NCBI GenBank assembly: GCA_022448945.1
Contig: JAKVCV010000001.1
Span: 406,792-470,791, forward strand
DNA from: Saprospiraceae bacterium
GTDB lineage: Bacteria; Bacteroidota; Bacteroidia; Chitinophagales; Saprospiraceae
DNA: 64,000 nt
Reading direction: 5' to 3'
The position numbers were made by a program, and so were the translations under genes. How positions within the stretch are numbered: position 1 is the first letter of the stretch; each line of letters opens with the position of its first letter. The notes under the pieces were generated by a model that saw only the letters and a program-made list of their open reading frames with translations, ran no database searches and was not told where the DNA came from. Below, one piece after another: positions 1 through 64,000 of the stretch.

Positions 1-999
<999 letters not shown>

Positions 1000-1167
1000 T
1001 TAATGAAAAATGTGAAAGATTTATTTAATTGATAAGGGCGTAAATATAGGATAAATTAGTTGTGATTACTAAGCTTAATACCTCTAAAGTTATTCAAAAC
1101 ATGTTTTTTTTTAAATAATGAACAACTTATTTGTCTTTAATTTTTTTTTATTAAAAAAGAGCGGCTA

Positions 1168-1548
1168 TCAAACGGTAGCAATACAGGAAATCTCAACATT
1201 TACGTATTTGGGTAAGTTAGCTACCTCAACAGCTTCCCTTGCAGGCGCGGTCTGATTACTAAAATATCTAGAATAAACTTCATTGATGGCAGAATAATCG
1301 GCCATGTCAGACATGAAAATAGTACATTTAATCACGTTTTCAAAATTTGTTCCTGCTTCAGTTAATACAGCTCTAATGTTTTCCATGACCCTTACTGTTT
1401 CAGATTTTATATCCGATATTTCTAATTTTCCAGTTTCAGGGTTAATGGCAATTTGACCAGAACAATAAAGAATACCATTTGCAATTATAGCTTGATTGTA
1501 AGGACCTACTGGAGCAGGTGCATTTTTGGTTTGAATAATTTTTTTCAT
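1168..1548 (-). CDS. ridA: RidA family reactive intermediate/imine deaminase
   Basis: Hydrolyses reactive enamines/imines such as 2-aminoacrylate released by PLP enzymes; cytosolic trimer in characterised homologues. The 126-residue length matches the family. Motifs seen: NAPAPVGPYNQAI near the N-terminus, YCSGQIAINPETG, and the C-terminal APAREAVEVANLPK segment holding the conserved substrate-binding Arg. It lies 29 bp downstream of the pseudouridine synthase on the same strand, so the two may share a transcript. The ATG at 1548 gives the standard N-terminus. Confidence 0.95.
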   Translation of the reverse strand: MKKIIQTKNAPAPVGPYNQAIIANGILYCSGQIAINPETGKLEISDIKSETVRVMENIRAVLTEAGTNFENVIKCTIFMSDMADYSAINEVYSRYFSNQTAPAREAVEVANLPKYVNVEISCIATV

Positions 1549-1577
1549 TTTGTTATTTATAACTTTCTAAAAATTTA

Positions 1578-2507
1578 TTATAAAAGGTGTTTTAGTTCTA
1601 TTAATTCAGTATCACTAAGGAATCGGCATTTTCCAACAGGAAGATTCTTTTTTGTAAGGCTTGAATATCTGACCCGATCTAGTTTTTTGACTTCATACCC
1701 AAGGTGTTCAAAGATGCGACGAACAATACGGTTGCGACCTATATGAATTTCAATTCCTACAATTTTTTTGCTGTTGCCATATTCAATAGCATCTACTGGA
1801 GCTGGGCCATCTTCAAGGTGAAGTGTGTTTCTGATTTTTTCAAGGTCCTTAGTAGATAAGGCTTTATTGAGAGTTGTTTTATATACTTTTTTAACCTCAA
1901 AACTAGGATGCGAAAGTTTTTGAGCAAATCTACCATCATTGGTTAAAAGTAGTAAACCAGTTGTATTTCGATCAAGTCTACCAATAGGGTAGATGCGTTC
2001 TTTGGTCAGTTCAGACACAAAATCTAGAACTGTTTTACGGTTATTTTCATCTTTTAGGGTGGTGATTACATTCTTGGGCTTGTTAAGAAGGATATAAACA
2101 TGATTTTTTGTTGGTTGAATCACTTTATCCTGAAATTTAACTATATCGTTTTTCTGAACTTTATAGCCCATCTCTGTTTCTATTTTATCATTGACTTTAA
2201 CAGCACCATTTTTTATATATTCAGAAGCTTTTCTTCTTGAACAAATGCCGGAATGTGCGATGTATTTATTGAGACGCATATTTTCCTCAGGTGTAGCAGT
2301 ATGTGTCTGTTTAATCTCATTCTCTTTGTTTTCAGACAATCTTTTATTATCTGTTTTAGAAAATCTCTTTTTTTTAAAAGATTTATTGACTGATTTATTG
2401 TGGTCAAGGGGGGGCTTTTTTTCTTCCTCATTATAATCTGCTTTTTGAGGTTTTTTATTGTAAAATTTACTAAAGGGGTTATTTCTTTTGTTGGGTTTAC
2501 GCTTCAT
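1578..2507 (-). CDS. rluB: rRNA pseudouridine synthase, RluB/RsuA family
   Basis: Isomerises a specific uridine of rRNA to pseudouridine. After a very basic, low-complexity N-terminal extension of about 75 residues comes an S4 RNA-binding domain (MRLNKYIAHSGICSRRKA), then the catalytic domain with the RsuA/RluB signature GRLDRNTTGLLLLTNDG that holds the catalytic Asp, and GRNRIVRRIFEHLGY. I start at the ATG at 2507 (MKRKPNK); an ATG 51 bp upstream would add a segment unlike the basic tail that follows. RluB, RluE and RluF cannot be separated with certainty, but the S4 domain and sequence favour RluB. Lys/Arg-rich extensions are common in Bacteroidota homologues. Confidence 0.88.
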   Translation of the reverse strand: MKRKPNKRNNPFSKFYNKKPQKADYNEEEKKPPLDHNKSVNKSFKKKRFSKTDNKRLSENKENEIKQTHTATPEENMRLNKYIAHSGICSRRKASEYIKNGAVKVNDKIETEMGYKVQKNDIVKFQDKVIQPTKNHVYILLNKPKNVITTLKDENNRKTVLDFVSELTKERIYPIGRLDRNTTGLLLLTNDGRFAQKLSHPSFEVKKVYKTTLNKALSTKDLEKIRNTLHLEDGPAPVDAIEYGNSKKIVGIEIHIGRNRIVRRIFEHLGYEVKKLDRVRYSSLTKKNLPVGKCRFLSDTELIELKHLL

Positions 2508-2676
2508 ATTACCGGACGGAATCAGTCTTTTATATAGTTTTATTTGATTCAACAACAAGGACTTACTTCATGAAATCTATATCTAATAGGATTTATAAAG
2601 TTAAAATTTAAATAAAAAATATTTAGAAAGGTTTCTATAGAATTTTCAAAGTTGACAAAATACGTGTTTTTACTGA

Positions 2677-5640
2677 TTATTCTTTAATAAACTTAACAGA
2701 TTGATGAAAACTTTGACTTGTCAGATTAATTAAATAGACACCGCTAGATAGCTTATCAATAGGTATTTTCTTGACATGATAGCCTATTCCTTCTTTAAAT
2801 TTATATTTATTTATAATTCTTCCAGTGATATCATAGACAGATATAGAGCCATCAATTTCAACATTGTTTGCAACCTCTAAATTTATAACATCGGTGGTAG
2901 GGTTGGGAAATAAATTTATTGAAATAGAATTATTTTGTTTAACATCAAGATTAGTAAAAAAGTTGATTATTGGGGGTTGTGTACTTATTATGAATCCTGG
3001 TTTTGTTGATTTGTAATCGTTATCGCGACTAAAATTACCTAATGAGTCTATAGTTATCGTATCGCAGAATGAAGCTATACATCCGTTCATAGAATCTAAA
3101 GCAGTAATACAAACTATATATGATCCCCAATTATTATATTGATGGACAGGGTAACCACTAAATGCTCCTGTATTGTCACCAAAATCCCAAACAAAATAAT
3201 AATTAGTGTTAGGTAATGCATTATTCAAAACAGGCTGCATGTACAATAAAAATGGATCTATTGTATCTTGAATAAAATTCATATCAACAGATAATCCATT
3301 ACATGGAGAACCATTATTAATTGAATTTACCAAGAAACTATGGCATTGTACGGTTGAACATCCATTAACATCTGTCACCGTAACACATGCTGTGTAGTAA
3401 CCATTTGAATTGAAATTAGCAATGGGATTTGGACAATTAGTGCAACTCAGTACTGTTGAAGGTGTCCAAGAATAACTGAATGGTGCAGTACCACCACTTA
3501 TGTTAGCATTAAGCATTACTATTGTATTCGGGCCATTTGTAATAGATGAGTCTGTTATGTTTACACTAAAGTTGCCACAAGGATTGGTAGCACCTCCTAC
3601 ACAGAAATTAGTATGATCCAAGTAGTTGAATTGTCCACCACCAGCCAATACGGTACCATTGGTGTCTGTTAAACTATATGAGCCATTTCCCCAGCCACAA
3701 CAAATTCCATCACCATAAGTGTCAAAGATGTTAAGATCATAACAACCCATTGGTAAACATAAATTGATATATAAGCTTGTACCATTGTCAGCTTGGGTAT
3801 AGCCGTTTCCAGCTGCAACATATTGACCATTAGCATTTGTGATAGCCCAAGAGGTTTCATAAGCAAAATTATCAAAATTTAAAGTAAGCGTAACTAAATT
3901 TGTATTACAGGGTGCAGCCGCAACAGGTACTGTATCACAATATGTAACAGTGCATCCTAATGAGTCAGTAGCCGTTAAACAGACAATATAATATCCCATT
4001 GGTGTAGTATTAGCATATGTGTGTGTTGGATTAGTGCCAGTAGCTGTTGTGTTATCACCAAAATCCCAGGAATACGTAACACCACTGATAGAATTTGCAT
4101 TAAAAGTAACAATATTTCCAGCAGTTGAGTGATTGAAAGATGTTACAAAGTTAGAACATGGATGTGTAGCACCACCAACACAAATTATTGATGATTCAGA
4201 ATAGCCAAAAGCACCGCCAGATGCTAAAATTGTGCTCGAAGAATTGTCAGTTAGCTGGTATGATCCCTGTCCGTACAAACAGCATATTCCATCTCCATAA
4301 GAATCATAAATATTAAATGTATAACAACCGCTGGGAAGACAAAATACTTGTGTGATTGTACTTGCGTTTTGATTTGAAGAATAATTGCCTCCAATTGCTA
4401 CAATGCTGCCACTTGAATCTACTAAGTCCCATGAAGTTTCAAAGGGGTAATTGTCTAATGATAAAGTTAGTATTACTTCGTTTGAAGTGCAGGGAGAAGC
4501 ACTTAAGTGCAAACTATCATCATATATATAAGTACATCCAGATGCGTCAGTAACCAATAGTGATACAATATAGAGTCCGCCACTATTATATGTATAGGCT
4601 GGATTAGCCTGTGTACTTGATCCTCCGTCTCCAAAAGTCCAATTATATAAATAAGGGCCTGTACCTCCCATTGTATTAGAAGTAAAACTAACAGTGTTGC
4701 CATTAGTGTTATAACTAAATGAAGAACTCAAATTATTGCATGGGTTGCTAGCTCCACCGACACAAAAACTCGAGGCATCAGCAAATGTAAATGTGCCTCC
4801 AGAGGATAATACAGTGTTTGTCGAAACATCTGTTAATTGGTAATATCCTTGGCCAAAGCCACAGCAAATTCCATCACCAAATGAATCGTATATCGTAAAT
4901 GTATAGCAACCTGTTTGTAAGCATAATGTTTGAGACAAAGTAGCACCATTTTGACTAGAAGTATAATTGTTCCCACTAGCAATAACATTACCAATTGAAT
5001 CAACTAAATCCCATGATGTTTCACTCGCAAAGTTGTCAAATTGGATGGTTAAAATAACTTCATTTGATGTGCAGGGAGGTGCATTGATAACAATTGTATT
5101 GTATGCTGTATAAGTACAGCCAATTGAATCTGTTGCAATGAGAGAAACTACATAAGTGCCAGGGTTATTATAAGTATGAGAAGGGGACATGAGGGTGCTT
5201 GTATCTCCATCTCCAAAATCCCAATAATAATTATATGGTGCAGTTCCTCCAAAAACATTCGAAATAAAGCTAACTGTATTTCCATTAATACTATTTGAAA
5301 ATGTAGCACCAAAATTAAAGCAATTTGAGTTAGTTTGCACAGTAATTGTATCGCAATAATTTCCCTGGCAGCCCAATGAGTCCCAATAGCTCATACAAAC
5401 CACATACGTTCCTGATATTTGGTAGTTGTATGTAATTGAATTACCTGTAGCAGTAGATCCATTACCAAAATCCCAAACTATATATTGCCCAGGTATTGAG
5501 GGAGAACTAGTTGTATTTGTGAAGGTGAACATGCCAGGGCCATTACTCATATATGTAAAAGACACATTACATTGAGAATAAGTAAGACAATTTATTCCAG
5601 CAAATAGGAATAGTATCCAGATTATTATTAATTTTTTCAT
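2677..5640 (-). CDS. Secreted multi-PKD surface protein with T9SS type A sorting domain
   Basis: A 987-residue secreted protein. Residues 1-23 are a signal peptide. PKD domains (WDFGDG/WTFGDG motifs) occur near 24-102, 107-187, 304-382, 497-575, and less canonical ones near 690-770 and 780-865. Between them lie three copies of a Cys-rich module (190-296, 384-490, 578-683) with the shared motifs ETSWDLVDS, GCYTFTIYDSFGDGICC and CVGGA. The PKD-plus-module unit repeats with an exact spacing of 194 residues. The C-terminal 80 residues (LFPNPTTDVINLEV, then SGVYLINL) form a T9SS type A sorting domain. A role in adhesion or matrix binding is inference; no catalytic domain is visible. Confidence 0.9.
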   Translation of the reverse strand: MKKLIIIWILFLFAGINCLTYSQCNVSFTYMSNGPGMFTFTNTTSSPSIPGQYIVWDFGNGSTATGNSITYNYQISGTYVVCMSYWDSLGCQGNYCDTITVQTNSNCFNFGATFSNSINGNTVSFISNVFGGTAPYNYYWDFGDGDTSTLMSPSHTYNNPGTYVVSLIATDSIGCTYTAYNTIVINAPPCTSNEVILTIQFDNFASETSWDLVDSIGNVIASGNNYTSSQNGATLSQTLCLQTGCYTFTIYDSFGDGICCGFGQGYYQLTDVSTNTVLSSGGTFTFADASSFCVGGASNPCNNLSSSFSYNTNGNTVSFTSNTMGGTGPYLYNWTFGDGGSSTQANPAYTYNSGGLYIVSLLVTDASGCTYIYDDSLHLSASPCTSNEVILTLSLDNYPFETSWDLVDSSGSIVAIGGNYSSNQNASTITQVFCLPSGCYTFNIYDSYGDGICCLYGQGSYQLTDNSSSTILASGGAFGYSESSIICVGGATHPCSNFVTSFNHSTAGNIVTFNANSISGVTYSWDFGDNTTATGTNPTHTYANTTPMGYYIVCLTATDSLGCTVTYCDTVPVAAAPCNTNLVTLTLNFDNFAYETSWAITNANGQYVAAGNGYTQADNGTSLYINLCLPMGCYDLNIFDTYGDGICCGWGNGSYSLTDTNGTVLAGGGQFNYLDHTNFCVGGATNPCGNFSVNITDSSITNGPNTIVMLNANISGGTAPFSYSWTPSTVLSCTNCPNPIANFNSNGYYTACVTVTDVNGCSTVQCHSFLVNSINNGSPCNGLSVDMNFIQDTIDPFLLYMQPVLNNALPNTNYYFVWDFGDNTGAFSGYPVHQYNNWGSYIVCITALDSMNGCIASFCDTITIDSLGNFSRDNDYKSTKPGFIISTQPPIINFFTNLDVKQNNSISINLFPNPTTDVINLEVANNVEIDGSISVYDITGRIINKYKFKEGIGYHVKKIPIDKLSSGVYLINLTSQSFHQSVKFIKE

Positions 5641-5955
5641 AGAAGTGTTTTATATATTAAACGCTATTTTTTTTCTTAATTTATTGAATTTCAATTAGTG
5701 ATAGCTATTCAATTTTAAACTCATTTATGGTAGGGATTATCTGTAATATCAGTATAAAAGTTCAAAATCACAATTAATTGCAGCTGTTTTTAAAGGACTT
5801 AAGGCGTAGAATTCTTTTTCTGAAATACGTGATATCCAATTTTTCCTTTTAATTTAAGGCCCGCTTTGATTTTAATTGCAGATTTTAGTTGAGTTAGTTT
5901 TGGAAATTTAGGAATTTATTTATAGTTTTTTGTTTGGCTTACATCTTTTTTCTTT
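5641..5955. other. Gene-free spacer, nothing recognised
   Basis: A 315-bp AT-rich spacer between two minus-strand genes. I find no ORF, RNA fold or strong hairpin. It should contain the promoter of the PKD-protein gene, but no convincing TTTG/TAnnTTTG pair stands out. Confidence 0.5.
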
Positions 5956-6420
5956 TCAATCTTTTTCTTCTGTTTTTTCAGTTATTAATAATGAGTTAAT
6001 CTCGTTAGTTTTCTTTCTTTTTTTAATTGCTTCTTTGTTTTGAGAAACTTGATTTTGAGTTTCATTTAGACTTATAGACATAATTTTATAGACAGGGTCC
6101 TCTATAATCTTTTTTATATTTTTTAGTATATAAATCGATATACCTAAAAGTAAAACGGCAATTATTAAAAAGCTAAATACATAAGAAAAACTACTCATCC
6201 AGAATGTAAATGCCCAGCCTAATAATAATGCTATGGAAATAGAGAAAAACATTAGACATACAATAGCTAATGACCATATCGCAACTAGACCTGCTAGAGA
6301 TGCCAATCCTTTTGAAAGATCATTTGCAAGATGGCCACGATAATCTTCAAACTTACTATCAATATAATCAGTTAAAACTTCTTTTAAACGATCCGAAAGT
6401 GTTTTTTTGTTGCTGAACAT
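5956..6420 (-). CDS. Small membrane protein, phage-holin-family-like (Phage_holin_3_6 type)
   Basis: A 154-residue protein with an amphipathic N-terminus, two strongly hydrophobic segments at about residues 40-70 and 75-100, and a charged Lys/Glu-rich C-terminal tail. The layout (short cytosolic helix, hairpin of two membrane segments, charged tail) resembles the Holin-X/Phage_holin_3_6 family, which is common in bacterial chromosomes and mostly uncharacterised. Neighbouring genes are not phage-like, so a lysis role is unlikely. It is divergent from the TetR gene, so the operator-like sites at 6561-6618 could also affect it; that is inference. Confidence 0.6.
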   Translation of the reverse strand: MFSNKKTLSDRLKEVLTDYIDSKFEDYRGHLANDLSKGLASLAGLVAIWSLAIVCLMFFSISIALLLGWAFTFWMSSFSYVFSFLIIAVLLLGISIYILKNIKKIIEDPVYKIMSISLNETQNQVSQNKEAIKKRKKTNEINSLLITEKTEEKD

Positions 6421-6560
6421 TCTTTTATTATTTGAACTATGCTACGCAATATTTGTGTATGCTAACTTAATTAAAAAGTACTATATATTAATTAATAGTA
6501 ATGAAAAACATGAATTTATTTGATTTATAATTTTATTAATAGCTACAAGCATATTAATTA

Positions 6561-6575
6561 AAACAACCGTTTGGT
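6561..6575 (+). promoter_or_regulatory. Putative TetR operator, distal copy
   Basis: The 15-mer AAACAACCGTTTGGT occurs here and again at 6604-6618. Its core AACC-GTTT-GGTT is an inverted repeat with 4-bp arms, a form typical of TetR-family operators. It lies 81 bp before the TetR start codon. Confidence 0.6.
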
Positions 6576-6603
6576 TAAAAATGTTGTGTTTTTTTTGGTT
6601 TTC

Positions 6604-6618
6604 AAACAACCGTTTGGT
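6604..6618 (+). promoter_or_regulatory. Putative TetR operator, proximal copy
   Basis: Exact second copy of AAACAACCGTTTGGT, 43 bp after the first (about four helical turns, so both sites face the same side of the DNA) and 38 bp before the TetR ATG. The position suggests autoregulation of the TetR gene and possibly control of the divergent membrane protein. Confidence 0.6.
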
Positions 6619-6655
6619 AAGTTTGCGACTCAATATTATAAAATAAACAATTCCG

Positions 6656-7225
6656 ATGCCTGTTCAGAAAACAACGAAGGATCAGATAATAATTAAATCC
6701 ATAGAAGTATTCCTTAAACAGGGATATTATAATACTTCTATGAGTGATTTAGCAGAGGCTTGTGGTCTACAAAAGGGTAGTTTTTATTATCATTTTAAAT
6801 CCAAGGAAGAGTTAATGCAGACAGTTTTGAAGATGGCACATAGTTATTACAAGAAAAAAGTTTTCTCTATAGCATATCAAGATGGTCTTACTGCTGAGGA
6901 TCGATTGATTCAAATGTTTAAGAAACAAGAACCAATGATAACTAATGACATGTCTGGTTGTTTATTTGGAAATATGACACTTGAAAGTATTAGTAATAAA
7001 GTCGAGTTTAAAGATCTTTTAAAGGCTTTCTTTTCAGATTGGATTTCTGCTTTCAAATATATTTTTCAGGAAAAACATAATGATAAAGTTGCTTATGCAC
7101 TTGCAAAACAAAGTGTAATGGAAATAGAAGGTGCTCTTATGATGATGCGATTATATGATGATATGAAGTTATTGGAAATGGCATGTCTAAGAGTAGTCGC
7201 CAGGTTAAAGAATGAATCATTATAA
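6656..7225 (+). CDS. TetR/AcrR family transcriptional regulator
   Basis: A 189-residue regulator. The N-terminal helix-turn-helix is clear: SIEVFLKQGYYNTSMSDLA, then EACGLQKGSFYYHFKSKEEL, the most conserved TetR stretch. The C-terminal ligand/dimer domain is divergent. Two identical operator-like 15-mers lie just upstream. The next genes on the same strand encode a beta-oxidation fusion enzyme and a thiolase, which suggests an acyl-CoA or fatty-acid signal, as for FadR-type TetR regulators; that is inference from context. No copy of the 15-mer is seen in the 144-bp gap before the downstream gene. Confidence 0.92.
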   Translation: MPVQKTTKDQIIIKSIEVFLKQGYYNTSMSDLAEACGLQKGSFYYHFKSKEELMQTVLKMAHSYYKKKVFSIAYQDGLTAEDRLIQMFKKQEPMITNDMSGCLFGNMTLESISNKVEFKDLLKAFFSDWISAFKYIFQEKHNDKVAYALAKQSVMEIEGALMMMRLYDDMKLLEMACLRVVARLKNESL

Positions 7226-7231
7226 TATGCA

Positions 7232-7272
7232 TATTAAAAATTGAACAATTATTTGTTTACTAATTTTTAATA
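7232..7272 (+). terminator. AT-only inverted repeat after the TetR gene
   Basis: Arms TATTAAAAATT (7232-7242) and AATTTTTAATA (7262-7272) are perfectly complementary over 11 bp, with a 19-nt loop. All pairs are A-T, so it may be a weak terminator or a chance product of base composition. Confidence 0.3.
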
Positions 7273-7369
7273 ATAAATTATATAAAATCGAGGTTTACTA
7301 GAATCTATAAAGAATTAAATTTTACATTACTATTTATTAACATAACCATTCTAAAAATAATTATCAGGG

Positions 7370-9790
7370 ATGAGTAGAAAAATCAAAAAAGTAGCCGTAT
7401 TGGGTTCTGGAGTTATGGGCTCGGGGATTGCTGCGCACTTTTCAAACATTGGTCTGGAAGTACTTTTACTGGACATAGTACCTTTTGACCTTACAGAAGA
7501 AGAAAAAAATGATCCGTTAGCGCGTAACAGAATTGTAGATGGTTCATTGAAAGCTTGTATTAAAAATCGTAAGCCTGTATCTGCTTTTTATGATACTAAA
7601 ACAGCTTCTAGGATTACTACAGGAAATTTTGATGACGATTTTGCTAAAATTGGTGATTGTGATTGGGTCATTGAAGTTATTATTGAACGTCTTGATATTA
7701 AAAAACAAGTCTTTGAAAAGGTAGACAAGTATCGTAAACCTGGATCTCTTGTAACATCTAATACTTCAGGTATTCCTATTCACTTAATGTCTGAGGGACG
7801 TAGTGAAGATTTTCAGAAGAATTTCTGTGGGACACATTTTTTTAATCCACCTCGTATCCTTCGTTTATTTGAAGTGATACCTGGTCCTAAAACAGATCCA
7901 GCAGTTTTAGATTTCTTTATGATGTATGCTGATCGTTATCTAGGTAAGCGTGCAGTAATGTGTAAAGATACTCCTGCTTTTATTGCCAACCGTGTTGGTG
8001 TATATGCTATGGCTAAAATTTTTCAGTTGACAGAAGAATTGGATCTGCCAATTGAAGAAGTAGACAAATTAACAGGTGATGCAATTGGTCGTCCCCGTAC
8101 AGGTACATTTGCTTTAGCAGATCTAGTAGGATTGGATACTGCTGAGAAAGTTATCATGGGTATTATGGAGAATTGTCCTGATGATGAACAGGCAGGTGCT
8201 TTTTCTATGCCTAAGTATCTTGGCTTTATGTTGGAAAATAAATTTTTAGGGAACAAGACCAAGAAAGGATTTTACGAACGGACTAAAGAAAAAGATGCCA
8301 GTGGACGTCGTATTAAGTTAGGCTTGAATCTAAGAACACTTGAATATGCGCCAACACAGCGTGTTAGTTCACCATCATTAAAGGCTGCGAAACAGGTAGA
8401 CTCTCTAAAAGCTAAAGTTCGTACTTTTTGCAATGAAAAATACAGTGAAGATAAAGGGGCTCAATTGATAAAGCGTTCTCTTGCAGGACTCTTCGCTTAT
8501 GTTTCCAATAGAATTCCTGAAATTGCAGATGACCTGTATAGTATAGATGATGGTTTGCGTTCAGGTTTTGCCTGGAAAGTGGGTCCTTTTGAATATTGGG
8601 ATATGGTAGGAGTAAAAGAAGGAATAGCAATGGCAGAGGAAGATGGTCAGAATGTTGCACAGTGGGTAAAGGACATGGTTGCTGCAGGAAATGAAAGTTT
8701 CTATAAGTTAGATGGTTCTGTTCAAAAATATTATGATATACAATCAAAATCGTATAAAACAGTACCTGGGACAGAAGATTTTATTGTATTGGACAATATT
8801 CGTTCTACATCGGTTGTATGGGAGAATTCTGATTCTGCCCTTCACGATATAGGAGATGGCGTTCTTTGTTTCGAGTTCCGTTCAAAAATGAACTCTCTTG
8901 GTGAAGGTGTTTTACGTGGATTACACTATGCTATAGAATTTGCTGAAAATGGTGATTGGAAAGGTTTGGTAATTGGGAACAATGCAGAACATTTTTCAGT
9001 AGGTGCAAATCTCATGGCTATCGCAATGCTTGCTTACGAGCAGGATTGGGATGAATTGAATATGGCAATCGATATTTTCCAGAAAACAAGTATGCGCCTT
9101 CGTTACTCTTCCATACCAGTGGTTGTTGCCACACAGGGGTATGTATTTGGTGGCGGTTGTGAATTTGCAATGCATGCTGATTGTGTTGTCGCTTCTGCTG
9201 AGTCATATATTGGTCTTGTGGAAGTTGGTGTCGGATTGATACCCGGAGGTGGAGGAACTAAAGAGTTCGCCTTGCGTGCTTCGGAATCTTTCCATAAGGA
9301 TGGTGTAAAAATACCACAGCTGATCGATCGTTTTGCTGCTATTGTAAATCCAACTCCTGGAAATGGAATGGGAACTTCAGCAGGTGAAGCTTTTAATATT
9401 GGGTATTTGAGACCAGGTATTGACCAGGTTAGTGTAAACGTATCCCGTACCTTAGGTGAAGCTAAGGAAAAAGTACTGGAATTGGCACCAAATTACACCC
9501 AGCCAGCTCCTAAAAACGATATTTATGTTCTCGGTCGCAATGGTTTGGGTGCTTTGTATGTCGCTGCAGAAAGTTTCCGTTTAGGAGGATTTGCTAGTGA
9601 TCATGATGTAAAAATAGCAAAAAAAGTTGCATATGTACTTTGTGGTGGTGATCTCACAGGACCACAAAAAGTTTCTGAACAATATCTATTGGATGTTGAA
9701 AGAGAATCTTTTTTGAGTCTTTGTGGTGAGGAAAAAACATTGCAAAGAATTCAGTATATGCTGGAGAAAAACAAACCATTACGTAACTAA
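7370..9790 (+). CDS. fadN: 3-hydroxyacyl-CoA dehydrogenase / enoyl-CoA hydratase fusion
   Basis: Bifunctional beta-oxidation enzyme of 806 residues: hydrates trans-2-enoyl-CoA and oxidises the 3-hydroxyacyl-CoA with NAD. The dehydrogenase comes first: Rossmann motif GSGVMGSGIAAHFS near residue 11, SNTSGIPI, and GTHFFNPPR with the likely catalytic His156. The hydratase domain follows (about 490-690) with oxyanion-hole segment HFSVGANL, FGGGCEFAMHADC and VEVGVGLIPGGGG, keeping both crotonase-type Glu positions. This order is that of Bacillus FadN, the reverse of E. coli FadB. The thiolase follows after 112 bp. No acyl-CoA dehydrogenase or acyl-CoA ligase is present nearby. Confidence 0.94.
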   Translation: MSRKIKKVAVLGSGVMGSGIAAHFSNIGLEVLLLDIVPFDLTEEEKNDPLARNRIVDGSLKACIKNRKPVSAFYDTKTASRITTGNFDDDFAKIGDCDWVIEVIIERLDIKKQVFEKVDKYRKPGSLVTSNTSGIPIHLMSEGRSEDFQKNFCGTHFFNPPRILRLFEVIPGPKTDPAVLDFFMMYADRYLGKRAVMCKDTPAFIANRVGVYAMAKIFQLTEELDLPIEEVDKLTGDAIGRPRTGTFALADLVGLDTAEKVIMGIMENCPDDEQAGAFSMPKYLGFMLENKFLGNKTKKGFYERTKEKDASGRRIKLGLNLRTLEYAPTQRVSSPSLKAAKQVDSLKAKVRTFCNEKYSEDKGAQLIKRSLAGLFAYVSNRIPEIADDLYSIDDGLRSGFAWKVGPFEYWDMVGVKEGIAMAEEDGQNVAQWVKDMVAAGNESFYKLDGSVQKYYDIQSKSYKTVPGTEDFIVLDNIRSTSVVWENSDSALHDIGDGVLCFEFRSKMNSLGEGVLRGLHYAIEFAENGDWKGLVIGNNAEHFSVGANLMAIAMLAYEQDWDELNMAIDIFQKTSMRLRYSSIPVVVATQGYVFGGGCEFAMHADCVVASAESYIGLVEVGVGLIPGGGGTKEFALRASESFHKDGVKIPQLIDRFAAIVNPTPGNGMGTSAGEAFNIGYLRPGIDQVSVNVSRTLGEAKEKVLELAPNYTQPAPKNDIYVLGRNGLGALYVAAESFRLGGFASDHDVKIAKKVAYVLCGGDLTGPQKVSEQYLLDVERESFLSLCGEEKTLQRIQYMLEKNKPLRN

Positions 9791-9902
9791 ATTAACTCTC
9801 GACTAAATTTAGAATTTATTGAAAAATTATTATTAAAAAAAATATCGTAATTGTTTAGGGGGCTAGTTGCTTACTTATTAATTACGACTAAACTTTATAA
9901 AA

Positions 9903-11072
9903 ATGGAAGCATATATTGTAGCAGGATATCGTTCTGCTGTTGGAAGAGCCAAAAAAGGTGGTTTTCGTTTCTTTCGCTCTGATGATCTAGCGGTAGAAGT
10001 AGTTAAACATTTGGCCGGCTCGATAGATTTTGACCCTCATACGGTTGATGACGTGTTTGTAGGTTGTGCCAACCCAGAAGGGGAGCAGGGTTTGCAAATT
10101 GGTCGCCAGGTGTCATTAAGAGCACTTGGAAAACCTGTGCCTGGTGTAACTGTTAATCGTTATTGTGCATCGGGTTTAGAAACTATTTCTATGGCTGTTG
10201 CTAAAATTAAAGCTGGCATGGGTCATTGTTATATTGCTGGTGGTACGGAAAGTATGAGTCTGATTCCTATGACTGGATATAAGTTATCTCCAAGTTATGA
10301 TGTAGGATTAAATAATCCTGAATACATAGTTGGAATGGGACTTACTGCCGAAGCTGTTGCTAATAAATATAAGATTACACGTGATGCTCAGGATGAGTTT
10401 GCAGTTAATTCACATATCAAAGCTGCTGCTGCTATTGATGGTGGGAAATTCAAGGATGAAATTGTACCTGTAACAGTAAAGGAGGTAAAAGTAGTAGAAG
10501 GAAGACGGGTAGAAAATGAATGGTCAGTTGATACCGATGAAGGAGTTCGTAGAGGTACTTCAAAAGAAGGGTTGGCAAAATTACGTCCAGCTTTTGCAAT
10601 GAAAGGGTCTGTAACTGCAGGGAATTCTTCTCAAATGTCTGATGGAGCTGCTTTTGTTCTTGTTATGAGTGAAAAAATGGTAAAAGATCTAAATCTGACA
10701 CCTATTGCTAGAATGGTAACTTGTTCAGTTGCAGGCGTTGACCCACTTCACATGGGTATTGGTCCTTGTGCTGCAATTCCAAAAGCATTGGATTATGCGG
10801 GGTTAAAACTTGCTGATATTGACCAGATTGAATTAAACGAAGCATTTGCTGCTCAGGCTCTAGCAGTCATTCAAGAAGCTGGCCTTAATCCGGATATTGT
10901 CAATGTTAATGGAGGTGCAATATCTCTTGGACATCCACTTGGTTGCACTGGTGCTAAATTGAGTATTCAATTGTTCAATGAAATGCGCAGAAGGGGGCAA
11001 AAATACGGAATGGTTACTGCTTGTGTAGGTGGTGGTCAAGGTATAGCAGGGATATATGAGTTGTTAAATTAA
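9903..11072 (+). CDS. fadA: Acetyl-CoA acyltransferase (3-ketoacyl-CoA thiolase)
   Basis: Cleaves 3-ketoacyl-CoA with CoA to acetyl-CoA and a shortened acyl-CoA, the last beta-oxidation step. The 389-residue length is typical. Nucleophile Cys88 sits in NRYCASGLETI, His344 in GHPLGCTGA, and Cys374 in VTACVGGGQGIAG; NEAFAAQAL is also present. It follows the fused dehydrogenase/hydratase on the same strand and is closed by a strong hairpin at 11114-11147. A biosynthetic acetoacetyl-CoA thiolase is possible by sequence alone, but the neighbour argues for degradation. Confidence 0.94.
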   Translation: MEAYIVAGYRSAVGRAKKGGFRFFRSDDLAVEVVKHLAGSIDFDPHTVDDVFVGCANPEGEQGLQIGRQVSLRALGKPVPGVTVNRYCASGLETISMAVAKIKAGMGHCYIAGGTESMSLIPMTGYKLSPSYDVGLNNPEYIVGMGLTAEAVANKYKITRDAQDEFAVNSHIKAAAAIDGGKFKDEIVPVTVKEVKVVEGRRVENEWSVDTDEGVRRGTSKEGLAKLRPAFAMKGSVTAGNSSQMSDGAAFVLVMSEKMVKDLNLTPIARMVTCSVAGVDPLHMGIGPCAAIPKALDYAGLKLADIDQIELNEAFAAQALAVIQEAGLNPDIVNVNGGAISLGHPLGCTGAKLSIQLFNEMRRRGQKYGMVTACVGGGQGIAGIYELLN

Positions 11073-11113
11073 TTACTTTTAACAATAACAATTATAATGG
11101 TATTTATAATTTT

Positions 11114-11147
11114 AAAACCACTTCAAAAATTGAAGTGGTTTTTTTTT
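11114..11147. terminator. Bidirectional intrinsic terminator between convergent genes
   Basis: An 11-bp perfect stem (11116-11126 with 11130-11140) with an AAA loop, extendable by A-T pairs and followed by eight or more T on the plus strand; the minus strand has a shorter TTTT run. It serves the thiolase gene and probably the convergent QueC-like gene. Confidence 0.88.
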
Positions 11148-11781
11148 ATAATTTAGGGAATTCATTTTTATGTTCGTTTAATACTTGATCAATAACTTTA
11201 CATGCAGGGCATTTATGACATCGCTGAAGGTTCCAGTTGTCAGTTCCTTCTGGATAACGGCAAGACCATGTTAATTCCAAAATTTCATTTGGGATAACTT
11301 TCATGACTTCATATTTGCTCATGTGTTTAAGTGGGAATATTATTTTTAAATCATCTCTATTCCGCTCGCTTACAAGATATAGGATTTTTTCTATTTGTTT
11401 TAATCGATCTTGAAAGCCATCCTGCAGGTAATCAAAGGCAATGGCACCTTCAATAAACTCATAGATTTCAGGATGTGCTCTAAGACATGTTGCTGCAGCA
11501 AAATTTACAGCTTCACTATCCCAAATTGGAGGGGGACCTAATTGACCATAATCATAAGATAGCCTTCTGTATGAAAAATTATTGAGTCCCATTTTTCGCA
11601 ACTCATCCAGAATAGCATTAACAGCGATTTCTTCTTTTATACTTCGCGATGCACTACTTCCATTTATAAGATTTACCTTGAAAATCAGAAAGTTGTCATT
11701 AGGGTATTGGTTTAGAGTAAGGAAGAGTGCTGCTGTACTATCAATGCCTCCGGAAAACGGAATTATAGCCCTGTAATTCAT
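11146..11781 (-). CDS. QueC-like PP-loop ATPase with C-terminal zinc motif
   Basis: A 211-residue protein with the PP-loop signature SGGIDST (10-16) and, at the C-terminus, LTWSC (Cys174) followed by CHKCPAC (Cys188, 191, 194). Four cysteines after a TWSC motif are the zinc site of QueC, the 7-cyano-7-deazaguanine synthase. The middle is divergent: I do not see the usual QueC VPARN-type motif, and no queD, queE or queF homologue is nearby. It may be a true preQ0 synthase or a relative acting on another substrate. It is an isolated gene, convergent with fadA. Confidence 0.72.
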   Translation of the reverse strand: MNYRAIIPFSGGIDSTAALFLTLNQYPNDNFLIFKVNLINGSSASRSIKEEIAVNAILDELRKMGLNNFSYRRLSYDYGQLGPPPIWDSEAVNFAAATCLRAHPEIYEFIEGAIAFDYLQDGFQDRLKQIEKILYLVSERNRDDLKIIFPLKHMSKYEVMKVIPNEILELTWSCRYPEGTDNWNLQRCHKCPACKVIDQVLNEHKNEFPKL

Positions 11782-12092
11782 CTATGGTTCAGTTTTTACA
11801 ATTCTTTATTGATGGGTTAATAGATAAATATTATAGATCACATAAAATACAATCTGTCTATAAATTTATTTGTGTGATAATAATAAAAATTATCTTAATC
11901 TACTTATTATTTTATATTTTTTAGAATTTAAAGTTTTCAAAACTATAGATAATTTTTTAATCTTCTTTCCATTTATTACCTTTGGCATTCATTATTTACT
12001 AATAGCGAAATTGGGTAAATAATTCATCATTCAAATTTACCATTAGTTACACTGAATCTACGATTTCACAATTTACAATTAATATAATAATT
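11782..12092. other. Divergent promoter spacer, nothing specific recognised
   Basis: A 311-bp, very AT-rich region between the divergent QueC-like and pruA genes. It must carry both promoters. I see no ORF, stable hairpin or clear promoter pair. Confidence 0.5.
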
Positions 12093-13721
12093 ATGGCAAA
12101 TGCATTTTTTAAAGTACCAATACCTAGAAATGAACCTGTAAAGAGTTATGCTCCTGGATCAAAGGAAAGAGTTGAATTAAAAGCGCAATTAGCGGCTTAT
12201 AAAGCTAATCAGACAGATATTCCAATGATAATTGGTGGGAAGGAAGTGTTTTCTGATAATAAAGTTTCTATGCACCCTCCTCATGAAAGAGCGCACTTAC
12301 TTGGTCACTTTAGTAAGGGAGATGCCTCGCATGTTAAGGCAGCAATTGATGCTGCAATGTCTGCTAAAGAAGCCTGGGAGAATACTTCATGGGAACATCG
12401 TGCTTCAGTTTTTATGAAAGCTGCTGAGTTGCTAGCCGGGCCCTATCGCGCAAAATTAAATGCTGCTACAATGCTTGCACAATCCAAAAATGCTTTTCAA
12501 GCAGAAATAGATGCGGCATGTGAATTAATTGATTTTTTCCGTTATAATGTACAATACATGACAGAAATCTACAAGGAACAACCTGATTCAGCTCCTGGTA
12601 TATGGAACAGATTGGAACATCGTGCACTTGAAGGATTTGTTTTTGCATTGACACCATTTAATTTTACTTCTATCTGTGCTAACCTTTGTGCTGCTCCTGC
12701 CATGATGGGTAATGTTGTTGTTTGGAAACCTGCTACTACACAAATCTATTCTGCAAAGGTGATTATGGACCTTTTCAAGGATGCCGGTTTACCTGATGGT
12801 GTTATAAACCTTGTTTTTGTTGGAGGTCGTGAAGCGGGTGAAACTATTTTTAGTCATCCTGATTTTGCAGGTTTACACTTTACAGGTAGTACAGGTGTTT
12901 TTCAAACGCTATGGCAAACAATGGGGAATAACCTGTCTACATATAAATCTTACCCACGAATTGTTGGTGAAACCGGTGGTAAGGATTATGTTATAGCACA
13001 CCCTTCTGCACCTGCCAAAGAAGTAGCAACTGCGCTATCGCGTGGCGCATTTGAATATCAGGGACAAAAATGTTCTGCTGCATCACGTGCCTATATACCT
13101 CAGAGTATGTGGTCAGCGGTGAAAGCACATCTTCAGGAAGACCTTGCATCCATGAAAATGGGGGTAGTAGATAATTTCTCAAACTTTATTAATGCTGTAA
13201 TCAGTGAATCTGCATTTGATTCCATCGCCGGATATATCGACCAGGCAAAAGCTGATGGTGTTGAAGTTGTGGCCGGCGGCAATCACGATAAAACAAAGGG
13301 TTATTTTATTGAACCTACCGTTCTCAGGGCTGATGACCCAAAATACACTACAATGTGTGAAGAAATATTTGGTCCTGTTTTAACAGTATATGTGTATGAG
13401 GATGCCAAATTTTATGAAACAATACAAATCCTCGATGAATCTTCGCCATATGCTTTGACAGGTGCACTGTTTGCCACTGACCGACATGTCATAGAGAAAG
13501 CTTCAAATATGCTTAGGCATACAGCAGGTAATTTTTATATCAATGATAAACCTACAGGTGCAGTAGTTGGCCAACAGCCTTTTGGTGGTGGTCGTGCTTC
13601 AGGTACCAATGATAAAGCAGGATCAGTTTTAAATCTTTTAAGATGGGTTTCTCCTCGTACAATAAAAGAGACTTTCGTGCCTGCAAACGACTACAGGTAT
13701 CCTTTTTTGGATGAAGCTTAG
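12093..13721 (+). CDS. pruA: L-glutamate gamma-semialdehyde dehydrogenase (P5C dehydrogenase)
   Basis: Oxidises glutamate gamma-semialdehyde (from proline or ornithine) to glutamate with NAD. The 542-residue protein has the aldehyde-dehydrogenase core: PFNFTSI, VVWKPATTQ, FTGST, the general base Glu293 in VGETGGKDY, and catalytic Cys327 in FEYQGQKCSAASRAY; the C-terminal QPFGGGRASGTNDKAGS is characteristic of the P5C dehydrogenase subfamily, as is the long N-terminus. It is a stand-alone enzyme, not fused to proline dehydrogenase, and no putA/prodh lies in the window. Confidence 0.95.
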   Translation: MANAFFKVPIPRNEPVKSYAPGSKERVELKAQLAAYKANQTDIPMIIGGKEVFSDNKVSMHPPHERAHLLGHFSKGDASHVKAAIDAAMSAKEAWENTSWEHRASVFMKAAELLAGPYRAKLNAATMLAQSKNAFQAEIDAACELIDFFRYNVQYMTEIYKEQPDSAPGIWNRLEHRALEGFVFALTPFNFTSICANLCAAPAMMGNVVVWKPATTQIYSAKVIMDLFKDAGLPDGVINLVFVGGREAGETIFSHPDFAGLHFTGSTGVFQTLWQTMGNNLSTYKSYPRIVGETGGKDYVIAHPSAPAKEVATALSRGAFEYQGQKCSAASRAYIPQSMWSAVKAHLQEDLASMKMGVVDNFSNFINAVISESAFDSIAGYIDQAKADGVEVVAGGNHDKTKGYFIEPTVLRADDPKYTTMCEEIFGPVLTVYVYEDAKFYETIQILDESSPYALTGALFATDRHVIEKASNMLRHTAGNFYINDKPTGAVVGQQPFGGGRASGTNDKAGSVLNLLRWVSPRTIKETFVPANDYRYPFLDEA

Positions 13722-13742
13722 GATGTTTCAATTTTGAATTAC

Positions 13743-13820
13743 GGATTATAAATCAGAACTTTGTGTATATCTTTTTTTAAGATAAAAAGACTTTTTGATT
13801 TATGATTCGTTTTTCTTTTA
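13743..13820 (+). terminator. Structured spacer after pruA, possible terminator
   Basis: GGATTATAAATCA (13743-13755) can pair over 13 positions, with two G-U pairs, with TGATTTATGATTC (13796-13808), followed by a T-rich run. Inside the loop a second hairpin forms, CTTTTT (13771-13776) with AAAAAG (13784-13789). Confidence 0.4.
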
Positions 13821-13839
13821 TCTTTAATTTGTAATCATC

Positions 13840-14568
13840 ATGAAAATAGCAATGATCGGCTACGGCAAAATGGGGCGTTCCATAGAACGGTTGGCCACGG
13901 AACAGGGGCATGAGATGGTTTTGAAAATTAATATTGATAATTTAGAAGATTTTACTAAAGAAAATCTTCAGAAAGCAGATGTTGCCATCGAATTTTCTCA
14001 ACCCGATACTGCATTTGATAACATAATGAAATGTCTTGATGCTGGTTTACCTGTTGTCTGTGGGACTACAGCCTGGCTGGATAAATATCAGGAGGTTGTT
14101 TATAATTGCACCAAAAATAATGGGGCCTTTTTCTATGCATCTAATTTTAGTATAGGTGTTAATATCTTTTTTGAGTTGAATAAGTATCTGGCCAAGATAA
14201 TGAATGGCCACAAAGATTATCAGGTTGATATGGAAGAGATCCATCATACTCAAAAACTGGATGCCCCAAGTGGAACTGCAGTAACCCTGGCAGAAGGAAT
14301 TCTTGAAAAAATAGAGCGTCTGGAAGCCTATAAATTACAGGAGGATTCAGATGAAATGGCAGAAAACTGCATTCCTATTACTGCCAAAAGGATAGGAAAT
14401 ACTCCTGGAACACATGTTATTCAATATCATTCAACAATTGATAAACTTGAGATTAAACATACTGCCAAAGGAAGGGAAGGATTTGCTCTGGGAGCGATTT
14501 TGGCAGCTAAATGGCTCATTGGGAAAGAAGGAGTTTTTAGCATGTCTGATATGCTCAATTTAGGTTAA
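13840..14568 (+). CDS. dapB: 4-hydroxy-tetrahydrodipicolinate reductase
   Basis: Reduces 4-hydroxy-tetrahydrodipicolinate in the diaminopimelate/lysine pathway, needed for peptidoglycan. At 242 residues it is slightly short but complete. It has an N-terminal dinucleotide-binding motif GYGKMGRSIE, CGTTAW, ASNFSIGVN and the active-site block HHTQKLDAPSGTA, where His135 and Lys139 keep the spacing of the catalytic His and Lys. C-terminal FALGAILAAKWL is also typical. The adjacent HAD gene starts 19 bp after its stop, so co-transcription is likely. Confidence 0.95.
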   Translation: MKIAMIGYGKMGRSIERLATEQGHEMVLKINIDNLEDFTKENLQKADVAIEFSQPDTAFDNIMKCLDAGLPVVCGTTAWLDKYQEVVYNCTKNNGAFFYASNFSIGVNIFFELNKYLAKIMNGHKDYQVDMEEIHHTQKLDAPSGTAVTLAEGILEKIERLEAYKLQEDSDEMAENCIPITAKRIGNTPGTHVIQYHSTIDKLEIKHTAKGREGFALGAILAAKWLIGKEGVFSMSDMLNLG

Positions 14569-14587
14569 GTTTTCTTATTTGTATATA

Positions 14588-15226
14588 ATGAAATTCAAGT
14601 GTATAATTTTTGATTGTGATGGTGTTTTGGTTGATAGCGAAGCTACTTCAACAAGTGTCATTGTTGATATTGCCAGAGATCATGGCGTAGATCTTGATCT
14701 AGAATATGCGATCAATGAATTTGCTGGACAATCTTTGGCCTATTGCCTTGAATATATCCAGGAACGTAGTAATGTGCCATTACCAAACAATATTATATCT
14801 GTATTCCGGGAACGAACCTTCAAAGCATTTCAGTCAGACCTGAAACCCATTTCTGGTATCAGAGATCTGCTTAGCCGACTGACTTGTCCTATTTGTGTAG
14901 CTTCAAACGCACCCCTTAATAAAATAGAATTTAATCTGGGACTTCTTAATTTACTTGATTATTTTAAAGGTAATTTGTTTAGTGCATATCAGATCAATAA
15001 ATGGAAACCAGAACCAGACCTATTTCTTTATGCGGCAGATAAAATGGGCTATGATCCTAAAGATTGTGTTGTAATAGAAGATAGTCTGGCAGGTGTTACT
15101 GCTGCAAGGGCAGGAGGATTTGAAGTGTATGGATATGCCAGTAAACACAGTGCTAATAAATTGAAAGAAGCAGGGGCAGTTGTGTTTTACGATATGAATT
15201 TATTAGATCAACTATTGGAATCCTAA
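14588..15226 (+). CDS. HAD-superfamily phosphatase, beta-phosphoglucomutase-like
   Basis: A 212-residue HAD hydrolase with a helical cap. Motif I is FDCDGVLVDSEA with nucleophile Asp9 and Asp11; motif II is the Ser in VASNAP; motif III is the Lys in KWKPEPDLF; motif IV is VVIEDSLAGVTAA. This pattern fits beta-phosphoglucomutase-like and small phosphosugar phosphatases (YieH/GPP group); the substrate is unknown. The ATG at 14588 (MKFKCIIFD) is preferred over a TTG nine bases upstream because it places motif I at the usual position. It lies between dapB and a SET-domain gene, all closely spaced. Confidence 0.88.
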   Translation: MKFKCIIFDCDGVLVDSEATSTSVIVDIARDHGVDLDLEYAINEFAGQSLAYCLEYIQERSNVPLPNNIISVFRERTFKAFQSDLKPISGIRDLLSRLTCPICVASNAPLNKIEFNLGLLNLLDYFKGNLFSAYQINKWKPEPDLFLYAADKMGYDPKDCVVIEDSLAGVTAARAGGFEVYGYASKHSANKLKEAGAVVFYDMNLLDQLLES

Positions 15227-15246
15227 TCAATTTAAAATCATTTCAT

Positions 15247-15633
15247 ATGTCTCACAGAATTCCCTCTGTTTTCATAGCACCAAGTGACTTGCATGGTACC
15301 GGCGTATTTGCCGGTGAGGATATAGATAAAGAGAGTATTATAGAAATTTGTCCCATTATATTTTTGCCTGAAGAACAATTAGCGCTAATAAAAAAAACAG
15401 TGCTCAATAATTATTATTTTGAATGGGGTAAGGACCTGAGATCTGGTGCACTTGCTTTAGGCTATGGAAGTATTTACAATCATTCTGTTGAATCCAATGC
15501 CATTTATGAGGTCGATATTAATGCTGATACCATATCATTCTATACAATACGGGATATTATTGCCGGTGAAGAAATAACCATCAATTATAATGGAACGCTT
15601 GACAATAAGGATAAAGTTTGGTTTGAAGTATAG
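15247..15633 (+). CDS. SET domain-containing protein (putative protein lysine methyltransferase)
   Basis: A 128-residue protein consisting almost only of a SET domain. Seen: N-terminal HGTGVFAGEDI (SET-N strand), then YGSIYNHSVESNA with the Asn78-His79 AdoMet-binding pair, and IIAGEEITINYNG with the late conserved Tyr114. No pre-SET or post-SET zinc motif is present, as usual for small bacterial SET proteins. The substrate is unknown. It follows the HAD gene by 20 bp and may be in the dapB transcript. A hairpin after its stop (15689-15718) may end the unit. Confidence 0.88.
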   Translation: MSHRIPSVFIAPSDLHGTGVFAGEDIDKESIIEICPIIFLPEEQLALIKKTVLNNYYFEWGKDLRSGALALGYGSIYNHSVESNAIYEVDINADTISFYTIRDIIAGEEITINYNGTLDNKDKVWFEV

Positions 15634-15688
15634 TCACTAAGATTGTTATTTATCCATAATATGGATATCAATTCTTTAGTTTTATAGA

Positions 15689-15725
15689 CATATTGTAGGT
15701 CTAGATGCTAACAATATGCGCCTTT
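15689..15725 (+). terminator. Possible terminator after the SET-domain gene
   Basis: CATATTGT (15689-15696) and ACAATATG (15711-15718) form an 8-bp stem with a 14-nt loop, followed by CGCCTTTTT. The T-run is short and offset, so support is moderate. Confidence 0.35.
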
Positions 15726-15777
15726 TTAGCTATATTTTGTGAATTTAGTTAAACAAAACACATAGATTAAATTTTTT

Positions 15778-16173
15778 ATGGAGACTCAAAAATGGAAAAA
15801 AACAAATGCTAAGATCTCTTTAAAGGAGAAACGAACGACAGGTCTTATCAAATTAAAATACTTCTTTTCATTGATGTATACTGTCGAAAAAATTAGAAAC
15901 TTGAATTCCGAAGAAAAGGAAAGGAATAAGAGTCATAAAAAAATGTTGAAATCATTAGAGAATATTTTCCCAATTCTTGATGAAATTAAACCTATAATTA
16001 CTTTGTCAGGAGAAAATAGCAACTCTGAAAATGAAAATCAAAAAGTAATATATAATGATCTTATTGTTAAGGATGTAGAGGTTTCCAAAGAAATATTCAA
16101 TAAATATTATAAAGCTAAAACAATACCTTTGCAATATGATTCCTCGAATCCCAAAAGGATAAAGTTTATCTAA
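15778..16173 (+). CDS. Hypothetical protein, weakly DUF3592-like C-terminus
   Basis: A 131-residue protein, not recognised as a whole. The N-terminal half is highly charged with a possible helical segment (KLKYFFSLMYTV), the middle is Ser/Asn/Glu-rich, and the C-terminus ends VSKEIFNKYYKAKTIPLQYD then SNPKRIKFI. That ending resembles the final strands of DUF3592-like domains (a value after a Gly/Lys turn, then YDPxNPxR), but the upstream part of that domain is not clear. No signal peptide. It stands alone between the SET gene and a serine hydrolase. It is a complete ORF with an ATG. Confidence 0.55.
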   Translation: METQKWKKTNAKISLKEKRTTGLIKLKYFFSLMYTVEKIRNLNSEEKERNKSHKKMLKSLENIFPILDEIKPIITLSGENSNSENENQKVIYNDLIVKDVEVSKEIFNKYYKAKTIPLQYDSSNPKRIKFI

Positions 16174-16250
16174 ATAAGACAATATTATTTAGGTTCTATT
16201 GAGTTTATTGATAAAGGTGCTGAACATAATATAAAAACTATACATAACGA

Positions 16251-17768
16251 ATGAAAGAATTATTGATTGTATTATTATTTTTCTTTGTCAACTTTAATGT
16301 TACTTCTGCTCAATATGAAGTTAAAAATGAAATCCTTGATAATTTTATTCAGAAAGGGATAGAGGATTGGGAAATACCTGGTATGGTTACTGTTGTTGTT
16401 AAAAATGGTGCTGTGGTTTTCCAAAAAGCTTATGGCGTAAAGGATATAAATACTCAACAACCTGTAGATTATCAAACAATGTTCTCTATGGCTTCAACTA
16501 CAAAAGCTTTAGTAGCGATTGCTTTGGGTATTTTAGTAGATAGGGGTAAGATCGATTGGGATGACAAAGTTATTAAACATTTACCAGATTTTAAGCTCGA
16601 TAATATTTATACAACTTCTGAAGCAAGGGTTGTTGATCTGCTTACGCATAATTTAGGTATAAAAAATACGGATAAAATATGGGTCTGGGACAGCTTAAGT
16701 ACTGTTGATGCCATGGAGCGTTATAGCCATGCAAAATCAGTATACCCCCTTAGAGGAGGATTTAGCTATCAGAATATGATGTATATCGTGGCAGGCGAAG
16801 TGATTACACGAGTTAGTGGCATGGATTGGCGTAATTTTATAGAAAAAAATATCTTTGCGCCTCTTAATATGAAGCACTCAGCAACAAGAGCTTCTGATAT
16901 TATTAGGCTTGGAAATTATGTGACGCCTCATGTTGATGATTATGAGGATGGACTCGTAGCTATTCCCCTTAATTTTACTGAACAAGTTGGTGCAGCTGGG
17001 GGTTTATGGTCCTGTATTGAAGACATGGGAAAGTATATGTCATTCTTGATAAATAGAGGTATTGTTGGCTATGATACTTTATTAAGGGCAGAAACCTTTG
17101 ATTATTTATATAAATCACATGTTTTGGTTTCTGCTAATGCATATTCTACATATAAACTTTTTAAACCTAATTTTCATACTTATGGTTTAGGCTGGTTTCA
17201 ACATGATTATAGAGGTGAAAAATTGGATTTTCATACAGGTAGTTTGGCTGGGCTTGTTGCTATTGCAGGTATCATGCATCGTAAGAAAACAGCAGTATAC
17301 TTTTTTGCCAATAAGGGTTCTGCAAATTTAAGACATGCAATTATGTATAAGGTAATGGATCTGTATGCTTTTGATGACAACAAAGGAAGGGATTGGCATA
17401 AAGAAATTTTTGATATTTATTCAGCAAGTACTAAACGTAGGATAAAAAGACAAATAAAAACTGATGATTCACGAATTAAAGGTACTAAACCTTCTTTCGA
17501 TTTACAGGAATATACCGGCAAATACAGTAATGACATGTTTGGAGAGATTAATGTTGAAATTAAAAATAATAGTTTATGTTTTAATATTAATAATTATACC
17601 TTCTACAATTTGAAGCACTGGCATTACAATACTTTCAGGTCTGATAAAAATTTAGAATGGAGATATAGGGTTTTTCTAAATTTTCCAATAAACACAAAAG
17701 GTGCAATTGATAAACTTCAGTATAGTGGACCTTATATTGATGTTGATTTTAAGCGAATAAAAAAATGA
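16251..17768 (+). CDS. Secreted serine hydrolase, class C beta-lactamase family with DUF3471-like tail
   Basis: A 505-residue exported protein of the penicillin-binding-protein/beta-lactamase family (CubicO/AmpC-like). A signal peptide covers about residues 1-20. Catalytic motifs are Ser82-x-x-Lys85 (MASTTKALV), Tyr173-x-Asn175 (FSYQNMMYIVAGEV), and the His328-Thr329-Gly330 triad equivalent to KTG. After about residue 400 a beta-rich tail (LQEYTGKYSNDMFGEINVEI) matches the DUF3471-type domain often fused to these enzymes. It probably acts on peptides or esters in the periplasm; the substrate cannot be told from sequence. Confidence 0.9.
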   Translation: MKELLIVLLFFFVNFNVTSAQYEVKNEILDNFIQKGIEDWEIPGMVTVVVKNGAVVFQKAYGVKDINTQQPVDYQTMFSMASTTKALVAIALGILVDRGKIDWDDKVIKHLPDFKLDNIYTTSEARVVDLLTHNLGIKNTDKIWVWDSLSTVDAMERYSHAKSVYPLRGGFSYQNMMYIVAGEVITRVSGMDWRNFIEKNIFAPLNMKHSATRASDIIRLGNYVTPHVDDYEDGLVAIPLNFTEQVGAAGGLWSCIEDMGKYMSFLINRGIVGYDTLLRAETFDYLYKSHVLVSANAYSTYKLFKPNFHTYGLGWFQHDYRGEKLDFHTGSLAGLVAIAGIMHRKKTAVYFFANKGSANLRHAIMYKVMDLYAFDDNKGRDWHKEIFDIYSASTKRRIKRQIKTDDSRIKGTKPSFDLQEYTGKYSNDMFGEINVEIKNNSLCFNINNYTFYNLKHWHYNTFRSDKNLEWRYRVFLNFPINTKGAIDKLQYSGPYIDVDFKRIKK

Positions 17769-17779
17769 TCTATTGGTTT

Positions 17780-17837
17780 ACTTAGTGCTTTGTTTTTTAC
17801 TCTTTTTGTCAAAAAGAGGCTAAGTTCTTTCTTTTTT
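17780..17837 (+). terminator. Intrinsic terminator after the serine hydrolase gene
   Basis: An inner stem CTCTTTTT (17800-17807) with AAAAAGAG (17811-17818) and loop GTC; an outer ACTTAG (17780-17785) pairs with CTAAGT (17820-17825), followed by a T-rich run. Confidence 0.55.
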
Positions 17838-17967
17838 TATAACTAATACTTCATTCTTTAATTTTTTACGTTATAATTATATAACATCTTTTAGTATAAA
17901 TAGATTAAAAAGGTACACTGAACTTGATTTTTTAAATCCTGTTCTTCCTTGAAAGATAATAGATTTT

Positions 17968-20175
17968 ATGAAGCGTTTTCTATTCCTTTGGATTAATATT
18001 ATTCCCTTTTTGCTTTTTGCTCAACCGACTAACTTAACTGTTATGTTCCAGGACTTGAATGGAGACCCTTATGATTTTGCTTTAACAGGCGGTCTTAATA
18101 ATCCTCAATTTTCTGAAATTGATCTTGATGGCGATGGTGATAAGGATCTAGTATATTTTGATCGACAGGGTTTTACAATAGTTCCTTTTTTGAATGGAGG
18201 CACACCAAATGGTGTTGATTATACCTATGCTCCTGAATATATTCATATATTTCCAAAGGTAGAACGTTGGATGTTGCTTAGAGATTATAATTGTGATTTA
18301 TTAGAAGATTTATTTGCATATAAATATGATTCTAATACTGGTAAAGTAAGTATTACTGTTTATGAAGCAAGTAGGGATATACAAAATAAAGTTCAATTTA
18401 CAATGGTTAAAAATATTATTGAGTATCACCTAAAAGGTCAATCTACGCTTTATAATCTTTTTAACTCAACCGTAGATTTGCCTGCAATTGATGATATTGA
18501 TGGAGATGGAGACATGGATATCCTGAATTTTAATTCATCTGGTGGATATGTAGAGATGTTCCAAAATGAATCGCAGGAAAATGGCTTTGGATGTGACAGT
18601 CTAATCTATGTTTATTATGACAATTGTTGGGGGAGGATATATGAAAGTGGAATAACTGAATTTATTGATTTAAGTCCTGTTAATGACAGTTGTCCCGGAT
18701 ATCCTGGTTGGACACCAATAAAATCTGCTAGACATGCTGGTTCTACACTATTGACTATTGACATGGATAATGATGGCGATAAAGAATTGATGCTTGGAGA
18801 TCTGTCATTTAAAAATATCAATCTTTTGACCAATGGAGGCAATGCTGATACTGCTCATTTGATATCTCAGGAAATGTTTTTTCCTCAGAATTCATCCTAT
18901 ATAAATATTGATATTTTTCCTGCAGTGTTTAATTTAGATGTCAATAATGATGGAGCAAAGGATTTAATTGCTGCTCCCAACATTGGAGGTAATGCAGAAG
19001 ATGATCAAAATTGGTTTTATCAAAATACTGCAACGACTGATTTCCCTGTTTTCACTTTTCAGAAAGATGATTTTCTTGTTGATCAGATGATAGATCTCGG
19101 AACTGGATCTGCTCCTACTTTTTTTGATTATAATGGAGACGGTTTGATGGATATTGTTGTAGGGAATGATTTTAGGTTTGTTAATTCTTTTCTACAGGAA
19201 AGCTTTCTTTATTTATATGAAAACATTGGAACTTCTAATCAACCTATATATCGCTTAGTCAACACAGATTTTGCTGATATGAAACAGTACAACCTCAGTA
19301 GATTGACTCCTACTTTTGGGGATCTTGATAATGATGGCGATAAGGATTTGCTTATGGGAGAGGAGAATGGAGGATTAATATATATTGTAAATCAAGGGAC
19401 CGTTACTGCACCTGTTTTTAATACAGTTATAACTAATTATGCGAATATAGATGTCGGTCAAAAATCGACACCACAATTAGTAGATGCAGACAGAGATGGC
19501 GATCTTGATTTAATTATTGGAGAAAGGAATGGTAATATTAATTATTATGAAAATACAGGTACTGTAACTTTACCAGTTTTCTCTGCTACTGCTACTTCAG
19601 AAACCTTTGGTTTTATTGATGCTAAATTACCTGGAACTCTAGAAGGAAATTCAGCCCCATTTTTAATAGATTATTTTGGTGAATTTATGTTTTTTGTAGG
19701 TAGTGAATCAGGTGAGCTTTGGATGTATAACAATATAGATGGAAATCTTTCAGGTCCTTTCAACCGTGTAAATAATGTACTTGATAGTATAGATGTAGGT
19801 GAGGAGTCTGTATTAGCAATTGCAAACATTAATAATGATACTTATCTTGAATTTTTGATTGGCAATAAACGTGGCGGTCTACAACTTTATTCTGAAAGTT
19901 TTGCTACATCCATTTCTTCTTTACCTGTTAATAATAACTTGTTAAAAATATACCCAAATCCAACTTCTTCAGATATCAATATCAAGTTTACAGATAGCAT
20001 TAATGAAGTAGTTCTTATAAAAGTTTATAATATGTTGGGCCAAAAGCTTTATAATGAACGAATATATATGGATGCCAATACTCATATGAGTTTGAAAAAA
20101 TTAATGAAAGGCACCTATATATTGTCAGTTACAACTTCGAATGGAATGTTTATAGAACGATTTATAAAAAATTAA
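17968..20175 (+). CDS. Secreted VCBS/FG-GAP repeat protein with T9SS type A sorting domain (copy 1)
   Basis: A 735-residue protein with a signal peptide (1-19) and at least six FG-GAP/VCBS-type calcium loops such as DLDGDGDKDLV, DDIDGDGDMDIL, DMDNDGDKELM, DYNGDGLMDIVVG, DLDNDGDKDLLMG and DADRDGDLDLIIG, consistent with a beta-propeller. The last 85 residues (YPNPTSSDINIKF, then GTYILSVTT) are a T9SS type A sorting domain. The following gene, 33 bp after the stop, encodes a close paralogue in the same order. Surface or released location is inferred from the sorting domain; the ligand is unknown. Confidence 0.92.
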   Translation: MKRFLFLWINIIPFLLFAQPTNLTVMFQDLNGDPYDFALTGGLNNPQFSEIDLDGDGDKDLVYFDRQGFTIVPFLNGGTPNGVDYTYAPEYIHIFPKVERWMLLRDYNCDLLEDLFAYKYDSNTGKVSITVYEASRDIQNKVQFTMVKNIIEYHLKGQSTLYNLFNSTVDLPAIDDIDGDGDMDILNFNSSGGYVEMFQNESQENGFGCDSLIYVYYDNCWGRIYESGITEFIDLSPVNDSCPGYPGWTPIKSARHAGSTLLTIDMDNDGDKELMLGDLSFKNINLLTNGGNADTAHLISQEMFFPQNSSYINIDIFPAVFNLDVNNDGAKDLIAAPNIGGNAEDDQNWFYQNTATTDFPVFTFQKDDFLVDQMIDLGTGSAPTFFDYNGDGLMDIVVGNDFRFVNSFLQESFLYLYENIGTSNQPIYRLVNTDFADMKQYNLSRLTPTFGDLDNDGDKDLLMGEENGGLIYIVNQGTVTAPVFNTVITNYANIDVGQKSTPQLVDADRDGDLDLIIGERNGNINYYENTGTVTLPVFSATATSETFGFIDAKLPGTLEGNSAPFLIDYFGEFMFFVGSESGELWMYNNIDGNLSGPFNRVNNVLDSIDVGEESVLAIANINNDTYLEFLIGNKRGGLQLYSESFATSISSLPVNNNLLKIYPNPTSSDINIKFTDSINEVVLIKVYNMLGQKLYNERIYMDANTHMSLKKLMKGTYILSVTTSNGMFIERFIKN

Positions 20176-20208
20176 GTAATTATAACTGGTCTATTAATTT
20201 ATTAAATT

Positions 20209-22473
20209 ATGGTTTTACGATTTTTACTTCTTCTCAACACTGTCTTTTTCATAAATACTATTTATGGACAATATGTCCCTATGGATATTTCTTTGACAGA
20301 GAACAATAATGTTTTAAAAAATCCATGGGCAGGAGGAATGAATCTACCACAATTTTCTGAAGTTGATCTCAATAATGACGGTATTTTAGACTTGGTTTCA
20401 TATGATAGAGAAGGTATTGTAGCTTCAACTTTTATTAATGGTGGTTCAACAGGGATTGTTGATTATCATTATGCCCCGGAGTATATGAAACATATACCGC
20501 AGGAAGTACGAAATTTTATGCTTTTCAGAGATTATAATTGTGATGGCATAGAAGATATCTTTGGAATGTATGAAGTTTGGGGGCAAGGATTAGGAATTGC
20601 AGTATGGAAAGGTAGTTATGATGCTAATGATACGATCCAATTTACTTTGGTGAAAGATCAGTTAAAATATGATGTTGGTAGTACTTTTTTGTATAAAATG
20701 TTTCTTTATAATACTGACTTACCTGCGATTGATGATATAGATGGAGATGGTGACTTAGATATTCTCGCTTTTACGATGGACATATTTTTCCCTAATAATG
20801 TTTTTTGGTATAAAAATACTTCTGTGGAAAATGGATATGGATGTGATTCTCTTGATTTTGATCTAGAGACTCAGTGTTGGGGTCTTTTTGCAGAAACTGG
20901 TGATAGTAGTATTGTCAATTTTGGGCCATCCATAGATAGTTGTTTTAATAATCCATATTTCAGTCTAATGGAGTTTTATGAAGATGATAAATTGTCAAAT
21001 ATTTCGAGAAATGGGAGGCATATTGGTGCAAATTTGACAACTGTGGATTTTAATGGTGATAATGTGAAAGATATGGCATTGGGTGGAGTGACATATAAAA
21101 ATGTTAATATGATAAGTGGAATTGAAATTAATGATACTATCCTTATTTCAACTCAGGATCACAAGTTCCCATCCTATGATGAGCCTATTGATATTTATAG
21201 TTTCGTTTCTACTTATTTTTTGGATGTAAACAATGATGGTAAAACGGATATGTTAGCTTCTCCCTCAGAGTTAGCTATTGGTGAGTCTATAACAGATTCT
21301 GTAGCATGGTATTATCAAAATGTTGGGACAAATAATAATATGGTATTTAATTTTCAGCAAAAAGATTTTTTAGTTGGAGAAATGCTTGATATCGGATATC
21401 GTGCATTCCCTGCAATTTTTGATTACAATCTAGATGGTCTTTATGATATTGTATTGGGAAGTTTTGGTCGTACAATTGTTGGGGGTGGGTTTAATTATGG
21501 TATGACACTTTTAGAAAATACAGGTTCAGTTTCTAATCCTTCTTTTAATTTAGTAACATATGATTATGCAGGTTTATCATCACTTATGCTTAATGGTTTA
21601 TATCCAACATTTGGTGATCTTGATGGAGATGGAGATGTTGATATGATCTGTGGTGCTCAGGACGGGAGATTGACTTATGTAGAGAATATAGCTGGTCCTC
21701 TAGATCCTGCTGTATGGGACACCCCAGTTCTTTATTATAAAGGGATTGATGTTGGTGATGCTTCAGCGCCTTTTTTGGTTGATTTGGATAGAGATGGTGA
21801 TTTAGACCTTGTAGTAGGTCAATATACTGGGACTATTCATTATTTTGAAAATTCCGGCACACCAACAGTTCCTGACTTTTCTCCAGTAGGTTCACCTACC
21901 AATTTAGGGGGATATAGCGTGCAAAATTCTGGCAGTAGGAATGCCATGCCTTTTGTTTATGACAATAATGGTGCATATGAATTGTTCATTGGTCATAAGA
22001 AAGGTAATATCATCCACCTTGGCAATATAGATATTAATATATTTGGTGTATATGATACATTATCTACTAATTTTATGGAATTTTATCAGGGTACATATAC
22101 TGATATAGCTGTTTGTGATATTGATAATGATACAAAACTGGATTATTTATTGGGTACAGGAAGAGGAGGGTTGATGGTTATGACAGAGAAGGATACCTTG
22201 ACGGAATTAGTCAATGTTGATATGGACCAAAAAATTATAAATGTATATCCAAATCCTGCTTATGACATATTAAATGTTGCTTTTTTGCATCAATTAGATG
22301 GGAATTTCAGTTTTACTGTTTACAATACATTAGGGCATGAAATATATCATCATTTTTTTAAAAAATCAGACATTAATTATCAATTAAATATTTCAGATCT
22401 TCCTTGTGGTGTGTATTTTGTAGATGTTCAAGCTAAAAATTACAACGATATTTTTCCATTTATTAAACAGTGA
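20209..22473 (+). CDS. Secreted VCBS/FG-GAP repeat protein with T9SS type A sorting domain (copy 2)
   Basis: A 754-residue paralogue of the gene just upstream. Shared landmarks in the same order include NPWAGGMNLPQFSEVDL, YAPEYMKHIPQEVR, RDYNCDGIEDIFG, LPAIDDIDGDGDLDIL, PTFGDLDGDGDVDMICG and DLDRDGDLDLVVG. A signal peptide occupies residues 1-21, and the C-terminus (YPNPAYDILNVAF, GVYFVDVQ) is a T9SS type A domain. The pair is probably a tandem duplication that has diverged substantially, and the short gap suggests co-transcription. The function is not known. Confidence 0.92.
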   Translation: MVLRFLLLLNTVFFINTIYGQYVPMDISLTENNNVLKNPWAGGMNLPQFSEVDLNNDGILDLVSYDREGIVASTFINGGSTGIVDYHYAPEYMKHIPQEVRNFMLFRDYNCDGIEDIFGMYEVWGQGLGIAVWKGSYDANDTIQFTLVKDQLKYDVGSTFLYKMFLYNTDLPAIDDIDGDGDLDILAFTMDIFFPNNVFWYKNTSVENGYGCDSLDFDLETQCWGLFAETGDSSIVNFGPSIDSCFNNPYFSLMEFYEDDKLSNISRNGRHIGANLTTVDFNGDNVKDMALGGVTYKNVNMISGIEINDTILISTQDHKFPSYDEPIDIYSFVSTYFLDVNNDGKTDMLASPSELAIGESITDSVAWYYQNVGTNNNMVFNFQQKDFLVGEMLDIGYRAFPAIFDYNLDGLYDIVLGSFGRTIVGGGFNYGMTLLENTGSVSNPSFNLVTYDYAGLSSLMLNGLYPTFGDLDGDGDVDMICGAQDGRLTYVENIAGPLDPAVWDTPVLYYKGIDVGDASAPFLVDLDRDGDLDLVVGQYTGTIHYFENSGTPTVPDFSPVGSPTNLGGYSVQNSGSRNAMPFVYDNNGAYELFIGHKKGNIIHLGNIDINIFGVYDTLSTNFMEFYQGTYTDIAVCDIDNDTKLDYLLGTGRGGLMVMTEKDTLTELVNVDMDQKIINVYPNPAYDILNVAFLHQLDGNFSFTVYNTLGHEIYHHFFKKSDINYQLNISDLPCGVYFVDVQAKNYNDIFPFIKQ

Positions 22474-22810
22474 TAAACATCTGTTTTTATACCATATTTA
22501 ACATAATTTCAATCATTTCATTATAAACGATATCTTTTTTTAAGTGTAGAAGTAAAAATTATACTGCATAGTAAGGCAGATTAGGTGTCTCTGAGATTAT
22601 GTTAATAGTTTTTAAAAGATATTTATATTTGTTTATTGACATACCTTTATTATGTTAAAGCATAAAAATATTTTTTTCTTTCCATTTAGATTTATTTGAC
22701 TTTAAATTTTGATATATTTTTTTTTTATGCTTATCTTTTTCTTTAAGTTAAATACTATATTATTATTATAGTTGATTATTTATCACTTAAGGCATCTAAA
22801 ACAAAAAATT
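22474..22810. other. Gene-free T-rich spacer
   Basis: A 337-bp spacer with long T-tracts on the plus strand. A TATATTTG box at 22624-22631 fits the Bacteroidota -7 consensus, but I find no good -33 partner. No ORF or strong hairpin is seen. Confidence 0.4.
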
Positions 22811-23212
22811 ATGAATGTAAAGATTTCTAAAGGCAGCTCTACTAAGATGAATGTAGTTTATAATTGGAATGGCTCTAAATTGATTAAAGGGGCTGCTTCA
22901 TATGGGGATGTCTTAAATAATTTTGATGGGACTTTTTTGCGTGAAGGAAATGGAAAGTATAATAAGGTGCTTTATAATTGGGATGGTGCTAATATCAGAG
23001 CAGGTAACCATAAAGAAGGGAATATTATTTATAATTGGAAAGATGGCAAGTTAATGAAAGGGAGCTATCACACTGCAGATGTTGTATTTAATTGGTCAGG
23101 AGGGCGTTTAAGAAAAGGGAATCATCTCGAAGGTGAAATATTATTTTCATGGGATGGAGAGATTCCAGTTCCTATTATTTTGATTATGTTGATCCGTGAA
23201 GGAATTCTTTAA
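22811..23212 (+). CDS. Small repeat protein, possible beta-flower fold
   Basis: A 133-residue protein made almost entirely of five to six repeats of about 18-21 residues with the pattern Y/F-N-W-x-G-x-x-(I/L)-(R/K)-x-G, for example VVYNWNGSKLIKGA, VLYNWDGANIRAGN, IIYNWKDGKLMKGS and VVFNWSGGRLRKGN. It ends with a hydrophobic tail (PVPIILIMLI). The layout recalls the small Bacteroidota proteins called 5-fold beta-flower proteins, but that is a tentative recollection. No signal peptide. I start at the ATG at 22811; an in-frame TTG 39 bases upstream adds a segment without repeats. Confidence 0.65.
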   Translation: MNVKISKGSSTKMNVVYNWNGSKLIKGAASYGDVLNNFDGTFLREGNGKYNKVLYNWDGANIRAGNHKEGNIIYNWKDGKLMKGSYHTADVVFNWSGGRLRKGNHLEGEILFSWDGEIPVPIILIMLIREGIL

Positions 23213-23232
23213 GTATAATAGTTAAAAGGATT

Positions 23233-24408
23233 TTATTTCAAAATTTCTACTGCTTCTGAAATCCCTCTGATTGTTAGAGGAAACATCCTGTCTTCTGAGA
23301 ATTCTTTAATTAGTTTTATTGAATGAGTCCAACTCCATTCTTCTTTAGGAATCGGATTGAGCCAAACCATTTTTGGAAATTTCTTTTTTAAACGATTGAG
23401 CCATATAATTCCAGCCTCAGGATTATAATGTTCAACACTACCATGTTGCATCATTATTTCATAGGGAGACATTGAAGCATCACCTACAAAGATTAGTTTA
23501 TAATCACTGTTGTATGTATTCAAAATATCGTAAGTAGGTATGACTTCATTCCATCTTCGAAGATTATTTTTCCATAATACTTCATATACACAATTGTGGA
23601 AATAGAAAAATTCGAGATGTTTAAATTCGTACTTTGCAGCAGAAAACAACTGTGAACATAGTTCTACATGATCATCCATTGAACCACCAATATCAAGAAG
23701 TAATAAAACTTTTATATTGTTTTTCTTTATCGGTAGCATTTTTAGCTCGAGTAAGCCAGCATTTTCAGATGTTTTTTTGATTGTTTGAGAAATGTCGAGT
23801 TCTTCTTCATTGCCTTCACGTGTAATACGTCGCAATCTTTTAAGTGCTAACTTTATATTACGGGTTTCTAGTTCAACATCATCTTTAAGGTTTTTAAAGT
23901 TTCGTTTATCCCATACTTTTATTGCACGTCGGTGTCTGGATTCATTTTGTCCTATACGAATTCCTTCAGGGTTATATCCATAGGCACCAAAAGGAGAGGT
24001 TCCATTAGTACCTATCCATTTTGATCCCCCTTGGTGTCTTTCTTTTTGTTCTTTGAAGAGTTCCTGAATTCGCTCAAGGAGTTTTTGCAATCCACCCATG
24101 CTTTGGATTTTTTCCATCTCTTCGGCTGAGAAGATGCGTTCTCCTTTTTGTTTAAGCCATTCTTCTGGAATTTTATATATCGTTTCATCTGTTATTGTTT
24201 CAATACCCTTAAAATATAATCCAAATAAATTATCGAAGTCATCTAAATGCTTTTCATTTTTTATTAACGATATTCTACACAAATAGTAAAAATCATCAAT
24301 ATTCTTTTCAGTAACACCTTTGTTAAGTGCTTCTAAAAAGGACAGGTATTCCATTAAACTAACGGGGATTCCCCTGGATTTAAGTAAAAGAAAAAAATCG
24401 AGGAACAT
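23233..24408 (-). CDS. CoxE-like VWA domain protein, partner of MoxR ATPase
   Basis: A 391-residue protein. The N-terminal 200 residues are helical and CoxE-like (FLLLKSRGIPVSLMEYLSFL; a charged middle section). The VWA domain begins near residue 225 with a MIDAS motif in the form LLLDIGGSMDDH, where the canonical DxSxS middle Ser is Gly, a variant I regard as usual in this subgroup, and continues with FHNCVYEVLW and IFVGDASMSPYEI. Its start codon lies only 2 bp after the stop of the MoxR gene, so the two are translationally coupled. MoxR-VWA pairs act as chaperone-like systems for maturation of protein complexes or metal centres; the client here is unknown. Confidence 0.85.
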   Translation of the reverse strand: MFLDFFLLLKSRGIPVSLMEYLSFLEALNKGVTEKNIDDFYYLCRISLIKNEKHLDDFDNLFGLYFKGIETITDETIYKIPEEWLKQKGERIFSAEEMEKIQSMGGLQKLLERIQELFKEQKERHQGGSKWIGTNGTSPFGAYGYNPEGIRIGQNESRHRRAIKVWDKRNFKNLKDDVELETRNIKLALKRLRRITREGNEEELDISQTIKKTSENAGLLELKMLPIKKNNIKVLLLLDIGGSMDDHVELCSQLFSAAKYEFKHLEFFYFHNCVYEVLWKNNLRRWNEVIPTYDILNTYNSDYKLIFVGDASMSPYEIMMQHGSVEHYNPEAGIIWLNRLKKKFPKMVWLNPIPKEEWSWTHSIKLIKEFSEDRMFPLTIRGISEAVEILK

Positions 24409-24410
24409 AA

Positions 24411-25235
24411 TTATCTAAACTTAGTTTGATCGATCAAATCCAGATCTTGTTCATTTTTAATTATTGCTCCTATAAGAGGTATCCTACCTGAATTTTGAGC
24501 ATCTCTTAATCCTTCTGCATTGATTTTGCCAACCATCAACAATTTTATCCAATCAAGCAATTCACTGGTTGATGGTTTCTTCTTAAGTCCTCTGATGTTT
24601 CGTATTGTATAAAACTGTTCCATAGCCTCTGCTATTAACTGTTGCTCAATATCAGGATAATGTACTTCTATGATCTTTACTAAAGTATTTCTATCTGGGA
24701 AACTAATGTAATGAAAAAAGCATCTTCTTAAGAATGCATCGGGCAACTCCTTTTCATTATTTGAAGAAATAATAACAATAGGTCGGTGTTTGGCTATTAT
24801 CGTTTTGTTAAGTTCATAACAGAAGAATTCCATCTTGTCCAGTTCTAAAAGTAGGTCGTTAGGAAATTCAATATCTGCTTTGTCAATTTCGTCTATTAGT
24901 AGCACTACTCTTTCGTCCGCTTCAAATGCTTCCCATAGTTTTCCTTTAACAATATAGTTGCTAATCTCATGGACTTTTTTATCGCCAAGTTGCGAATCTC
25001 TAAGTCGTGAAACAGCATCGTATTCATATAAACCCTGTTGTGCTTTCGTAGTGGATTTAATATGCCATGTAAAAAGTGGCTTGTTCAATGCTTTAGCAAT
25101 TTCGTGTGCCAGAAGTGTTTTCCCTGTTCCTGGTTCTCCCTTTACCAATAAAGGTTTTTCCATTGCTATTGAAGCATTTACAGCAATTTGTAAATCTTTT
25201 GCTGCAATATAATTGGTGGTTCCGGTAAATTTCAT
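24411..25235 (-). CDS. MoxR-family AAA+ ATPase
   Basis: A 274-residue AAA+ ATPase. Walker A is GEPGTGKT (33-40), Walker B is VVLLIDEIDKAD, sensor 1 is the Asn pair in VIISSNNEKELPDAFLRRC, which also holds the Arg finger region. The PhrRCFFHYISFPD-type segment is typical of MoxR/RavA relatives. It is directly upstream of the VWA gene with a 2-bp gap. The VWA protein is likely the adaptor that delivers MIDAS-bound substrates. Confidence 0.9.
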   Translation of the reverse strand: MKFTGTTNYIAAKDLQIAVNASIAMEKPLLVKGEPGTGKTLLAHEIAKALNKPLFTWHIKSTTKAQQGLYEYDAVSRLRDSQLGDKKVHEISNYIVKGKLWEAFEADERVVLLIDEIDKADIEFPNDLLLELDKMEFFCYELNKTIIAKHRPIVIISSNNEKELPDAFLRRCFFHYISFPDRNTLVKIIEVHYPDIEQQLIAEAMEQFYTIRNIRGLKKKPSTSELLDWIKLLMVGKINAEGLRDAQNSGRIPLIGAIIKNEQDLDLIDQTKFR

Positions 25236-25361
25236 CTAAAACAATATTGTTTTGGTTTTTGTTTAAATATTTTAAAACGTTTTGAAAAAGAACTAATTAC
25301 AATGAAGTGAATATAATGAATTACTCATACAAAATAAATTAAAGGTATTTTTTCTGAAATT

Positions 25362-26384
25362 TCAATTTTTATTTTTTTTAAAATATCCATGTGTGAATTG
25401 ATTGCCAAAATCCTTGGGGAATTGTTCGAGTCCGGGAAAACCCAAAGGGATATCACGTCCAGAATGGGGTATATAATTGGTTCGAAAAATATAATCCCAA
25501 ACACTTAATGTGAGTCCAAAATTGATACCTTTTTGTCGATCTTCAGGGAGCTCATATGAATGGTGCCATATATGCATTTCAGGGCTGTTAAAAATGTATT
25601 TTATTATCGGACTAGTTGTCAAACCAATAATAGCTCCTAATACAATAACCATTAATGCTTGTAGTCCTGTTGTTTCAAGAGCAATAAAAGCTGCAAATGC
25701 ACCGATTAAAACTCCAAAGCCAATGCCCTTTATCCATTCAGGAATTTTTACATTCGTATGGTTGTAATGTCCTACAATTAATGTAAATATATGTATTATA
25801 AAGAAATCATTAAGGCCAATTCCAATAAAAGCTAGTGGTATATATTCTAATGTTTTGTAAACAACATTTTCCATCCAATGGTAACGTAAATGTGCTGCAA
25901 ATCCCATTTCTTCCACAGAATGGTGTACTTTATGAAACTCCCATAACCAAGGAGATGCATGTAATAATCTGTGAATCCACCACTGAACAAAATCTCTAAC
26001 TAGAAAACCGATTACTAAATGCGCCCAAATTGGCATTGCTTGAACTTTAATTGCAACTAAATTTTTTATACTTAAAAGAGCCAAACCATCTTTAAATACT
26101 TCAACAAGTACATTGGAAGCAGCGTAAAAAATGATTAAAGAAAAAATAAAGAAATTAAAGAACATGTAAAATGCATCTAGCCAAAAGTCTTTTCTGAATT
26201 TAGCTTGATTTTTACGCCATGGACTAATTATTTCCAATACAAAAAAGAAAAAAGAAATTGCGATTAGTAAGTAAAAATAATTTTGCCATAGTGGTTTGTA
26301 ATCGTAGTTCAAACTAATTTCATTGATAAGGAAATTATAGTAACTATAATATGATTCTTTTATTATATCTAAATAATCGCTCAT
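25362..26384 (-). CDS. Sterol desaturase / fatty acid hydroxylase family membrane protein
   Basis: A 340-residue integral membrane protein with several hydrophobic segments and the diiron histidine clusters of the family: HRLLH at the start of the catalytic core, HKVHH shortly after, and HIWHH near the C-terminus, each with typical spacing. Members hydroxylate or desaturate lipids such as sterols, carotenoids or fatty acids; the substrate here is unknown. It stands between the MoxR-VWA pair and the rhodanese lipoprotein on the same strand, with gaps over 50 bp each side. An additional hydrophobic stretch (about residues 220-255) splits the core. Confidence 0.88.
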   Translation of the reverse strand: MSDYLDIIKESYYSYYNFLINEISLNYDYKPLWQNYFYLLIAISFFFFVLEIISPWRKNQAKFRKDFWLDAFYMFFNFFIFSLIIFYAASNVLVEVFKDGLALLSIKNLVAIKVQAMPIWAHLVIGFLVRDFVQWWIHRLLHASPWLWEFHKVHHSVEEMGFAAHLRYHWMENVVYKTLEYIPLAFIGIGLNDFFIIHIFTLIVGHYNHTNVKIPEWIKGIGFGVLIGAFAAFIALETTGLQALMVIVLGAIIGLTTSPIIKYIFNSPEMHIWHHSYELPEDRQKGINFGLTLSVWDYIFRTNYIPHSGRDIPLGFPGLEQFPKDFGNQFTHGYFKKNKN

Positions 26385-26438
26385 ATAGTATAAACTTAAA
26401 GGTTCGGCTTTTTCAATCTCAAATTTAAAACAAATTAT

Positions 26439-27437
26439 TTATAATAACGGCGTATCTTCGATTCCAGTTTCAATAGGCAATTTTTTATAATAACTCCATT
26501 CTATCCATGAACCATCATAATTAGAAACTGATGCGTAGCCTAAAAGTTCTTTTAGTACAAATGTCATTAATGCTGATCTTACTCCTGATTGACAATAAAT
26601 GATAATTTTTTTGTCTTTTGATAATGTTTTAAATCTTTGTTCCAAATCAGTTCGATCTCGGAAAGTTTGGAATCTTTCATAAGCAATAGCTTCAGAATAA
26701 TCTATGTTAATGGCCATAGGTATATGTCCAGATCGGAATGCACCTTTTTTCATTACTTTTCCGGTAAATTCATCTTTGCTTCTACAGTCAAGAAGTATCG
26801 TATTTGTATCATTTATGGCAGCTAACACTTGTGTTTTGTTATAGCTCAATGCTTTGTTTTCTTTTTCATGGAAAACAAAATTGCCCATAGTTGTTGTTGT
26901 AGTTTCTTTTGTGATTTGTTCTGGTCCAATATTACTAATTCCTCCATTTAGTAAATATACATCATCATATCCATAAATTGCTAACATCCACCATAGCCTA
27001 GCAGCATCAGGATTTCCTTTGGCATCATAAATTACAATCTTACTCTTTTCATTTGCTCCCAATCGTTGCATAAGATTTTGAAGTGAATCTTTTTCAATTG
27101 TCATGCCACTATATGGGTAATTTTTAGATCTGATTTCAGGTCGCCATATATTGACAGCATCTTTTATATGCCCTTTGGCATATTCTGCTTTTTTTCTAAC
27201 GTCGATAATAACAAGATCAATAGTATTATCTTTTTTCCATAGAATTAATTTATTTGGGTTAATTAAATGTTTTGAGGAGGCATATTGAGATAGATCAATA
27301 TTCACAATATCAGGTTCAATATCCGTATTTGGATTTGTAATAGATGCCCTTTTGTTTTTACAGCTAGATGTTATAATAATAATTAGAAGAAAAACACAAT
27401 AAGGCAAAATGACTTTAAACTTTTCTTTTTGATTCAT
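26439..27437 (-). CDS. Double-rhodanese lipoprotein (sulfurtransferase-like)
   Basis: A 332-residue protein. The N-terminus is a hydrophobic signal with a lipobox ending at Cys26 (ITSSC), so it is a probable periplasmic or outer-membrane lipoprotein. Two rhodanese domains follow (about 50-175 and 195-325). In the first the active-site loop reads IYDAKGNPDA, with Asp138 where the catalytic Cys would be. In the second it reads YCQSGVRS with Cys282. This inactive-active layout is that of thiosulfate/mercaptopyruvate sulfurtransferases, where only the C-terminal domain is catalytic. The sulfur acceptor is unknown. Confidence 0.9.
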   Translation of the reverse strand: MNQKEKFKVILPYCVFLLIIIITSSCKNKRASITNPNTDIEPDIVNIDLSQYASSKHLINPNKLILWKKDNTIDLVIIDVRKKAEYAKGHIKDAVNIWRPEIRSKNYPYSGMTIEKDSLQNLMQRLGANEKSKIVIYDAKGNPDAARLWWMLAIYGYDDVYLLNGGISNIGPEQITKETTTTTMGNFVFHEKENKALSYNKTQVLAAINDTNTILLDCRSKDEFTGKVMKKGAFRSGHIPMAINIDYSEAIAYERFQTFRDRTDLEQRFKTLSKDKKIIIYCQSGVRSALMTFVLKELLGYASVSNYDGSWIEWSYYKKLPIETGIEDTPLL

Positions 27438-27662
27438 ATAATTATTTATCTAATTGTAGATAGTTAAAGATATAAAAAAGAAATTAAGGCCAATTGATAC
27501 TGTTTATTTTTATATATGGAAGGGCACAATACTTTGTTTCCTACATGAAAATTGTATATTTGTTTTAATCCTAAAAACTGCATTCAAATCCATTTTCACT
27601 GTTAGTTTTTATTTTATATATTAACCATTTTTACTTTATCAAGCTATAAATAAATAATTAAA

Positions 27663-28331
27663 ATGAGTTATTTTCATGGTGAAACACCAGACAATTATGA
27701 GCAAAAATGTTTGTGTACTTTGGTCTTAGACACTTCAGGGTCAATGAGTGGTTCTGCAATCAGAGAGCTTAATAGGGGGTTGCAGGAGTTTTATACTGCA
27801 ATAGAAGAAGATTTAATTGCTGCAAATAGATTGGAGGTTAGTATAATAACTTTTGGTAGCGAAATAAAAACAATACTAGACCCATCTTTAATTGATAATT
27901 TTGATATGCCTACATTAACTGTTTCTGGAACTACCAGATTGGTTGATGCAGTTCGGGATGCAATTAAAAAAACAGAAGAACGGAAACAATGGTACAAGGA
28001 AACAGGCCAACCTTATTATAGACCTATTATCGTCTTGATTACAGATGGAGAGCCCGACCAAGATCAGGATGTAGATGGTCTCTCAGATGATATTCAAAAT
28101 GCAGTTGACACTAAAAAGTTCACTTTTTGGGGACTAGGTGTTAAAGGGTTTAACCATAGGATATTGAATCATATTTGTCCTAATTCTGCTCCTGTAATTC
28201 CATTGGCAGGGTATAAATTTTCTGAGTTTTTCAAGTGGTTGAGTAACAGTATTGGAATCATCACTCAATCCAAAGAAGGAGATAGTATTGAACTTCCGCC
28301 TGTAAGTGATTGGGCACAAATGAAATTTTAG
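27663..28331 (+). CDS. TerY-like VWA domain protein
   Basis: A 222-residue cytosolic protein that is essentially one VWA domain. The MIDAS motif is intact (LVLDTSGSMSGSAI), with the second metal-site Thr in SGTTRLVDAV and the Asp in LITDGEPDQ. The C-terminus FFKWLSNSIG resembles TerY. TerY proteins are known to be encoded next to a PP2C phosphatase and often a kinase in a proposed signalling triad. Here the PP2C gene follows after 72 bp on the same strand; no kinase gene is adjacent. Confidence 0.88.
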   Translation: MSYFHGETPDNYEQKCLCTLVLDTSGSMSGSAIRELNRGLQEFYTAIEEDLIAANRLEVSIITFGSEIKTILDPSLIDNFDMPTLTVSGTTRLVDAVRDAIKKTEERKQWYKETGQPYYRPIIVLITDGEPDQDQDVDGLSDDIQNAVDTKKFTFWGLGVKGFNHRILNHICPNSAPVIPLAGYKFSEFFKWLSNSIGIITQSKEGDSIELPPVSDWAQMKF

Positions 28332-28403
28332 CATATTTCGTTCTCATTTAAAATTTAAATTCATTAGGTTATTTTAAATTTGATAATACAATTCAATTTT
28401 TAA

Positions 28404-29264
28404 ATGTTTAAAGACAATAATTCTCCTACCTGGGTAGTTGCTTATGCATCAGTTATTGGTAATGGTCATTTATTAATGAATTTACCTTGTCAGGATAGTA
28501 ATGTTCATAAAAAGTTGAATAATACATGGGGTGTTGCAGTTGTAGCTGATGGAGCAGGTTCGGCTGCAAAATCTGATATTGGTTCTGATTTTGTATCGAG
28601 AAATATAGCGCACTGTCTTGAAGAAGTCATCAAACGTAATGGTTGGCAGGATCTAGATCATTTGCCAACTGAATCCGAATGGCGAACTGAGGCAATTAAA
28701 GTAATGCAAATAGTCCGGCAAAGATTGGATCAGTTCTCTGCTGCCAAAGAATATAAAATATCAGATCTAGCATGTACATTATTAGCAATATTGTATACTC
28801 CTTTTTGTATTTTGACAGTCCATATTGGTGATGGTCGTGCTGCTTATTCTGTAGAACCTGGTAAATGGGAAGCCCTTATCGAACCTTTTAGAGGTAATGA
28901 GGTTAATCAAACAGTTTTTATTACTTCAAATATTTGGACACCGGAAGGAGTTGATTGTTATATTAAAACAGGTTTTGTAAAGGGTGATATCCGTGCTTTT
29001 GCTTTGTTAAGTGATGGGTGTGAGAATGGCTCTTTTGAGGTAAATGTATGGGATGAAGAAAAACAAAAATATCATGACCCCAATCGCCCTTATGTTAAGT
29101 TTTTTGAACCCAATCTCAAAGGGATGTTACAGCTTAATAAAGAAAATAAAACTCAAGATGAAATCAATGAGATATGGACAGGTTTTTTGAAAGATGGTTC
29201 TAAACAATTTCAACATGAAACAGATGATAAAACTATGATTTTTGGGGTTTTGGTTCCTGAATAA
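28404..29264 (+). CDS. PP2C-family serine/threonine phosphatase (TerY-associated type)
   Basis: A 286-residue metal-dependent phosphatase of the PP2C_2 group. Metal-binding motifs seen: CQDSN, VVADGAGSAAKSDIGS, VHIGDGRAAYS, LLSDGCENGSF and the C-terminal DDKTMIFGVL. No membrane segment or sensor domain is present. It pairs with the upstream TerY-like VWA gene. A partner protein kinase usually completes this module; the following gene is convergent and encodes MurF-Alr, so if a kinase exists it is elsewhere. The substrate is unknown. Confidence 0.88.
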   Translation: MFKDNNSPTWVVAYASVIGNGHLLMNLPCQDSNVHKKLNNTWGVAVVADGAGSAAKSDIGSDFVSRNIAHCLEEVIKRNGWQDLDHLPTESEWRTEAIKVMQIVRQRLDQFSAAKEYKISDLACTLLAILYTPFCILTVHIGDGRAAYSVEPGKWEALIEPFRGNEVNQTVFITSNIWTPEGVDCYIKTGFVKGDIRAFALLSDGCENGSFEVNVWDEEKQKYHDPNRPYVKFFEPNLKGMLQLNKENKTQDEINEIWTGFLKDGSKQFQHETDDKTMIFGVLVPE

Positions 29265-29373
29265 TTATTAAATATGCATTGCAATTGAAAAATTCCCAAA
29301 CAATTTTAAATAAAGCTACTTGGTGCAGTTGTTTATTTTGATGGGAATCTATATGTTTCTGTAGGAGAGGAGC

Positions 29374-31833
29374 TTAATCTTCGTAAAAGATTCTCGGTAC
29401 TCTTTCACTTATATTAGTAAGAATTTCATAAGGGATGCTGTCAATTGCATTGGCCATATTATTAATATCTTCAACACTATTAAAAATAATTACTTCATCA
29501 CCTTCTTTGACTTCATTAATGTGGCTGACATCCACAAAACACATATCCATACAAATGTTACCAATCGTTGGTGCTATTTGACCATGTATTTTTACTGAAA
29601 TTTTGCCATTACTGAAAGCTCTGTAAAACCCATCTGCATAACCAATTGCCAGGATTGCAATTTTACTGTGCTTTTTAATGTTGCCTTTGCGATTATAACC
29701 AACAGTTTGTCCTTGGTTTAAAATTTTTATTTGTGAGATACAGGTTTTTAATTGTAGAACATTTTCCAGATTATTAAGTTTTTTATTCGGGTCTATACCA
29801 TATAATCCTATTCCTAATCGTACCATATCAAACTGTCTATTCGAGAAACGTGTTATTCCTGCCGAATTTAAGATGTGTTTAATACTTGTATATGAAAGTG
29901 CTTTTTCAATTTGCAAGGAAAGTTGATGAAAAGTTGATATTTGATCAAGACTAAATTTGTTATGGTTTAGTTCTTCTGATGCTGCAAGATGAGAAAAGAT
30001 ACTAGTAACCCTCAATTCTTCTTTTGATTGTAGTAAAGTATTAATTAGATCATTCATCTCATTAGTATTAAAACCTAGTCGATGCATACCTGTATCTAGT
30101 TCCAAGTGAATTGGGTAGGGATTAGGACTTATTTTTTTTCTTAGGTAAAGAAGGAATTTATTAAGAATCGAAAAGCTGTAAATAACCGGCTCAAGTTTGT
30201 ATCTACAGATTAAATCAAATTCATGTTCTGCTGTATTCATTACCATAATAGGTAAATAAATACCTTTTTTACGAAGAGACACTCCTTCATCTACATATGC
30301 TACACCTAAATAGTCTACATGATGGTATTGTAATAATTGGGCAATTTCATAAGCTCCACTGCCATAAGCAGAGGCCTTGACCATTACCATTATTTTAGTT
30401 TTGGGTTCTAGCAGGTTATTGTAAATTTTTAAATTGGTTTTTATAGCTCCTAAATTGATTTCTAAAATACTTCCGTGAATCCTTTTCTTTAGTCTTTGTG
30501 CTATCTTCTCAAATTCAAATGCTCTTGCACCTTTAAGTAAAATAGTTTCCTGATTGAACGATATAGTGTTTTCTATTGCTTGAATGAGCTTATTTGTAGT
30601 TTCAAAAAAATAAGTTTCTGAGATAGCATCAAATAGTGATTTGTTTTTATTTAATGCAGGACCAATTCCAATAAATTTTTCAATCTTATGTTCGAGAATC
30701 AATTGTGCTATTGTGGGATAGTTTCCAGATTGATTAGCTTCTGGAATATCAGATAATATAAGTGTTTTTTTATGCCCAGTTGTTTTTTTGTGTTTTTCGT
30801 TTAGGAAATCTAGCGCAATTTGTATTCCTTGAAGGTCATTGTTGTAGCTATCATCAAGTATATGACAATTGTTGATTCCTTCTTTGATTTCAAGACGCAT
30901 AGGAACGTCCCTCAATTTTTCAAGTCGTTTTTCGATGTCTTTAATCTTAATACCAAGATATAACAGACAAGCTACTGAATGTAGACAATTTTCAATTGCA
31001 GCTTGATTTGTAAATGGGATTTTTAGCTTTTTTATTTCATTTTTCCATTCTATTCTGATTAAACTATGTTGTTTTTTAATCTTCGTATATATAGGAATAC
31101 TTGAGTTTTTGGATGCACCCCAGGATACAAGTTGAGGCCCATTAAGTTTTACAATTTCATTATGGATATTTTTGTGGTCAATCTTGTATATCAAGACTTC
31201 ACAATTTTTGAATAAATTGAGTTTTTCTTGTATTTTTTGCTTTTGATTTTTAAAGCCAGAAGCATGAGCTTTACCAATATTTGTAAATATACCAATTGTA
31301 GGTTGAATGATTTTTTGTAGCTTTTGCATTTCATCAGGTTGTGAAATTCCAGCTTCAAAAATTGCTAATTCATGTTTTGAATTAATATTTAAAACAGACA
31401 GAGGGACGCCAATTTGCGAGTTGTAACTTTTAGGACTTTTTACAATATCAAAATCTTGTTGCAATAACATATATAACCATTCTTTTATAATGGTTTTACC
31501 ATTGCTTCCTCCAATAGCTATGACAGGGCATTTGAATTTTTGGCGATGATGTTGTGCATAGTTCTGCAAAGTTGTTATTACGTCTTTTACAAGAACAAAT
31601 TCTGCACTAGGATATAATTTTTCTTCTATATAGTTGCTTATTACAAAACACCGTAACCCTTGATTGTAAAGGTCATCAATAAAATCATGACCATCACAAA
31701 GATGTCCTTTAAGAGCAAAGAATATGCTTTGCTTAGGAAAAAGCAAGTTTCGACTATCAATTAAGATGGTTTTGTTTTTCCAAAAGCTACTTTCGAAGTC
31801 AATATTACTTTTAATTTTATTGTAGTTTTGCAT
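29374..31833 (-). CDS. Bifunctional MurF ligase / alanine racemase
   Basis: An 819-residue fusion. Residues 1-450 are MurF-like, with the ATP loop GGSNGKT (108-114), EAGISQPDEM and ILDDSYNND; MurF adds D-Ala-D-Ala to UDP-MurNAc-tripeptide. Residues from about 453 are alanine racemase: PLP-binding Lys486 in VMVKASAYGSG, LDTGMHRLGF, VRLGIGLYG, and the second catalytic Tyr region in AIGYADGFYR. The fusion is characteristic of Bacteroidota. A second, stand-alone MurF lies at 47442-48758, so this fused ligase may be partly redundant. In the fused ligase the loop reads GKTIIKE, where the stand-alone copy has GKTTFKE. Confidence 0.93.
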   Translation of the reverse strand: MQNYNKIKSNIDFESSFWKNKTILIDSRNLLFPKQSIFFALKGHLCDGHDFIDDLYNQGLRCFVISNYIEEKLYPSAEFVLVKDVITTLQNYAQHHRQKFKCPVIAIGGSNGKTIIKEWLYMLLQQDFDIVKSPKSYNSQIGVPLSVLNINSKHELAIFEAGISQPDEMQKLQKIIQPTIGIFTNIGKAHASGFKNQKQKIQEKLNLFKNCEVLIYKIDHKNIHNEIVKLNGPQLVSWGASKNSSIPIYTKIKKQHSLIRIEWKNEIKKLKIPFTNQAAIENCLHSVACLLYLGIKIKDIEKRLEKLRDVPMRLEIKEGINNCHILDDSYNNDLQGIQIALDFLNEKHKKTTGHKKTLILSDIPEANQSGNYPTIAQLILEHKIEKFIGIGPALNKNKSLFDAISETYFFETTNKLIQAIENTISFNQETILLKGARAFEFEKIAQRLKKRIHGSILEINLGAIKTNLKIYNNLLEPKTKIMVMVKASAYGSGAYEIAQLLQYHHVDYLGVAYVDEGVSLRKKGIYLPIMVMNTAEHEFDLICRYKLEPVIYSFSILNKFLLYLRKKISPNPYPIHLELDTGMHRLGFNTNEMNDLINTLLQSKEELRVTSIFSHLAASEELNHNKFSLDQISTFHQLSLQIEKALSYTSIKHILNSAGITRFSNRQFDMVRLGIGLYGIDPNKKLNNLENVLQLKTCISQIKILNQGQTVGYNRKGNIKKHSKIAILAIGYADGFYRAFSNGKISVKIHGQIAPTIGNICMDMCFVDVSHINEVKEGDEVIIFNSVEDINNMANAIDSIPYEILTNISERVPRIFYED

Positions 31834-32042
31834 TATCTTTTTTGCAACTGCTTTTCTTTTTGTCTCATTAAGGGTTTTATTATTGTTGACTCAAAAATAC
31901 TAAAAAAATAGCTAATTGTGTTTTTTGAATTAATAAGTCTATAATTATATATTAACTCAGAATTTATATTCTTCAACAAAGGATAAAAGAAAAAACCATC
32001 TCCGAAATTATCAGGATGGTTTATTAGTTTTGCTATATTCAA
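31833..32042 (-). CDS. Possible small ORF upstream of MurF-Alr
   Basis: A 69-codon ORF whose TAA stop overlaps the MurF-Alr ATG in a TAATG junction, an arrangement often linked to translational coupling. The product (MNIAKLINHPDNFGDGFFFY at its start, a basic C-terminus) matches nothing I recognise. It could be a coupled leader or a chance ORF in AT-rich DNA. Confidence 0.25.
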   Translation of the reverse strand: MNIAKLINHPDNFGDGFFFYPLLKNINSELIYNYRLINSKNTISYFFSIFESTIIKPLMRQKEKQLQKR

Positions 32043-32083
32043 CGTATAGCACTAATATTTATATATGGATTGTATTTTAAACG

Positions 32084-32473
32084 CTATTTCTTGATAATAA
32101 TATCTTCAACTTCAATAATTTCTCCTTCCTGCGTAATTTCAACAGTTTTCATAATGGGTTCGATTCCCGAAGCACAAGTATCGCACTTAGAATAACAAAA
32201 AAGTGTATAGCTGCCTGGATATAAATAGCTAAATCTGTAAGTGCCATCATAATGGGTATCCATGTCATCATCATATACAGTGTTATTGCCATACATGATA
32301 TAAACACGTTCATCAGGCGCATAAAATTCTCCTACAAGAAAACCGTTTTGATAGTCCTTAACATAGACTTTGCCCGTAATTACTCCTGTTCCTCCTTCAC
32401 CTGCTTCTTTTCTACACCCAGTAAATGTTAAAAGCGCAATGGCAAAGCAAATTGAAAATATTTTAGATTGCAT
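32084..32473 (-). CDS. Small lipoprotein with carboxypeptidase-regulatory-like beta domain
   Basis: A 129-residue predicted lipoprotein. The signal peptide ends in a lipobox (TFTGC, Cys20). The mature part contains GVITGKVYVKDY, DGTYRFSYLYPGSYTLFCYS, VEITQEGEIIEVEDIIIKK, a pattern typical of prealbumin-like or carboxypeptidase regulatory-like (SdrD B-type) beta-sandwich domains in Bacteroidota surface proteins. A CDTC pair may form a disulfide. It lies 71 bp from the DUF2490 gene on the same strand. The function is unknown. Confidence 0.75.
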   Translation of the reverse strand: MQSKIFSICFAIALLTFTGCRKEAGEGGTGVITGKVYVKDYQNGFLVGEFYAPDERVYIMYGNNTVYDDDMDTHYDGTYRFSYLYPGSYTLFCYSKCDTCASGIEPIMKTVEITQEGEIIEVEDIIIKK

Positions 32474-32544
32474 AGTTGATGTATTATAATTAGAATTGTA
32501 TTGTTATTTAATTAAAGATAAAAACTGATGTTAAGGTATGCGCA

Positions 32545-33252
32545 TTAATCTTCATCTTTCTTTTTTTTCTTGAATTTACATTTCGGCAAATCAACTTCTA
32601 AGCCTATAAAAAGAACATTTTCCTGAATTGGTTCAACAATACCAATATCATCATTATAAATATAGCGCAAGTTGAGTGTGATATCACTATTCATATCATA
32701 GGTAACCCCAGCTGATAAACGGTATTTGTTTAGGCTGTTATAACTTTCAACAAATTCATAAAATATTTCACCAGTAATATAGAAATTAAATTTCTTGCCA
32801 AATTTCCCTTTTGGTTGATAACCAATGTATAGTCGTGGTCGAAGTATAGTAGAAGGTGCATTTGTCTGGTCGTTATCTGTTGAATATTGGCCTCGTAATC
32901 TTAATTTGAATGTAGTTCTTAGTTTTTCAGGGCGATAGGTGAATTTTGCATCTCCATAAACCCTGTGGTTGTTCCTTATTGTTTTTATGGTATAACGATA
33001 ACCAGCTGTAAGAGTAAACATTTTATGGAACTTGTAGTTAAAAGCAAAGTTTGCAAAGGTAGATTTAAAATAGGCTGCATTACCTTCTAAACGAACTTGT
33101 CCACGAAACGAACCACTAAGATTTTTATATATTTTTTGATTTAATTTAATGCCCGACCAAATTCCAAAATCATGGCGATTTTGTGCTTGAATACTTGTTA
33201 CATTAACACATAAAAGAAGAGAGCAAAGGATAAAAATTGCTAGATATTTCAT
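32545..33252 (-). CDS. DUF2490 outer-membrane beta-barrel protein
   Basis: A 235-residue exported protein with a signal peptide (cleavage after about residue 23, IQAQ). The rest alternates hydrophobic and polar residues in strands rich in Tyr/Phe and Arg, such as HDFGIWSGIKLNQKI, TLTAGYRYTIKTI, RPRLYIGYQPKG and NLRYIYNDDIGIVEP, with ENVLFIGLEVDLP near the end; this matches DUF2490, a small barrel family common in Bacteroidota. The final CKFKKKKKDED tail is very charged and could be periplasmic. The function is unknown. Confidence 0.85.
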   Translation of the reverse strand: MKYLAIFILCSLLLCVNVTSIQAQNRHDFGIWSGIKLNQKIYKNLSGSFRGQVRLEGNAAYFKSTFANFAFNYKFHKMFTLTAGYRYTIKTIRNNHRVYGDAKFTYRPEKLRTTFKLRLRGQYSTDNDQTNAPSTILRPRLYIGYQPKGKFGKKFNFYITGEIFYEFVESYNSLNKYRLSAGVTYDMNSDITLNLRYIYNDDIGIVEPIQENVLFIGLEVDLPKCKFKKKKKDED

Positions 33253-33678
33253 ATATTTTCATTGAAATTAGGTTAATAATAATGTAACTAGGGCTTAATA
33301 TAGAAGTTTTTTTTTCTATTCGGAATAGTAGGACATTTTTTTTTTCGTTACGCTCATAGATTACTATTTTTTCAATCATATGCCTATTGATATATAATCA
33401 ATATTGATGATATAATATTTCTGATTTTTAATTTCTGTATTATTTATTTGACTTTTAAATCATTTGAATAGAATCTTTAAAATTAGTGTTGCTCAAAAGA
33501 ATTCAGTGATAGGAGTAATAATAGTTAATTTTTAGGTTGTATTAGGTATTAAAATCGCTAGGTATAGTATCAATAATATATATAAATTTACTTTTAATCA
33601 AGGGTTGAGTTTTTCGTTTTTTTTGTTTAATTTGTGTCCTCAAATTTAATAATCCCTTATTCCTAAAGAAAATGAAAT
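33253..33678. other. Long divergent spacer with a small palindrome
   Basis: A 426-bp AT-rich region between the divergent DUF2490 and CotH genes. A 13-bp palindrome CTATTC-G-GAATAG (33316-33328) flanked by T-tracts is the only structure I noted. No ORF or RNA gene is recognised. Confidence 0.4.
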
Positions 33679-35973
33679 ATGATGAATTTTAATTTTTTAG
33701 CCATTTGTGTGTTTATGGTCTCCTTTTCCATTAATCATTTGCATGGTCAAGACCTATATGATACAGACTCTATTCAGGAAATGCACATTACTTTTAGCCA
33801 ATCTAATTGGGATTACCTGTTGGATTCACTTATGAATATTGGTGATGATAGGTTAATGGCACAATCGGTTGTTTTGAATGGGGTAAGTTTTGATAGTGCA
33901 GGTGTTAGATTTAAAGGTAATAGTTCTTATCAGCCCAATAATATTAAAAATCCTTTAAACGTAAAGCTAAGTTATCTTAAAGATCAAGACTATAATGGAT
34001 ATCAGACTTTTAAATTGTCTTCAGGTTTTAAAGATCCAAGTTTTGCCAGAGAGGTATATGCTTATGAAATTGCAAGAAATTATATGCCTGCGCCAAGAGC
34101 AAACTTTATTAATGTATATATTAATGGCAGTTTATATGGTTTGTTTACAAATGTTGAAGCAGTAAATAAAGATTTTTTGGAGAATTATTTTTCTAGTAAT
34201 GAAAATATTTTATTTAAATGTGATGGAGATTTTTCAGGTCCTCCTACTCCGATTCCTGGATGTCCTCCTGGCCATGGATCATCATTAGAATACAAAGGTC
34301 AGGATAGTAGTTGTTATTTTAGCAGTTATGAGATGAAAAGATCATTTGGTTGGAATCAGCTTGTAAATACATGTGATATACTAAATAATCAATCCTCCAA
34401 TGTTCATAATGTAATTTATGTAGATCGTGCATTGTGGATGTTAGCTTTCAATAATTTAATAGTAAATTTTGACAGTTATTCTGGCTCCAGACATAATTAT
34501 TATATTTATCACGATAAAAGTGATCGTTTTCATACAATTTTATGGGATTTAAATGAAGCTTTTGGTTGTTTTGGTCAAAGTGGATTTGGCCCTTCGATGT
34601 CAATAAATGATATGAAAAATCTTGATCCTTTACACAATATTAATTCTTTTCAGCACCCTTTAATTCAAAAGTTACTTGCAAATCCAGAGTATAAAAAGAC
34701 ATATATAGCACATTTAAGAACCATATATGATGAACATTTTGCAAATGGGACTTATTCTGTTCGATTGAATGAAATTAAATCTTTGGTAGATGCAAGTGTA
34801 CAAGCTGATATGAATAAAAAATATAGTTATCAGGATTTTGTAAATAATTACAACATGAATATAGGTAATATGCCTGGACTTAATGATTTCATTTCTGGCA
34901 GAACTATATATTTGAATGGAAACTTTGAAATGAATCAAGTGCCACCATCAATAGCATATCCTGTTGAATCCCCAAATTCTGTTGAGCCTAATGATACAGT
35001 TTGGATAACTTCTGCTATTAGTAATGCTACTTCAGTAAAATTGAGATATAGAGAAGGACAATACGATATCTTTTTGGAAAAGGATATGTTAGATGATGGT
35101 AATTATCAGGATGGATCTGCTGGTGATGGAACTTATGGAGCTTTTCTCATCGTCCCTGCAACTGGGTTACAATATTATATTTATTCAGAGAATAATGACG
35201 CGGCAATGTTGTCACCTGAACGTGCTGAGTACGAGTTTTATTCTATAAGTACAAGTTCTGGTTTACTTCCATCTTCTTTGGTTATTAATGAATTTATGGC
35301 TTCAAATTCTTCTACAGTAGCGGATCAGGATGGAGAATTTGATGATTGGGTTGAGTTGTATAATAACACTTCAAGTCCTATTAACTTATTAGGTCTTTAT
35401 CTATCTGATAATTTTTCGAGTCCTACAAAATGGGCCTTTCCGGATACTTCTATTGCAGCTAATGGTTATTTGATGATCTGGATTGATGATGATATGTCAC
35501 AAACAGGATTACATACTGGGTTTAAGCTTTCATCTTCCGGTGAAGAAATAGCAATTTTTGATAATACAGGAAACTTTTTAGATTCAGTAAGTTATGATGC
35601 ACAAATTACGGATATGACAACAGGAAGGTATCCTAATGGTATAGGGCCTTTTATATCTATGACTCCTACTTTTCAAGCTGTTAATGTTAATAATACAGCT
35701 GTTACTACATTATCTTCAATAAACAACTGGTTTGTTTACCCTAACCCTTTGCATGATCAGGCATTATCAGTTCGTCTAAAAATGGCAAAAGGAACAAAAT
35801 TAAGATGTTCTGTTTCAAATGCACTTGGTCAACAAGTTTGGGAACAAATTTATGTTTTTAATGCAGGGGTCAATACTATAAATATTCCTAATCTCGAATG
35901 GTATCCGGGGATTTATACAATAAGTATTCATGATGGTTTTACAGTTGAAAGTAAAAGAGTTATTAAACTATAA
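33679..35973 (+). CDS. Secreted CotH kinase-like protein with lamin-tail and T9SS type A domains
   Basis: A 764-residue secreted protein. After a signal peptide (about 1-24) comes a CotH domain (about 30-420) with VRFKGNSSYQ, REVYAYEIARNYM, VYINGSLYGLFTNVEAVN and the family motif ILWDLNEAFG. A lamin-tail-like domain follows (about 530-640): LVINEFMASNSSTVADQDGE, DDWVELYNN and TKWAFPD. The C-terminus (YPNPLHDQALSV, PGIYTISIH) is a T9SS type A sorting domain. CotH proteins of Bacillus spores are atypical protein kinases; whether the secreted bacterial versions phosphorylate anything is not known. The stop codon touches a 20-bp inverted repeat. Confidence 0.9.
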   Translation: MMNFNFLAICVFMVSFSINHLHGQDLYDTDSIQEMHITFSQSNWDYLLDSLMNIGDDRLMAQSVVLNGVSFDSAGVRFKGNSSYQPNNIKNPLNVKLSYLKDQDYNGYQTFKLSSGFKDPSFAREVYAYEIARNYMPAPRANFINVYINGSLYGLFTNVEAVNKDFLENYFSSNENILFKCDGDFSGPPTPIPGCPPGHGSSLEYKGQDSSCYFSSYEMKRSFGWNQLVNTCDILNNQSSNVHNVIYVDRALWMLAFNNLIVNFDSYSGSRHNYYIYHDKSDRFHTILWDLNEAFGCFGQSGFGPSMSINDMKNLDPLHNINSFQHPLIQKLLANPEYKKTYIAHLRTIYDEHFANGTYSVRLNEIKSLVDASVQADMNKKYSYQDFVNNYNMNIGNMPGLNDFISGRTIYLNGNFEMNQVPPSIAYPVESPNSVEPNDTVWITSAISNATSVKLRYREGQYDIFLEKDMLDDGNYQDGSAGDGTYGAFLIVPATGLQYYIYSENNDAAMLSPERAEYEFYSISTSSGLLPSSLVINEFMASNSSTVADQDGEFDDWVELYNNTSSPINLLGLYLSDNFSSPTKWAFPDTSIAANGYLMIWIDDDMSQTGLHTGFKLSSSGEEIAIFDNTGNFLDSVSYDAQITDMTTGRYPNGIGPFISMTPTFQAVNVNNTAVTTLSSINNWFVYPNPLHDQALSVRLKMAKGTKLRCSVSNALGQQVWEQIYVFNAGVNTINIPNLEWYPGIYTISIHDGFTVESKRVIKL

Positions 35974-36047
35974 AAATATATTATCACAATTTTAATATTA
36001 AAGAGTTCCCAGAAAACATCATTATTTAAATTGTGATAATATATTTT
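35973..36047. repeat. Perfect 20-bp inverted repeat (large hairpin) just after the CotH gene
   Basis: The arms 35973-35992 and 36028-36047 are exact reverse complements over 20 bp, separated by 35 bp. The left arm starts on the last base of the CotH stop codon. There is no T-run after the right arm, so it is not a classic terminator; an mRNA 3'-end stabiliser, a transcription barrier or a small MITE-like element is possible. Confidence 0.85.
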
Positions 36048-36275
36048 ATTCTTAGTTTGAATTTGCATATATTTATAAACATATCTAATAATTATTTAGA
36101 TTGTCATAATAGAAATTAACCCTTCTAATGTTACATATGCTCTTTTTTTATTGAAAATGTTTCCCAAACTTTTTCATTAATTGTTAACTTGCTGTAAATA
36201 ATTATATTTACCATGATTTATTTAACAAGTTAGTAAATAAACAATAGCATCTTTTTTGCTAAAAATTATTAATAT
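36048..36275. other. Spacer between two CotH genes, nothing further recognised
   Basis: Together with the inverted repeat it makes a 302-bp gap. The sequence is AT-rich without an ORF. It should hold the promoter of the 1128-residue protein, but no clear TAnnTTTG box is seen. Confidence 0.4.
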
Positions 36276-39200
36276 ATGTTTATCAGATTCTTAATTCTTA
36301 GTCTTCTAGTTTTTTGTTTTTACACATCTTTTAGCCAAGTTGTTATCAATGAATATTCATGTTCCAATAAAGATGACTATCTGGACAATTTTGGAGAATA
36401 TGAGGATTGGGTAGAATTATATAATTCAGGCCCAACAACAGTCGATATCTCCGGGTATTTTCTGACTGATAAGAACAATAGACGTACCAAATGGGCTTTC
36501 CCCTCAGGTACAAATATTTCTCCAGGAGATCATATTCGGGTATTTGCTTCTTCGCGTGATACAGTACTGAATAATGTTATTCATACTAATTTCAAATTGA
36601 CCCAAATGAAGCAAGAATATATTATTTTGTCCAGCCCCATAGATACTTCTGTAGTTGATAGTATATGGTTTGAAACACCTACACAACGGAATCATTCTAA
36701 GGGGCGTTCTACTGATGGAGCTACAACTTGGAAAATCTTTGAGAATCCTACGCCTAATTCTTCTAATAATTCCTCGTTTGGGTATGATACCTATAGTTTA
36801 AAACCTTCCTTTGACGTATCACCAGGTTTTTATACCGCTACGGTTACCTTAAACCTTAGCTCTAGTCAGCCTGGGGTGACAATACGATATACTACAGATG
36901 GTTCTGAACCTACATCGGGATCTGCATTATATACAAGCCCGCTAACAATTAATAGTACCACAATTGTTCGTGCTAAATGCTATAGTAGCAATCCTAATTT
37001 ATACCCTTCTTTTACAGAAAGTAATACTTATTTTATTAATGAAAATCATACTTTTCCAGTTGTTTCAGTAGCTTCAGATGATTTTAATAATCTTTTTGGT
37101 GGTGCTCCTGAAATTATGTCTTCTTTTGAATTTTATGACGAATCAAAACAATTTCAATTTGAAATGGAAGGAGATTTTAGAGGGCATGGCAACGATTCCT
37201 GGGCTTTCAGTCAAAAGGGAATACGTTTTTATACCCGTGATCAGTATGGATATGCCAATAAAATAGATCATAAGATATTTCCAACTAGTCCCAGAACTGA
37301 TTTTGATGTTTTAATTTTAAGAAATGCAGGATCTGATAATTATCCTGGTGGTTCTGGTTTTTTTGGAAGACCAACCTGCCATGTTAGGGATGGATATATT
37401 CAAACACTTGCTGATAAACATGATTTGAATGTCGATACTCGAAGATATAAACCTTGCATTGTATATCTTAATGGACAATATTGGGGGATATATGAAATGA
37501 GAGAACGAATCGATTCAGACTATACAGATTATTATTATGGTCAGGAGGAAAAATGGTTGGATATGCTTGAATATTGGGGAGGTCTTGACGTACGCTATGG
37601 TGATCCTTTGGCAACAGATTGGAATAATCTATATACCTATATGACAACTAATAACCTTGCAAATACTAATGCATATAACAACGTTTTGGCGGAAATAGAT
37701 GAAATGAGTTTTTTGGATTATTTTATATTAAATACACATATTGTAAATACAGATTGGCTTAATTGGAATACTAAGTGGTGGAGAGGTGTTGATAGTCCAA
37801 GTCCAACGGGATGGCGTTACACTTTTTGGGATATGGATAATGTTTTTAATCTTGGGCAGAATTATACTGGAGTTACTAATACATCCTATATGAATGATCC
37901 ATGTGATCCTCAATCACTTTTTACTGGGAATCCCAATATACCACATATGGATATGGTGAATGCTTTATTGGATAATCCAACATTTTATGACTTGTATATT
38001 AATCGTTATGCTGATTTGATAAATACAACTCTAAATTGTGATACCATGTTAAGTCTTTTTGATAGTATGATTGCGGATTTGGCAGTAGAAATGCCACAGC
38101 AAATATCAAGATGGGGAGGAACTTTGACGGATTGGAATAATAATGTGCAGTTTTTAAGAGATGAGATTGTAGGACGTTGTGCAGTAATTGATTCGTTGCT
38201 CATCAAATGTTATCAGCCTGATATTGGGCCTAAAGAATCACTTGTTATAAATGTTTATCCTCCAGCTGCTGGTTACGTTAAGGTGAATACTATATATCCC
38301 AATGCTTATCCATGGTATGGTGAATATTTTACAAATGTAAACGTATCCTTTCAGGCTTTTGAAAATTCTGGATATGTATTTGATCATTGGGAACTTCTTA
38401 ATCATAGTCCCAATCCCTCAACGTCCAGTGATTCAATTTATTTTAATCTAACAACAACAGATTCTATAGTTGCAGTATTTCAATTGACGCTTTCTCTTTC
38501 GGGAACGGCAATTGATGATACTTGTAGTTTGAGTAAGGGCTCCATAGCTCTAAATATAACTGGAGGTACTGCTCCATTTTCTTTTCAGTGGTCAAATAAT
38601 GATACCACACAGAATATATCTGGATTGTTGGCAGGAAATTATACGGTTACAATAACTGATGGTGCCAACAATAGCCAAACCCAAAGTTTTGTAATCCAGG
38701 ACAACCCTCCTCCAACAGCATCCTCCACTACTATAAATGATGATTGTTTTGGCTCAGCAACAGGATCTGTTGATGTTACAGTAACCGGTGGTTCTGTACC
38801 CTATACTTATGCCTGGAGTAATGGTTTTAGTACTGAGGATATTTTAAGTTTACCTTCAGGCAATTTTTCATTAACTATTACGGATGCCTCTGGTTGTATG
38901 ATTACTGAAAGTGCTATTGTAAATCAAAATGCATATCCTGATGTACAAACATCTATTCAACAAATATCCTGTTATGGTGGTGACGATGGAGCAATTGATG
39001 TTACAACAACAGGTGGTATTACACCTTATTTATATGCTTGGGATGTCGGATTGGGTAACAGTGAAGATGTTACCAATCTAAGTGAAGGGATTTATTTATT
39101 AACTGTAACTGATGCTAGTGGTTGTACAGTAGAGATTTCATCTTCTGTAGTATCACCAGCGCCTATTAGTTTGACGCTTGATGTAGAATATGCTTCAAAT

Positions 39201-39662
39201 GGTAATGATGGTGAGATAGAAACTTTTGTTAGTGGTGGGGTATCTCCTTATACCTATTTATGGAATGATCCATTAGCACAAACTTCTGCAATTGCTGTGG
39301 GTCTTGAACCTGGCACTTATCAGGTTACCGTAACAGATTCCAACGGTTGCCAGAATAGTGAAGAAGGTCTTGTTGAGTTAGGTTCTCTAAAATGTATAAA
39401 AACAATAATGACTTTTACTCCAAATGATGATGCTGTAAATGATACTTGGGAAATTGATTGCCTTTTTGGTATGCCTCATAAGATTTTTGTATATAACCGT
39501 TGGGGTCAGGTTGTTTTTGAATCTGAAAATTATGACGGGAGCTGGGACGGTATGGTTAATGGTGTTCCTTTGCCTGATGGAGGTTATTTTTATACTATTG
39601 AAGTAATCCACACAAATAACAAAGAATATCTCTTACAGGGTGCATTGAATATTATTCGCTAA
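36276..39662 (+). CDS. Giant secreted CotH/lamin-tail protein with SprB repeats and T9SS type B domain
   Basis: A 1128-residue protein: signal peptide (1-20); lamin-tail domain (about 22-140, VVINEYSCSNKDDYLDNFGE, then DWVELYN); a chitobiase-like segment (PGVTIRYTTDGSEPT); CotH domain (about 250-660; GDFRGHGNDSW, VYLNGQYWGIYEMRERID, YTFWDMDNVFNLG); an InlB-like segment; four SprB-type repeats (about 745-1040; GGTAPFSFQWSN, GGSVPYTYAWSNG, GGITPYLYAWD, GGVSPYTYLWND); and a gliding-motility-associated C-terminal domain (FTPNDDAVNDTW, VYNRWGQVVFES, DGGYFYTIEV), which is the T9SS type B signal. The PorP/SprF gene follows after 27 bp, the usual partner. Confidence 0.94.
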   Translation: MFIRFLILSLLVFCFYTSFSQVVINEYSCSNKDDYLDNFGEYEDWVELYNSGPTTVDISGYFLTDKNNRRTKWAFPSGTNISPGDHIRVFASSRDTVLNNVIHTNFKLTQMKQEYIILSSPIDTSVVDSIWFETPTQRNHSKGRSTDGATTWKIFENPTPNSSNNSSFGYDTYSLKPSFDVSPGFYTATVTLNLSSSQPGVTIRYTTDGSEPTSGSALYTSPLTINSTTIVRAKCYSSNPNLYPSFTESNTYFINENHTFPVVSVASDDFNNLFGGAPEIMSSFEFYDESKQFQFEMEGDFRGHGNDSWAFSQKGIRFYTRDQYGYANKIDHKIFPTSPRTDFDVLILRNAGSDNYPGGSGFFGRPTCHVRDGYIQTLADKHDLNVDTRRYKPCIVYLNGQYWGIYEMRERIDSDYTDYYYGQEEKWLDMLEYWGGLDVRYGDPLATDWNNLYTYMTTNNLANTNAYNNVLAEIDEMSFLDYFILNTHIVNTDWLNWNTKWWRGVDSPSPTGWRYTFWDMDNVFNLGQNYTGVTNTSYMNDPCDPQSLFTGNPNIPHMDMVNALLDNPTFYDLYINRYADLINTTLNCDTMLSLFDSMIADLAVEMPQQISRWGGTLTDWNNNVQFLRDEIVGRCAVIDSLLIKCYQPDIGPKESLVINVYPPAAGYVKVNTIYPNAYPWYGEYFTNVNVSFQAFENSGYVFDHWELLNHSPNPSTSSDSIYFNLTTTDSIVAVFQLTLSLSGTAIDDTCSLSKGSIALNITGGTAPFSFQWSNNDTTQNISGLLAGNYTVTITDGANNSQTQSFVIQDNPPPTASSTTINDDCFGSATGSVDVTVTGGSVPYTYAWSNGFSTEDILSLPSGNFSLTITDASGCMITESAIVNQNAYPDVQTSIQQISCYGGDDGAIDVTTTGGITPYLYAWDVGLGNSEDVTNLSEGIYLLTVTDASGCTVEISSSVVSPAPISLTLDVEYASNGNDGEIETFVSGGVSPYTYLWNDPLAQTSAIAVGLEPGTYQVTVTDSNGCQNSEEGLVELGSLKCIKTIMTFTPNDDAVNDTWEIDCLFGMPHKIFVYNRWGQVVFESENYDGSWDGMVNGVPLPDGGYFYTIEVIHTNNKEYLLQGALNIIR

Positions 39663-39689
39663 ATAGCTTTAATTATAATATATATTGAA

Positions 39690-40625
39690 ATGAAAAGACT
39701 ATTAACAATATTTTTTGTATCGATGCTAAACTTCTCGGGTGAAGCACAGCAGGAATCGTTACATAGCCATATTTTTGATAACCATTTTTGGCAGAATCCC
39801 GCTGCAGCCGGAGCTACAGATTATCATCGTATTAGACTTAATTATCGTATGCAGTGGGTGCAGATGATTGGTGCGCCTCAAACAGCTACATTATCGTATA
39901 ACGGTACATTGGGAAGGGTAGGACTAGGAGCAAAGATTCAGTATGATAAAATTGCATCTTTCGAAAGGGTAAATGCAGAGATCGCATATGCTTATCATAT
40001 TCCTATAAATGATAAATTAAAAATTTCTGCCGGACTCAATTTGAAATATGCTAATTTAAGACTTGCAAATTCAAATGATCTTGGCTTGGTAAATGTATCT
40101 GATGTGGCTGTAGTCAATGGTCAGATGGGAGCTAGTGCTTTTGATGCTGGGTTAGGGGTTTATATATATACTGATCGTCTTTTTGCCGGTATATCTGCCA
40201 TAAATCTAATCCAATGGGGATTAAATTTCGGAGAAGCCAATCGAGAAACACAGGGTAAAATCTATAGGCAATATCAGGCAATGGGAGGGTATCGTTTTAA
40301 CCTTGGAAAGTTTACACTTACACCCTCTGCATATTTCAGGATGGTGCAGGCAGCGCCTCCTCAGGTTGATATTAATATTAAACTTGGATTACTTGATGAA
40401 AAGCTTTTTGCCGGGTTTTCATATCGTACAACTATGGATTTTGCTATTTTCCTCGCTTTTAGGATCAAACAACAGATATATCTTGCATATTCATATGACT
40501 TTTCTGCTTCTTCTCTTCAACGATATAATCAAGGCACACATGAGGTAACAGTTGGGGTGGATATTTATACTAATAAAAAATTGGTTTTGAAACAAGAAAA
40601 TGATGATAAGGAGCCTCAATTTTAA
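39690..40625 (+). CDS. PorP/SprF family type IX secretion membrane protein
   Basis: A 311-residue outer-membrane protein with a signal peptide (about 1-19). Family features seen: HIFDNHFWQNPAAAGATDYH (the NPA.AG start), YRMQWVQMIGAPQTATLSYN, GLGAKIQYDKI, AGLNLKYANLRL and repeated amphipathic strands to the C-terminus. PorP/SprF proteins bind the T9SS machinery and handle type B substrates such as SprB. Its position right after the type B CotH protein supports a dedicated substrate/partner pair, probably in one transcript. Confidence 0.93.
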   Translation: MKRLLTIFFVSMLNFSGEAQQESLHSHIFDNHFWQNPAAAGATDYHRIRLNYRMQWVQMIGAPQTATLSYNGTLGRVGLGAKIQYDKIASFERVNAEIAYAYHIPINDKLKISAGLNLKYANLRLANSNDLGLVNVSDVAVVNGQMGASAFDAGLGVYIYTDRLFAGISAINLIQWGLNFGEANRETQGKIYRQYQAMGGYRFNLGKFTLTPSAYFRMVQAAPPQVDINIKLGLLDEKLFAGFSYRTTMDFAIFLAFRIKQQIYLAYSYDFSASSLQRYNQGTHEVTVGVDIYTNKKLVLKQENDDKEPQF

Positions 40626-40757
40626 GATATTGTATCATCTTAATATATAATTAATCATTAAAGTCTGTTATTAAGGAACTTATAATAACTCTTTTTTTGT
40701 TTCCTTGTTGTTGTACATCATATTATACAAATACAATAGATTTTTAAAAATACACCT

Positions 40758-41426
40758 ATGAGGCTAATAATAGCTTATATGCTGTTTTTTCTATTTTTTC
40801 TTTTACATCACTTTAATTGTTATGCTCAAGAAGATACCATTACAAATACCGGCTATATACAAGAAGATCTGGCAAGAAAAAGGAAAGCTAGAAAAGAAGC
40901 TCGCCGTAAAAAATTCCTTGCGACACTCCCTGCAAACCATAATCCAAAAACAGCGTCGCTATTAGCACTAATTCCAGGAATGGGACAGATTTATAATCGC
41001 CGTTTTTGGAAATTGCCTATTGTTTATGGTGGATTAGGAGCCCTTGGTTATTTTACTATTACCAATTACATAGATTATAATTGTTATAAAACTGCATATT
41101 TGCATGCTGTAGATTCAGATCCTAATACAAATTATATTTGTCCTAATGAACCAAATGCTACAGAAACATCACTGAAAATATATCGTGATAATGCGCGCGA
41201 AAGTGCTGAGTTTTTTGTCTTGGGATTCACTTTTTTTTATGGACTGACAATTATTGATGCTTTTGTGGATGCTCATCTAATGCATTTTGATATCAATGAT
41301 GATCTAAGCATGTTATTGCGACCAAAAGTAGATTTTGATTTTAGCTCACAAACAGTAGTTCCCGCTTTGGGTTTAACATTTCAAAATAGAATCAAAATAC
41401 CTGTCGAATTTCCTGTTCGTTTTTAA
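40758..41426 (+). CDS. DUF5683 domain membrane protein
   Basis: A 222-residue protein with an N-terminal signal or anchor (about 1-22), a short very basic stretch (LARKRKARKEARRKKFLATL), then the DUF5683 core: HNPKTASLLALIPGMGQIYN, RRFWKLPIVYGGLGALGYF and FFYGLTIIDAFVDAHLMHFD. The domain has about three membrane segments and is widespread in Bacteroidota with no known function. It lies between PorP/SprF and a DUF1684 lipoprotein on the same strand, with gaps over 60 bp. Confidence 0.85.
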   Translation: MRLIIAYMLFFLFFLLHHFNCYAQEDTITNTGYIQEDLARKRKARKEARRKKFLATLPANHNPKTASLLALIPGMGQIYNRRFWKLPIVYGGLGALGYFTITNYIDYNCYKTAYLHAVDSDPNTNYICPNEPNATETSLKIYRDNARESAEFFVLGFTFFYGLTIIDAFVDAHLMHFDINDDLSMLLRPKVDFDFSSQTVVPALGLTFQNRIKIPVEFPVRF

Positions 41427-41489
41427 TAAATAATTCTTGTTGTCGTATTTGAAATAAATTAAAAATTGAATTCTAATTAAAATTTTAAA

Positions 41490-42104
41490 ATGAGGTATTT
41501 TTACTTTTTGTGTCTATTTATTTTAGGTTGCTCTACCACACAGGTTTTAAATTTATCTTCTCTTGAGGTTCATAAAGAAGCAATTATTGCACATCAAAAA
41601 CAACTTAATCATCATTACAAAGATAGTCTGAAATCTCCTCTTAAGGAAAAGGATAGGTTGACATTTATAAGTTTAGATTATTTTGATATTAATCCACAAT
41701 TCAGGGTTATTGCTTCATTTAAAAGAAAAAAATCTAAAATTTTTAAAATGAAAACTTCAGGCACGCGAACCCCTGAATATCGCAAATATGGTGTTTTAAG
41801 TTTTGAATTAAAAGGTAAGAAGTTTAAGTTGACTTTATACCAGAATATGAAATTAATTCAAAAGAAAGGATTTGAAGATTATCTATTTCTCCCTTTTACA
41901 GATGCAAGTAATGGGAATGGCAGCTATGGAGGGGGGCGATATATTGATTTTCGTGTACCTAATAGTAATCAAGTTATTCTTGATTTTAATAAAGCTTATA
42001 ATCCATATTGTGCTTACAATAGTAAATATTCCTGTCCTATACCTCCTCTTGAAAATGACATTGAAATAGCAATTGAAGCAGGTGTTAAAATCGAAGACCA
42101 TTGA
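41490..42104 (+). CDS. DUF1684 lipoprotein
   Basis: A 204-residue predicted lipoprotein; the lipobox ends at Cys14 (FILGC). The mature part matches DUF1684 along its length: SLDYFDINPQFRVIASF, EYRKYGVLSFELKGKKF, YLFLPFTDASNGNGSYGGGR, LDFNKAYNPYCAYN and CPIPPLENDIEIAIEAG. The conserved C-x-P-L/I-P-P block near the end is complete. DUF1684 proteins are widespread, secreted and of unknown function. Confidence 0.9.
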   Translation: MRYFYFLCLFILGCSTTQVLNLSSLEVHKEAIIAHQKQLNHHYKDSLKSPLKEKDRLTFISLDYFDINPQFRVIASFKRKKSKIFKMKTSGTRTPEYRKYGVLSFELKGKKFKLTLYQNMKLIQKKGFEDYLFLPFTDASNGNGSYGGGRYIDFRVPNSNQVILDFNKAYNPYCAYNSKYSCPIPPLENDIEIAIEAGVKIEDH

Positions 42105-42178
42105 TACCTCATAGACTTCATTCAATGAATCAGAGAAGTATTATGATACTTAAGGGATTAATCAATTAACTTAAAGGA

Positions 42179-42547
42179 TTATATATCGAAAAATTCAAGC
42201 ATTACATTTTTGAATGTAGCCTCATCAATAGGTTTGTTTATAAAACCAATTGGATTGGTTTTTTTTGCTCTTTCTAGAGTGGGTTTGTCTGAATTTCCAG
42301 TAAGAAAAATTATAGGTATTTCGTATAAATCATTGATTATTTCAGCAGTCTCTACCCCGTCTTTGTCACCTGCTAAACCAATATCCATTAAGATAAAATC
42401 AGGTTTGTTGTTTTCCAAGAATGCAAGCGTCTCCGCACTTGTTCTTGCTTCTCCCATGATTTCAAAACCTAGATTCCCTAGTATTCTTTCAATAAACATT
42501 TGAATTATCATGTCATCTTCGACGATAAATATTCTCTTATTTCCCAT
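42179..42547 (-). CDS. Single-domain response regulator (CheY-like receiver)
   Basis: A 122-residue stand-alone receiver domain. The acidic pocket Glu10-Asp11-Asp12 follows IFIVEDD, the phospho-acceptor is Asp55 in FILMDIGLAGDKDG, the conserved Thr is in FLTGN, and the Lys is Lys105 in GFINKPID. The IGLAGDKDGVETA segment is typical of the receivers that pair with HWE/HisKA-2 histidine kinases. No output domain and no kinase gene are adjacent; 74 bp separate it from the convergent DUF1684 gene. Confidence 0.92.
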   Translation of the reverse strand: MGNKRIFIVEDDMIIQMFIERILGNLGFEIMGEARTSAETLAFLENNKPDFILMDIGLAGDKDGVETAEIINDLYEIPIIFLTGNSDKPTLERAKKTNPIGFINKPIDEATFKNVMLEFFDI

Positions 42548-42770
42548 AGATATCTTTTATAAATTTGCTTGAAGGGGCAATTTTACGCATAATAATAAAA
42601 AAAATGAAATTAATTTCATATTCAGTTCAATTAATTATAACAGAATTAAATTTTATAACTCTTCATTAACATAAGGAAAATTTATTATATATCAATTAAC
42701 TATATTATCTGCAAATTAATTTGATATTTATATCCCTTATATACGAATTATCATCCCAATGTACTATTGT

Positions 42771-43874
42771 CTAAGATCCTTTAATACAATCATAAATGAT
42801 AAATTTATCATTCTGAGCAATGGTTTTGACAGTACTAAATATTTTATTTAGATGTGTTTTGTAGTTTAAATGCTTATTGGCTACAAGTTGAAAGTGACCA
42901 TTATTTATTAAACAACGATGAACTTCTTTGAATAGGTTAATCGATATTTCACTATTGATTTCATATTCAAAGTGAAAAGGAGGGTTACTGATAATGTAGT
43001 TAAAATAATTATTTTGAAACTTCGATAAATTATCATCATAATGGAAAAAAGTTTTTTCTTCTGATAAGTTAAGTTTTGATGATTCAACTGCAAGATAAAA
43101 ATCATCGATTAAATGAAGTTCACAATTTCTGTTTTTATTACGGATTTCTCTAGCAAGAATACCATTCCCAGCCCCTAGGTCTAATATCCGTAGATCATCT
43201 TGAGGCTGCACTAAGTGTTGAATAAAAAATTGACTCCCATAGTCTATATGTTTAGCTGAAAACACCCCAAAAAATTGTTTTAAATCCTTACCTTCTTTTA
43301 CATTAATAATATTAGTAATTGATATTTTATTTACAACTTTTGGTTTTTTTAAAATAAGTAGCCTTGATTTTTTCCACGCAGTACTTTGCTCATTTATATT
43401 ATAAAATTCGGAAGCTATTGATATTAGTTGTGAACTAAAATGACGGGTCATAAATGAACATATTACTATTGTGTTTTTATGCGTTTTTTGCGATATTTGA
43501 TATAGAAATAATCTGAATAGTTCTAATGATTTTGGTATTTTTATAATACAAATATCAAGAGGTTTCTCAATTGTTGATAGAGGATTAATTAATTGTGTAT
43601 CAAGAATGGACAATTTATTAGCTAAAAGATTATTTAAGCTTGCTTTCTCTTGAGATTTATAACTGATTACAGTTATCGGATTGTATTGATTTAGTAGACA
43701 AGTTAAAAATGCAAATCTGTCATTGTATATAATAATGTTATTGTCAACAAGATTATTACATTTTAAATATTCAAGAGTATGTTCATCTGCAGCACTCCAC
43801 GGTTTTAAGGATTTGTTTTTGCTTGAAGGATATCTATTAAATGTATAGTTCTTGTTTAAATATTTGAATAGCAC
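42771..43874 (-). CDS. rlmG: RlmG/RsmC-like rRNA guanine-N2 methyltransferase
   Basis: A 367-residue AdoMet methyltransferase. The N-terminal half is a degenerate methyltransferase-like domain starting with WSAADEHTLEYL. The C-terminal half is catalytic: DYGSQFFIQHL, LRILDLGAGNGILARE (motif I), and YIISNPPFH (the NPPF motif for exocyclic amino methylation), then LFKEVHRCLINNGHF, VANKHLNYKTHLNKIF and AQNDKFIIY. The last blocks resemble E. coli RlmG, which methylates G1835 of 23S rRNA, more than RsmC. Assignment is by recall of motifs. The gene is isolated, with gaps over 70 bp. Confidence 0.78.
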   Translation of the reverse strand: MLFKYLNKNYTFNRYPSSKNKSLKPWSAADEHTLEYLKCNNLVDNNIIIYNDRFAFLTCLLNQYNPITVISYKSQEKASLNNLLANKLSILDTQLINPLSTIEKPLDICIIKIPKSLELFRLFLYQISQKTHKNTIVICSFMTRHFSSQLISIASEFYNINEQSTAWKKSRLLILKKPKVVNKISITNIINVKEGKDLKQFFGVFSAKHIDYGSQFFIQHLVQPQDDLRILDLGAGNGILAREIRNKNRNCELHLIDDFYLAVESSKLNLSEEKTFFHYDDNLSKFQNNYFNYIISNPPFHFEYEINSEISINLFKEVHRCLINNGHFQLVANKHLNYKTHLNKIFSTVKTIAQNDKFIIYDCIKGS

Positions 43875-43944
43875 TTAGTCGTATTGTTTTAAGACGTTAT
43901 TAACAGTACCAGTCTTTTATTAATAAAAAACGCAAATCCAGCGA

Positions 43945-44478
43945 TTATTTCTTTTGTTTAAATGACCAGGTAAACAAAAATCTGGATACTTCTATAATTG
44001 ATCCATCATCATTAACTTGTGTTCCTATAGTTAGGAGTGTCACTTCTCTGGATTCACCTGTTTGAATTATTTCTTGTATAGCTTGAATTACTTTTTCTCC
44101 TTCACTACATGTAAATGTAACGAGTTTGTTTGCTTTTTTACTATAACTCCCTTCCATTTTGGTTACTAGCATTGATACCTTGCCTCTACCTTGAAGAGCA
44201 AGCATAGCTAAAACACCTGTAGACATTTCAGCAGCAGCAGCTTGTGCAGCAAAATAGATTGATTTAAATGGGTTTTGAGAACGCCATTTAAAAGGAATGC
44301 TAACCATAGCTTCCTTAGGATTAACGGATTGCACTTTTACACCCATAAAAAAAGCTGAGGGCAATTTAGCTAGCATAAAAACACGTTGTAAGATTGGGTT
44401 TTGGATTTGACGGATAAATTTTTTTATGTGAGGATTGTTTATATCAAATGAGAGTGCCGCTGCTTCTGTTTCTGTCAT
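43945..44478 (-). CDS. DUF4442 hotdog-fold protein (PaaI-thioesterase-like)
   Basis: A 177-residue protein with the DUF4442 hotdog pattern: FMLAKLPSAFFMGVKVQSVN, VSIPFKWRSQNPFKSIYFA, AQAAAAEMSTGVLAMLAL, GKVSMLVTKMEGSYSKKANK and FTCSEGEKV. Hotdog thioesterases hydrolyse acyl-CoA; DUF4442 members are mostly uncharacterised. The gene is monocistronic and divergent from topA, sharing the promoter region 44479-44752. Confidence 0.85.
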   Translation of the reverse strand: MTETEAAALSFDINNPHIKKFIRQIQNPILQRVFMLAKLPSAFFMGVKVQSVNPKEAMVSIPFKWRSQNPFKSIYFAAQAAAAEMSTGVLAMLALQGRGKVSMLVTKMEGSYSKKANKLVTFTCSEGEKVIQAIQEIIQTGESREVTLLTIGTQVNDDGSIIEVSRFLFTWSFKQKK

Positions 44479-44554
44479 ATCATTTATTATTGTTTTATAC
44501 CTTAAATTGATTTTTTTATACTACATTTCATCAGAATAGATTGAAATCTAAAAT

Positions 44555-44584
44555 TTTGAGGTCCAAATTTTTTTTGTACTTTTG
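44555..44584 (+). promoter_or_regulatory. Bacteroidota-type promoter for topA
   Basis: A -7 box TACTTTTG (44577-44584) matching TAnnTTTG, with TTTG at 44555-44558 as the -33 element, 18 bp apart. It would give a 5' leader of about 160 nt before the topA ATG. Just after the -7 box, GTCCAAG (44587-44593) can pair with CTTGGGC (44620-44626), one G-U pair, forming a leader hairpin. Confidence 0.6.
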
Positions 44585-44752
44585 CAGTCCAAGTATAGGC
44601 ATATAAAGGTATAATAAAGCTTGGGCATTACCAAATGAATGATTTAACAAGTTAGTTAATGTTCTACTTTTGTTTTTTTAATGTTTATTCTAAACCGTTG
44701 AATCATTATTGTTAACAATTTTTGTTTAATAGGGTAAAACTGATTTTGCATT

Positions 44753-47326
44753 ATGGCAAAAAATTTATTGATAGTAGAGTCACCTGCTAAAGCTAAGACC
44801 ATTGAGAAAATCTTGGGTAAAGATTTTATAGTAAAATCAAGTTATGGTCATATACGTGATTTAATAAAAGATACTAAAAATAAAAAAGCAATTGACATTG
44901 AAAATGGTTATAAAACCAATTATGCAATTTCTGATGGTAAACAACGTGTTGTTAAAGAACTAAAGGGGTGGGTTAAAAAGGTTGATCAGGTATGGTTAGC
45001 AACGGATAAGGATCGTGAAGGTGAAGCCATTTCCTGGCATTTGGCAGAAGTCCTAAAGCTTGATTTAAAAACAACCAGAAGAATTGCTTTCAGGGAAATT
45101 ACTAAACCTGCTCTTTTAAAAGCTATCAATAGTCCTGGAGTTGTAGATATAGATCTTGTTAATGCACAACAGGCAAGAAGAGTTCTTGATCGTTTGGTAG
45201 GATTCGAATTATCTGGTTTGTTATGGAGAAAAGTCAGAGGTAAATTATCTGCAGGCCGGGTACAATCTGTTACTGTTAAATTGGTTGTAGAAAGAGAACG
45301 AGAAATTAACAATTTCGAATCAAAGGCATTCTTTAAAGTAGTCGCTAAGTTTGAAGTTGATGGGACAACAGGCAAAAAAGTATATTTTAAAGCAAACTTG
45401 GATAGAAATTTTAATTCACAGAATGAAGCTCAACAATTTTTGGAAAATTGTAAACCAGCTACTTACAATGTTAATAATATTACTGTAAAACCTGCTTATC
45501 GTAAGCCTGCTGCTCCTTTTACAACTTCTACCTTACAACAAGAAGCAAGTAGAAAGTTAGGTTTTGCTGTTGCTCGGACTATGAATGTAGCACAGAAATT
45601 ATATGAGGCTGGGCATATTACTTATATGCGTACGGATTCAACTACACTTAGTGATATGGCTATTGGTACTTTAGCCAATACAATAAAAAAGTTATATGGA
45701 GATAAATATCTCAATACAAGGCAATATTCAACTAAAAAGTCAGGTGCTCAAGAAGCACACGAGGCAATAAGACCCACATATGTAGAAAAAAGTTCAGTTA
45801 ATTTAGGATATGATGAAGATCGATTATATGAACTTATCTGGAAACGTACTGTTGCGTCACAAATGGCTAATGCTCAATTACAGAAAACTACAATTGATAT
45901 AGGTATTTCTACTCAATCTGATTCAAAATTTATTGCTGTTGGTCAGGTTTTATTATTTGATGGGTTCTTGAAACTTTATTTAGAATCAAAAGAAGAAGAA
46001 GAAGAAAACGATAATGATGATAAGATTTTGCCTCCAATACAAGTAGGGCAAACTTTGAATCTAAATGAAATGCAGGCTATAGAAAGATTTACCAAGCCTA
46101 AACCGCACTATACAGAAGCTAGTCTAGTTAAGAAATTGGAAGAGTTAGGAATTGGACGTCCTTCTACTTATGCACCAACAATCAGTAGAATAATGGATCC
46201 TAAAAGAGGTTATGTTTTAAAACAAAATAGAGAAGGGAAAGACAGATCTTATAATGTTTTAACGCTTGATGGTAAAAATTCTACTATTTCTAGTTCCCTT
46301 AATACTGAACATACTGGTATCGAAAAAAACAAGCTTTTTGCTTCAGATCTGGGAATGCAGGTAACGGATTTTTTATCTGCTAATTTTGAAAATATAATGA
46401 CATATAGCTTTACTGCTGGTATTGAAGATCAGTTAGATATCATTGCCAATGGTAAACAAGATTGGGTAAAGATGCTTGATTCTGTATATATTCCTTTTCA
46501 TAAAACAGTAGAAGATACCTTAGAAAACGCTGAAAGAGTTACTGGAGAACGGGTATTAGGAAAAGATCCAAAATCAGGATATACAGTTTTGGTCCGAATA
46601 GGTCGCTTTGGCCCAATTGCTCAAATTGGCATGACTGAAGAATTGGGAGAAATCAAACCTCAATATGCAAATTTGAAAGAAAATCAGTCTATTGAAACAA
46701 TCACACTTGAAGATGCTCTAGACTTATTTCAATTTCCTAAAGTTTTAGGTGAATATGAAGGACACGAAGTTATATTGGGTGCAGGTCGATTTGGTCCTTT
46801 TGTGAAATATAATGGTGCATTTATTTCAATCCCTAAATCTGAGGATCCACAGCATGTAACACTTAACAGATCAATTGAATTGATACGGGAAAAGATAAAG
46901 GCCGATGCTCCTATTGGATATTATAATGAAAAACCAATAACTAAAGGTGCAGGTCGATTTGGTCCTTTTGTAAAGTGGGATGGTTTGTTCTGTTCAATAA
47001 CTAAAGGATCTGGATTTCAATTGGAAACGATAACAGAAGATCAAGCTATTGTATTAATAAAAGAAAAAATTGAAAAAGAAGCCAATCGTTATATACATCA
47101 ATGGAAAGAAGAGGGGGTTTCTGTTCAAAATGGTCGTTGGGGCCCTTTTATTAAGCAAGATAAAGATAAGAAAAACTATAAATTACTCAATAAAGATGGC
47201 AAAAAAATGACTAAGGAAGAAGCGCAAAAAATCACTTTAGAATATGTAATTAATCAAATTGAAGAACAAGGTGGTGTGCTCAAAAAAAAGAAAGCAGCTA
47301 AAAAAAACACTAAAAAGAAAAAATAA
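44753..47326 (+). CDS. topA: DNA topoisomerase I
   Basis: Type IA topoisomerase, 857 residues, relaxes negative supercoils. TOPRIM begins at the N-terminus (LLIVESPAKAKTIEKILG) with the acidic block ATDKDREGEA. The active-site Tyr291 is in GHITYMRTDSTTL followed by Arg293. LEELGIGRPSTYAPT is also present. The C-terminus has three or four GRFGPF(V/I)K repeats, non-zinc C-terminal repeats found in many Bacteroidota TopA, then a Lys-rich tail. An acidic insertion (EEEEENDNDD) occurs near residue 420. A promoter and a strong terminator frame it as a single transcription unit. Confidence 0.97.
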   Translation: MAKNLLIVESPAKAKTIEKILGKDFIVKSSYGHIRDLIKDTKNKKAIDIENGYKTNYAISDGKQRVVKELKGWVKKVDQVWLATDKDREGEAISWHLAEVLKLDLKTTRRIAFREITKPALLKAINSPGVVDIDLVNAQQARRVLDRLVGFELSGLLWRKVRGKLSAGRVQSVTVKLVVEREREINNFESKAFFKVVAKFEVDGTTGKKVYFKANLDRNFNSQNEAQQFLENCKPATYNVNNITVKPAYRKPAAPFTTSTLQQEASRKLGFAVARTMNVAQKLYEAGHITYMRTDSTTLSDMAIGTLANTIKKLYGDKYLNTRQYSTKKSGAQEAHEAIRPTYVEKSSVNLGYDEDRLYELIWKRTVASQMANAQLQKTTIDIGISTQSDSKFIAVGQVLLFDGFLKLYLESKEEEEENDNDDKILPPIQVGQTLNLNEMQAIERFTKPKPHYTEASLVKKLEELGIGRPSTYAPTISRIMDPKRGYVLKQNREGKDRSYNVLTLDGKNSTISSSLNTEHTGIEKNKLFASDLGMQVTDFLSANFENIMTYSFTAGIEDQLDIIANGKQDWVKMLDSVYIPFHKTVEDTLENAERVTGERVLGKDPKSGYTVLVRIGRFGPIAQIGMTEELGEIKPQYANLKENQSIETITLEDALDLFQFPKVLGEYEGHEVILGAGRFGPFVKYNGAFISIPKSEDPQHVTLNRSIELIREKIKADAPIGYYNEKPITKGAGRFGPFVKWDGLFCSITKGSGFQLETITEDQAIVLIKEKIEKEANRYIHQWKEEGVSVQNGRWGPFIKQDKDKKNYKLLNKDGKKMTKEEAQKITLEYVINQIEEQGGVLKKKKAAKKNTKKKK

Positions 47327-47356
47327 TCTGTTTTATCGTTAGTGATTTAAAATATA

Positions 47357-47386
47357 AACCTGTTGGGATTACCCGACAGGTTTTTT
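47357..47386 (+). terminator. Intrinsic terminator of topA
   Basis: Stem 47357-47367 pairs with 47372-47382 over 11 positions with one G-U pair, a 4-nt loop and six T at 47381-47386. Confidence 0.88.
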
Positions 47387-47441
47387 CTATTTTTAACATA
47401 AATTGAAATTCTGTTTGTATCTTTAGATATTAACTCTGAAT

Positions 47442-48758
47442 ATGGAACAACTATATAGTATTTTTTTAAAACATCCTAAAGTATTTATAGATACCCGCAA
47501 TGATATTTCGGAAGGTATCTTTGTTGCAGTTGGCCAAAAGGATGTCAATGGTTTTCATAGAGGTAATCAGTTTGCTGAAGATGCAATAAATAGTTCAAAA
47601 GCATCCTATGCAATAATTAATGATATTGAGCTTAAAGAAAAATATAAGCACGATAATAGATTCATATTGGTTGAAGATGGTGAAAAAACATTGCAGGACC
47701 TCGCCAGGTTTCACAGGCATAATCTTACTATGCCTGTATTAGCAATTGCAGGTTCAAATGGTAAAACCACATTTAAGGAATTGTTGGATGCTGTGCTTTC
47801 TTCAAAATATAAAACTTTTTCTACTAAGGGAAACCTCAATAATCATCTCGGGGTTCCATTGAGTATACTGTCTATCGATAACAGTTATGAATTTGTGATT
47901 CTTGAAATTGGTGCCAATCACCTAGAAGAAACCCGATTTCTTGCTGAGATGATATTGCCTGACTACGGAATCGTTACCAATTGTGGTAAAGATCATTTGG
48001 GTGAATATGGATCTGTTGAAAATATTATTAAAGCCAATAAAGAACTTTATGATGTGCTTCTAGAGACAGATAAAGGAGCATTTGTTTCTAAGAATGATAA
48101 TATATTAATGAATATTTCTGAGGGGATGAATAATCGTTTTTTTTACGGCAAACAAACCCCGTTATGGGCTGAAGTAATTGGGACGCCCTTTCTTAAATTC
48201 AAATTATTTTTCAATGGAAACAATAGTGATATACAGACGAAATTATTTGGTCGATATTGGCTCGATACCCTATTGGGAGTGTCTGCTATAGGTTCTTATT
48301 TTGATATTTCGCTCAAAAGCATAAAAAAAGCGATTGAAGCTTATCAGCCCGCAGCCTTACGTTCTCAACTTGTTGAAGGGCAGGGAAACAAAGTATTGCT
48401 GGATTGTTATAACGCCAATCCCAGTAGTATGGAAGTATTTATTTCAGAAATTCAGCAAAGTTCTTTGAAAGAACCAAAGATCCTAGTTCTCGGAGAGATG
48501 CTTGAATTAGGTGATTATAGTAAAGCAGAGCACCAGAAATTGATTGATAGCATTGATGTCAGACAGTTTGAGGATGTCATTTTTATTGGTGAAGCATTTC
48601 TGGGTCTCGATATTCCTGTATGTACTAATTTAAGGCATTTTGTATCCCGTGATGAGGCAGAAAAATATTTGCTTTCCGGAAATTATACTGGTAAATATTT
48701 CTTTGTCAAAGGATCCAGGGACAATAAATTGGAATTGTTAATGCAGGTTTTTGTATAA
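47442..48758 (+). CDS. murF: Stand-alone UDP-MurNAc-tripeptide--D-Ala-D-Ala ligase
   Basis: A 438-residue Mur ligase of MurF type. Seen: N-terminal substrate domain (VFIDTRNDISEGIFVAVG), ATP loop GSNGKTT (104-110), GNLNNHLGVPLSIL, LEIGANHLEE, NCGKDHLGEYGS, LLDCYNANPSSME and LGEMLELGDYSKAEHQ, the last two being MurF-specific. It completes the UDP-MurNAc-pentapeptide in the cytosol. A second MurF module is fused to alanine racemase at 29374-31833. This copy lies between topA and the GldN-like gene with its own likely terminator, not in a division/cell-wall cluster. Confidence 0.92.
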   Translation: MEQLYSIFLKHPKVFIDTRNDISEGIFVAVGQKDVNGFHRGNQFAEDAINSSKASYAIINDIELKEKYKHDNRFILVEDGEKTLQDLARFHRHNLTMPVLAIAGSNGKTTFKELLDAVLSSKYKTFSTKGNLNNHLGVPLSILSIDNSYEFVILEIGANHLEETRFLAEMILPDYGIVTNCGKDHLGEYGSVENIIKANKELYDVLLETDKGAFVSKNDNILMNISEGMNNRFFYGKQTPLWAEVIGTPFLKFKLFFNGNNSDIQTKLFGRYWLDTLLGVSAIGSYFDISLKSIKKAIEAYQPAALRSQLVEGQGNKVLLDCYNANPSSMEVFISEIQQSSLKEPKILVLGEMLELGDYSKAEHQKLIDSIDVRQFEDVIFIGEAFLGLDIPVCTNLRHFVSRDEAEKYLLSGNYTGKYFFVKGSRDNKLELLMQVFV

Positions 48759-48779
48759 AAAAATTATAATTTTTTTATA
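48754..48779. terminator. Perfect 26-bp AT palindrome at the murF stop
   Basis: A fully self-complementary stretch from TATA through a run of seven A, TTATAA, seven T, to TATA. It overlaps the murF stop codon (48756-48758). Read from either side it gives an A-T hairpin with a T-tract, as in weak bidirectional terminators. Confidence 0.45.
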
Positions 48780-48863
48780 AAGGTTGTAACTTTTTATTTT
48801 GGACGTATTATTAGTTTAGAAATTAATAATATCACAAATAATTATTCACTAAATAGAAATATT

Positions 48864-50006
48864 ATGAAACTATTAACTTATGCAATAATAGCATTATTTA
48901 CAATATTGGTTTTGGGTTGTACCAAAAAGAACCCCTCAGATGTTAAGAAAAACAATCTAGCAATTATACCAACATTAGAAACCCTTCAGAATGATGATGA
49001 TATCATCTGGATTGGAGAAGTATATATAGACTGTTCGCCAAATTTTGATACTTATCTCAACAAAGATGAGTTGGAAAAAGTAGGTTATAAAGACAAAAGT
49101 ACTTATAAACTCCTCAAATACCAGTTAAGTAATTTAGACTCAGAAAAAGAATATAAGTACAATAATAGTCTTATAAACAAGGTTTTGTCTAATCTAGACA
49201 ATTTGGTTTGTTATAAAGACGATAATTTAACTGATACGTATACAGAAGACGAACTTAAGAAAATTAATTCTTCTATTGATACTATTATCACTTTTGATCC
49301 AGAGACATGGGCTGAAATTGTACAAGTTGTTGTTAATGACTTAAACCCAGAGGACATTAAATTTTTCAGGACAAAACAGTTGTTATACTACAGTAAAAAA
49401 GAAATGATGTTCAAAACGAAGGTTTTAGCAATTGCTCCTATGCAAGCAATTTGGAAAAGCAACCACATCAAGTCCCAATTCCTTCGTCATGAGGCTTTAT
49501 TCTGGCTAAAACCAAATGTTTTGACAGAAACTCCTTCACTGAATCATGAATCTATAACCTGGGCTACACGAATTTATAGAAATTTTTCTTTAGATTCAGT
49601 AGAGGTTATCAAAGGGGATAAAAGTTTTGGGGATGTTTTAGAAATAATGATGGAAGGTTTTCGTCAAAATGCAGGCAAAGTGCATGTAGCAAATGCTTAT
49701 GATAAAGACGGGAATGAAATGTTTGAAGCAGAAGAAATACAATACCTTGGTAAATCTGTTGATACAATCATTACTTTTGATCCTGTTGATTTTGAAGAAA
49801 TAGTACAGGTTGTTGTCAATGAACTTGAAGGTGATGATATCAAAAACCTAAGATTGATGCAGGATTGGATCTGGAATGAAGACACAAAAGAAATAAGTAT
49901 AGTTTATTTGGGCTTTAAGCCAATCATTGATCGTTTGGATGAGAATGGCAATTTCCTGAATTCCGGACCAATGTTTACCCGTCGGGTTGGTAGAGATAGT
50001 CAGTAA
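48864..50006 (+). CDS. GldN-like lipoprotein with two tandem GldN/PorN domains
   Basis: A 380-residue predicted lipoprotein (lipobox LVLGC, Cys19). Two GldN-like modules follow: about 46-215 and 229-378. Shared landmarks are DIIWIGEVYID against SITWATRIYRN, then SIDTIITFDPETWAEIVQVV against SVDTIITFDPVDFEEIVQVV, and a later AIAPMQAI against GFKPIID. GldN/PorN is a periplasmic ring component of the T9SS, usually a single domain encoded in a gldKLMN operon with no lipobox. Neither gldK, gldL nor gldM is in the window. It may be an accessory or alternative ring partner; that is inference. Confidence 0.82.
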   Translation: MKLLTYAIIALFTILVLGCTKKNPSDVKKNNLAIIPTLETLQNDDDIIWIGEVYIDCSPNFDTYLNKDELEKVGYKDKSTYKLLKYQLSNLDSEKEYKYNNSLINKVLSNLDNLVCYKDDNLTDTYTEDELKKINSSIDTIITFDPETWAEIVQVVVNDLNPEDIKFFRTKQLLYYSKKEMMFKTKVLAIAPMQAIWKSNHIKSQFLRHEALFWLKPNVLTETPSLNHESITWATRIYRNFSLDSVEVIKGDKSFGDVLEIMMEGFRQNAGKVHVANAYDKDGNEMFEAEEIQYLGKSVDTIITFDPVDFEEIVQVVVNELEGDDIKNLRLMQDWIWNEDTKEISIVYLGFKPIIDRLDENGNFLNSGPMFTRRVGRDSQ

Positions 50007-50026
50007 TATATTATTTTAAAGCTTAC

Positions 50027-50059
50027 AAGGGTTAGGTCTTTTTGATCTGGCCCTTTTTT
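50027..50059 (+). terminator. Intrinsic terminator after the GldN-like gene
   Basis: A 12-bp stem (50027-50038 with 50044-50055, including three G-U pairs), loop TTTTT, followed by a run of T. Confidence 0.8.
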
Positions 50060-50147
50060 CTTTTTTATATAATAGCTGGTTAATTTTTTTCTTTGTTCTT
50101 TTAGTTGGGAATTTAATTTCACTTATCTTAAAGAATAAATTAAGTCT

Positions 50148-50996
50148 ATGTTATCAGAAAAAAATAAAAGTAAATATAAAAAAGATGGTTATACCGTCAT
50201 CCCCCAATATGCATCTGCCAGTCAAATAGAAATACTCAGGGCAGAAGCTGAACGTATAATTGATGATTTTGATATGCGATCTGTCAGTATTTTTACTACT
50301 GATAACCAAACTGATTTTGCAGATCAGTATTTTTTGGAGAGCGGCGATAAAATCCGTTGTTTCTTTGAAGAAAATGCCTTTGACGATAAGCAGCACTTGA
50401 TCACTGATAAAAAACTGTCCATTAACAAAATAGGCCATGCACTTCACGATCTTAATCCCGTTTTTAAAGCATTTTCTTACCAAAGGAAATTGTATGATTT
50501 AGCATTGTCAGTAGGATATGTCAATCCATTGATGATCCAAAGCATGTACATATGTAAGCAACCTGGAATAGGAGGAGCAGTACACGCACATCAGGATTCT
50601 ACCTTTCTCTATACAGAGCCAAAATCCTGTGCAGGCTTTTGGGTAGCCCTTGAAGATGCTTCTATAGAGAATGCCTGTCTTTGGGGCATACCCGGATCGC
50701 ATACACAGTACAAAAATGATCGTCGATACCTTCGCAACAATGATGCATACAAAACGGAATTCACAGGGGAGTGGGAGAACTGGAATATCGAAGATATGAT
50801 GCCCATAGAAGTAAAGGCAGGAGACATGGTAATCTTTGATGGAAATTTTGTGCATGCCAGCAAGGAAAATCTATCCGCTAAATCAAGGCATGCCTATGTG
50901 ATGCACTTAATAGAAGCAGATGCATATTACCCTAAAGACAATTGGCTACAGAGGGATCCTATCAATACGCAGTCTATAAAAGATTGTATTACATAA
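50148..50996 (+). CDS. Phytanoyl-CoA dioxygenase (PhyH) family protein
   Basis: A 282-residue Fe(II)/2-oxoglutarate oxygenase of the PhyH family. Iron ligands: His148-x-Asp150 in HAHQDSTFLY and distal His236 in NFVHASKENLS; Arg247 in SRHAYVMH is placed for 2-oxoglutarate binding. CAGFWVALEDASIENACLWG and PGSH are typical of the eukaryote-like PHYHD1 group. The substrate is unknown. The following gene is convergent, so it is a single-gene unit. Confidence 0.9.
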   Translation: MLSEKNKSKYKKDGYTVIPQYASASQIEILRAEAERIIDDFDMRSVSIFTTDNQTDFADQYFLESGDKIRCFFEENAFDDKQHLITDKKLSINKIGHALHDLNPVFKAFSYQRKLYDLALSVGYVNPLMIQSMYICKQPGIGGAVHAHQDSTFLYTEPKSCAGFWVALEDASIENACLWGIPGSHTQYKNDRRYLRNNDAYKTEFTGEWENWNIEDMMPIEVKAGDMVIFDGNFVHASKENLSAKSRHAYVMHLIEADAYYPKDNWLQRDPINTQSIKDCIT

Positions 50997-51033
50997 TAAT
51001 TGATTACAGTTTTTTCTTCATTGATGTAATAAT

Positions 51034-51071
51034 AAAAAAAGGACCAAAGCAGCCACCACGCTACTTTGGTC
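51034..51071 (-). terminator. Intrinsic terminator of the VIT-VWA gene
   Basis: GACCAAAG (51042-51049) and CTTTGGTC (51064-51071) form a perfect 8-bp stem, extended inside by AGC/GCT after one mismatch. On the minus strand it is followed by seven T (51034-51040). Confidence 0.82.
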
Positions 51072-51137
51072 AAACACCATTTAATCTGCCATCACCACTA
51101 GACAGAGCAATTGGTTTAATAACTATTGATCAAAGGT

Positions 51138-53411
51138 TTAATCAAATACTAGGTATACTTCTTTGTTCATCATAAAGCGCACATTTCTACCTAGTGCAAG
51201 AAATGCAATGGCTTCGTTATTTTCCATGAGTTTGAAGTATTCTTCTGAGTTGAATTTAATTCGGTTGGTCTTGATATTTTTCTCTTTGCTAAGAGAGATA
51301 TTTGCATCAACCCATGCGTTATTATTATTGTACATTGCACGGCCCTGAATATTGATTATTCCTTCAGAAAGATTTCGGGTAGCTCCTGTTTTGTCTTTAT
51401 AAGCCATACGATCAACTCCCTGTTTAGATTCTGCGATATTAATGGCTTTATTCATGGCCTGCGATTCCTGACTGATACGAACAGAGGAACTACCTGATTT
51501 TTTCATGTTTTTTCCCCCATTGCCGCTTATATTCGCTACTTCTTCTTTAAAATCAATATCCTCTTCCATAGTAGGTGCATTCAGTGCACGGGGTCTGAGG
51601 ATCTGGTTACTGGTATTTGTCAATCCATCTCTTGCTGCTATCGCTTCATCTTCGAGTATTAGGAATGAAGTATAAGGGGTTATAATACCATGTTTCTTTG
51701 CTAGACGGGTTACTTCAGTTACCAGTTCCTCTTTTTCGCCATGTAACCGTATCTGATCTATCAGATATCCTACAGCCCTTGAAGCCCAAAGATTTGGTAT
51801 AAATTCCAATTCCGTATTATTTTTGGATAGGTTTACTTCATATTTGAAGGATTTTAGTTCTCCGTTTACCATACCACTGACTGTAATTGTAGACTTGCCG
51901 GAACCTTTGTAACGTCCCATTAAACTTAAGGTGCCACCTTTAAACAAGTCGGGTAATTTTTTGTCATAAACATCTGAAATACCTACATTTTTATCGAATT
52001 CTACTTTTATATTGGTCAATACCGGAGAAGACGCTTTTGTGTAAAAGTTTGATACCTTAACTTCTATGTCTTCATCAGGCAAAACATAGGTTCTATAGGC
52101 ATTAGTGCTTTCAGTAATTTTATCAAGCAAATGGGTGTTGAGGTTAGTTCCGATTCCAAAGGTGAAAATACGTACATTTTTCTTGTTCATTTCCTCAACT
52201 TTTTTTAGTAAAGGGTTTTCCTCTGTTTCGCCAATAGTCGGTTTGCCATCTGTCATAAAAATTACAAAGAAAGGACGTTTGCTATCATTTTTCTGAGCAT
52301 TTAGAGCCAGGTCAAGGGCTTCTTCGATATTGGTTCCCCCAATCGGTTTTATGTCGTCTATAAATGCTATTGCTTTTTTCTTGTTTTCTGTATTAAAGGC
52401 TTTTACTTCGCCAAACAATGAACTTGCTTCAGTAGAAAACGGTACGATTTCGAAGCGATCATTTTTGTTCAGGTTTTCCACACAGAATTTAAGCGCCTTT
52501 TTCGCCTGATTTAGTTTATCACCTGCCATAGAACCTGATTTGTCCATCACAAACACAATGTCTTTGGCTACTACTTCTTGTTTAGATCCAAAACCCGGAC
52601 TGATATTAATAAAGAAATAGCCGTCTTCATTCACAGCTTTATAATCAAGCATGGAAAGACCCAATTTGTTGTTGTCAAGATTGTAATACAATTTAAAATC
52701 ACGGTCAGATTTTACATTGCTCTCTTCAAAACCAACTGTTGCCTGTTCTTCCCCCTTACGAATGATTTCTACTTTGTGAGTAGGGCAATAAACGGTTTTG
52801 ATCTTTTCTTTTCCGTCAATATCAATTTTGAAACTGACCTGTTTGATGGGCTTTGCAGAATATTTTTCGGTGTTCATCGGAAAGCTATATTCTATAGTGC
52901 CATTGTCTTTATGTAAGCTTTCGGTATAGGTCAACTCTATTTTTTGTTCTTTTTGGGGAAGAATAGGAAAAATTCTTACCCTGAACATTCCTTTGCCATA
53001 GTATTCGAGTAGTGCAGGATCTTTCGAACGACGTACTATTTCTTCGTATATTTTTCGTGCTTTTTTGGCATCCAGTAACTCTGCTTCATGTTTTACACCG
53101 TTTATGTCCATTGTGAATTTCGAAATGATGACATCATGCGGAACAGGAAATAAAAAATAACCTTCAAGTTGGCGATTTGTAGGGTTGAAAAATACTTGTC
53201 TGATCGTTGTCGTTGCGGTTAATCCACTGATGTTACAATTGACCTGTGTTGATCTCGATTCCAAAGGGAATAATGCAGCATTGTGTTGTCCCGAGATAAC
53301 TGAATTTGGGTTTGCGTGTTTGTCAGGCATTACTATTATAAAGCCACCTGCATAGGTGTTTGCCAGATTTATCAATAGTGCTGGGATCATGAGCGAAATT
53401 ATTGTTTTCAT
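51138..53411 (-). CDS. Exported VIT and VWA domain protein
   Basis: A 757-residue protein with a signal peptide (about 1-21). A VIT (inter-alpha-trypsin-inhibitor-like) domain spans about 50-190: VNCNISGLTATTTIRQVFFN, LEGYFLFPVPHDVIISKFTM, RKIYEEIVRRSKDPALLEYY. The VWA domain (about 280-455) has an intact MIDAS motif, DIVFVMDKSGSMAGDKL, with IGGTNIEEAL and FMTDGKPTIG. A C-terminal region of about 150 residues contains TRLAKKHGIITPYTSFLILE, conserved in this architecture, and an unfolded Gly/Ser stretch. Likely periplasmic or surface-attached; role unknown. Confidence 0.92.
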   Translation of the reverse strand: MKTIISLMIPALLINLANTYAGGFIIVMPDKHANPNSVISGQHNAALFPLESRSTQVNCNISGLTATTTIRQVFFNPTNRQLEGYFLFPVPHDVIISKFTMDINGVKHEAELLDAKKARKIYEEIVRRSKDPALLEYYGKGMFRVRIFPILPQKEQKIELTYTESLHKDNGTIEYSFPMNTEKYSAKPIKQVSFKIDIDGKEKIKTVYCPTHKVEIIRKGEEQATVGFEESNVKSDRDFKLYYNLDNNKLGLSMLDYKAVNEDGYFFINISPGFGSKQEVVAKDIVFVMDKSGSMAGDKLNQAKKALKFCVENLNKNDRFEIVPFSTEASSLFGEVKAFNTENKKKAIAFIDDIKPIGGTNIEEALDLALNAQKNDSKRPFFVIFMTDGKPTIGETEENPLLKKVEEMNKKNVRIFTFGIGTNLNTHLLDKITESTNAYRTYVLPDEDIEVKVSNFYTKASSPVLTNIKVEFDKNVGISDVYDKKLPDLFKGGTLSLMGRYKGSGKSTITVSGMVNGELKSFKYEVNLSKNNTELEFIPNLWASRAVGYLIDQIRLHGEKEELVTEVTRLAKKHGIITPYTSFLILEDEAIAARDGLTNTSNQILRPRALNAPTMEEDIDFKEEVANISGNGGKNMKKSGSSSVRISQESQAMNKAINIAESKQGVDRMAYKDKTGATRNLSEGIINIQGRAMYNNNNAWVDANISLSKEKNIKTNRIKFNSEEYFKLMENNEAIAFLALGRNVRFMMNKEVYLVFD

Positions 53412-53726
53412 AAATGTTGTATTTAAGAGTTTTTGTAAAAAGATTTAAGATCTTAGAGTGTAATAAGTTTGATATATTTTTAAAAAATCCGGTTACATAA
53501 AAGAAGATGCAGATGGTATAAGGAAAGGTGTGTGTATATATAAATCACATCATTTTTAACATTATGTTTGTATCATTCACTAAGATTATGGAATTAATAT
53601 CTTATCCATGCCAAGCAATTCATTATTCTTTTTTAGATTCGTGTAATTAAATTTCTCTATACATATATCTTTATATCCAACCACAATACAGTTCTTATAT
53701 TTTTTAACCTTAAGTAATATTTGAAA
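53412..53726. other. Divergent promoter spacer, nothing specific recognised
   Basis: About 315 bp between the divergent VIT-VWA and aminotransferase genes. AT-rich, no stable hairpin or clear promoter pair. Confidence 0.4.
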
Positions 53727-54656
53727 ATGGTACACGGAACTCATAATACTGAAGCTGACATTAGAAATCAACATATCAAGATTTTTGTGAATGGAGAATT
53801 ATTGCCTCGTAAAGAAGCTAAAATTTCTGTATTTGACAGTGGTTATTTGGTAGGTGACGGGGTATGGGAGGCTATGCGACTTCATCATGGAGTATTGGTT
53901 TTTCTGGACATGCATCTTGACAGGTTGTGGCAAGCGGCTGCGACAGTAGGCATGCCCCTTGGCTTTAGTCGTGCTGAACTAATTGAAAAAATTAATAGGA
54001 CACTCATAGCCAATGAAATGCACGATGATGTTCATGTAAGGGTGATGGTTACCAGGGGAATTAAAAAGACGCCTTCTCAGGACCCTAGATTTACCATTTC
54101 AGGGCCTAATCTTGTAATTATAGCAGAGCATAAAAAAGCATCTCAAAATAGTAAAGAACAAGGTGTTACACTCTTTACAAGTACCATTCGCCGGGGTTCG
54201 CCGGATTATCTTGATCCCCGTTTGAATTGTCATAGTAAATTGCATGAAGTTCAAGCACTGATTCAGGCTATTGAGGCAGGAGCAGATGAAGCCCTTATGC
54301 TGGATATACATGGATTTGTATCCACCTGTAATGCGACCAATTTTTTTATGGTCAAGAATGGAGAAGTCTGGACTTCCACAGGGCAATATTGTATGAATGG
54401 CATTACACGGGCAAACGTAATTAAGATATGTGAAAAAAATAAAATTCTTTGCAGGCAAAAAAACTTTTCACTTTATGATGTATATGGTGCAGATGAAGCT
54501 TTTGTGACTGGAACTTTTGGGGGACTAACACCTGTTACTAAAATTGATGGTAGAATTATCGGTGAAGGTAATTACGGGAATCTAACCCGACGATTAGGGA
54601 TTTTGTACGATCAACTAATAAAATCAGAAATTTCCAAAATGCAAATAGATGAATAG
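53727..54656 (+). CDS. Class IV PLP aminotransferase (BCAT/D-amino-acid transaminase-like)
   Basis: A 309-residue fold-type IV aminotransferase. Seen: FVNGELLPRKEAKISVFDSG, VGDGVWEAMRLHHGVLVFLD, Lys171 in CHSKLHEVQALIQAIEAGAD as the PLP-binding residue, TCNATNFFMV and NGITRANVIKICE. The start at 53727 (ATG) is taken over a TTG six bases upstream. Its stop overlaps the next start by 8 bp (ATGAATAG), so the two are co-translated. The close pairing with a sulfotransferase-like gene suggests it is not the general branched-chain enzyme; the substrate is unknown. Confidence 0.88.
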   Translation: MVHGTHNTEADIRNQHIKIFVNGELLPRKEAKISVFDSGYLVGDGVWEAMRLHHGVLVFLDMHLDRLWQAAATVGMPLGFSRAELIEKINRTLIANEMHDDVHVRVMVTRGIKKTPSQDPRFTISGPNLVIIAEHKKASQNSKEQGVTLFTSTIRRGSPDYLDPRLNCHSKLHEVQALIQAIEAGADEALMLDIHGFVSTCNATNFFMVKNGEVWTSTGQYCMNGITRANVIKICEKNKILCRQKNFSLYDVYGADEAFVTGTFGGLTPVTKIDGRIIGEGNYGNLTRRLGILYDQLIKSEISKMQIDE

Positions 54657-55374
54657 AGATAATGTTAAAAGGATTTGTTTGTGGTCGGGACCTAGAAATA
54701 TTTCGACAGCACTTATGTATTCCTTTGCACAGCGCTCAGATACGAAGGTATATGATGAACCTCTCTATGGTTTCTACTTAAGGCATTCTGATGCAAAAGT
54801 ATATCATCCTGGTGCAGAAGATGTATTGCGTACAATGGAAAATGATGGAGATAAGGTTATTGATATGATCCTGACATCGCAAGAAAAACCTGTAATTTTT
54901 TTCAAGAACATGACTCACCATCTTCTGGATCTTGATCGTTCTTTCATGAAAAATGTCATTAATGTAATTCTTACAAGAGATCCTGTTGAAATGTTACCTT
55001 CATTTGCCAAGGTAATTAAGAATCCAACTATCGAAGATGTTGGTTATGAAAAACATATTCAATTGGTTGCTTATCTTAAAGACCTAAACATCGAGCCGAT
55101 TGTTATCGATTCAAAAAAAATTCTGTTGGATCCTCTTCAGGAATTAAGTTCTTTATGTAAAAAAATAGGCATCCCTTTTAATAAAAATATGTTAAGTTGG
55201 AAAGCAGGAGCAAGACCGGAGGATGGCGTTTGGGCAAAGTTTTGGTATACAAATATTCATAATTCAGAAGGTTTTCAGGAATATAAACCCAAGACAGATC
55301 CTTTCCCTGAAAATCTGAAACCTTTACTGAGGAGATGTAAACCATATTATAAGCAACTTATGGAGTTGGTATAA
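54649..55374 (+). CDS. Sulfotransferase-like P-loop protein
   Basis: A 241-residue protein with an N-terminal P-loop-like motif ICLWSGPRNISTALMYSF that corresponds to the PAPS 5'-phosphosulfate loop of sulfotransferases, followed by VYDEPLYGFYLRH and later VINVILTRDPVEMLPSF, which resembles the 3'-phosphate-binding Arg/Ser region. It overlaps the aminotransferase gene by 8 bp. I recall this family fused to BCAT-like aminotransferases in plant proteins, which would support a shared reaction pathway; sulfotransfer activity is not demonstrated here. Confidence 0.82.
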   Translation: MNRDNVKRICLWSGPRNISTALMYSFAQRSDTKVYDEPLYGFYLRHSDAKVYHPGAEDVLRTMENDGDKVIDMILTSQEKPVIFFKNMTHHLLDLDRSFMKNVINVILTRDPVEMLPSFAKVIKNPTIEDVGYEKHIQLVAYLKDLNIEPIVIDSKKILLDPLQELSSLCKKIGIPFNKNMLSWKAGARPEDGVWAKFWYTNIHNSEGFQEYKPKTDPFPENLKPLLRRCKPYYKQLMELV

Positions 55375-55493
55375 GTAGTAATAAAAGTTTATAATAGGTG
55401 AAGGTTGTCTTGAATAATTTGAGTTTAAATATATTTCGTATTTTTACAACATGTTAATCTCTTGAGTAGAACAATTCAGAAAATTAATAATAA

Positions 55494-56303
55494 ATGGATG
55501 CAATTCCTGGTATAAAATATATAGACAAAACTTCTTTTTTCTTAATTGCTGGTCCTTGTGTAATTGAAAGCGAGGCCATAGCAATGCAAATAGGAGAAAC
55601 AATATGTGCATTGTCAGATCAATTTCAGATTCCTTATATCTTTAAGGCATCTTACAGAAAAGCCAATCGTTCCAGATTAGATTCATTCTCGGGAATAGGT
55701 GATGAGAAAGCTTTAAATATAATCAGTAAAGTAAAAGCAACTTTTGGAGTTCCAACACTTACCGATGTGCATAGCCCAGAAGAGTGTGAAATAGCAGCTG
55801 AATATGTAGATGTTCTGCAGATTCCAGCTTTTTTATGCAGACAGACAGATCTGTTGGTTGCTGCTGCGCGTACAGGTAAATTAGTGAATATAAAGAAAGG
55901 TCAGTTTTTAAGTGCAGAAAGTATGAAGTTTGCAGTTGATAAAGTTAGGGAATCAGGTAACGACCGTGTTTGGCTAACTGAAAGAGGTTCCACTTTCGGA
56001 TATACTGATTTAGTAGTTGATTTCAGAGGAATCCCTGTCATGCAACAATTTGCACCAACTGTTTTAGATGTAACACATAGTCTACAGCAACCCAATCAAA
56101 ACCATGGAATTACAGGAGGTAAACCTGAAATGATCTCTACTATTGCAAAAGCTGGAATTGCTGTAGGCGCTGATGGGATTTTTATTGAAACACATCCCGA
56201 TCCCGGAAATGCAAAGTCTGATGGTGCGAATATGTTACCTTTAGACTCATTAAAAGATCTTCTTACAGACTTAGTGCAAATAAGTAAAGCATTAAAAAGG
56301 TAG
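55494..56303 (+). CDS. kdsA: 3-deoxy-8-phosphooctulonate synthase (KDO-8-P synthase)
   Basis: Condenses arabinose-5-phosphate with phosphoenolpyruvate to KDO-8-phosphate for lipopolysaccharide. The 269-residue length and motifs fit: FLIAGPCVIESE, FKASYRKANRSRLDSF, GVPTLTDVHS, LQIPAFLCRQTDLLVAAA, VNIKKGQFLS, LTERGSTFGY and FIETHPDPGNAKSDG. Cys22 in the AGPC motif marks the metal-dependent class; the E. coli type has Asn there. A lipoprotein and a GT22-like glycosyltransferase follow on the same strand. It indicates an outer membrane with KDO. Confidence 0.96.
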   Translation: MDAIPGIKYIDKTSFFLIAGPCVIESEAIAMQIGETICALSDQFQIPYIFKASYRKANRSRLDSFSGIGDEKALNIISKVKATFGVPTLTDVHSPEECEIAAEYVDVLQIPAFLCRQTDLLVAAARTGKLVNIKKGQFLSAESMKFAVDKVRESGNDRVWLTERGSTFGYTDLVVDFRGIPVMQQFAPTVLDVTHSLQQPNQNHGITGGKPEMISTIAKAGIAVGADGIFIETHPDPGNAKSDGANMLPLDSLKDLLTDLVQISKALKR

Positions 56304-56351
56304 TTTTTAAAATCCACCGAAAGTTCTTGGTAACTAACTGAAAAAATCTAT

Positions 56352-57143
56352 ATGAAATTTCTTTTGTTATATTTATTTCTGATTTTATTTATTATCGGTG
56401 CCTGCAAACAAAACCCACCAATCAAAACAGAAGCAAATCTTACCTTTGATCATGTCCTTATCTTTTGCAAGGGCAATGAGTTTGAAGATAGCCTTTCACA
56501 ACTTTTTACTTTTGCAGATAAGTTGTCAAGTAAACATCCTGAACAAGGAACAATGGGCAGATATATTTTAGTGATGAACAGCTTTATTGAGTTGCTTTAT
56601 ATTGAAGATTCCGCAAAAGTAAAAAACAATGAAGACCGTTTCAGAAGTCCATATCTGAATAGGTGGGACCCAGGTTCAGCTTGTCCTTTTGCTTTCGGTC
56701 TTATTCTCGAACCATATGATAGTACTACCTGTGTATATCCCTTTGAAGCTTACAGGAGTTTAGATATTCCTCAAGAAGCTTATTACCTGATGTCTGTAGC
56801 TAATAAGGACGCATCACAGCCTATGATCTATGCCTCACCAAAAGAAAGGGCACACAGAACTTATGAAGATATTTCTGAGATATACGAGATAGAGGATGAC
56901 AATAAACGAAGGGACTTGAAAAAATATATGCAACACCCATCAGGTATTCAACGATTAACGAGTGTGATAATTAGTTTGCCTTCAGGTGAAATAATTGAAG
57001 GGAATCTCAAAATACTTAACGAATTGAAGGAAGTGGAAACTGTAAAAGCTGAGGGATACCAATTAACACTTGTTTTTGACGAAGCAAAGCAGGGAAAAAG
57101 CTTTGATATCGTAGCCGACATTGATGTTAGAATTGAATATTAA
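56352..57143 (+). CDS. Lipoprotein with glyoxalase/VOC-like domain
   Basis: A 263-residue predicted lipoprotein (lipobox IIGAC, about Cys18). The mature part begins NLTFDHVLIFCKG and continues QGTMGRYILVMNSFIELLYI, an order (FDH near the start, GT.GR, then a strand ending ELLYI) that recalls glyoxalase-like VOC domains, with the His and Glu in plausible metal-ligand positions. The second half (ERAHRTYEDISEIYEI, LTSVIISLPSG) is less typical. Function unknown. It follows kdsA by 48 bp and precedes the GT22-like gene by 40 bp, so these may be co-transcribed. Confidence 0.62.
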   Translation: MKFLLLYLFLILFIIGACKQNPPIKTEANLTFDHVLIFCKGNEFEDSLSQLFTFADKLSSKHPEQGTMGRYILVMNSFIELLYIEDSAKVKNNEDRFRSPYLNRWDPGSACPFAFGLILEPYDSTTCVYPFEAYRSLDIPQEAYYLMSVANKDASQPMIYASPKERAHRTYEDISEIYEIEDDNKRRDLKKYMQHPSGIQRLTSVIISLPSGEIIEGNLKILNELKEVETVKAEGYQLTLVFDEAKQGKSFDIVADIDVRIEY

Positions 57144-57183
57144 TTTATTCAGCAATTATTCCTGTTATCAGAATCTTCATTAA

Positions 57184-58677
57184 ATGAATTTTTCTTTTTT
57201 AAGTTCAAAGATATTCAATGATTATCATAAGTTGTTGGGATTAAGTTTTCTAATGACTTTAGCTGCTGCATACTTTAGTATTGGTAGTCATCACCCTGAT
57301 GAACATTTTCAGATCCTTGAATTTGCATGGTATCATTTAGGAAATTCCGATGCTTCAACAATGCCCTGGGAGTTTCATGAAAAGATCAGACCTACACTAC
57401 AGCCTGTTATATGTATGTTTTTTATGAAAGTTATGGCTCTTATTGGAGTGGATAACCCATTTACTATTTCCTTTGTTCTTCGTTTACTTACTGGTATATT
57501 CTCCTGGGTAGTCAGTATATTATTGATCAATTTATTTATAAAGGATTTTAAAACTCAAAAGGGACGTATATTTTTGGTGGTTACTACCTTGTTTCTCTGG
57601 TTCGTACCTTATTTACATGTTCGTTTTTCATCTGAAACCTTATCTGGTTACACTTTTATTCTTGGTTTGTTAATTCTTTTGAAATTTATAAATTCAATAG
57701 ATAGGAAACGATTTATGATCATTATTTCGGGTTTAATGTTTGGCTTTTCCTTTGATTTTCGTTTTCAAATTGGAGGGGCACTATTGGGCTTATTTATATG
57801 GTTAATATTTTTAAAAAAAATTGAACTAAGCAATTTTTTGATACTCATATTCACTTTGTTAATTGCTGTTTCTATTGGGGTTATATCAGATATATGGTTT
57901 TATGGTGAATGGGTTTTTACACCATGGAACTATCTATATTTTAATCTTGTTTTGGGAAAAGCATCAGAATTCGGAACAAATCCATGGTGGTATTATTTTT
58001 ATCTGTTTTTCATAAAAGTAATTCCTCCTATTAGTATTCTATTGTTGCTGTTCTTTATTATGGGTGCCATTAGGAATAAGTATTCTGTTCTGCTTTGGAT
58101 TATTGTTCCCTTTTTTGTTATACATATGCTTATCGGACACAAAGAAATGCGATTTTTATTTCCGGTCTTTCCTTTGTTTGTTGTATTAGTTTCATTGGGT
58201 TTTGATTATTTGATAAGTGGTATGAAGAGAAAAGGGTTATTACTAGTTGTATACTGTACTTTCGGAATAAATATTTGTTTATTTCTTTTCAGGACATTTA
58301 TACCTGCTCAGATACTTTTTTCTTACCACAGATATTTATATCAAATTGCAGAGGATCAAAATTATCTTCTAATTTCCATTAATCAAGCACCATATGATTA
58401 TGTTGGTTTACCAGTAAGTTTTTATAGATCACCAAATATCGAAACAAAGCATTTTGAAACATATGATCAGGTAGAAAGTTATATTGAAAATCACCAAGAC
58501 AAACCAATTCTTTTTCTGCATACCACTCAGGTGCTTGACTATGAGTTTTCTGGATTTAAATCGAAAAGAATTTATACTATACTGCCAGAGTGGATTTCAA
58601 AATTTAATATAAATAATTGGCAGAGCAGATCAAGAATATATTCTATATATAGTTTAGATAAGGTAAAAACCTTATAG
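57184..58677 (+). CDS. GT22-like (ALG9/PIG-B type) polytopic mannosyltransferase
   Basis: A 497-residue membrane protein with about ten hydrophobic segments. The N-terminal loop contains SHHPDEHFQILEFAW and PWEFHEKIRPTLQPVIC; the HPDE..Q..E and (W).(Y/F)..R(S/P) pattern is that of GT22 glycosyltransferases that use a polyprenyl-phosphate sugar donor. GHKEMRFLFPVFPLF (H-K-E-x-R-F) in the second half is the other signature. The C-terminal 120 residues form a soluble periplasmic tail. The acceptor is unknown; the lipid A/O-antigen or glycoprotein pathways are guesses from neighbouring kdsA. Confidence 0.85.
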   Translation: MNFSFLSSKIFNDYHKLLGLSFLMTLAAAYFSIGSHHPDEHFQILEFAWYHLGNSDASTMPWEFHEKIRPTLQPVICMFFMKVMALIGVDNPFTISFVLRLLTGIFSWVVSILLINLFIKDFKTQKGRIFLVVTTLFLWFVPYLHVRFSSETLSGYTFILGLLILLKFINSIDRKRFMIIISGLMFGFSFDFRFQIGGALLGLFIWLIFLKKIELSNFLILIFTLLIAVSIGVISDIWFYGEWVFTPWNYLYFNLVLGKASEFGTNPWWYYFYLFFIKVIPPISILLLLFFIMGAIRNKYSVLLWIIVPFFVIHMLIGHKEMRFLFPVFPLFVVLVSLGFDYLISGMKRKGLLLVVYCTFGINICLFLFRTFIPAQILFSYHRYLYQIAEDQNYLLISINQAPYDYVGLPVSFYRSPNIETKHFETYDQVESYIENHQDKPILFLHTTQVLDYEFSGFKSKRIYTILPEWISKFNINNWQSRSRIYSIYSLDKVKTL

Positions 58678-58761
58678 AAGATAGTAGGATTATAATTTGA
58701 TACTCTTAATCAAGTGTGGTATGACCTATTTTAAATGTATACTAACAGCGGGGAAAAATAG

Positions 58762-58835
58762 TGCCTACGACAGGGTTCGAACCTGTAACCTTCGGCTCCG
58801 GAAACCGATACTCTATCCAGTTGAGCTACGCAGGC
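58762..58835 (-). tRNA. tRNA-Arg (anticodon CCG)
   Basis: Minus-strand reading gives a cloverleaf: acceptor GCCTGCG with CGTAGGC (one G-U pair), D arm GCTC...GAGT, anticodon stem TCGGT/GCCGA around loop TTCCGGA with anticodon CCG, and a T arm containing GGTTCGAACC. The discriminator base is A and CCA is not encoded. Length 74 nt. Confidence 0.93.
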
Positions 58836-58890
58836 AATACTTAAAGAAGCAAGTTAAAAGAAATTTTATCTATAGTTTTCCTTTCTAATG

Positions 58891-58898
58891 CAAATATA
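58891..58898 (-). promoter_or_regulatory. Possible -7 box for the tRNA-Arg gene
   Basis: On the minus strand TATATTTG fits TAnnTTTG about 55 bp before the tRNA 5' end, directly after the terminator of the upstream protease gene. No good -33 element is seen. Confidence 0.4.
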
Positions 58899-58899
58899 C

Positions 58900-58927
58900 A
58901 AAAAAACAGGAGCATAAGTCCCTGTTT
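58900..58927 (-). terminator. Intrinsic terminator of the HtrA-like protease gene
   Basis: AAACAGG (58904-58910) pairs with CCTGTTT (58921-58927), and the minus strand continues into seven T (58900-58906). Confidence 0.8.
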
Positions 58928-59000
58928 CTTTGATTTTTCCAAAGACATAACTTCTTTTAAAGATGTTGAAATCTTTGGTTACTATATACAGTTTCCTATT

Positions 59001-60140
59001 TTAGTTTCTAGTTTTTAAAAAGACTTTAATATCTTTAACATTGCCTTTGCGATTTACAGTAACCACAATTGAATCACCTGGATCTTTACTTCCAATTTGT
59101 TCCTGTAGTTTTGGAACAGAAGATGTTTGTATCCCATTTATTTTTGTAATAACATCACCTGCTTCAAGATCAGAATTAATCGCTGCACCACCTTCTATTA
59201 ATTCATTTACATAAACGCCTTCTGTTACTGACAGATTAAGTTGCTCAGCAATATCGCTGTTCACATTTTGGATCATAATACCTAAAAAAGCACGTTGTAC
59301 TTCACCATGATCAATAAGGTCCTGCATTACTTTTTTAACAAGATTGATAGGTACTGCAAAAGAGTAGCCTGCATAGGTTCCTGAAGGAGCATAAATAGCA
59401 GTATTAATACCTATAAGCGCACCTTCTGTGTTTACTAATGCACCACCACTATTTCCTGGGTTTACTGCTGCATCAGTTTGAATAAAGGATTCTATACTAT
59501 AACTACCATTTAATATGCTGATATCTCTTCCTTTTGCACTAATGATACCCGCCGTAACAGTTGCGGTTAATTCAAAAGGATTTCCAATAGCCAATACCCA
59601 TTCACCAATTTGTGCTTCATCTGAATTTGCTAAAGTTATAACTGGTAAGTTATTCCCATTAATTTTTAAAACAGCCAGATCAGTTGATGGGTCAGTTCCC
59701 ATTACTTCAGCTTCAAATTTCCTATTGTCATTTAAAGTAATCTCAACATTAGTAGCACCTTTTATTACATGATTGTTTGTTACTATATATCCTTTCTCAC
59801 TTATTATTACACCAGAACCAGTAGCACGAGAAGGGTCAGGTGCACCAAAAAAACGATAATATCTTCTTTCTCTTTCACTACGTGGCTGATGTTTTGTGAT
59901 TGCAGTAATATTTACAACAGCAGGCATCGCTCTTTTAGATGCATTAACAAAATTGTTAGGAGATCCGTCAGTACTATTGTTGTGTATTAATTTTTGAGAA
60001 TTATTATTATCGGTTTTAGTTTGATTTTTTGAGATTGCTAATTCAAGTACTTCTGGCTCTGGATTCATCCACAAAGTGCCAACTAAAACAATAGCACCTC
60101 CGATCATTCCTGCTACAACTAAAGAAATTATGTTTTTCAT
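59001..60140 (-). CDS. HtrA/Deg-family serine protease with one PDZ domain
   Basis: A 379-residue envelope protease. One N-terminal membrane segment or uncleaved signal (about 5-24) is followed by a low-complexity linker. The trypsin-like domain holds the triad His124 (VTNNHVIKGA), Asp154 (DPSTDLAVLKI) and Ser231 (NPGNSGGALVN). One PDZ domain follows from about 285 (FLGIMIQNVN, LIEGGAAINSDLEAGDVITK). The single PDZ and N-terminal anchor give a DegS-like layout, but sequence motifs are also those of DegP/DegQ. It acts in protein quality control or stress sensing in the periplasm. Confidence 0.92.
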   Translation of the reverse strand: MKNIISLVVAGMIGGAIVLVGTLWMNPEPEVLELAISKNQTKTDNNNSQKLIHNNSTDGSPNNFVNASKRAMPAVVNITAITKHQPRSERERRYYRFFGAPDPSRATGSGVIISEKGYIVTNNHVIKGATNVEITLNDNRKFEAEVMGTDPSTDLAVLKINGNNLPVITLANSDEAQIGEWVLAIGNPFELTATVTAGIISAKGRDISILNGSYSIESFIQTDAAVNPGNSGGALVNTEGALIGINTAIYAPSGTYAGYSFAVPINLVKKVMQDLIDHGEVQRAFLGIMIQNVNSDIAEQLNLSVTEGVYVNELIEGGAAINSDLEAGDVITKINGIQTSSVPKLQEQIGSKDPGDSIVVTVNRKGNVKDIKVFLKTRN

Positions 60141-60346
60141 GTTCTGTATTTTTTGTAATAAATTTATTGTTTTAAACTTTTATTATTTGCTATCTACTTA
60201 ACAATAAACGACTATTTTGAATTCTTAGTTGTATTCATATATTAGGTTAACAGTAAATTAAATCAATATAATGCTATAATGCTGGCAAATAACTATTTAT
60301 GCGAAACATAATTAAATTGTTAAAATTTTAATATGTTAATATTGTT

Positions 60347-60832
60347 TTAATTTTTAATGTTTTCAAAACGACTTTTTTCCAATTCCATATAATAATTATC
60401 TAAACCTTTTCCAAAGCCATCTTTTGTTATTTTTTTAATTTTAAAACCCATTTTCATATAAAATTTGTAAGTATGCTGTGAGGTTTCTATCATATAATTC
60501 TTATCAGGATACTCCTCCATCATTTTTTTGATTCTAAAAACCGTAAATTTTTTTCCTATACCTTTACCATGTAGCTTTGAATCAACCATTCCCCATGCAA
60601 GACCTGCACTTTTCTTTTCTTTGTCAAAAAAATAACCACCACAAGCAATGACTTTTCCCTGAGAGATAGCTATAAAATAGTTTCCGTCAATTCCATTTTT
60701 ATCCAGCCAAATTGTAAAAAGCTTTAATTCTTCCTTTAGAAAATAAAGTGGCCGGTTACTATTGAAAAGTTGAATGCATTCATTTTTATAAGATGGGGTA
60801 TAAGGAATTATTTGGAACGGATTAAATTCCAT
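60347..60832 (-). CDS. GNAT family N-acetyltransferase
   Basis: A 161-residue acetyltransferase. The acetyl-CoA-binding motif A is visible as WGMVDSKLHGKGIGKKFTVF, with the preceding strand KVIACGGYFFD and the later YKFYMKMGFKI (motif B). The substrate is unknown. Its start lies 20 bp after the stop of the superoxide dismutase gene, so the two are probably co-transcribed. Confidence 0.88.
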   Translation of the reverse strand: MEFNPFQIIPYTPSYKNECIQLFNSNRPLYFLKEELKLFTIWLDKNGIDGNYFIAISQGKVIACGGYFFDKEKKSAGLAWGMVDSKLHGKGIGKKFTVFRIKKMMEEYPDKNYMIETSQHTYKFYMKMGFKIKKITKDGFGKGLDNYYMELEKSRFENIKN

Positions 60833-60852
60833 CTTAGATGTTTTAATTAATA

Positions 60853-61587
60853 TTATTTTAATAATAATCCAATGTTATCCCAATTGATCAAATTAAAAAA
60901 AGCATTGATATAATCCGATCTTCTATTTTGGTAATTGAGATAATAGGCATGTTCCCACACATCTAGTCCTAATAAAGGGGTACCAGTTTTTTTAACAATC
61001 TTTGACATTAATGGATTATCCTGGTTTGCAGTATCCGTAACCGCTAGACTACCTGAAGGTTCTTGAATTAACCATGCCCAACCGGAGCCAAAGCGGGTTT
61101 TTGCAGCGTTTTTAAAATCAATAGAAAAGTTTTCAAAAGAACCGAAAGATTGATTGATGGCATCTGCAATCTTTCCAGTTGGTTCACCACCTTTATTGGG
61201 GCCTATTACTTTCCAAAATAGTTTATGATTGAAATATCCTCCTCCATTGTTACGAATCCCTAAATCATTATCATCTTCCGTAACATTAGCAAGGATTTCT
61301 TGCAAGGATTTTCCAGATATCTTTGATTGAGCGAGCGCCTTATTGAATTTTTTAGTGTATCCAGCATGATGTTTGCCATGATGAATTTCCATTGTCTTAG
61401 CATCAATATGAGGTTCCAAAGCATCAAATGCATAATCAAGTTTAGGTAATTCAAAAACAATGTCTTCAGAACTAATAGATTGTTGTTCGTTTTCTGTTTT
61501 TGTATTATTTTCACAACTCAATAAAGGGTTGATAATAGTACCCAATGATAGTATGGCACTTGTTTTAAGGAATTCTCTTTTTTTCAT
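60853..61587 (-). CDS. Exported Fe/Mn superoxide dismutase
   Basis: A 244-residue Fe/Mn SOD with an N-terminal export signal. The first 25 residues (MKKREFLKTSAILS, then PLLSC) look like a Tat-like signal ending in a lipobox at Cys25. The catalytic domain starts near residue 45: FELPKLDYAFDALEPHIDA, MEIHHGKHHAGY (first ligand His69), NHKLFWKVIG, and DVWEHAYYLNYQNRR with the last two ligands. Fe versus Mn preference is not decided by these motifs. An envelope location would protect against external superoxide. Confidence 0.92.
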   Translation of the reverse strand: MKKREFLKTSAILSLGTIINPLLSCENNTKTENEQQSISSEDIVFELPKLDYAFDALEPHIDAKTMEIHHGKHHAGYTKKFNKALAQSKISGKSLQEILANVTEDDNDLGIRNNGGGYFNHKLFWKVIGPNKGGEPTGKIADAINQSFGSFENFSIDFKNAAKTRFGSGWAWLIQEPSGSLAVTDTANQDNPLMSKIVKKTGTPLLGLDVWEHAYYLNYQNRRSDYINAFFNLINWDNIGLLLK

Positions 61588-61799
61588 GATTTATATGTTA
61601 TAAATAACAAATTAATTAAATAACAATTTTAAAGCATATTAAAGTAATATGAGTTATTAAAGATAATTAAGGGTTGTTGGAAAATAAAATTTTATAAGCA
61701 TTAGTTTTTTTTTAATTGAAGTAGATAAACGGGGGAGTTTTTTATACCTTTATGGGCAATACTTAATTATATTAATAAATATCTAAATAACAATAAATA

Positions 61800-63110
61800 A
61801 TGTTTCAGGATACCCAAATTACTGATTTAATACTAGAAGAAAGAAGGCGACAATGTGTCGGAATCGAATTAATAGCCTCAGAAAATATTGTTAGTAAACA
61901 GGTTATGAGTGCTATGGGGTCTTGTTTAACTAATAAGTATGCTGAGGGTTTCCCCGGTAAGAGATATTATGGAGGATGTCAAATCGTTGATAAAATAGAA
62001 CAATTGGCTATTGATCGTGCTTGTGAATTATATGGTGCTGATTATGCTAATGTTCAACCACATTCGGGGGCTCAGGCCAATGCGGCTGTTTATCTTATGG
62101 CAGTTAAACCAGGTGATAAAGTTATGGGGTTTGATCTCGCACATGGAGGTCACCTTACGCATGGTTCTCCTGCAAATTTTTCCGGTAAAATATATCAACC
62201 AGTATTTTATGGTGTAGATGAAGAAACAGGATATGTTAATATGGATCATGTTGCAGAAATTGCAAAACGGGAAAAGCCTAAAATGATCATTTGTGGTGCT
62301 TCTGCATATTCCAGAGAATGGGAATATGAGAGATTTAGGGAAATTGCTGATGAAATCGGAGCTATCTTGTGGTGCGACATGGCCCATCCTGCAGGTCTTA
62401 TTGCCGCAGGGTTGCTTAAGAACCCTTTGGAGTATTGTCATATTGTAACTACAACTACTCATAAAACGCTTAGAGGTCCCAGAGGAGGTATGATTTTAGT
62501 TGGTAAAAATATTGACAATCCTTTTGGTATTCGTTGGAAAAAAAGTGGCAATTTGAAGAAAATAGGAACGCTCTTAAATGGTGCAGTTTTTCCAGGTATT
62601 CAAGGTGGACCATTGGAACATGTCATAGCTGCAAAGGCAGTTGCCTTTTATGAAGCCTTACAACCTTCTTTTAGGGATTATCAGAAACAAGTTCAGTCTA
62701 ATGCTCAAGTAATGGCAAAAGCATTTATAGAGTTAGGTTATAATATTATTTCTGGCGGAACAGATAATCATTTGATATTGGTAGATCTAAGATCAAAAAA
62801 TGTAACTGGCAAAGATGCTGAGAATATGCTTATAAAAGCAGATATTACAGTAAATAAAAATATGGTGCCATTTGATACACAATCTCCTTTTGTTACTTCT
62901 GGTATTAGAGTTGGTACTTCTGCTGTTACCACCAGAGGATTTCAGGCACAGGATTGTATTAGAACAGTTGAATGGATAGATCGAATATTAAATAATATTA
63001 ATGATGAGAATGTTGCCACTCAGGTGCGATTAGAAGTTAATGAATACATGTCTGTTTTTCCTTTATTTGCTTCTGAAGATTCTGAAATAGTAGTACCTAA
63101 TGTTGTATAG
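61800..63110 (+). CDS. glyA: Serine hydroxymethyltransferase
   Basis: Converts serine and tetrahydrofolate to glycine and 5,10-methylene-THF. The 436-residue protein keeps all family marks: [53 protein letters not shown], and PLP-binding Lys222 in [27 protein letters not shown] near the C-terminus is also typical. An insertion around residues 235-260 ([20 protein letters not shown]) lengthens it compared with E. coli GlyA; I recall similar insertions in other Bacteroidota. pssA follows by 31 bp. Confidence 0.96.
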
Positions 63111-63141
63111 TAGGTTGTGCTTTTTAATTATTTGATAGAAA

Positions 63142-63897
63142 ATGTTTAACATTAAGAAATATATACCCAATACTGTAACCTTGTTAAATCTGCTTTGTGG
63201 ATGCTTGGCTTTCATTAGTATATTTACTGGACAGGTAGAAATTGTTCCATTTTTTATAGCTATTTGTTTGTTTGCTGATTATATAGATGGGTTATTAGCT
63301 CGTTTATTAAAGGTAAGTTCACCTATGGGCAGGGAATTAGATTCCCTAGCAGATATGGTTTCTTTTGGTGTGGTTCCGGGAGCTATGCTATTTTATTTGA
63401 TCAATGAGTCAAAGGGAATTCAGATTGTAGATGTTGATTTTTACAATTTATCTACTATGGTAGGTATAGCTGGGTTTTTGGTCACTATGTTTTCTTGTAT
63501 TCGTCTTGCTAAATTTAATTTAGATACGCGTCAGACAGAAGGATTTGTCGGATTAAATACTCCTGCATGTACTATTTTTGTTTTGGGCCTTTTACTTATC
63601 ACACTATATGATATTTATGGGCTTAAAAATATAGTGCTTAATGATAAATTATTATTTTTTATTACAGTTGCTTTATGTTATCTTTTAATAGCAGAAGTAC
63701 CTATGTTTAGCTTTAAGTTTAAAGACTTTGATTGGAAGACCAATAAGATTCGTATTTCTTTTATTATGGTAAGTCTTGTTTGCTTATGTGTCTTTAAATT
63801 TGGTGCTGCATTGAGCTTTATTATTATCTGTTATTTCGTTTTTTCTTTTGTCTTATGGATGGCAGGGATGATAAAAAGAGAGAAACGTGATTTCTAA
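63142..63897 (+). CDS. pssA: CDP-diacylglycerol--serine O-phosphatidyltransferase
   Basis: Makes phosphatidylserine, the precursor of phosphatidylethanolamine; integral membrane enzyme. The CDP-alcohol phosphotransferase motif DG(x2)AR(x8)G(x3)D(x3)D is complete at residues 49-71 (Asp49, Arg54, Gly63, Asp67, Asp71). Six or seven hydrophobic segments cover 251 residues, and the N-terminus KKYIPNTVTLLNLLCGCLAF is the usual one. It lies 31 bp after glyA on the same strand; since it uses serine, the pairing may be meaningful or incidental. Confidence 0.94.
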   Translation: MFNIKKYIPNTVTLLNLLCGCLAFISIFTGQVEIVPFFIAICLFADYIDGLLARLLKVSSPMGRELDSLADMVSFGVVPGAMLFYLINESKGIQIVDVDFYNLSTMVGIAGFLVTMFSCIRLAKFNLDTRQTEGFVGLNTPACTIFVLGLLLITLYDIYGLKNIVLNDKLLFFITVALCYLLIAEVPMFSFKFKDFDWKTNKIRISFIMVSLVCLCVFKFGAALSFIIICYFVFSFVLWMAGMIKREKRDF

Positions 63898-63916
63898 TAA
63901 ATATTGTATTAATTCC

Positions 63917-64000
63917 CTATGCTTTATGCTTTAGGGCTTCCTCTAGTTCCTGTATTCTTTTTTTGAGATGTAAATCTTCAATTTTTAATTCTTCCAGTGT
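63917..64000 (-). CDS. C-terminal end of an unidentified minus-strand protein (partial)
   Basis: An open frame runs from the window edge to TAG at 63917-63919, encoding 27 residues with the pattern LEELKIEDLHLKKRIQELEE then ALKHKA, a heptad-like charged helix (coiled coil). Only the end is visible, so the protein cannot be identified. Confidence 0.5.
   Translation of the reverse strand, partial: TLEELKIEDLHLKKRIQELEEALKHKA

Follow-up and report, generated by a model that had tools for sequence, protein, structure and literature searches.

A predicted Saprospiraceae lipoprotein with two fused GldN cores and the GldM tip domains encoded beside some of its relatives

Introduction

What does a GldN protein do when two of its cores are fused in one chain? 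The question is raised by a gene in a 64,000-nucleotide stretch of a Saprospiraceae genome (hereafter the window), in which a first-pass annotation had read a lipid-anchored protein with two tandem GldN domains. The host is a marine bacterium. A second gldN copy, GldO, occurs in Flavobacterium johnsoniae and is single-core. Like GldO, the window protein is a GldN paralogue in a genome with a canonical GldN, a likeness that extends to a tandem second gldN in the canonical locus of that genome; unlike GldO, it combines two cores in one chain and lacks the full C-terminus. Among the titles and abstract openings listed in literature searches, none concerned such proteins, which does not establish them as undescribed.

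According to the available text of PMC12421860, PorN is anchored to PorK by its N- and C-terminal helices, and the counterpart of the conserved C-terminal end of GldN reaches PorK in the solved ring. The same text places PorM D4 in contact with PorN, A241 of which can be cross-linked to PorM, and reports that D220 of PorN touches PorK and that E235/N236 touch the next PorN. Domains D3-D4 of GldM/PorM (PF21602, PF12080), a family other than that of the window protein, are therein the motor partner of PorN. In the part of PMC12635249 that was available, GldN is argued to belong to the gliding track.

Results and Discussion

The gene and its surroundings

The gene encodes a protein of 380 residues with a predicted signal peptide, two core modules and no gldKLMN genes around it (Table 1). 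Specifically, HMM scans of its neighbours identified, among others, topA, a Mur ligase, PhyH and a convergent VIT/vWA-domain gene, and a gld domain was found in none of the seven neighbours scanned. The hairpin 3′ of the gene suggests that it may be transcribed alone, although as a predicted terminator it is weak evidence.

Table 1. Coordinates of the double-GldN gene, its parts and neighbour (window positions), and of genes encoding M56 peptidases with C-terminal GldM domains (positions within each locus)
Feature	Position	Strand	Basis
Two-core GldN lipoprotein gene, 380 aa	48864..50006	+	ORF with ATG start; Pfam GldN twice; relatives
Predicted lipoprotein signal peptide, to lipobox Cys19 (LVLGC)	48864..48920	+	Pattern; model helix 2-18
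GldN core module 1, residues 46-221	48999..49526	+	PF19841; hhalign; whole-chain model vs PorN
GldN core module 2, residues 222-380	49527..50003	+	PF19841; hhalign; module modelled alone
DTIITFDP...EIVQVVVN block, module 1	49278..49337	+	Turn shared by canonical GldN and the two modules
DTIITFDP...EIVQVVVN block, module 2	49761..49820	+	Position of the repeat
Terminator-like hairpin with T-tail, directly 3′ of the gene	50027..50055	+	1 found vs 0.7 expected in shuffles
VIT/vWA-domain gene, convergent to the double-GldN gene	51138..53411	-	Pfam
M56-GldM fusion	L212:5178-6992
M56-GldM fusion	L213:5499-7292
M56-GldM fusion	L214:5863-7632
M56-GldM fusion	L215:828-2639
M56-GldM fusion	L216:6382-8040
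M56-GldM fusion	L217:5563-7368
M56-GldM fusion	L218:5274-7031
M56-GldM fusion	L220:6671-8374
M56-GldM fusion	L221:4658-6328

The canonical operon was found on another contig of the same genome (C12), where PorP/SprF, GldK, GldL, GldM and two GldN genes are located, and a third single-core gldN of canonical type lies on contig C9 beside a PorV-family gene (L006:9639-10520 and 10557-11849). The placement of the double gene outside any gldKLMN locus, as first annotated, was thus confirmed. Additionally, the genome encodes two free GldM D3-D4 proteins, one of 216 aa on contig C4 with both domains over the cut-off, and one of 202 aa on contig C6 with both domains below it; both are unlinked to the window gene. 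Freed D3-D4 copies showed no first or second GldM Pfam domain, which makes them unlikely motor stators.

Both modules have the GldN core

The Pfam model for GldN (PF19841, cut-off 23 bits) matched the whole window protein in two stretches at 54.7 bits, and also matched each module alone, at 35.8 bits for residues 46-215 (E 8.8e-9) and 26.5 bits for residues 229-380 (E 6.2e-6). Against a canonical GldN profile built from 32 sequences, hhalign gave E values of 6.9e-28 for module 1 and 3.2e-28 for module 2. Moreover, comparison of the two modules as profiles gave an E value of 8.5e-33 (26% identity over 148 columns), so that the repeat is not due to chance. The NCBIfam equivalog for the ring subunit, TIGR03523, recovered module 1 only, at 23.3 bits and far below its cut-off of 85.9, and had no match to module 2 at an E value of 1, whereas the three single-core GldNs of the same genome scored 169.5-199.4 bits. 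Across an alignment of 18 double-GldN proteins (A1), PF19841 matched all members at an E value of 0.01 or better and TIGR03523 matched 16 at 0.01.

The inspection of the letters that preceded this work had proposed a duplicated GldN-like domain, and the duplication held. The block on which it was based does occur twice: DTIITFDP and EIVQVVVN start at residues 139 and 151 in module 1, and at 300 and 312 in module 2, a spacing of 161 residues rather than the 160 given. Its suggested HMM comparison came out positive for both modules with Pfam, and for module 1 only with the stricter TIGR03523. The first reading had also allowed that the protein might simply be the GldN of its lineage, or that one module alone would be recognised as GldN; neither is the case, since the genome has other gldN genes and both modules match the Pfam family.

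Structure predictions agreed with the sequence comparisons. In the full-length AlphaFold model (pLDDT 80.9, pTM 0.77), strands and helices follow one another in much the same order in each half, and the model aligned with PorN (7pvh_A) at Z 6.9 and rmsd 4.4 over 147 residues, in the model range 47-251. When modelled alone, module 2 reached a pLDDT of 90.8; all five of its Foldseek matches at an E value of 0.001 or less were to PorN (1.7e-4 to 7.0e-4), and its best VIA row was also PorN (9mzu_B, Z 8.7, rmsd 4.1, 132 residues), with the best non-PorN row among the matches listed at Z 3.2. PorN was thus the sole clear match among the families that Foldseek and VIA listed. A Z below 8 is unsafe by itself, and for the double-GldN protein fold and sequence agree. 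The best-kept feature of both modules was a DTI.TFDPETxEE turn (a group consensus over few columns), the FDPETxEE part of which is common to module 1, module 2 and canonical GldN. Each module thereby has the core and conserved motifs of GldN/PorN (PF19841; TIGR03523; PDB 7pvh, 9ots, 9mzu, 9myj).

At the protein level, PIIDRLDENGNFLNSGPMF was identical in module 2 and the GldN of the same genome. We rejected gene conversion from the canonical gldN as the origin of this segment: of its 57 DNA positions 9 differ, and the two genes have no word in common that is longer than 12 bases. These differences make shared ancestry with conservation at the protein level the likelier explanation. A second idea, that canonical GldN itself consists of one and a third repeats, with its C-terminal strand corresponding to the beginning of module 2, arose from the whole-chain structure alignment running into module 2 and was dropped when profiles of the canonical C-terminus and the module starts gave E values of 0.12-0.17.

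Double-GldN proteins are spread across Saprospiraceae

Using a profile of 18 doubles and five scored candidates per genome, we found that at least 55 of the 398 Saprospiraceae (f1) genomes encode proteins spanning both modules, representing 20 genera and including all eight genomes from the genus of the window. A family bound mainly to one genus is thereby ruled out. No double spanning both modules was recovered outside Saprospiraceae from a phylum-level sample (296 genomes, six candidates scored each), and none was among the matches listed for an order-level sample (298 genomes, six candidates each). A profile scan of genome contigs returned one locus, from an uncultured Aureispira MAG, and the assignment of f1 to Saprospiraceae is based on this record. 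Three genomes without GldN (G025, G027, and G178) had been chosen for the absence of a match in the family search and so constitute no test.

Divergence within the group was high, with identities to the window protein as low as 25% in the 18-member alignment. Several copies were present in some genomes, and four in tandem in one (G002; L042:8013-13144). Within that tandem, one copy had a lipobox and three did not. Elsewhere, the double-GldN gene of G005 (L037:1522-2670) is interrupted by a TAG codon and may be a pseudogene or contain a sequencing error.

We read 72 distinct double proteins, of which 67 were left below 80% identity. In a tree of 166 modules, the 67 first modules, the 67 second modules and the 32 canonical cores each fell on one side of a branch, with SH-aLRT values of 86, 60 and 100, respectively, the value for the second modules being low. 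With this moderate to low support, the module phylogeny called for at the outset fits one duplication, and one ancestral tandem duplication before the family spread would be the simplest reading.

Signal peptides differ between groups. The lipobox pattern fits the window protein at Cys19, and the protein is a predicted lipoprotein; among the 67 non-redundant doubles the pattern fits seven (one doubtful) and is unmatched in 60, whereas an AXA-like site followed by Q, D, E or N was present in 41. Both patterns are crude, and the lipobox pattern misses a likely lipoprotein (L011) and reports a doubtful one (L127). Matches lay mainly in the clade of the window, in which the double-GldN is probably lipid-anchored, and most relatives apparently have an ordinary signal peptide. 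The lipid anchor initially described therefore stands as a prediction for the window protein and is no trait of the family. A second group of doubles from the same genus has no lipobox (L044, L046, L047, L048, L049, and L052), and each of these genes is near ECF-sigma-like (~195 aa), RpoD-like and bioD-like genes, named by eye.

The C-terminal end of canonical GldN is missing

Canonical GldN ends in a FEHDLWSY-like segment, and from the PMF motif on comprises about 83 residues (83-91), compared with a median of nine and a maximum of 21 in the doubles, whose modules end at the start of the C-terminal region of canonical GldN. The HDLW-type end was present in none of the 67 non-redundant doubles and in 32 of 33 single-core proteins, a comparison in which the canonical set was itself defined by this motif together with a length of 270 (the 37 single rows comprised 32 accepted as canonical, four pieces of broken doubles, and L095, which was without the motif). 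At the other end of the protein, module 1 is preceded by a short segment that was modelled with low confidence, and the profile alignment stops short of the canonical N-terminus.

When PorN positions were transferred with an offset of 23, derived by eye, D220, E235/N236 and A241 of the available text of PMC12421860 mapped to the stretch that doubles lack. The absence of this stretch argues against ring membership, and it also weakens the idea of a simple copy of the PorM contact; judged from sequence and from the contacts described in that text, the known GldM contact would be at least partly gone in doubles.

These observations bear on the idea that the double-GldN serves the GldKN ring as an alternative or accessory part, as first proposed, or is a subunit of the gliding track. 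Under this explanation, the tandem cores would replace two adjoining GldN cores and the lipid would replace the GldK anchor. Two fused cores do resemble two adjoining PorN cores, between which PorM is predicted to bind in the available text of PMC12421860; the FDPETxEE turn is kept in both modules, and the clade of the window has its own lipobox. However, the GldK-binding end and the stretch through which PorN copies interlock are absent from the doubles, the former in all 67, and the proposed substitute anchor is unmatched in 60 of them. Furthermore, GldN/PorN has one core per chain, ends in the GldK-binding segment and is encoded in the gldKLMN operon, whereas the window protein has two cores, is without that end and is encoded elsewhere than on the operon contig. 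Among 57 double-GldN neighbourhoods, we observed neither a canonical gldN nor a full-length gldM. The missing C-terminal end together with the lack of these neighbours makes a ring-subunit role unlikely for the window protein, and the broader proposal of a ring or track component improbable for the double-GldN proteins.

Freed GldM tips adjoin some double-GldN genes

The 57 neighbourhoods comprised the window, L037-L052 and L108-L147, many of them on short contigs. In five (L121, L122, L128, L131, and L133), a free GldM D3-D4 gene directly adjoins the double gene, and in the other 52 no tip was adjacent. Pfam confirmed the tips of L121, L131 and L133, with GldM_4th of L133 just below the cut-off, while those of L122 and L128 were identified by a custom tip profile; pieces of GldM that stand next to canonical gldN at the end of a contig (L174, L175, L178, and L179 among them) were excluded from the counts. 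Pairwise identities among the five doubles range from 19 to 43%, and all but one of these loci came from one genus (g62). Mapped on the tree, adjacency required three changes, forced by the starred branches, which may represent one gain followed by losses. In L121 (9303-13056), the same contig carries the pair of double-GldN and tip a second time in inverted orientation, a duplication that may be an artefact of assembly.

At the level of whole genomes, the GldM-tip profile matched at least three times in 30 of 55 double-bearing genomes versus 37 of 343 others (Fisher p 2e-12), and in 21 of 46 versus 37 of 343 when the genus of the window was left out (p 6e-8); these counts include full GldM and fusions, with at most seven candidates scored per genome, and the test is confounded by kinship and genome size. 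Matches were abundant in some Saprospiraceae genomes, with 11 in G106, full GldM included. A GldM match was present in 54 of the 55 double-bearing genomes, over the cut-off in 53; the tip profile matched 381 of all 398 Saprospiraceae genomes, so co-presence with a double says little. Of the two double-bearing genomes without GldM over the cut-off, G387 (99% complete) has canonical GldN and no GldM or GldK over the cut-off, and G400 (96%) has GldK with a 31-position GldM fragment ~1 kb beyond it, and no canonical GldN or full GldM. Both assemblies are in 350-410 contigs, and the missing GldM is likely due to this fragmentation.

Other neighbours vary by group. The VIT/vWA gene (sequence cluster 9) adjoins the double gene in the window, L039, L040, L041 and L043, although two of the four same-genus loci are near-identical, and the Pfam basis is the window gene, the others being assigned by sequence cluster. 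In genus g83 (L112, L115, L118, and L119; further off in L114), a CHU_C-tailed protein, PorP/SprF and a PD40-OmpA gene were located near the double, identities that come from a Pfam scan of L112 only; this context is weak, as such cassettes may be common.

From this variation one might suppose that an envelope protein has reused the GldN core for a task outside the T9SS, for example a structural or binding one. VIT/vWA genes in some groups versus sigma-factor-like and bioD-like genes in another are consistent with this, as are the divergence of the doubles and the two double-bearing genomes in which GldM was missing over the cut-off. Yet freed GldM tips adjoin doubles at three points of the tree, and the g83 genes have the T9SS-type neighbours just described, and we regard a task outside the T9SS as somewhat unlikely.

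The explanation we favour is that the double-GldN is an accessory GldN-core partner of GldM-tip (D3-D4) domains, acting as an adaptor or regulator rather than in the ring. It is favoured because the GldN core is present twice, the tail is missing and GldM tips, the domains that in the available text of PMC12421860 meet PorN, recur as neighbours. An exported protein of two fused GldN/PorN cores, which seems to go back to a single tandem duplication within the lineage of Saprospiraceae, lacks the tail that seats GldN on GldK and would remain outside the ring; its cores may bind the D4 end of GldM or the freed D3-D4 proteins, and it could tether, compete for or regulate the T9SS or gliding motor at the outer membrane. 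The neighbours are better explained by a role at the GldM contact than by a ring part. We nevertheless put the accessory-partner explanation forward tentatively, since we infer binding, place of action and effect, the residue reported to contact PorM is missing, and a tip adjoins the double gene in only five of the 57 loci. For the coupling, tuning and monitoring of the T9SS/gliding motor, tail-less GldN cores beside motor-less GldM tips are of interest because they dissect the ring-motor contact naturally. If the binding is true, doubles and tips would regulate that contact or serve as decoys for it.

M56 receptors ending in GldM domains

GldM tips also occur at the end of putative receptors. 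Nine ORFs encode a BlaR1-type M56 peptidase with C-terminal GldM_3rd/GldM_4th domains by Pfam (Table 1), one with GldM_4th below the cut-off; the regions were chosen for long ORFs, so the count implies no frequency. The six genes tested near M56 fusions were confirmed as BlaI-type (Penicillinase_R) repressors, within two genes of six of the fusions.

Such proteins raise the possibility of an envelope signalling system made of T9SS parts, in which the double-GldN would be a ligand or co-receptor and M56 receptors ending in GldM D3-D4 would sense double or free GldN. In addition to the fusions and their repressor genes, a BlaI-M56 pair located ~2.7 kb from a double gene (L147) points in this direction. 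However, the M56 protein of L147 had no Pfam GldM domain and matched the custom tip profile weakly, no M56 fusion was among the GldM_4th matches of the window's own genome, and we saw no M56-GldM fusion immediately adjoining a double gene. A ligand or co-receptor role consequently appears quite improbable.

A wider version would combine these parts, namely two-core GldN, free GldM D3-D4 and BlaI-linked M56-GldM D3-D4 receptors, into an envelope adaptor and signalling kit through which Saprospiraceae would have dismantled and reused the ring-motor contact of the T9SS, with the double-GldN as a portable dock that reports motor activity to the receptors or tunes it. We consider such a kit speculative and unlikely. 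Should the accessory binding favoured above be true, M56 proteins ending in a GldM tip would be candidate sensors of T9SS status.

Finally, further short GldM pieces were noted. In L216 and L221, the M56 fusion is followed by a short GldM-tip protein. D4-only ORFs of 131-156 aa were present in genomes of the window's genus (L172:11407-12546, L170:5193-6355, and L180:4039-4509); those of L172 and L180 adjoin full gldM genes, and in L170 and L172 the D4-only ORF is followed by a free D3-D4 ORF.
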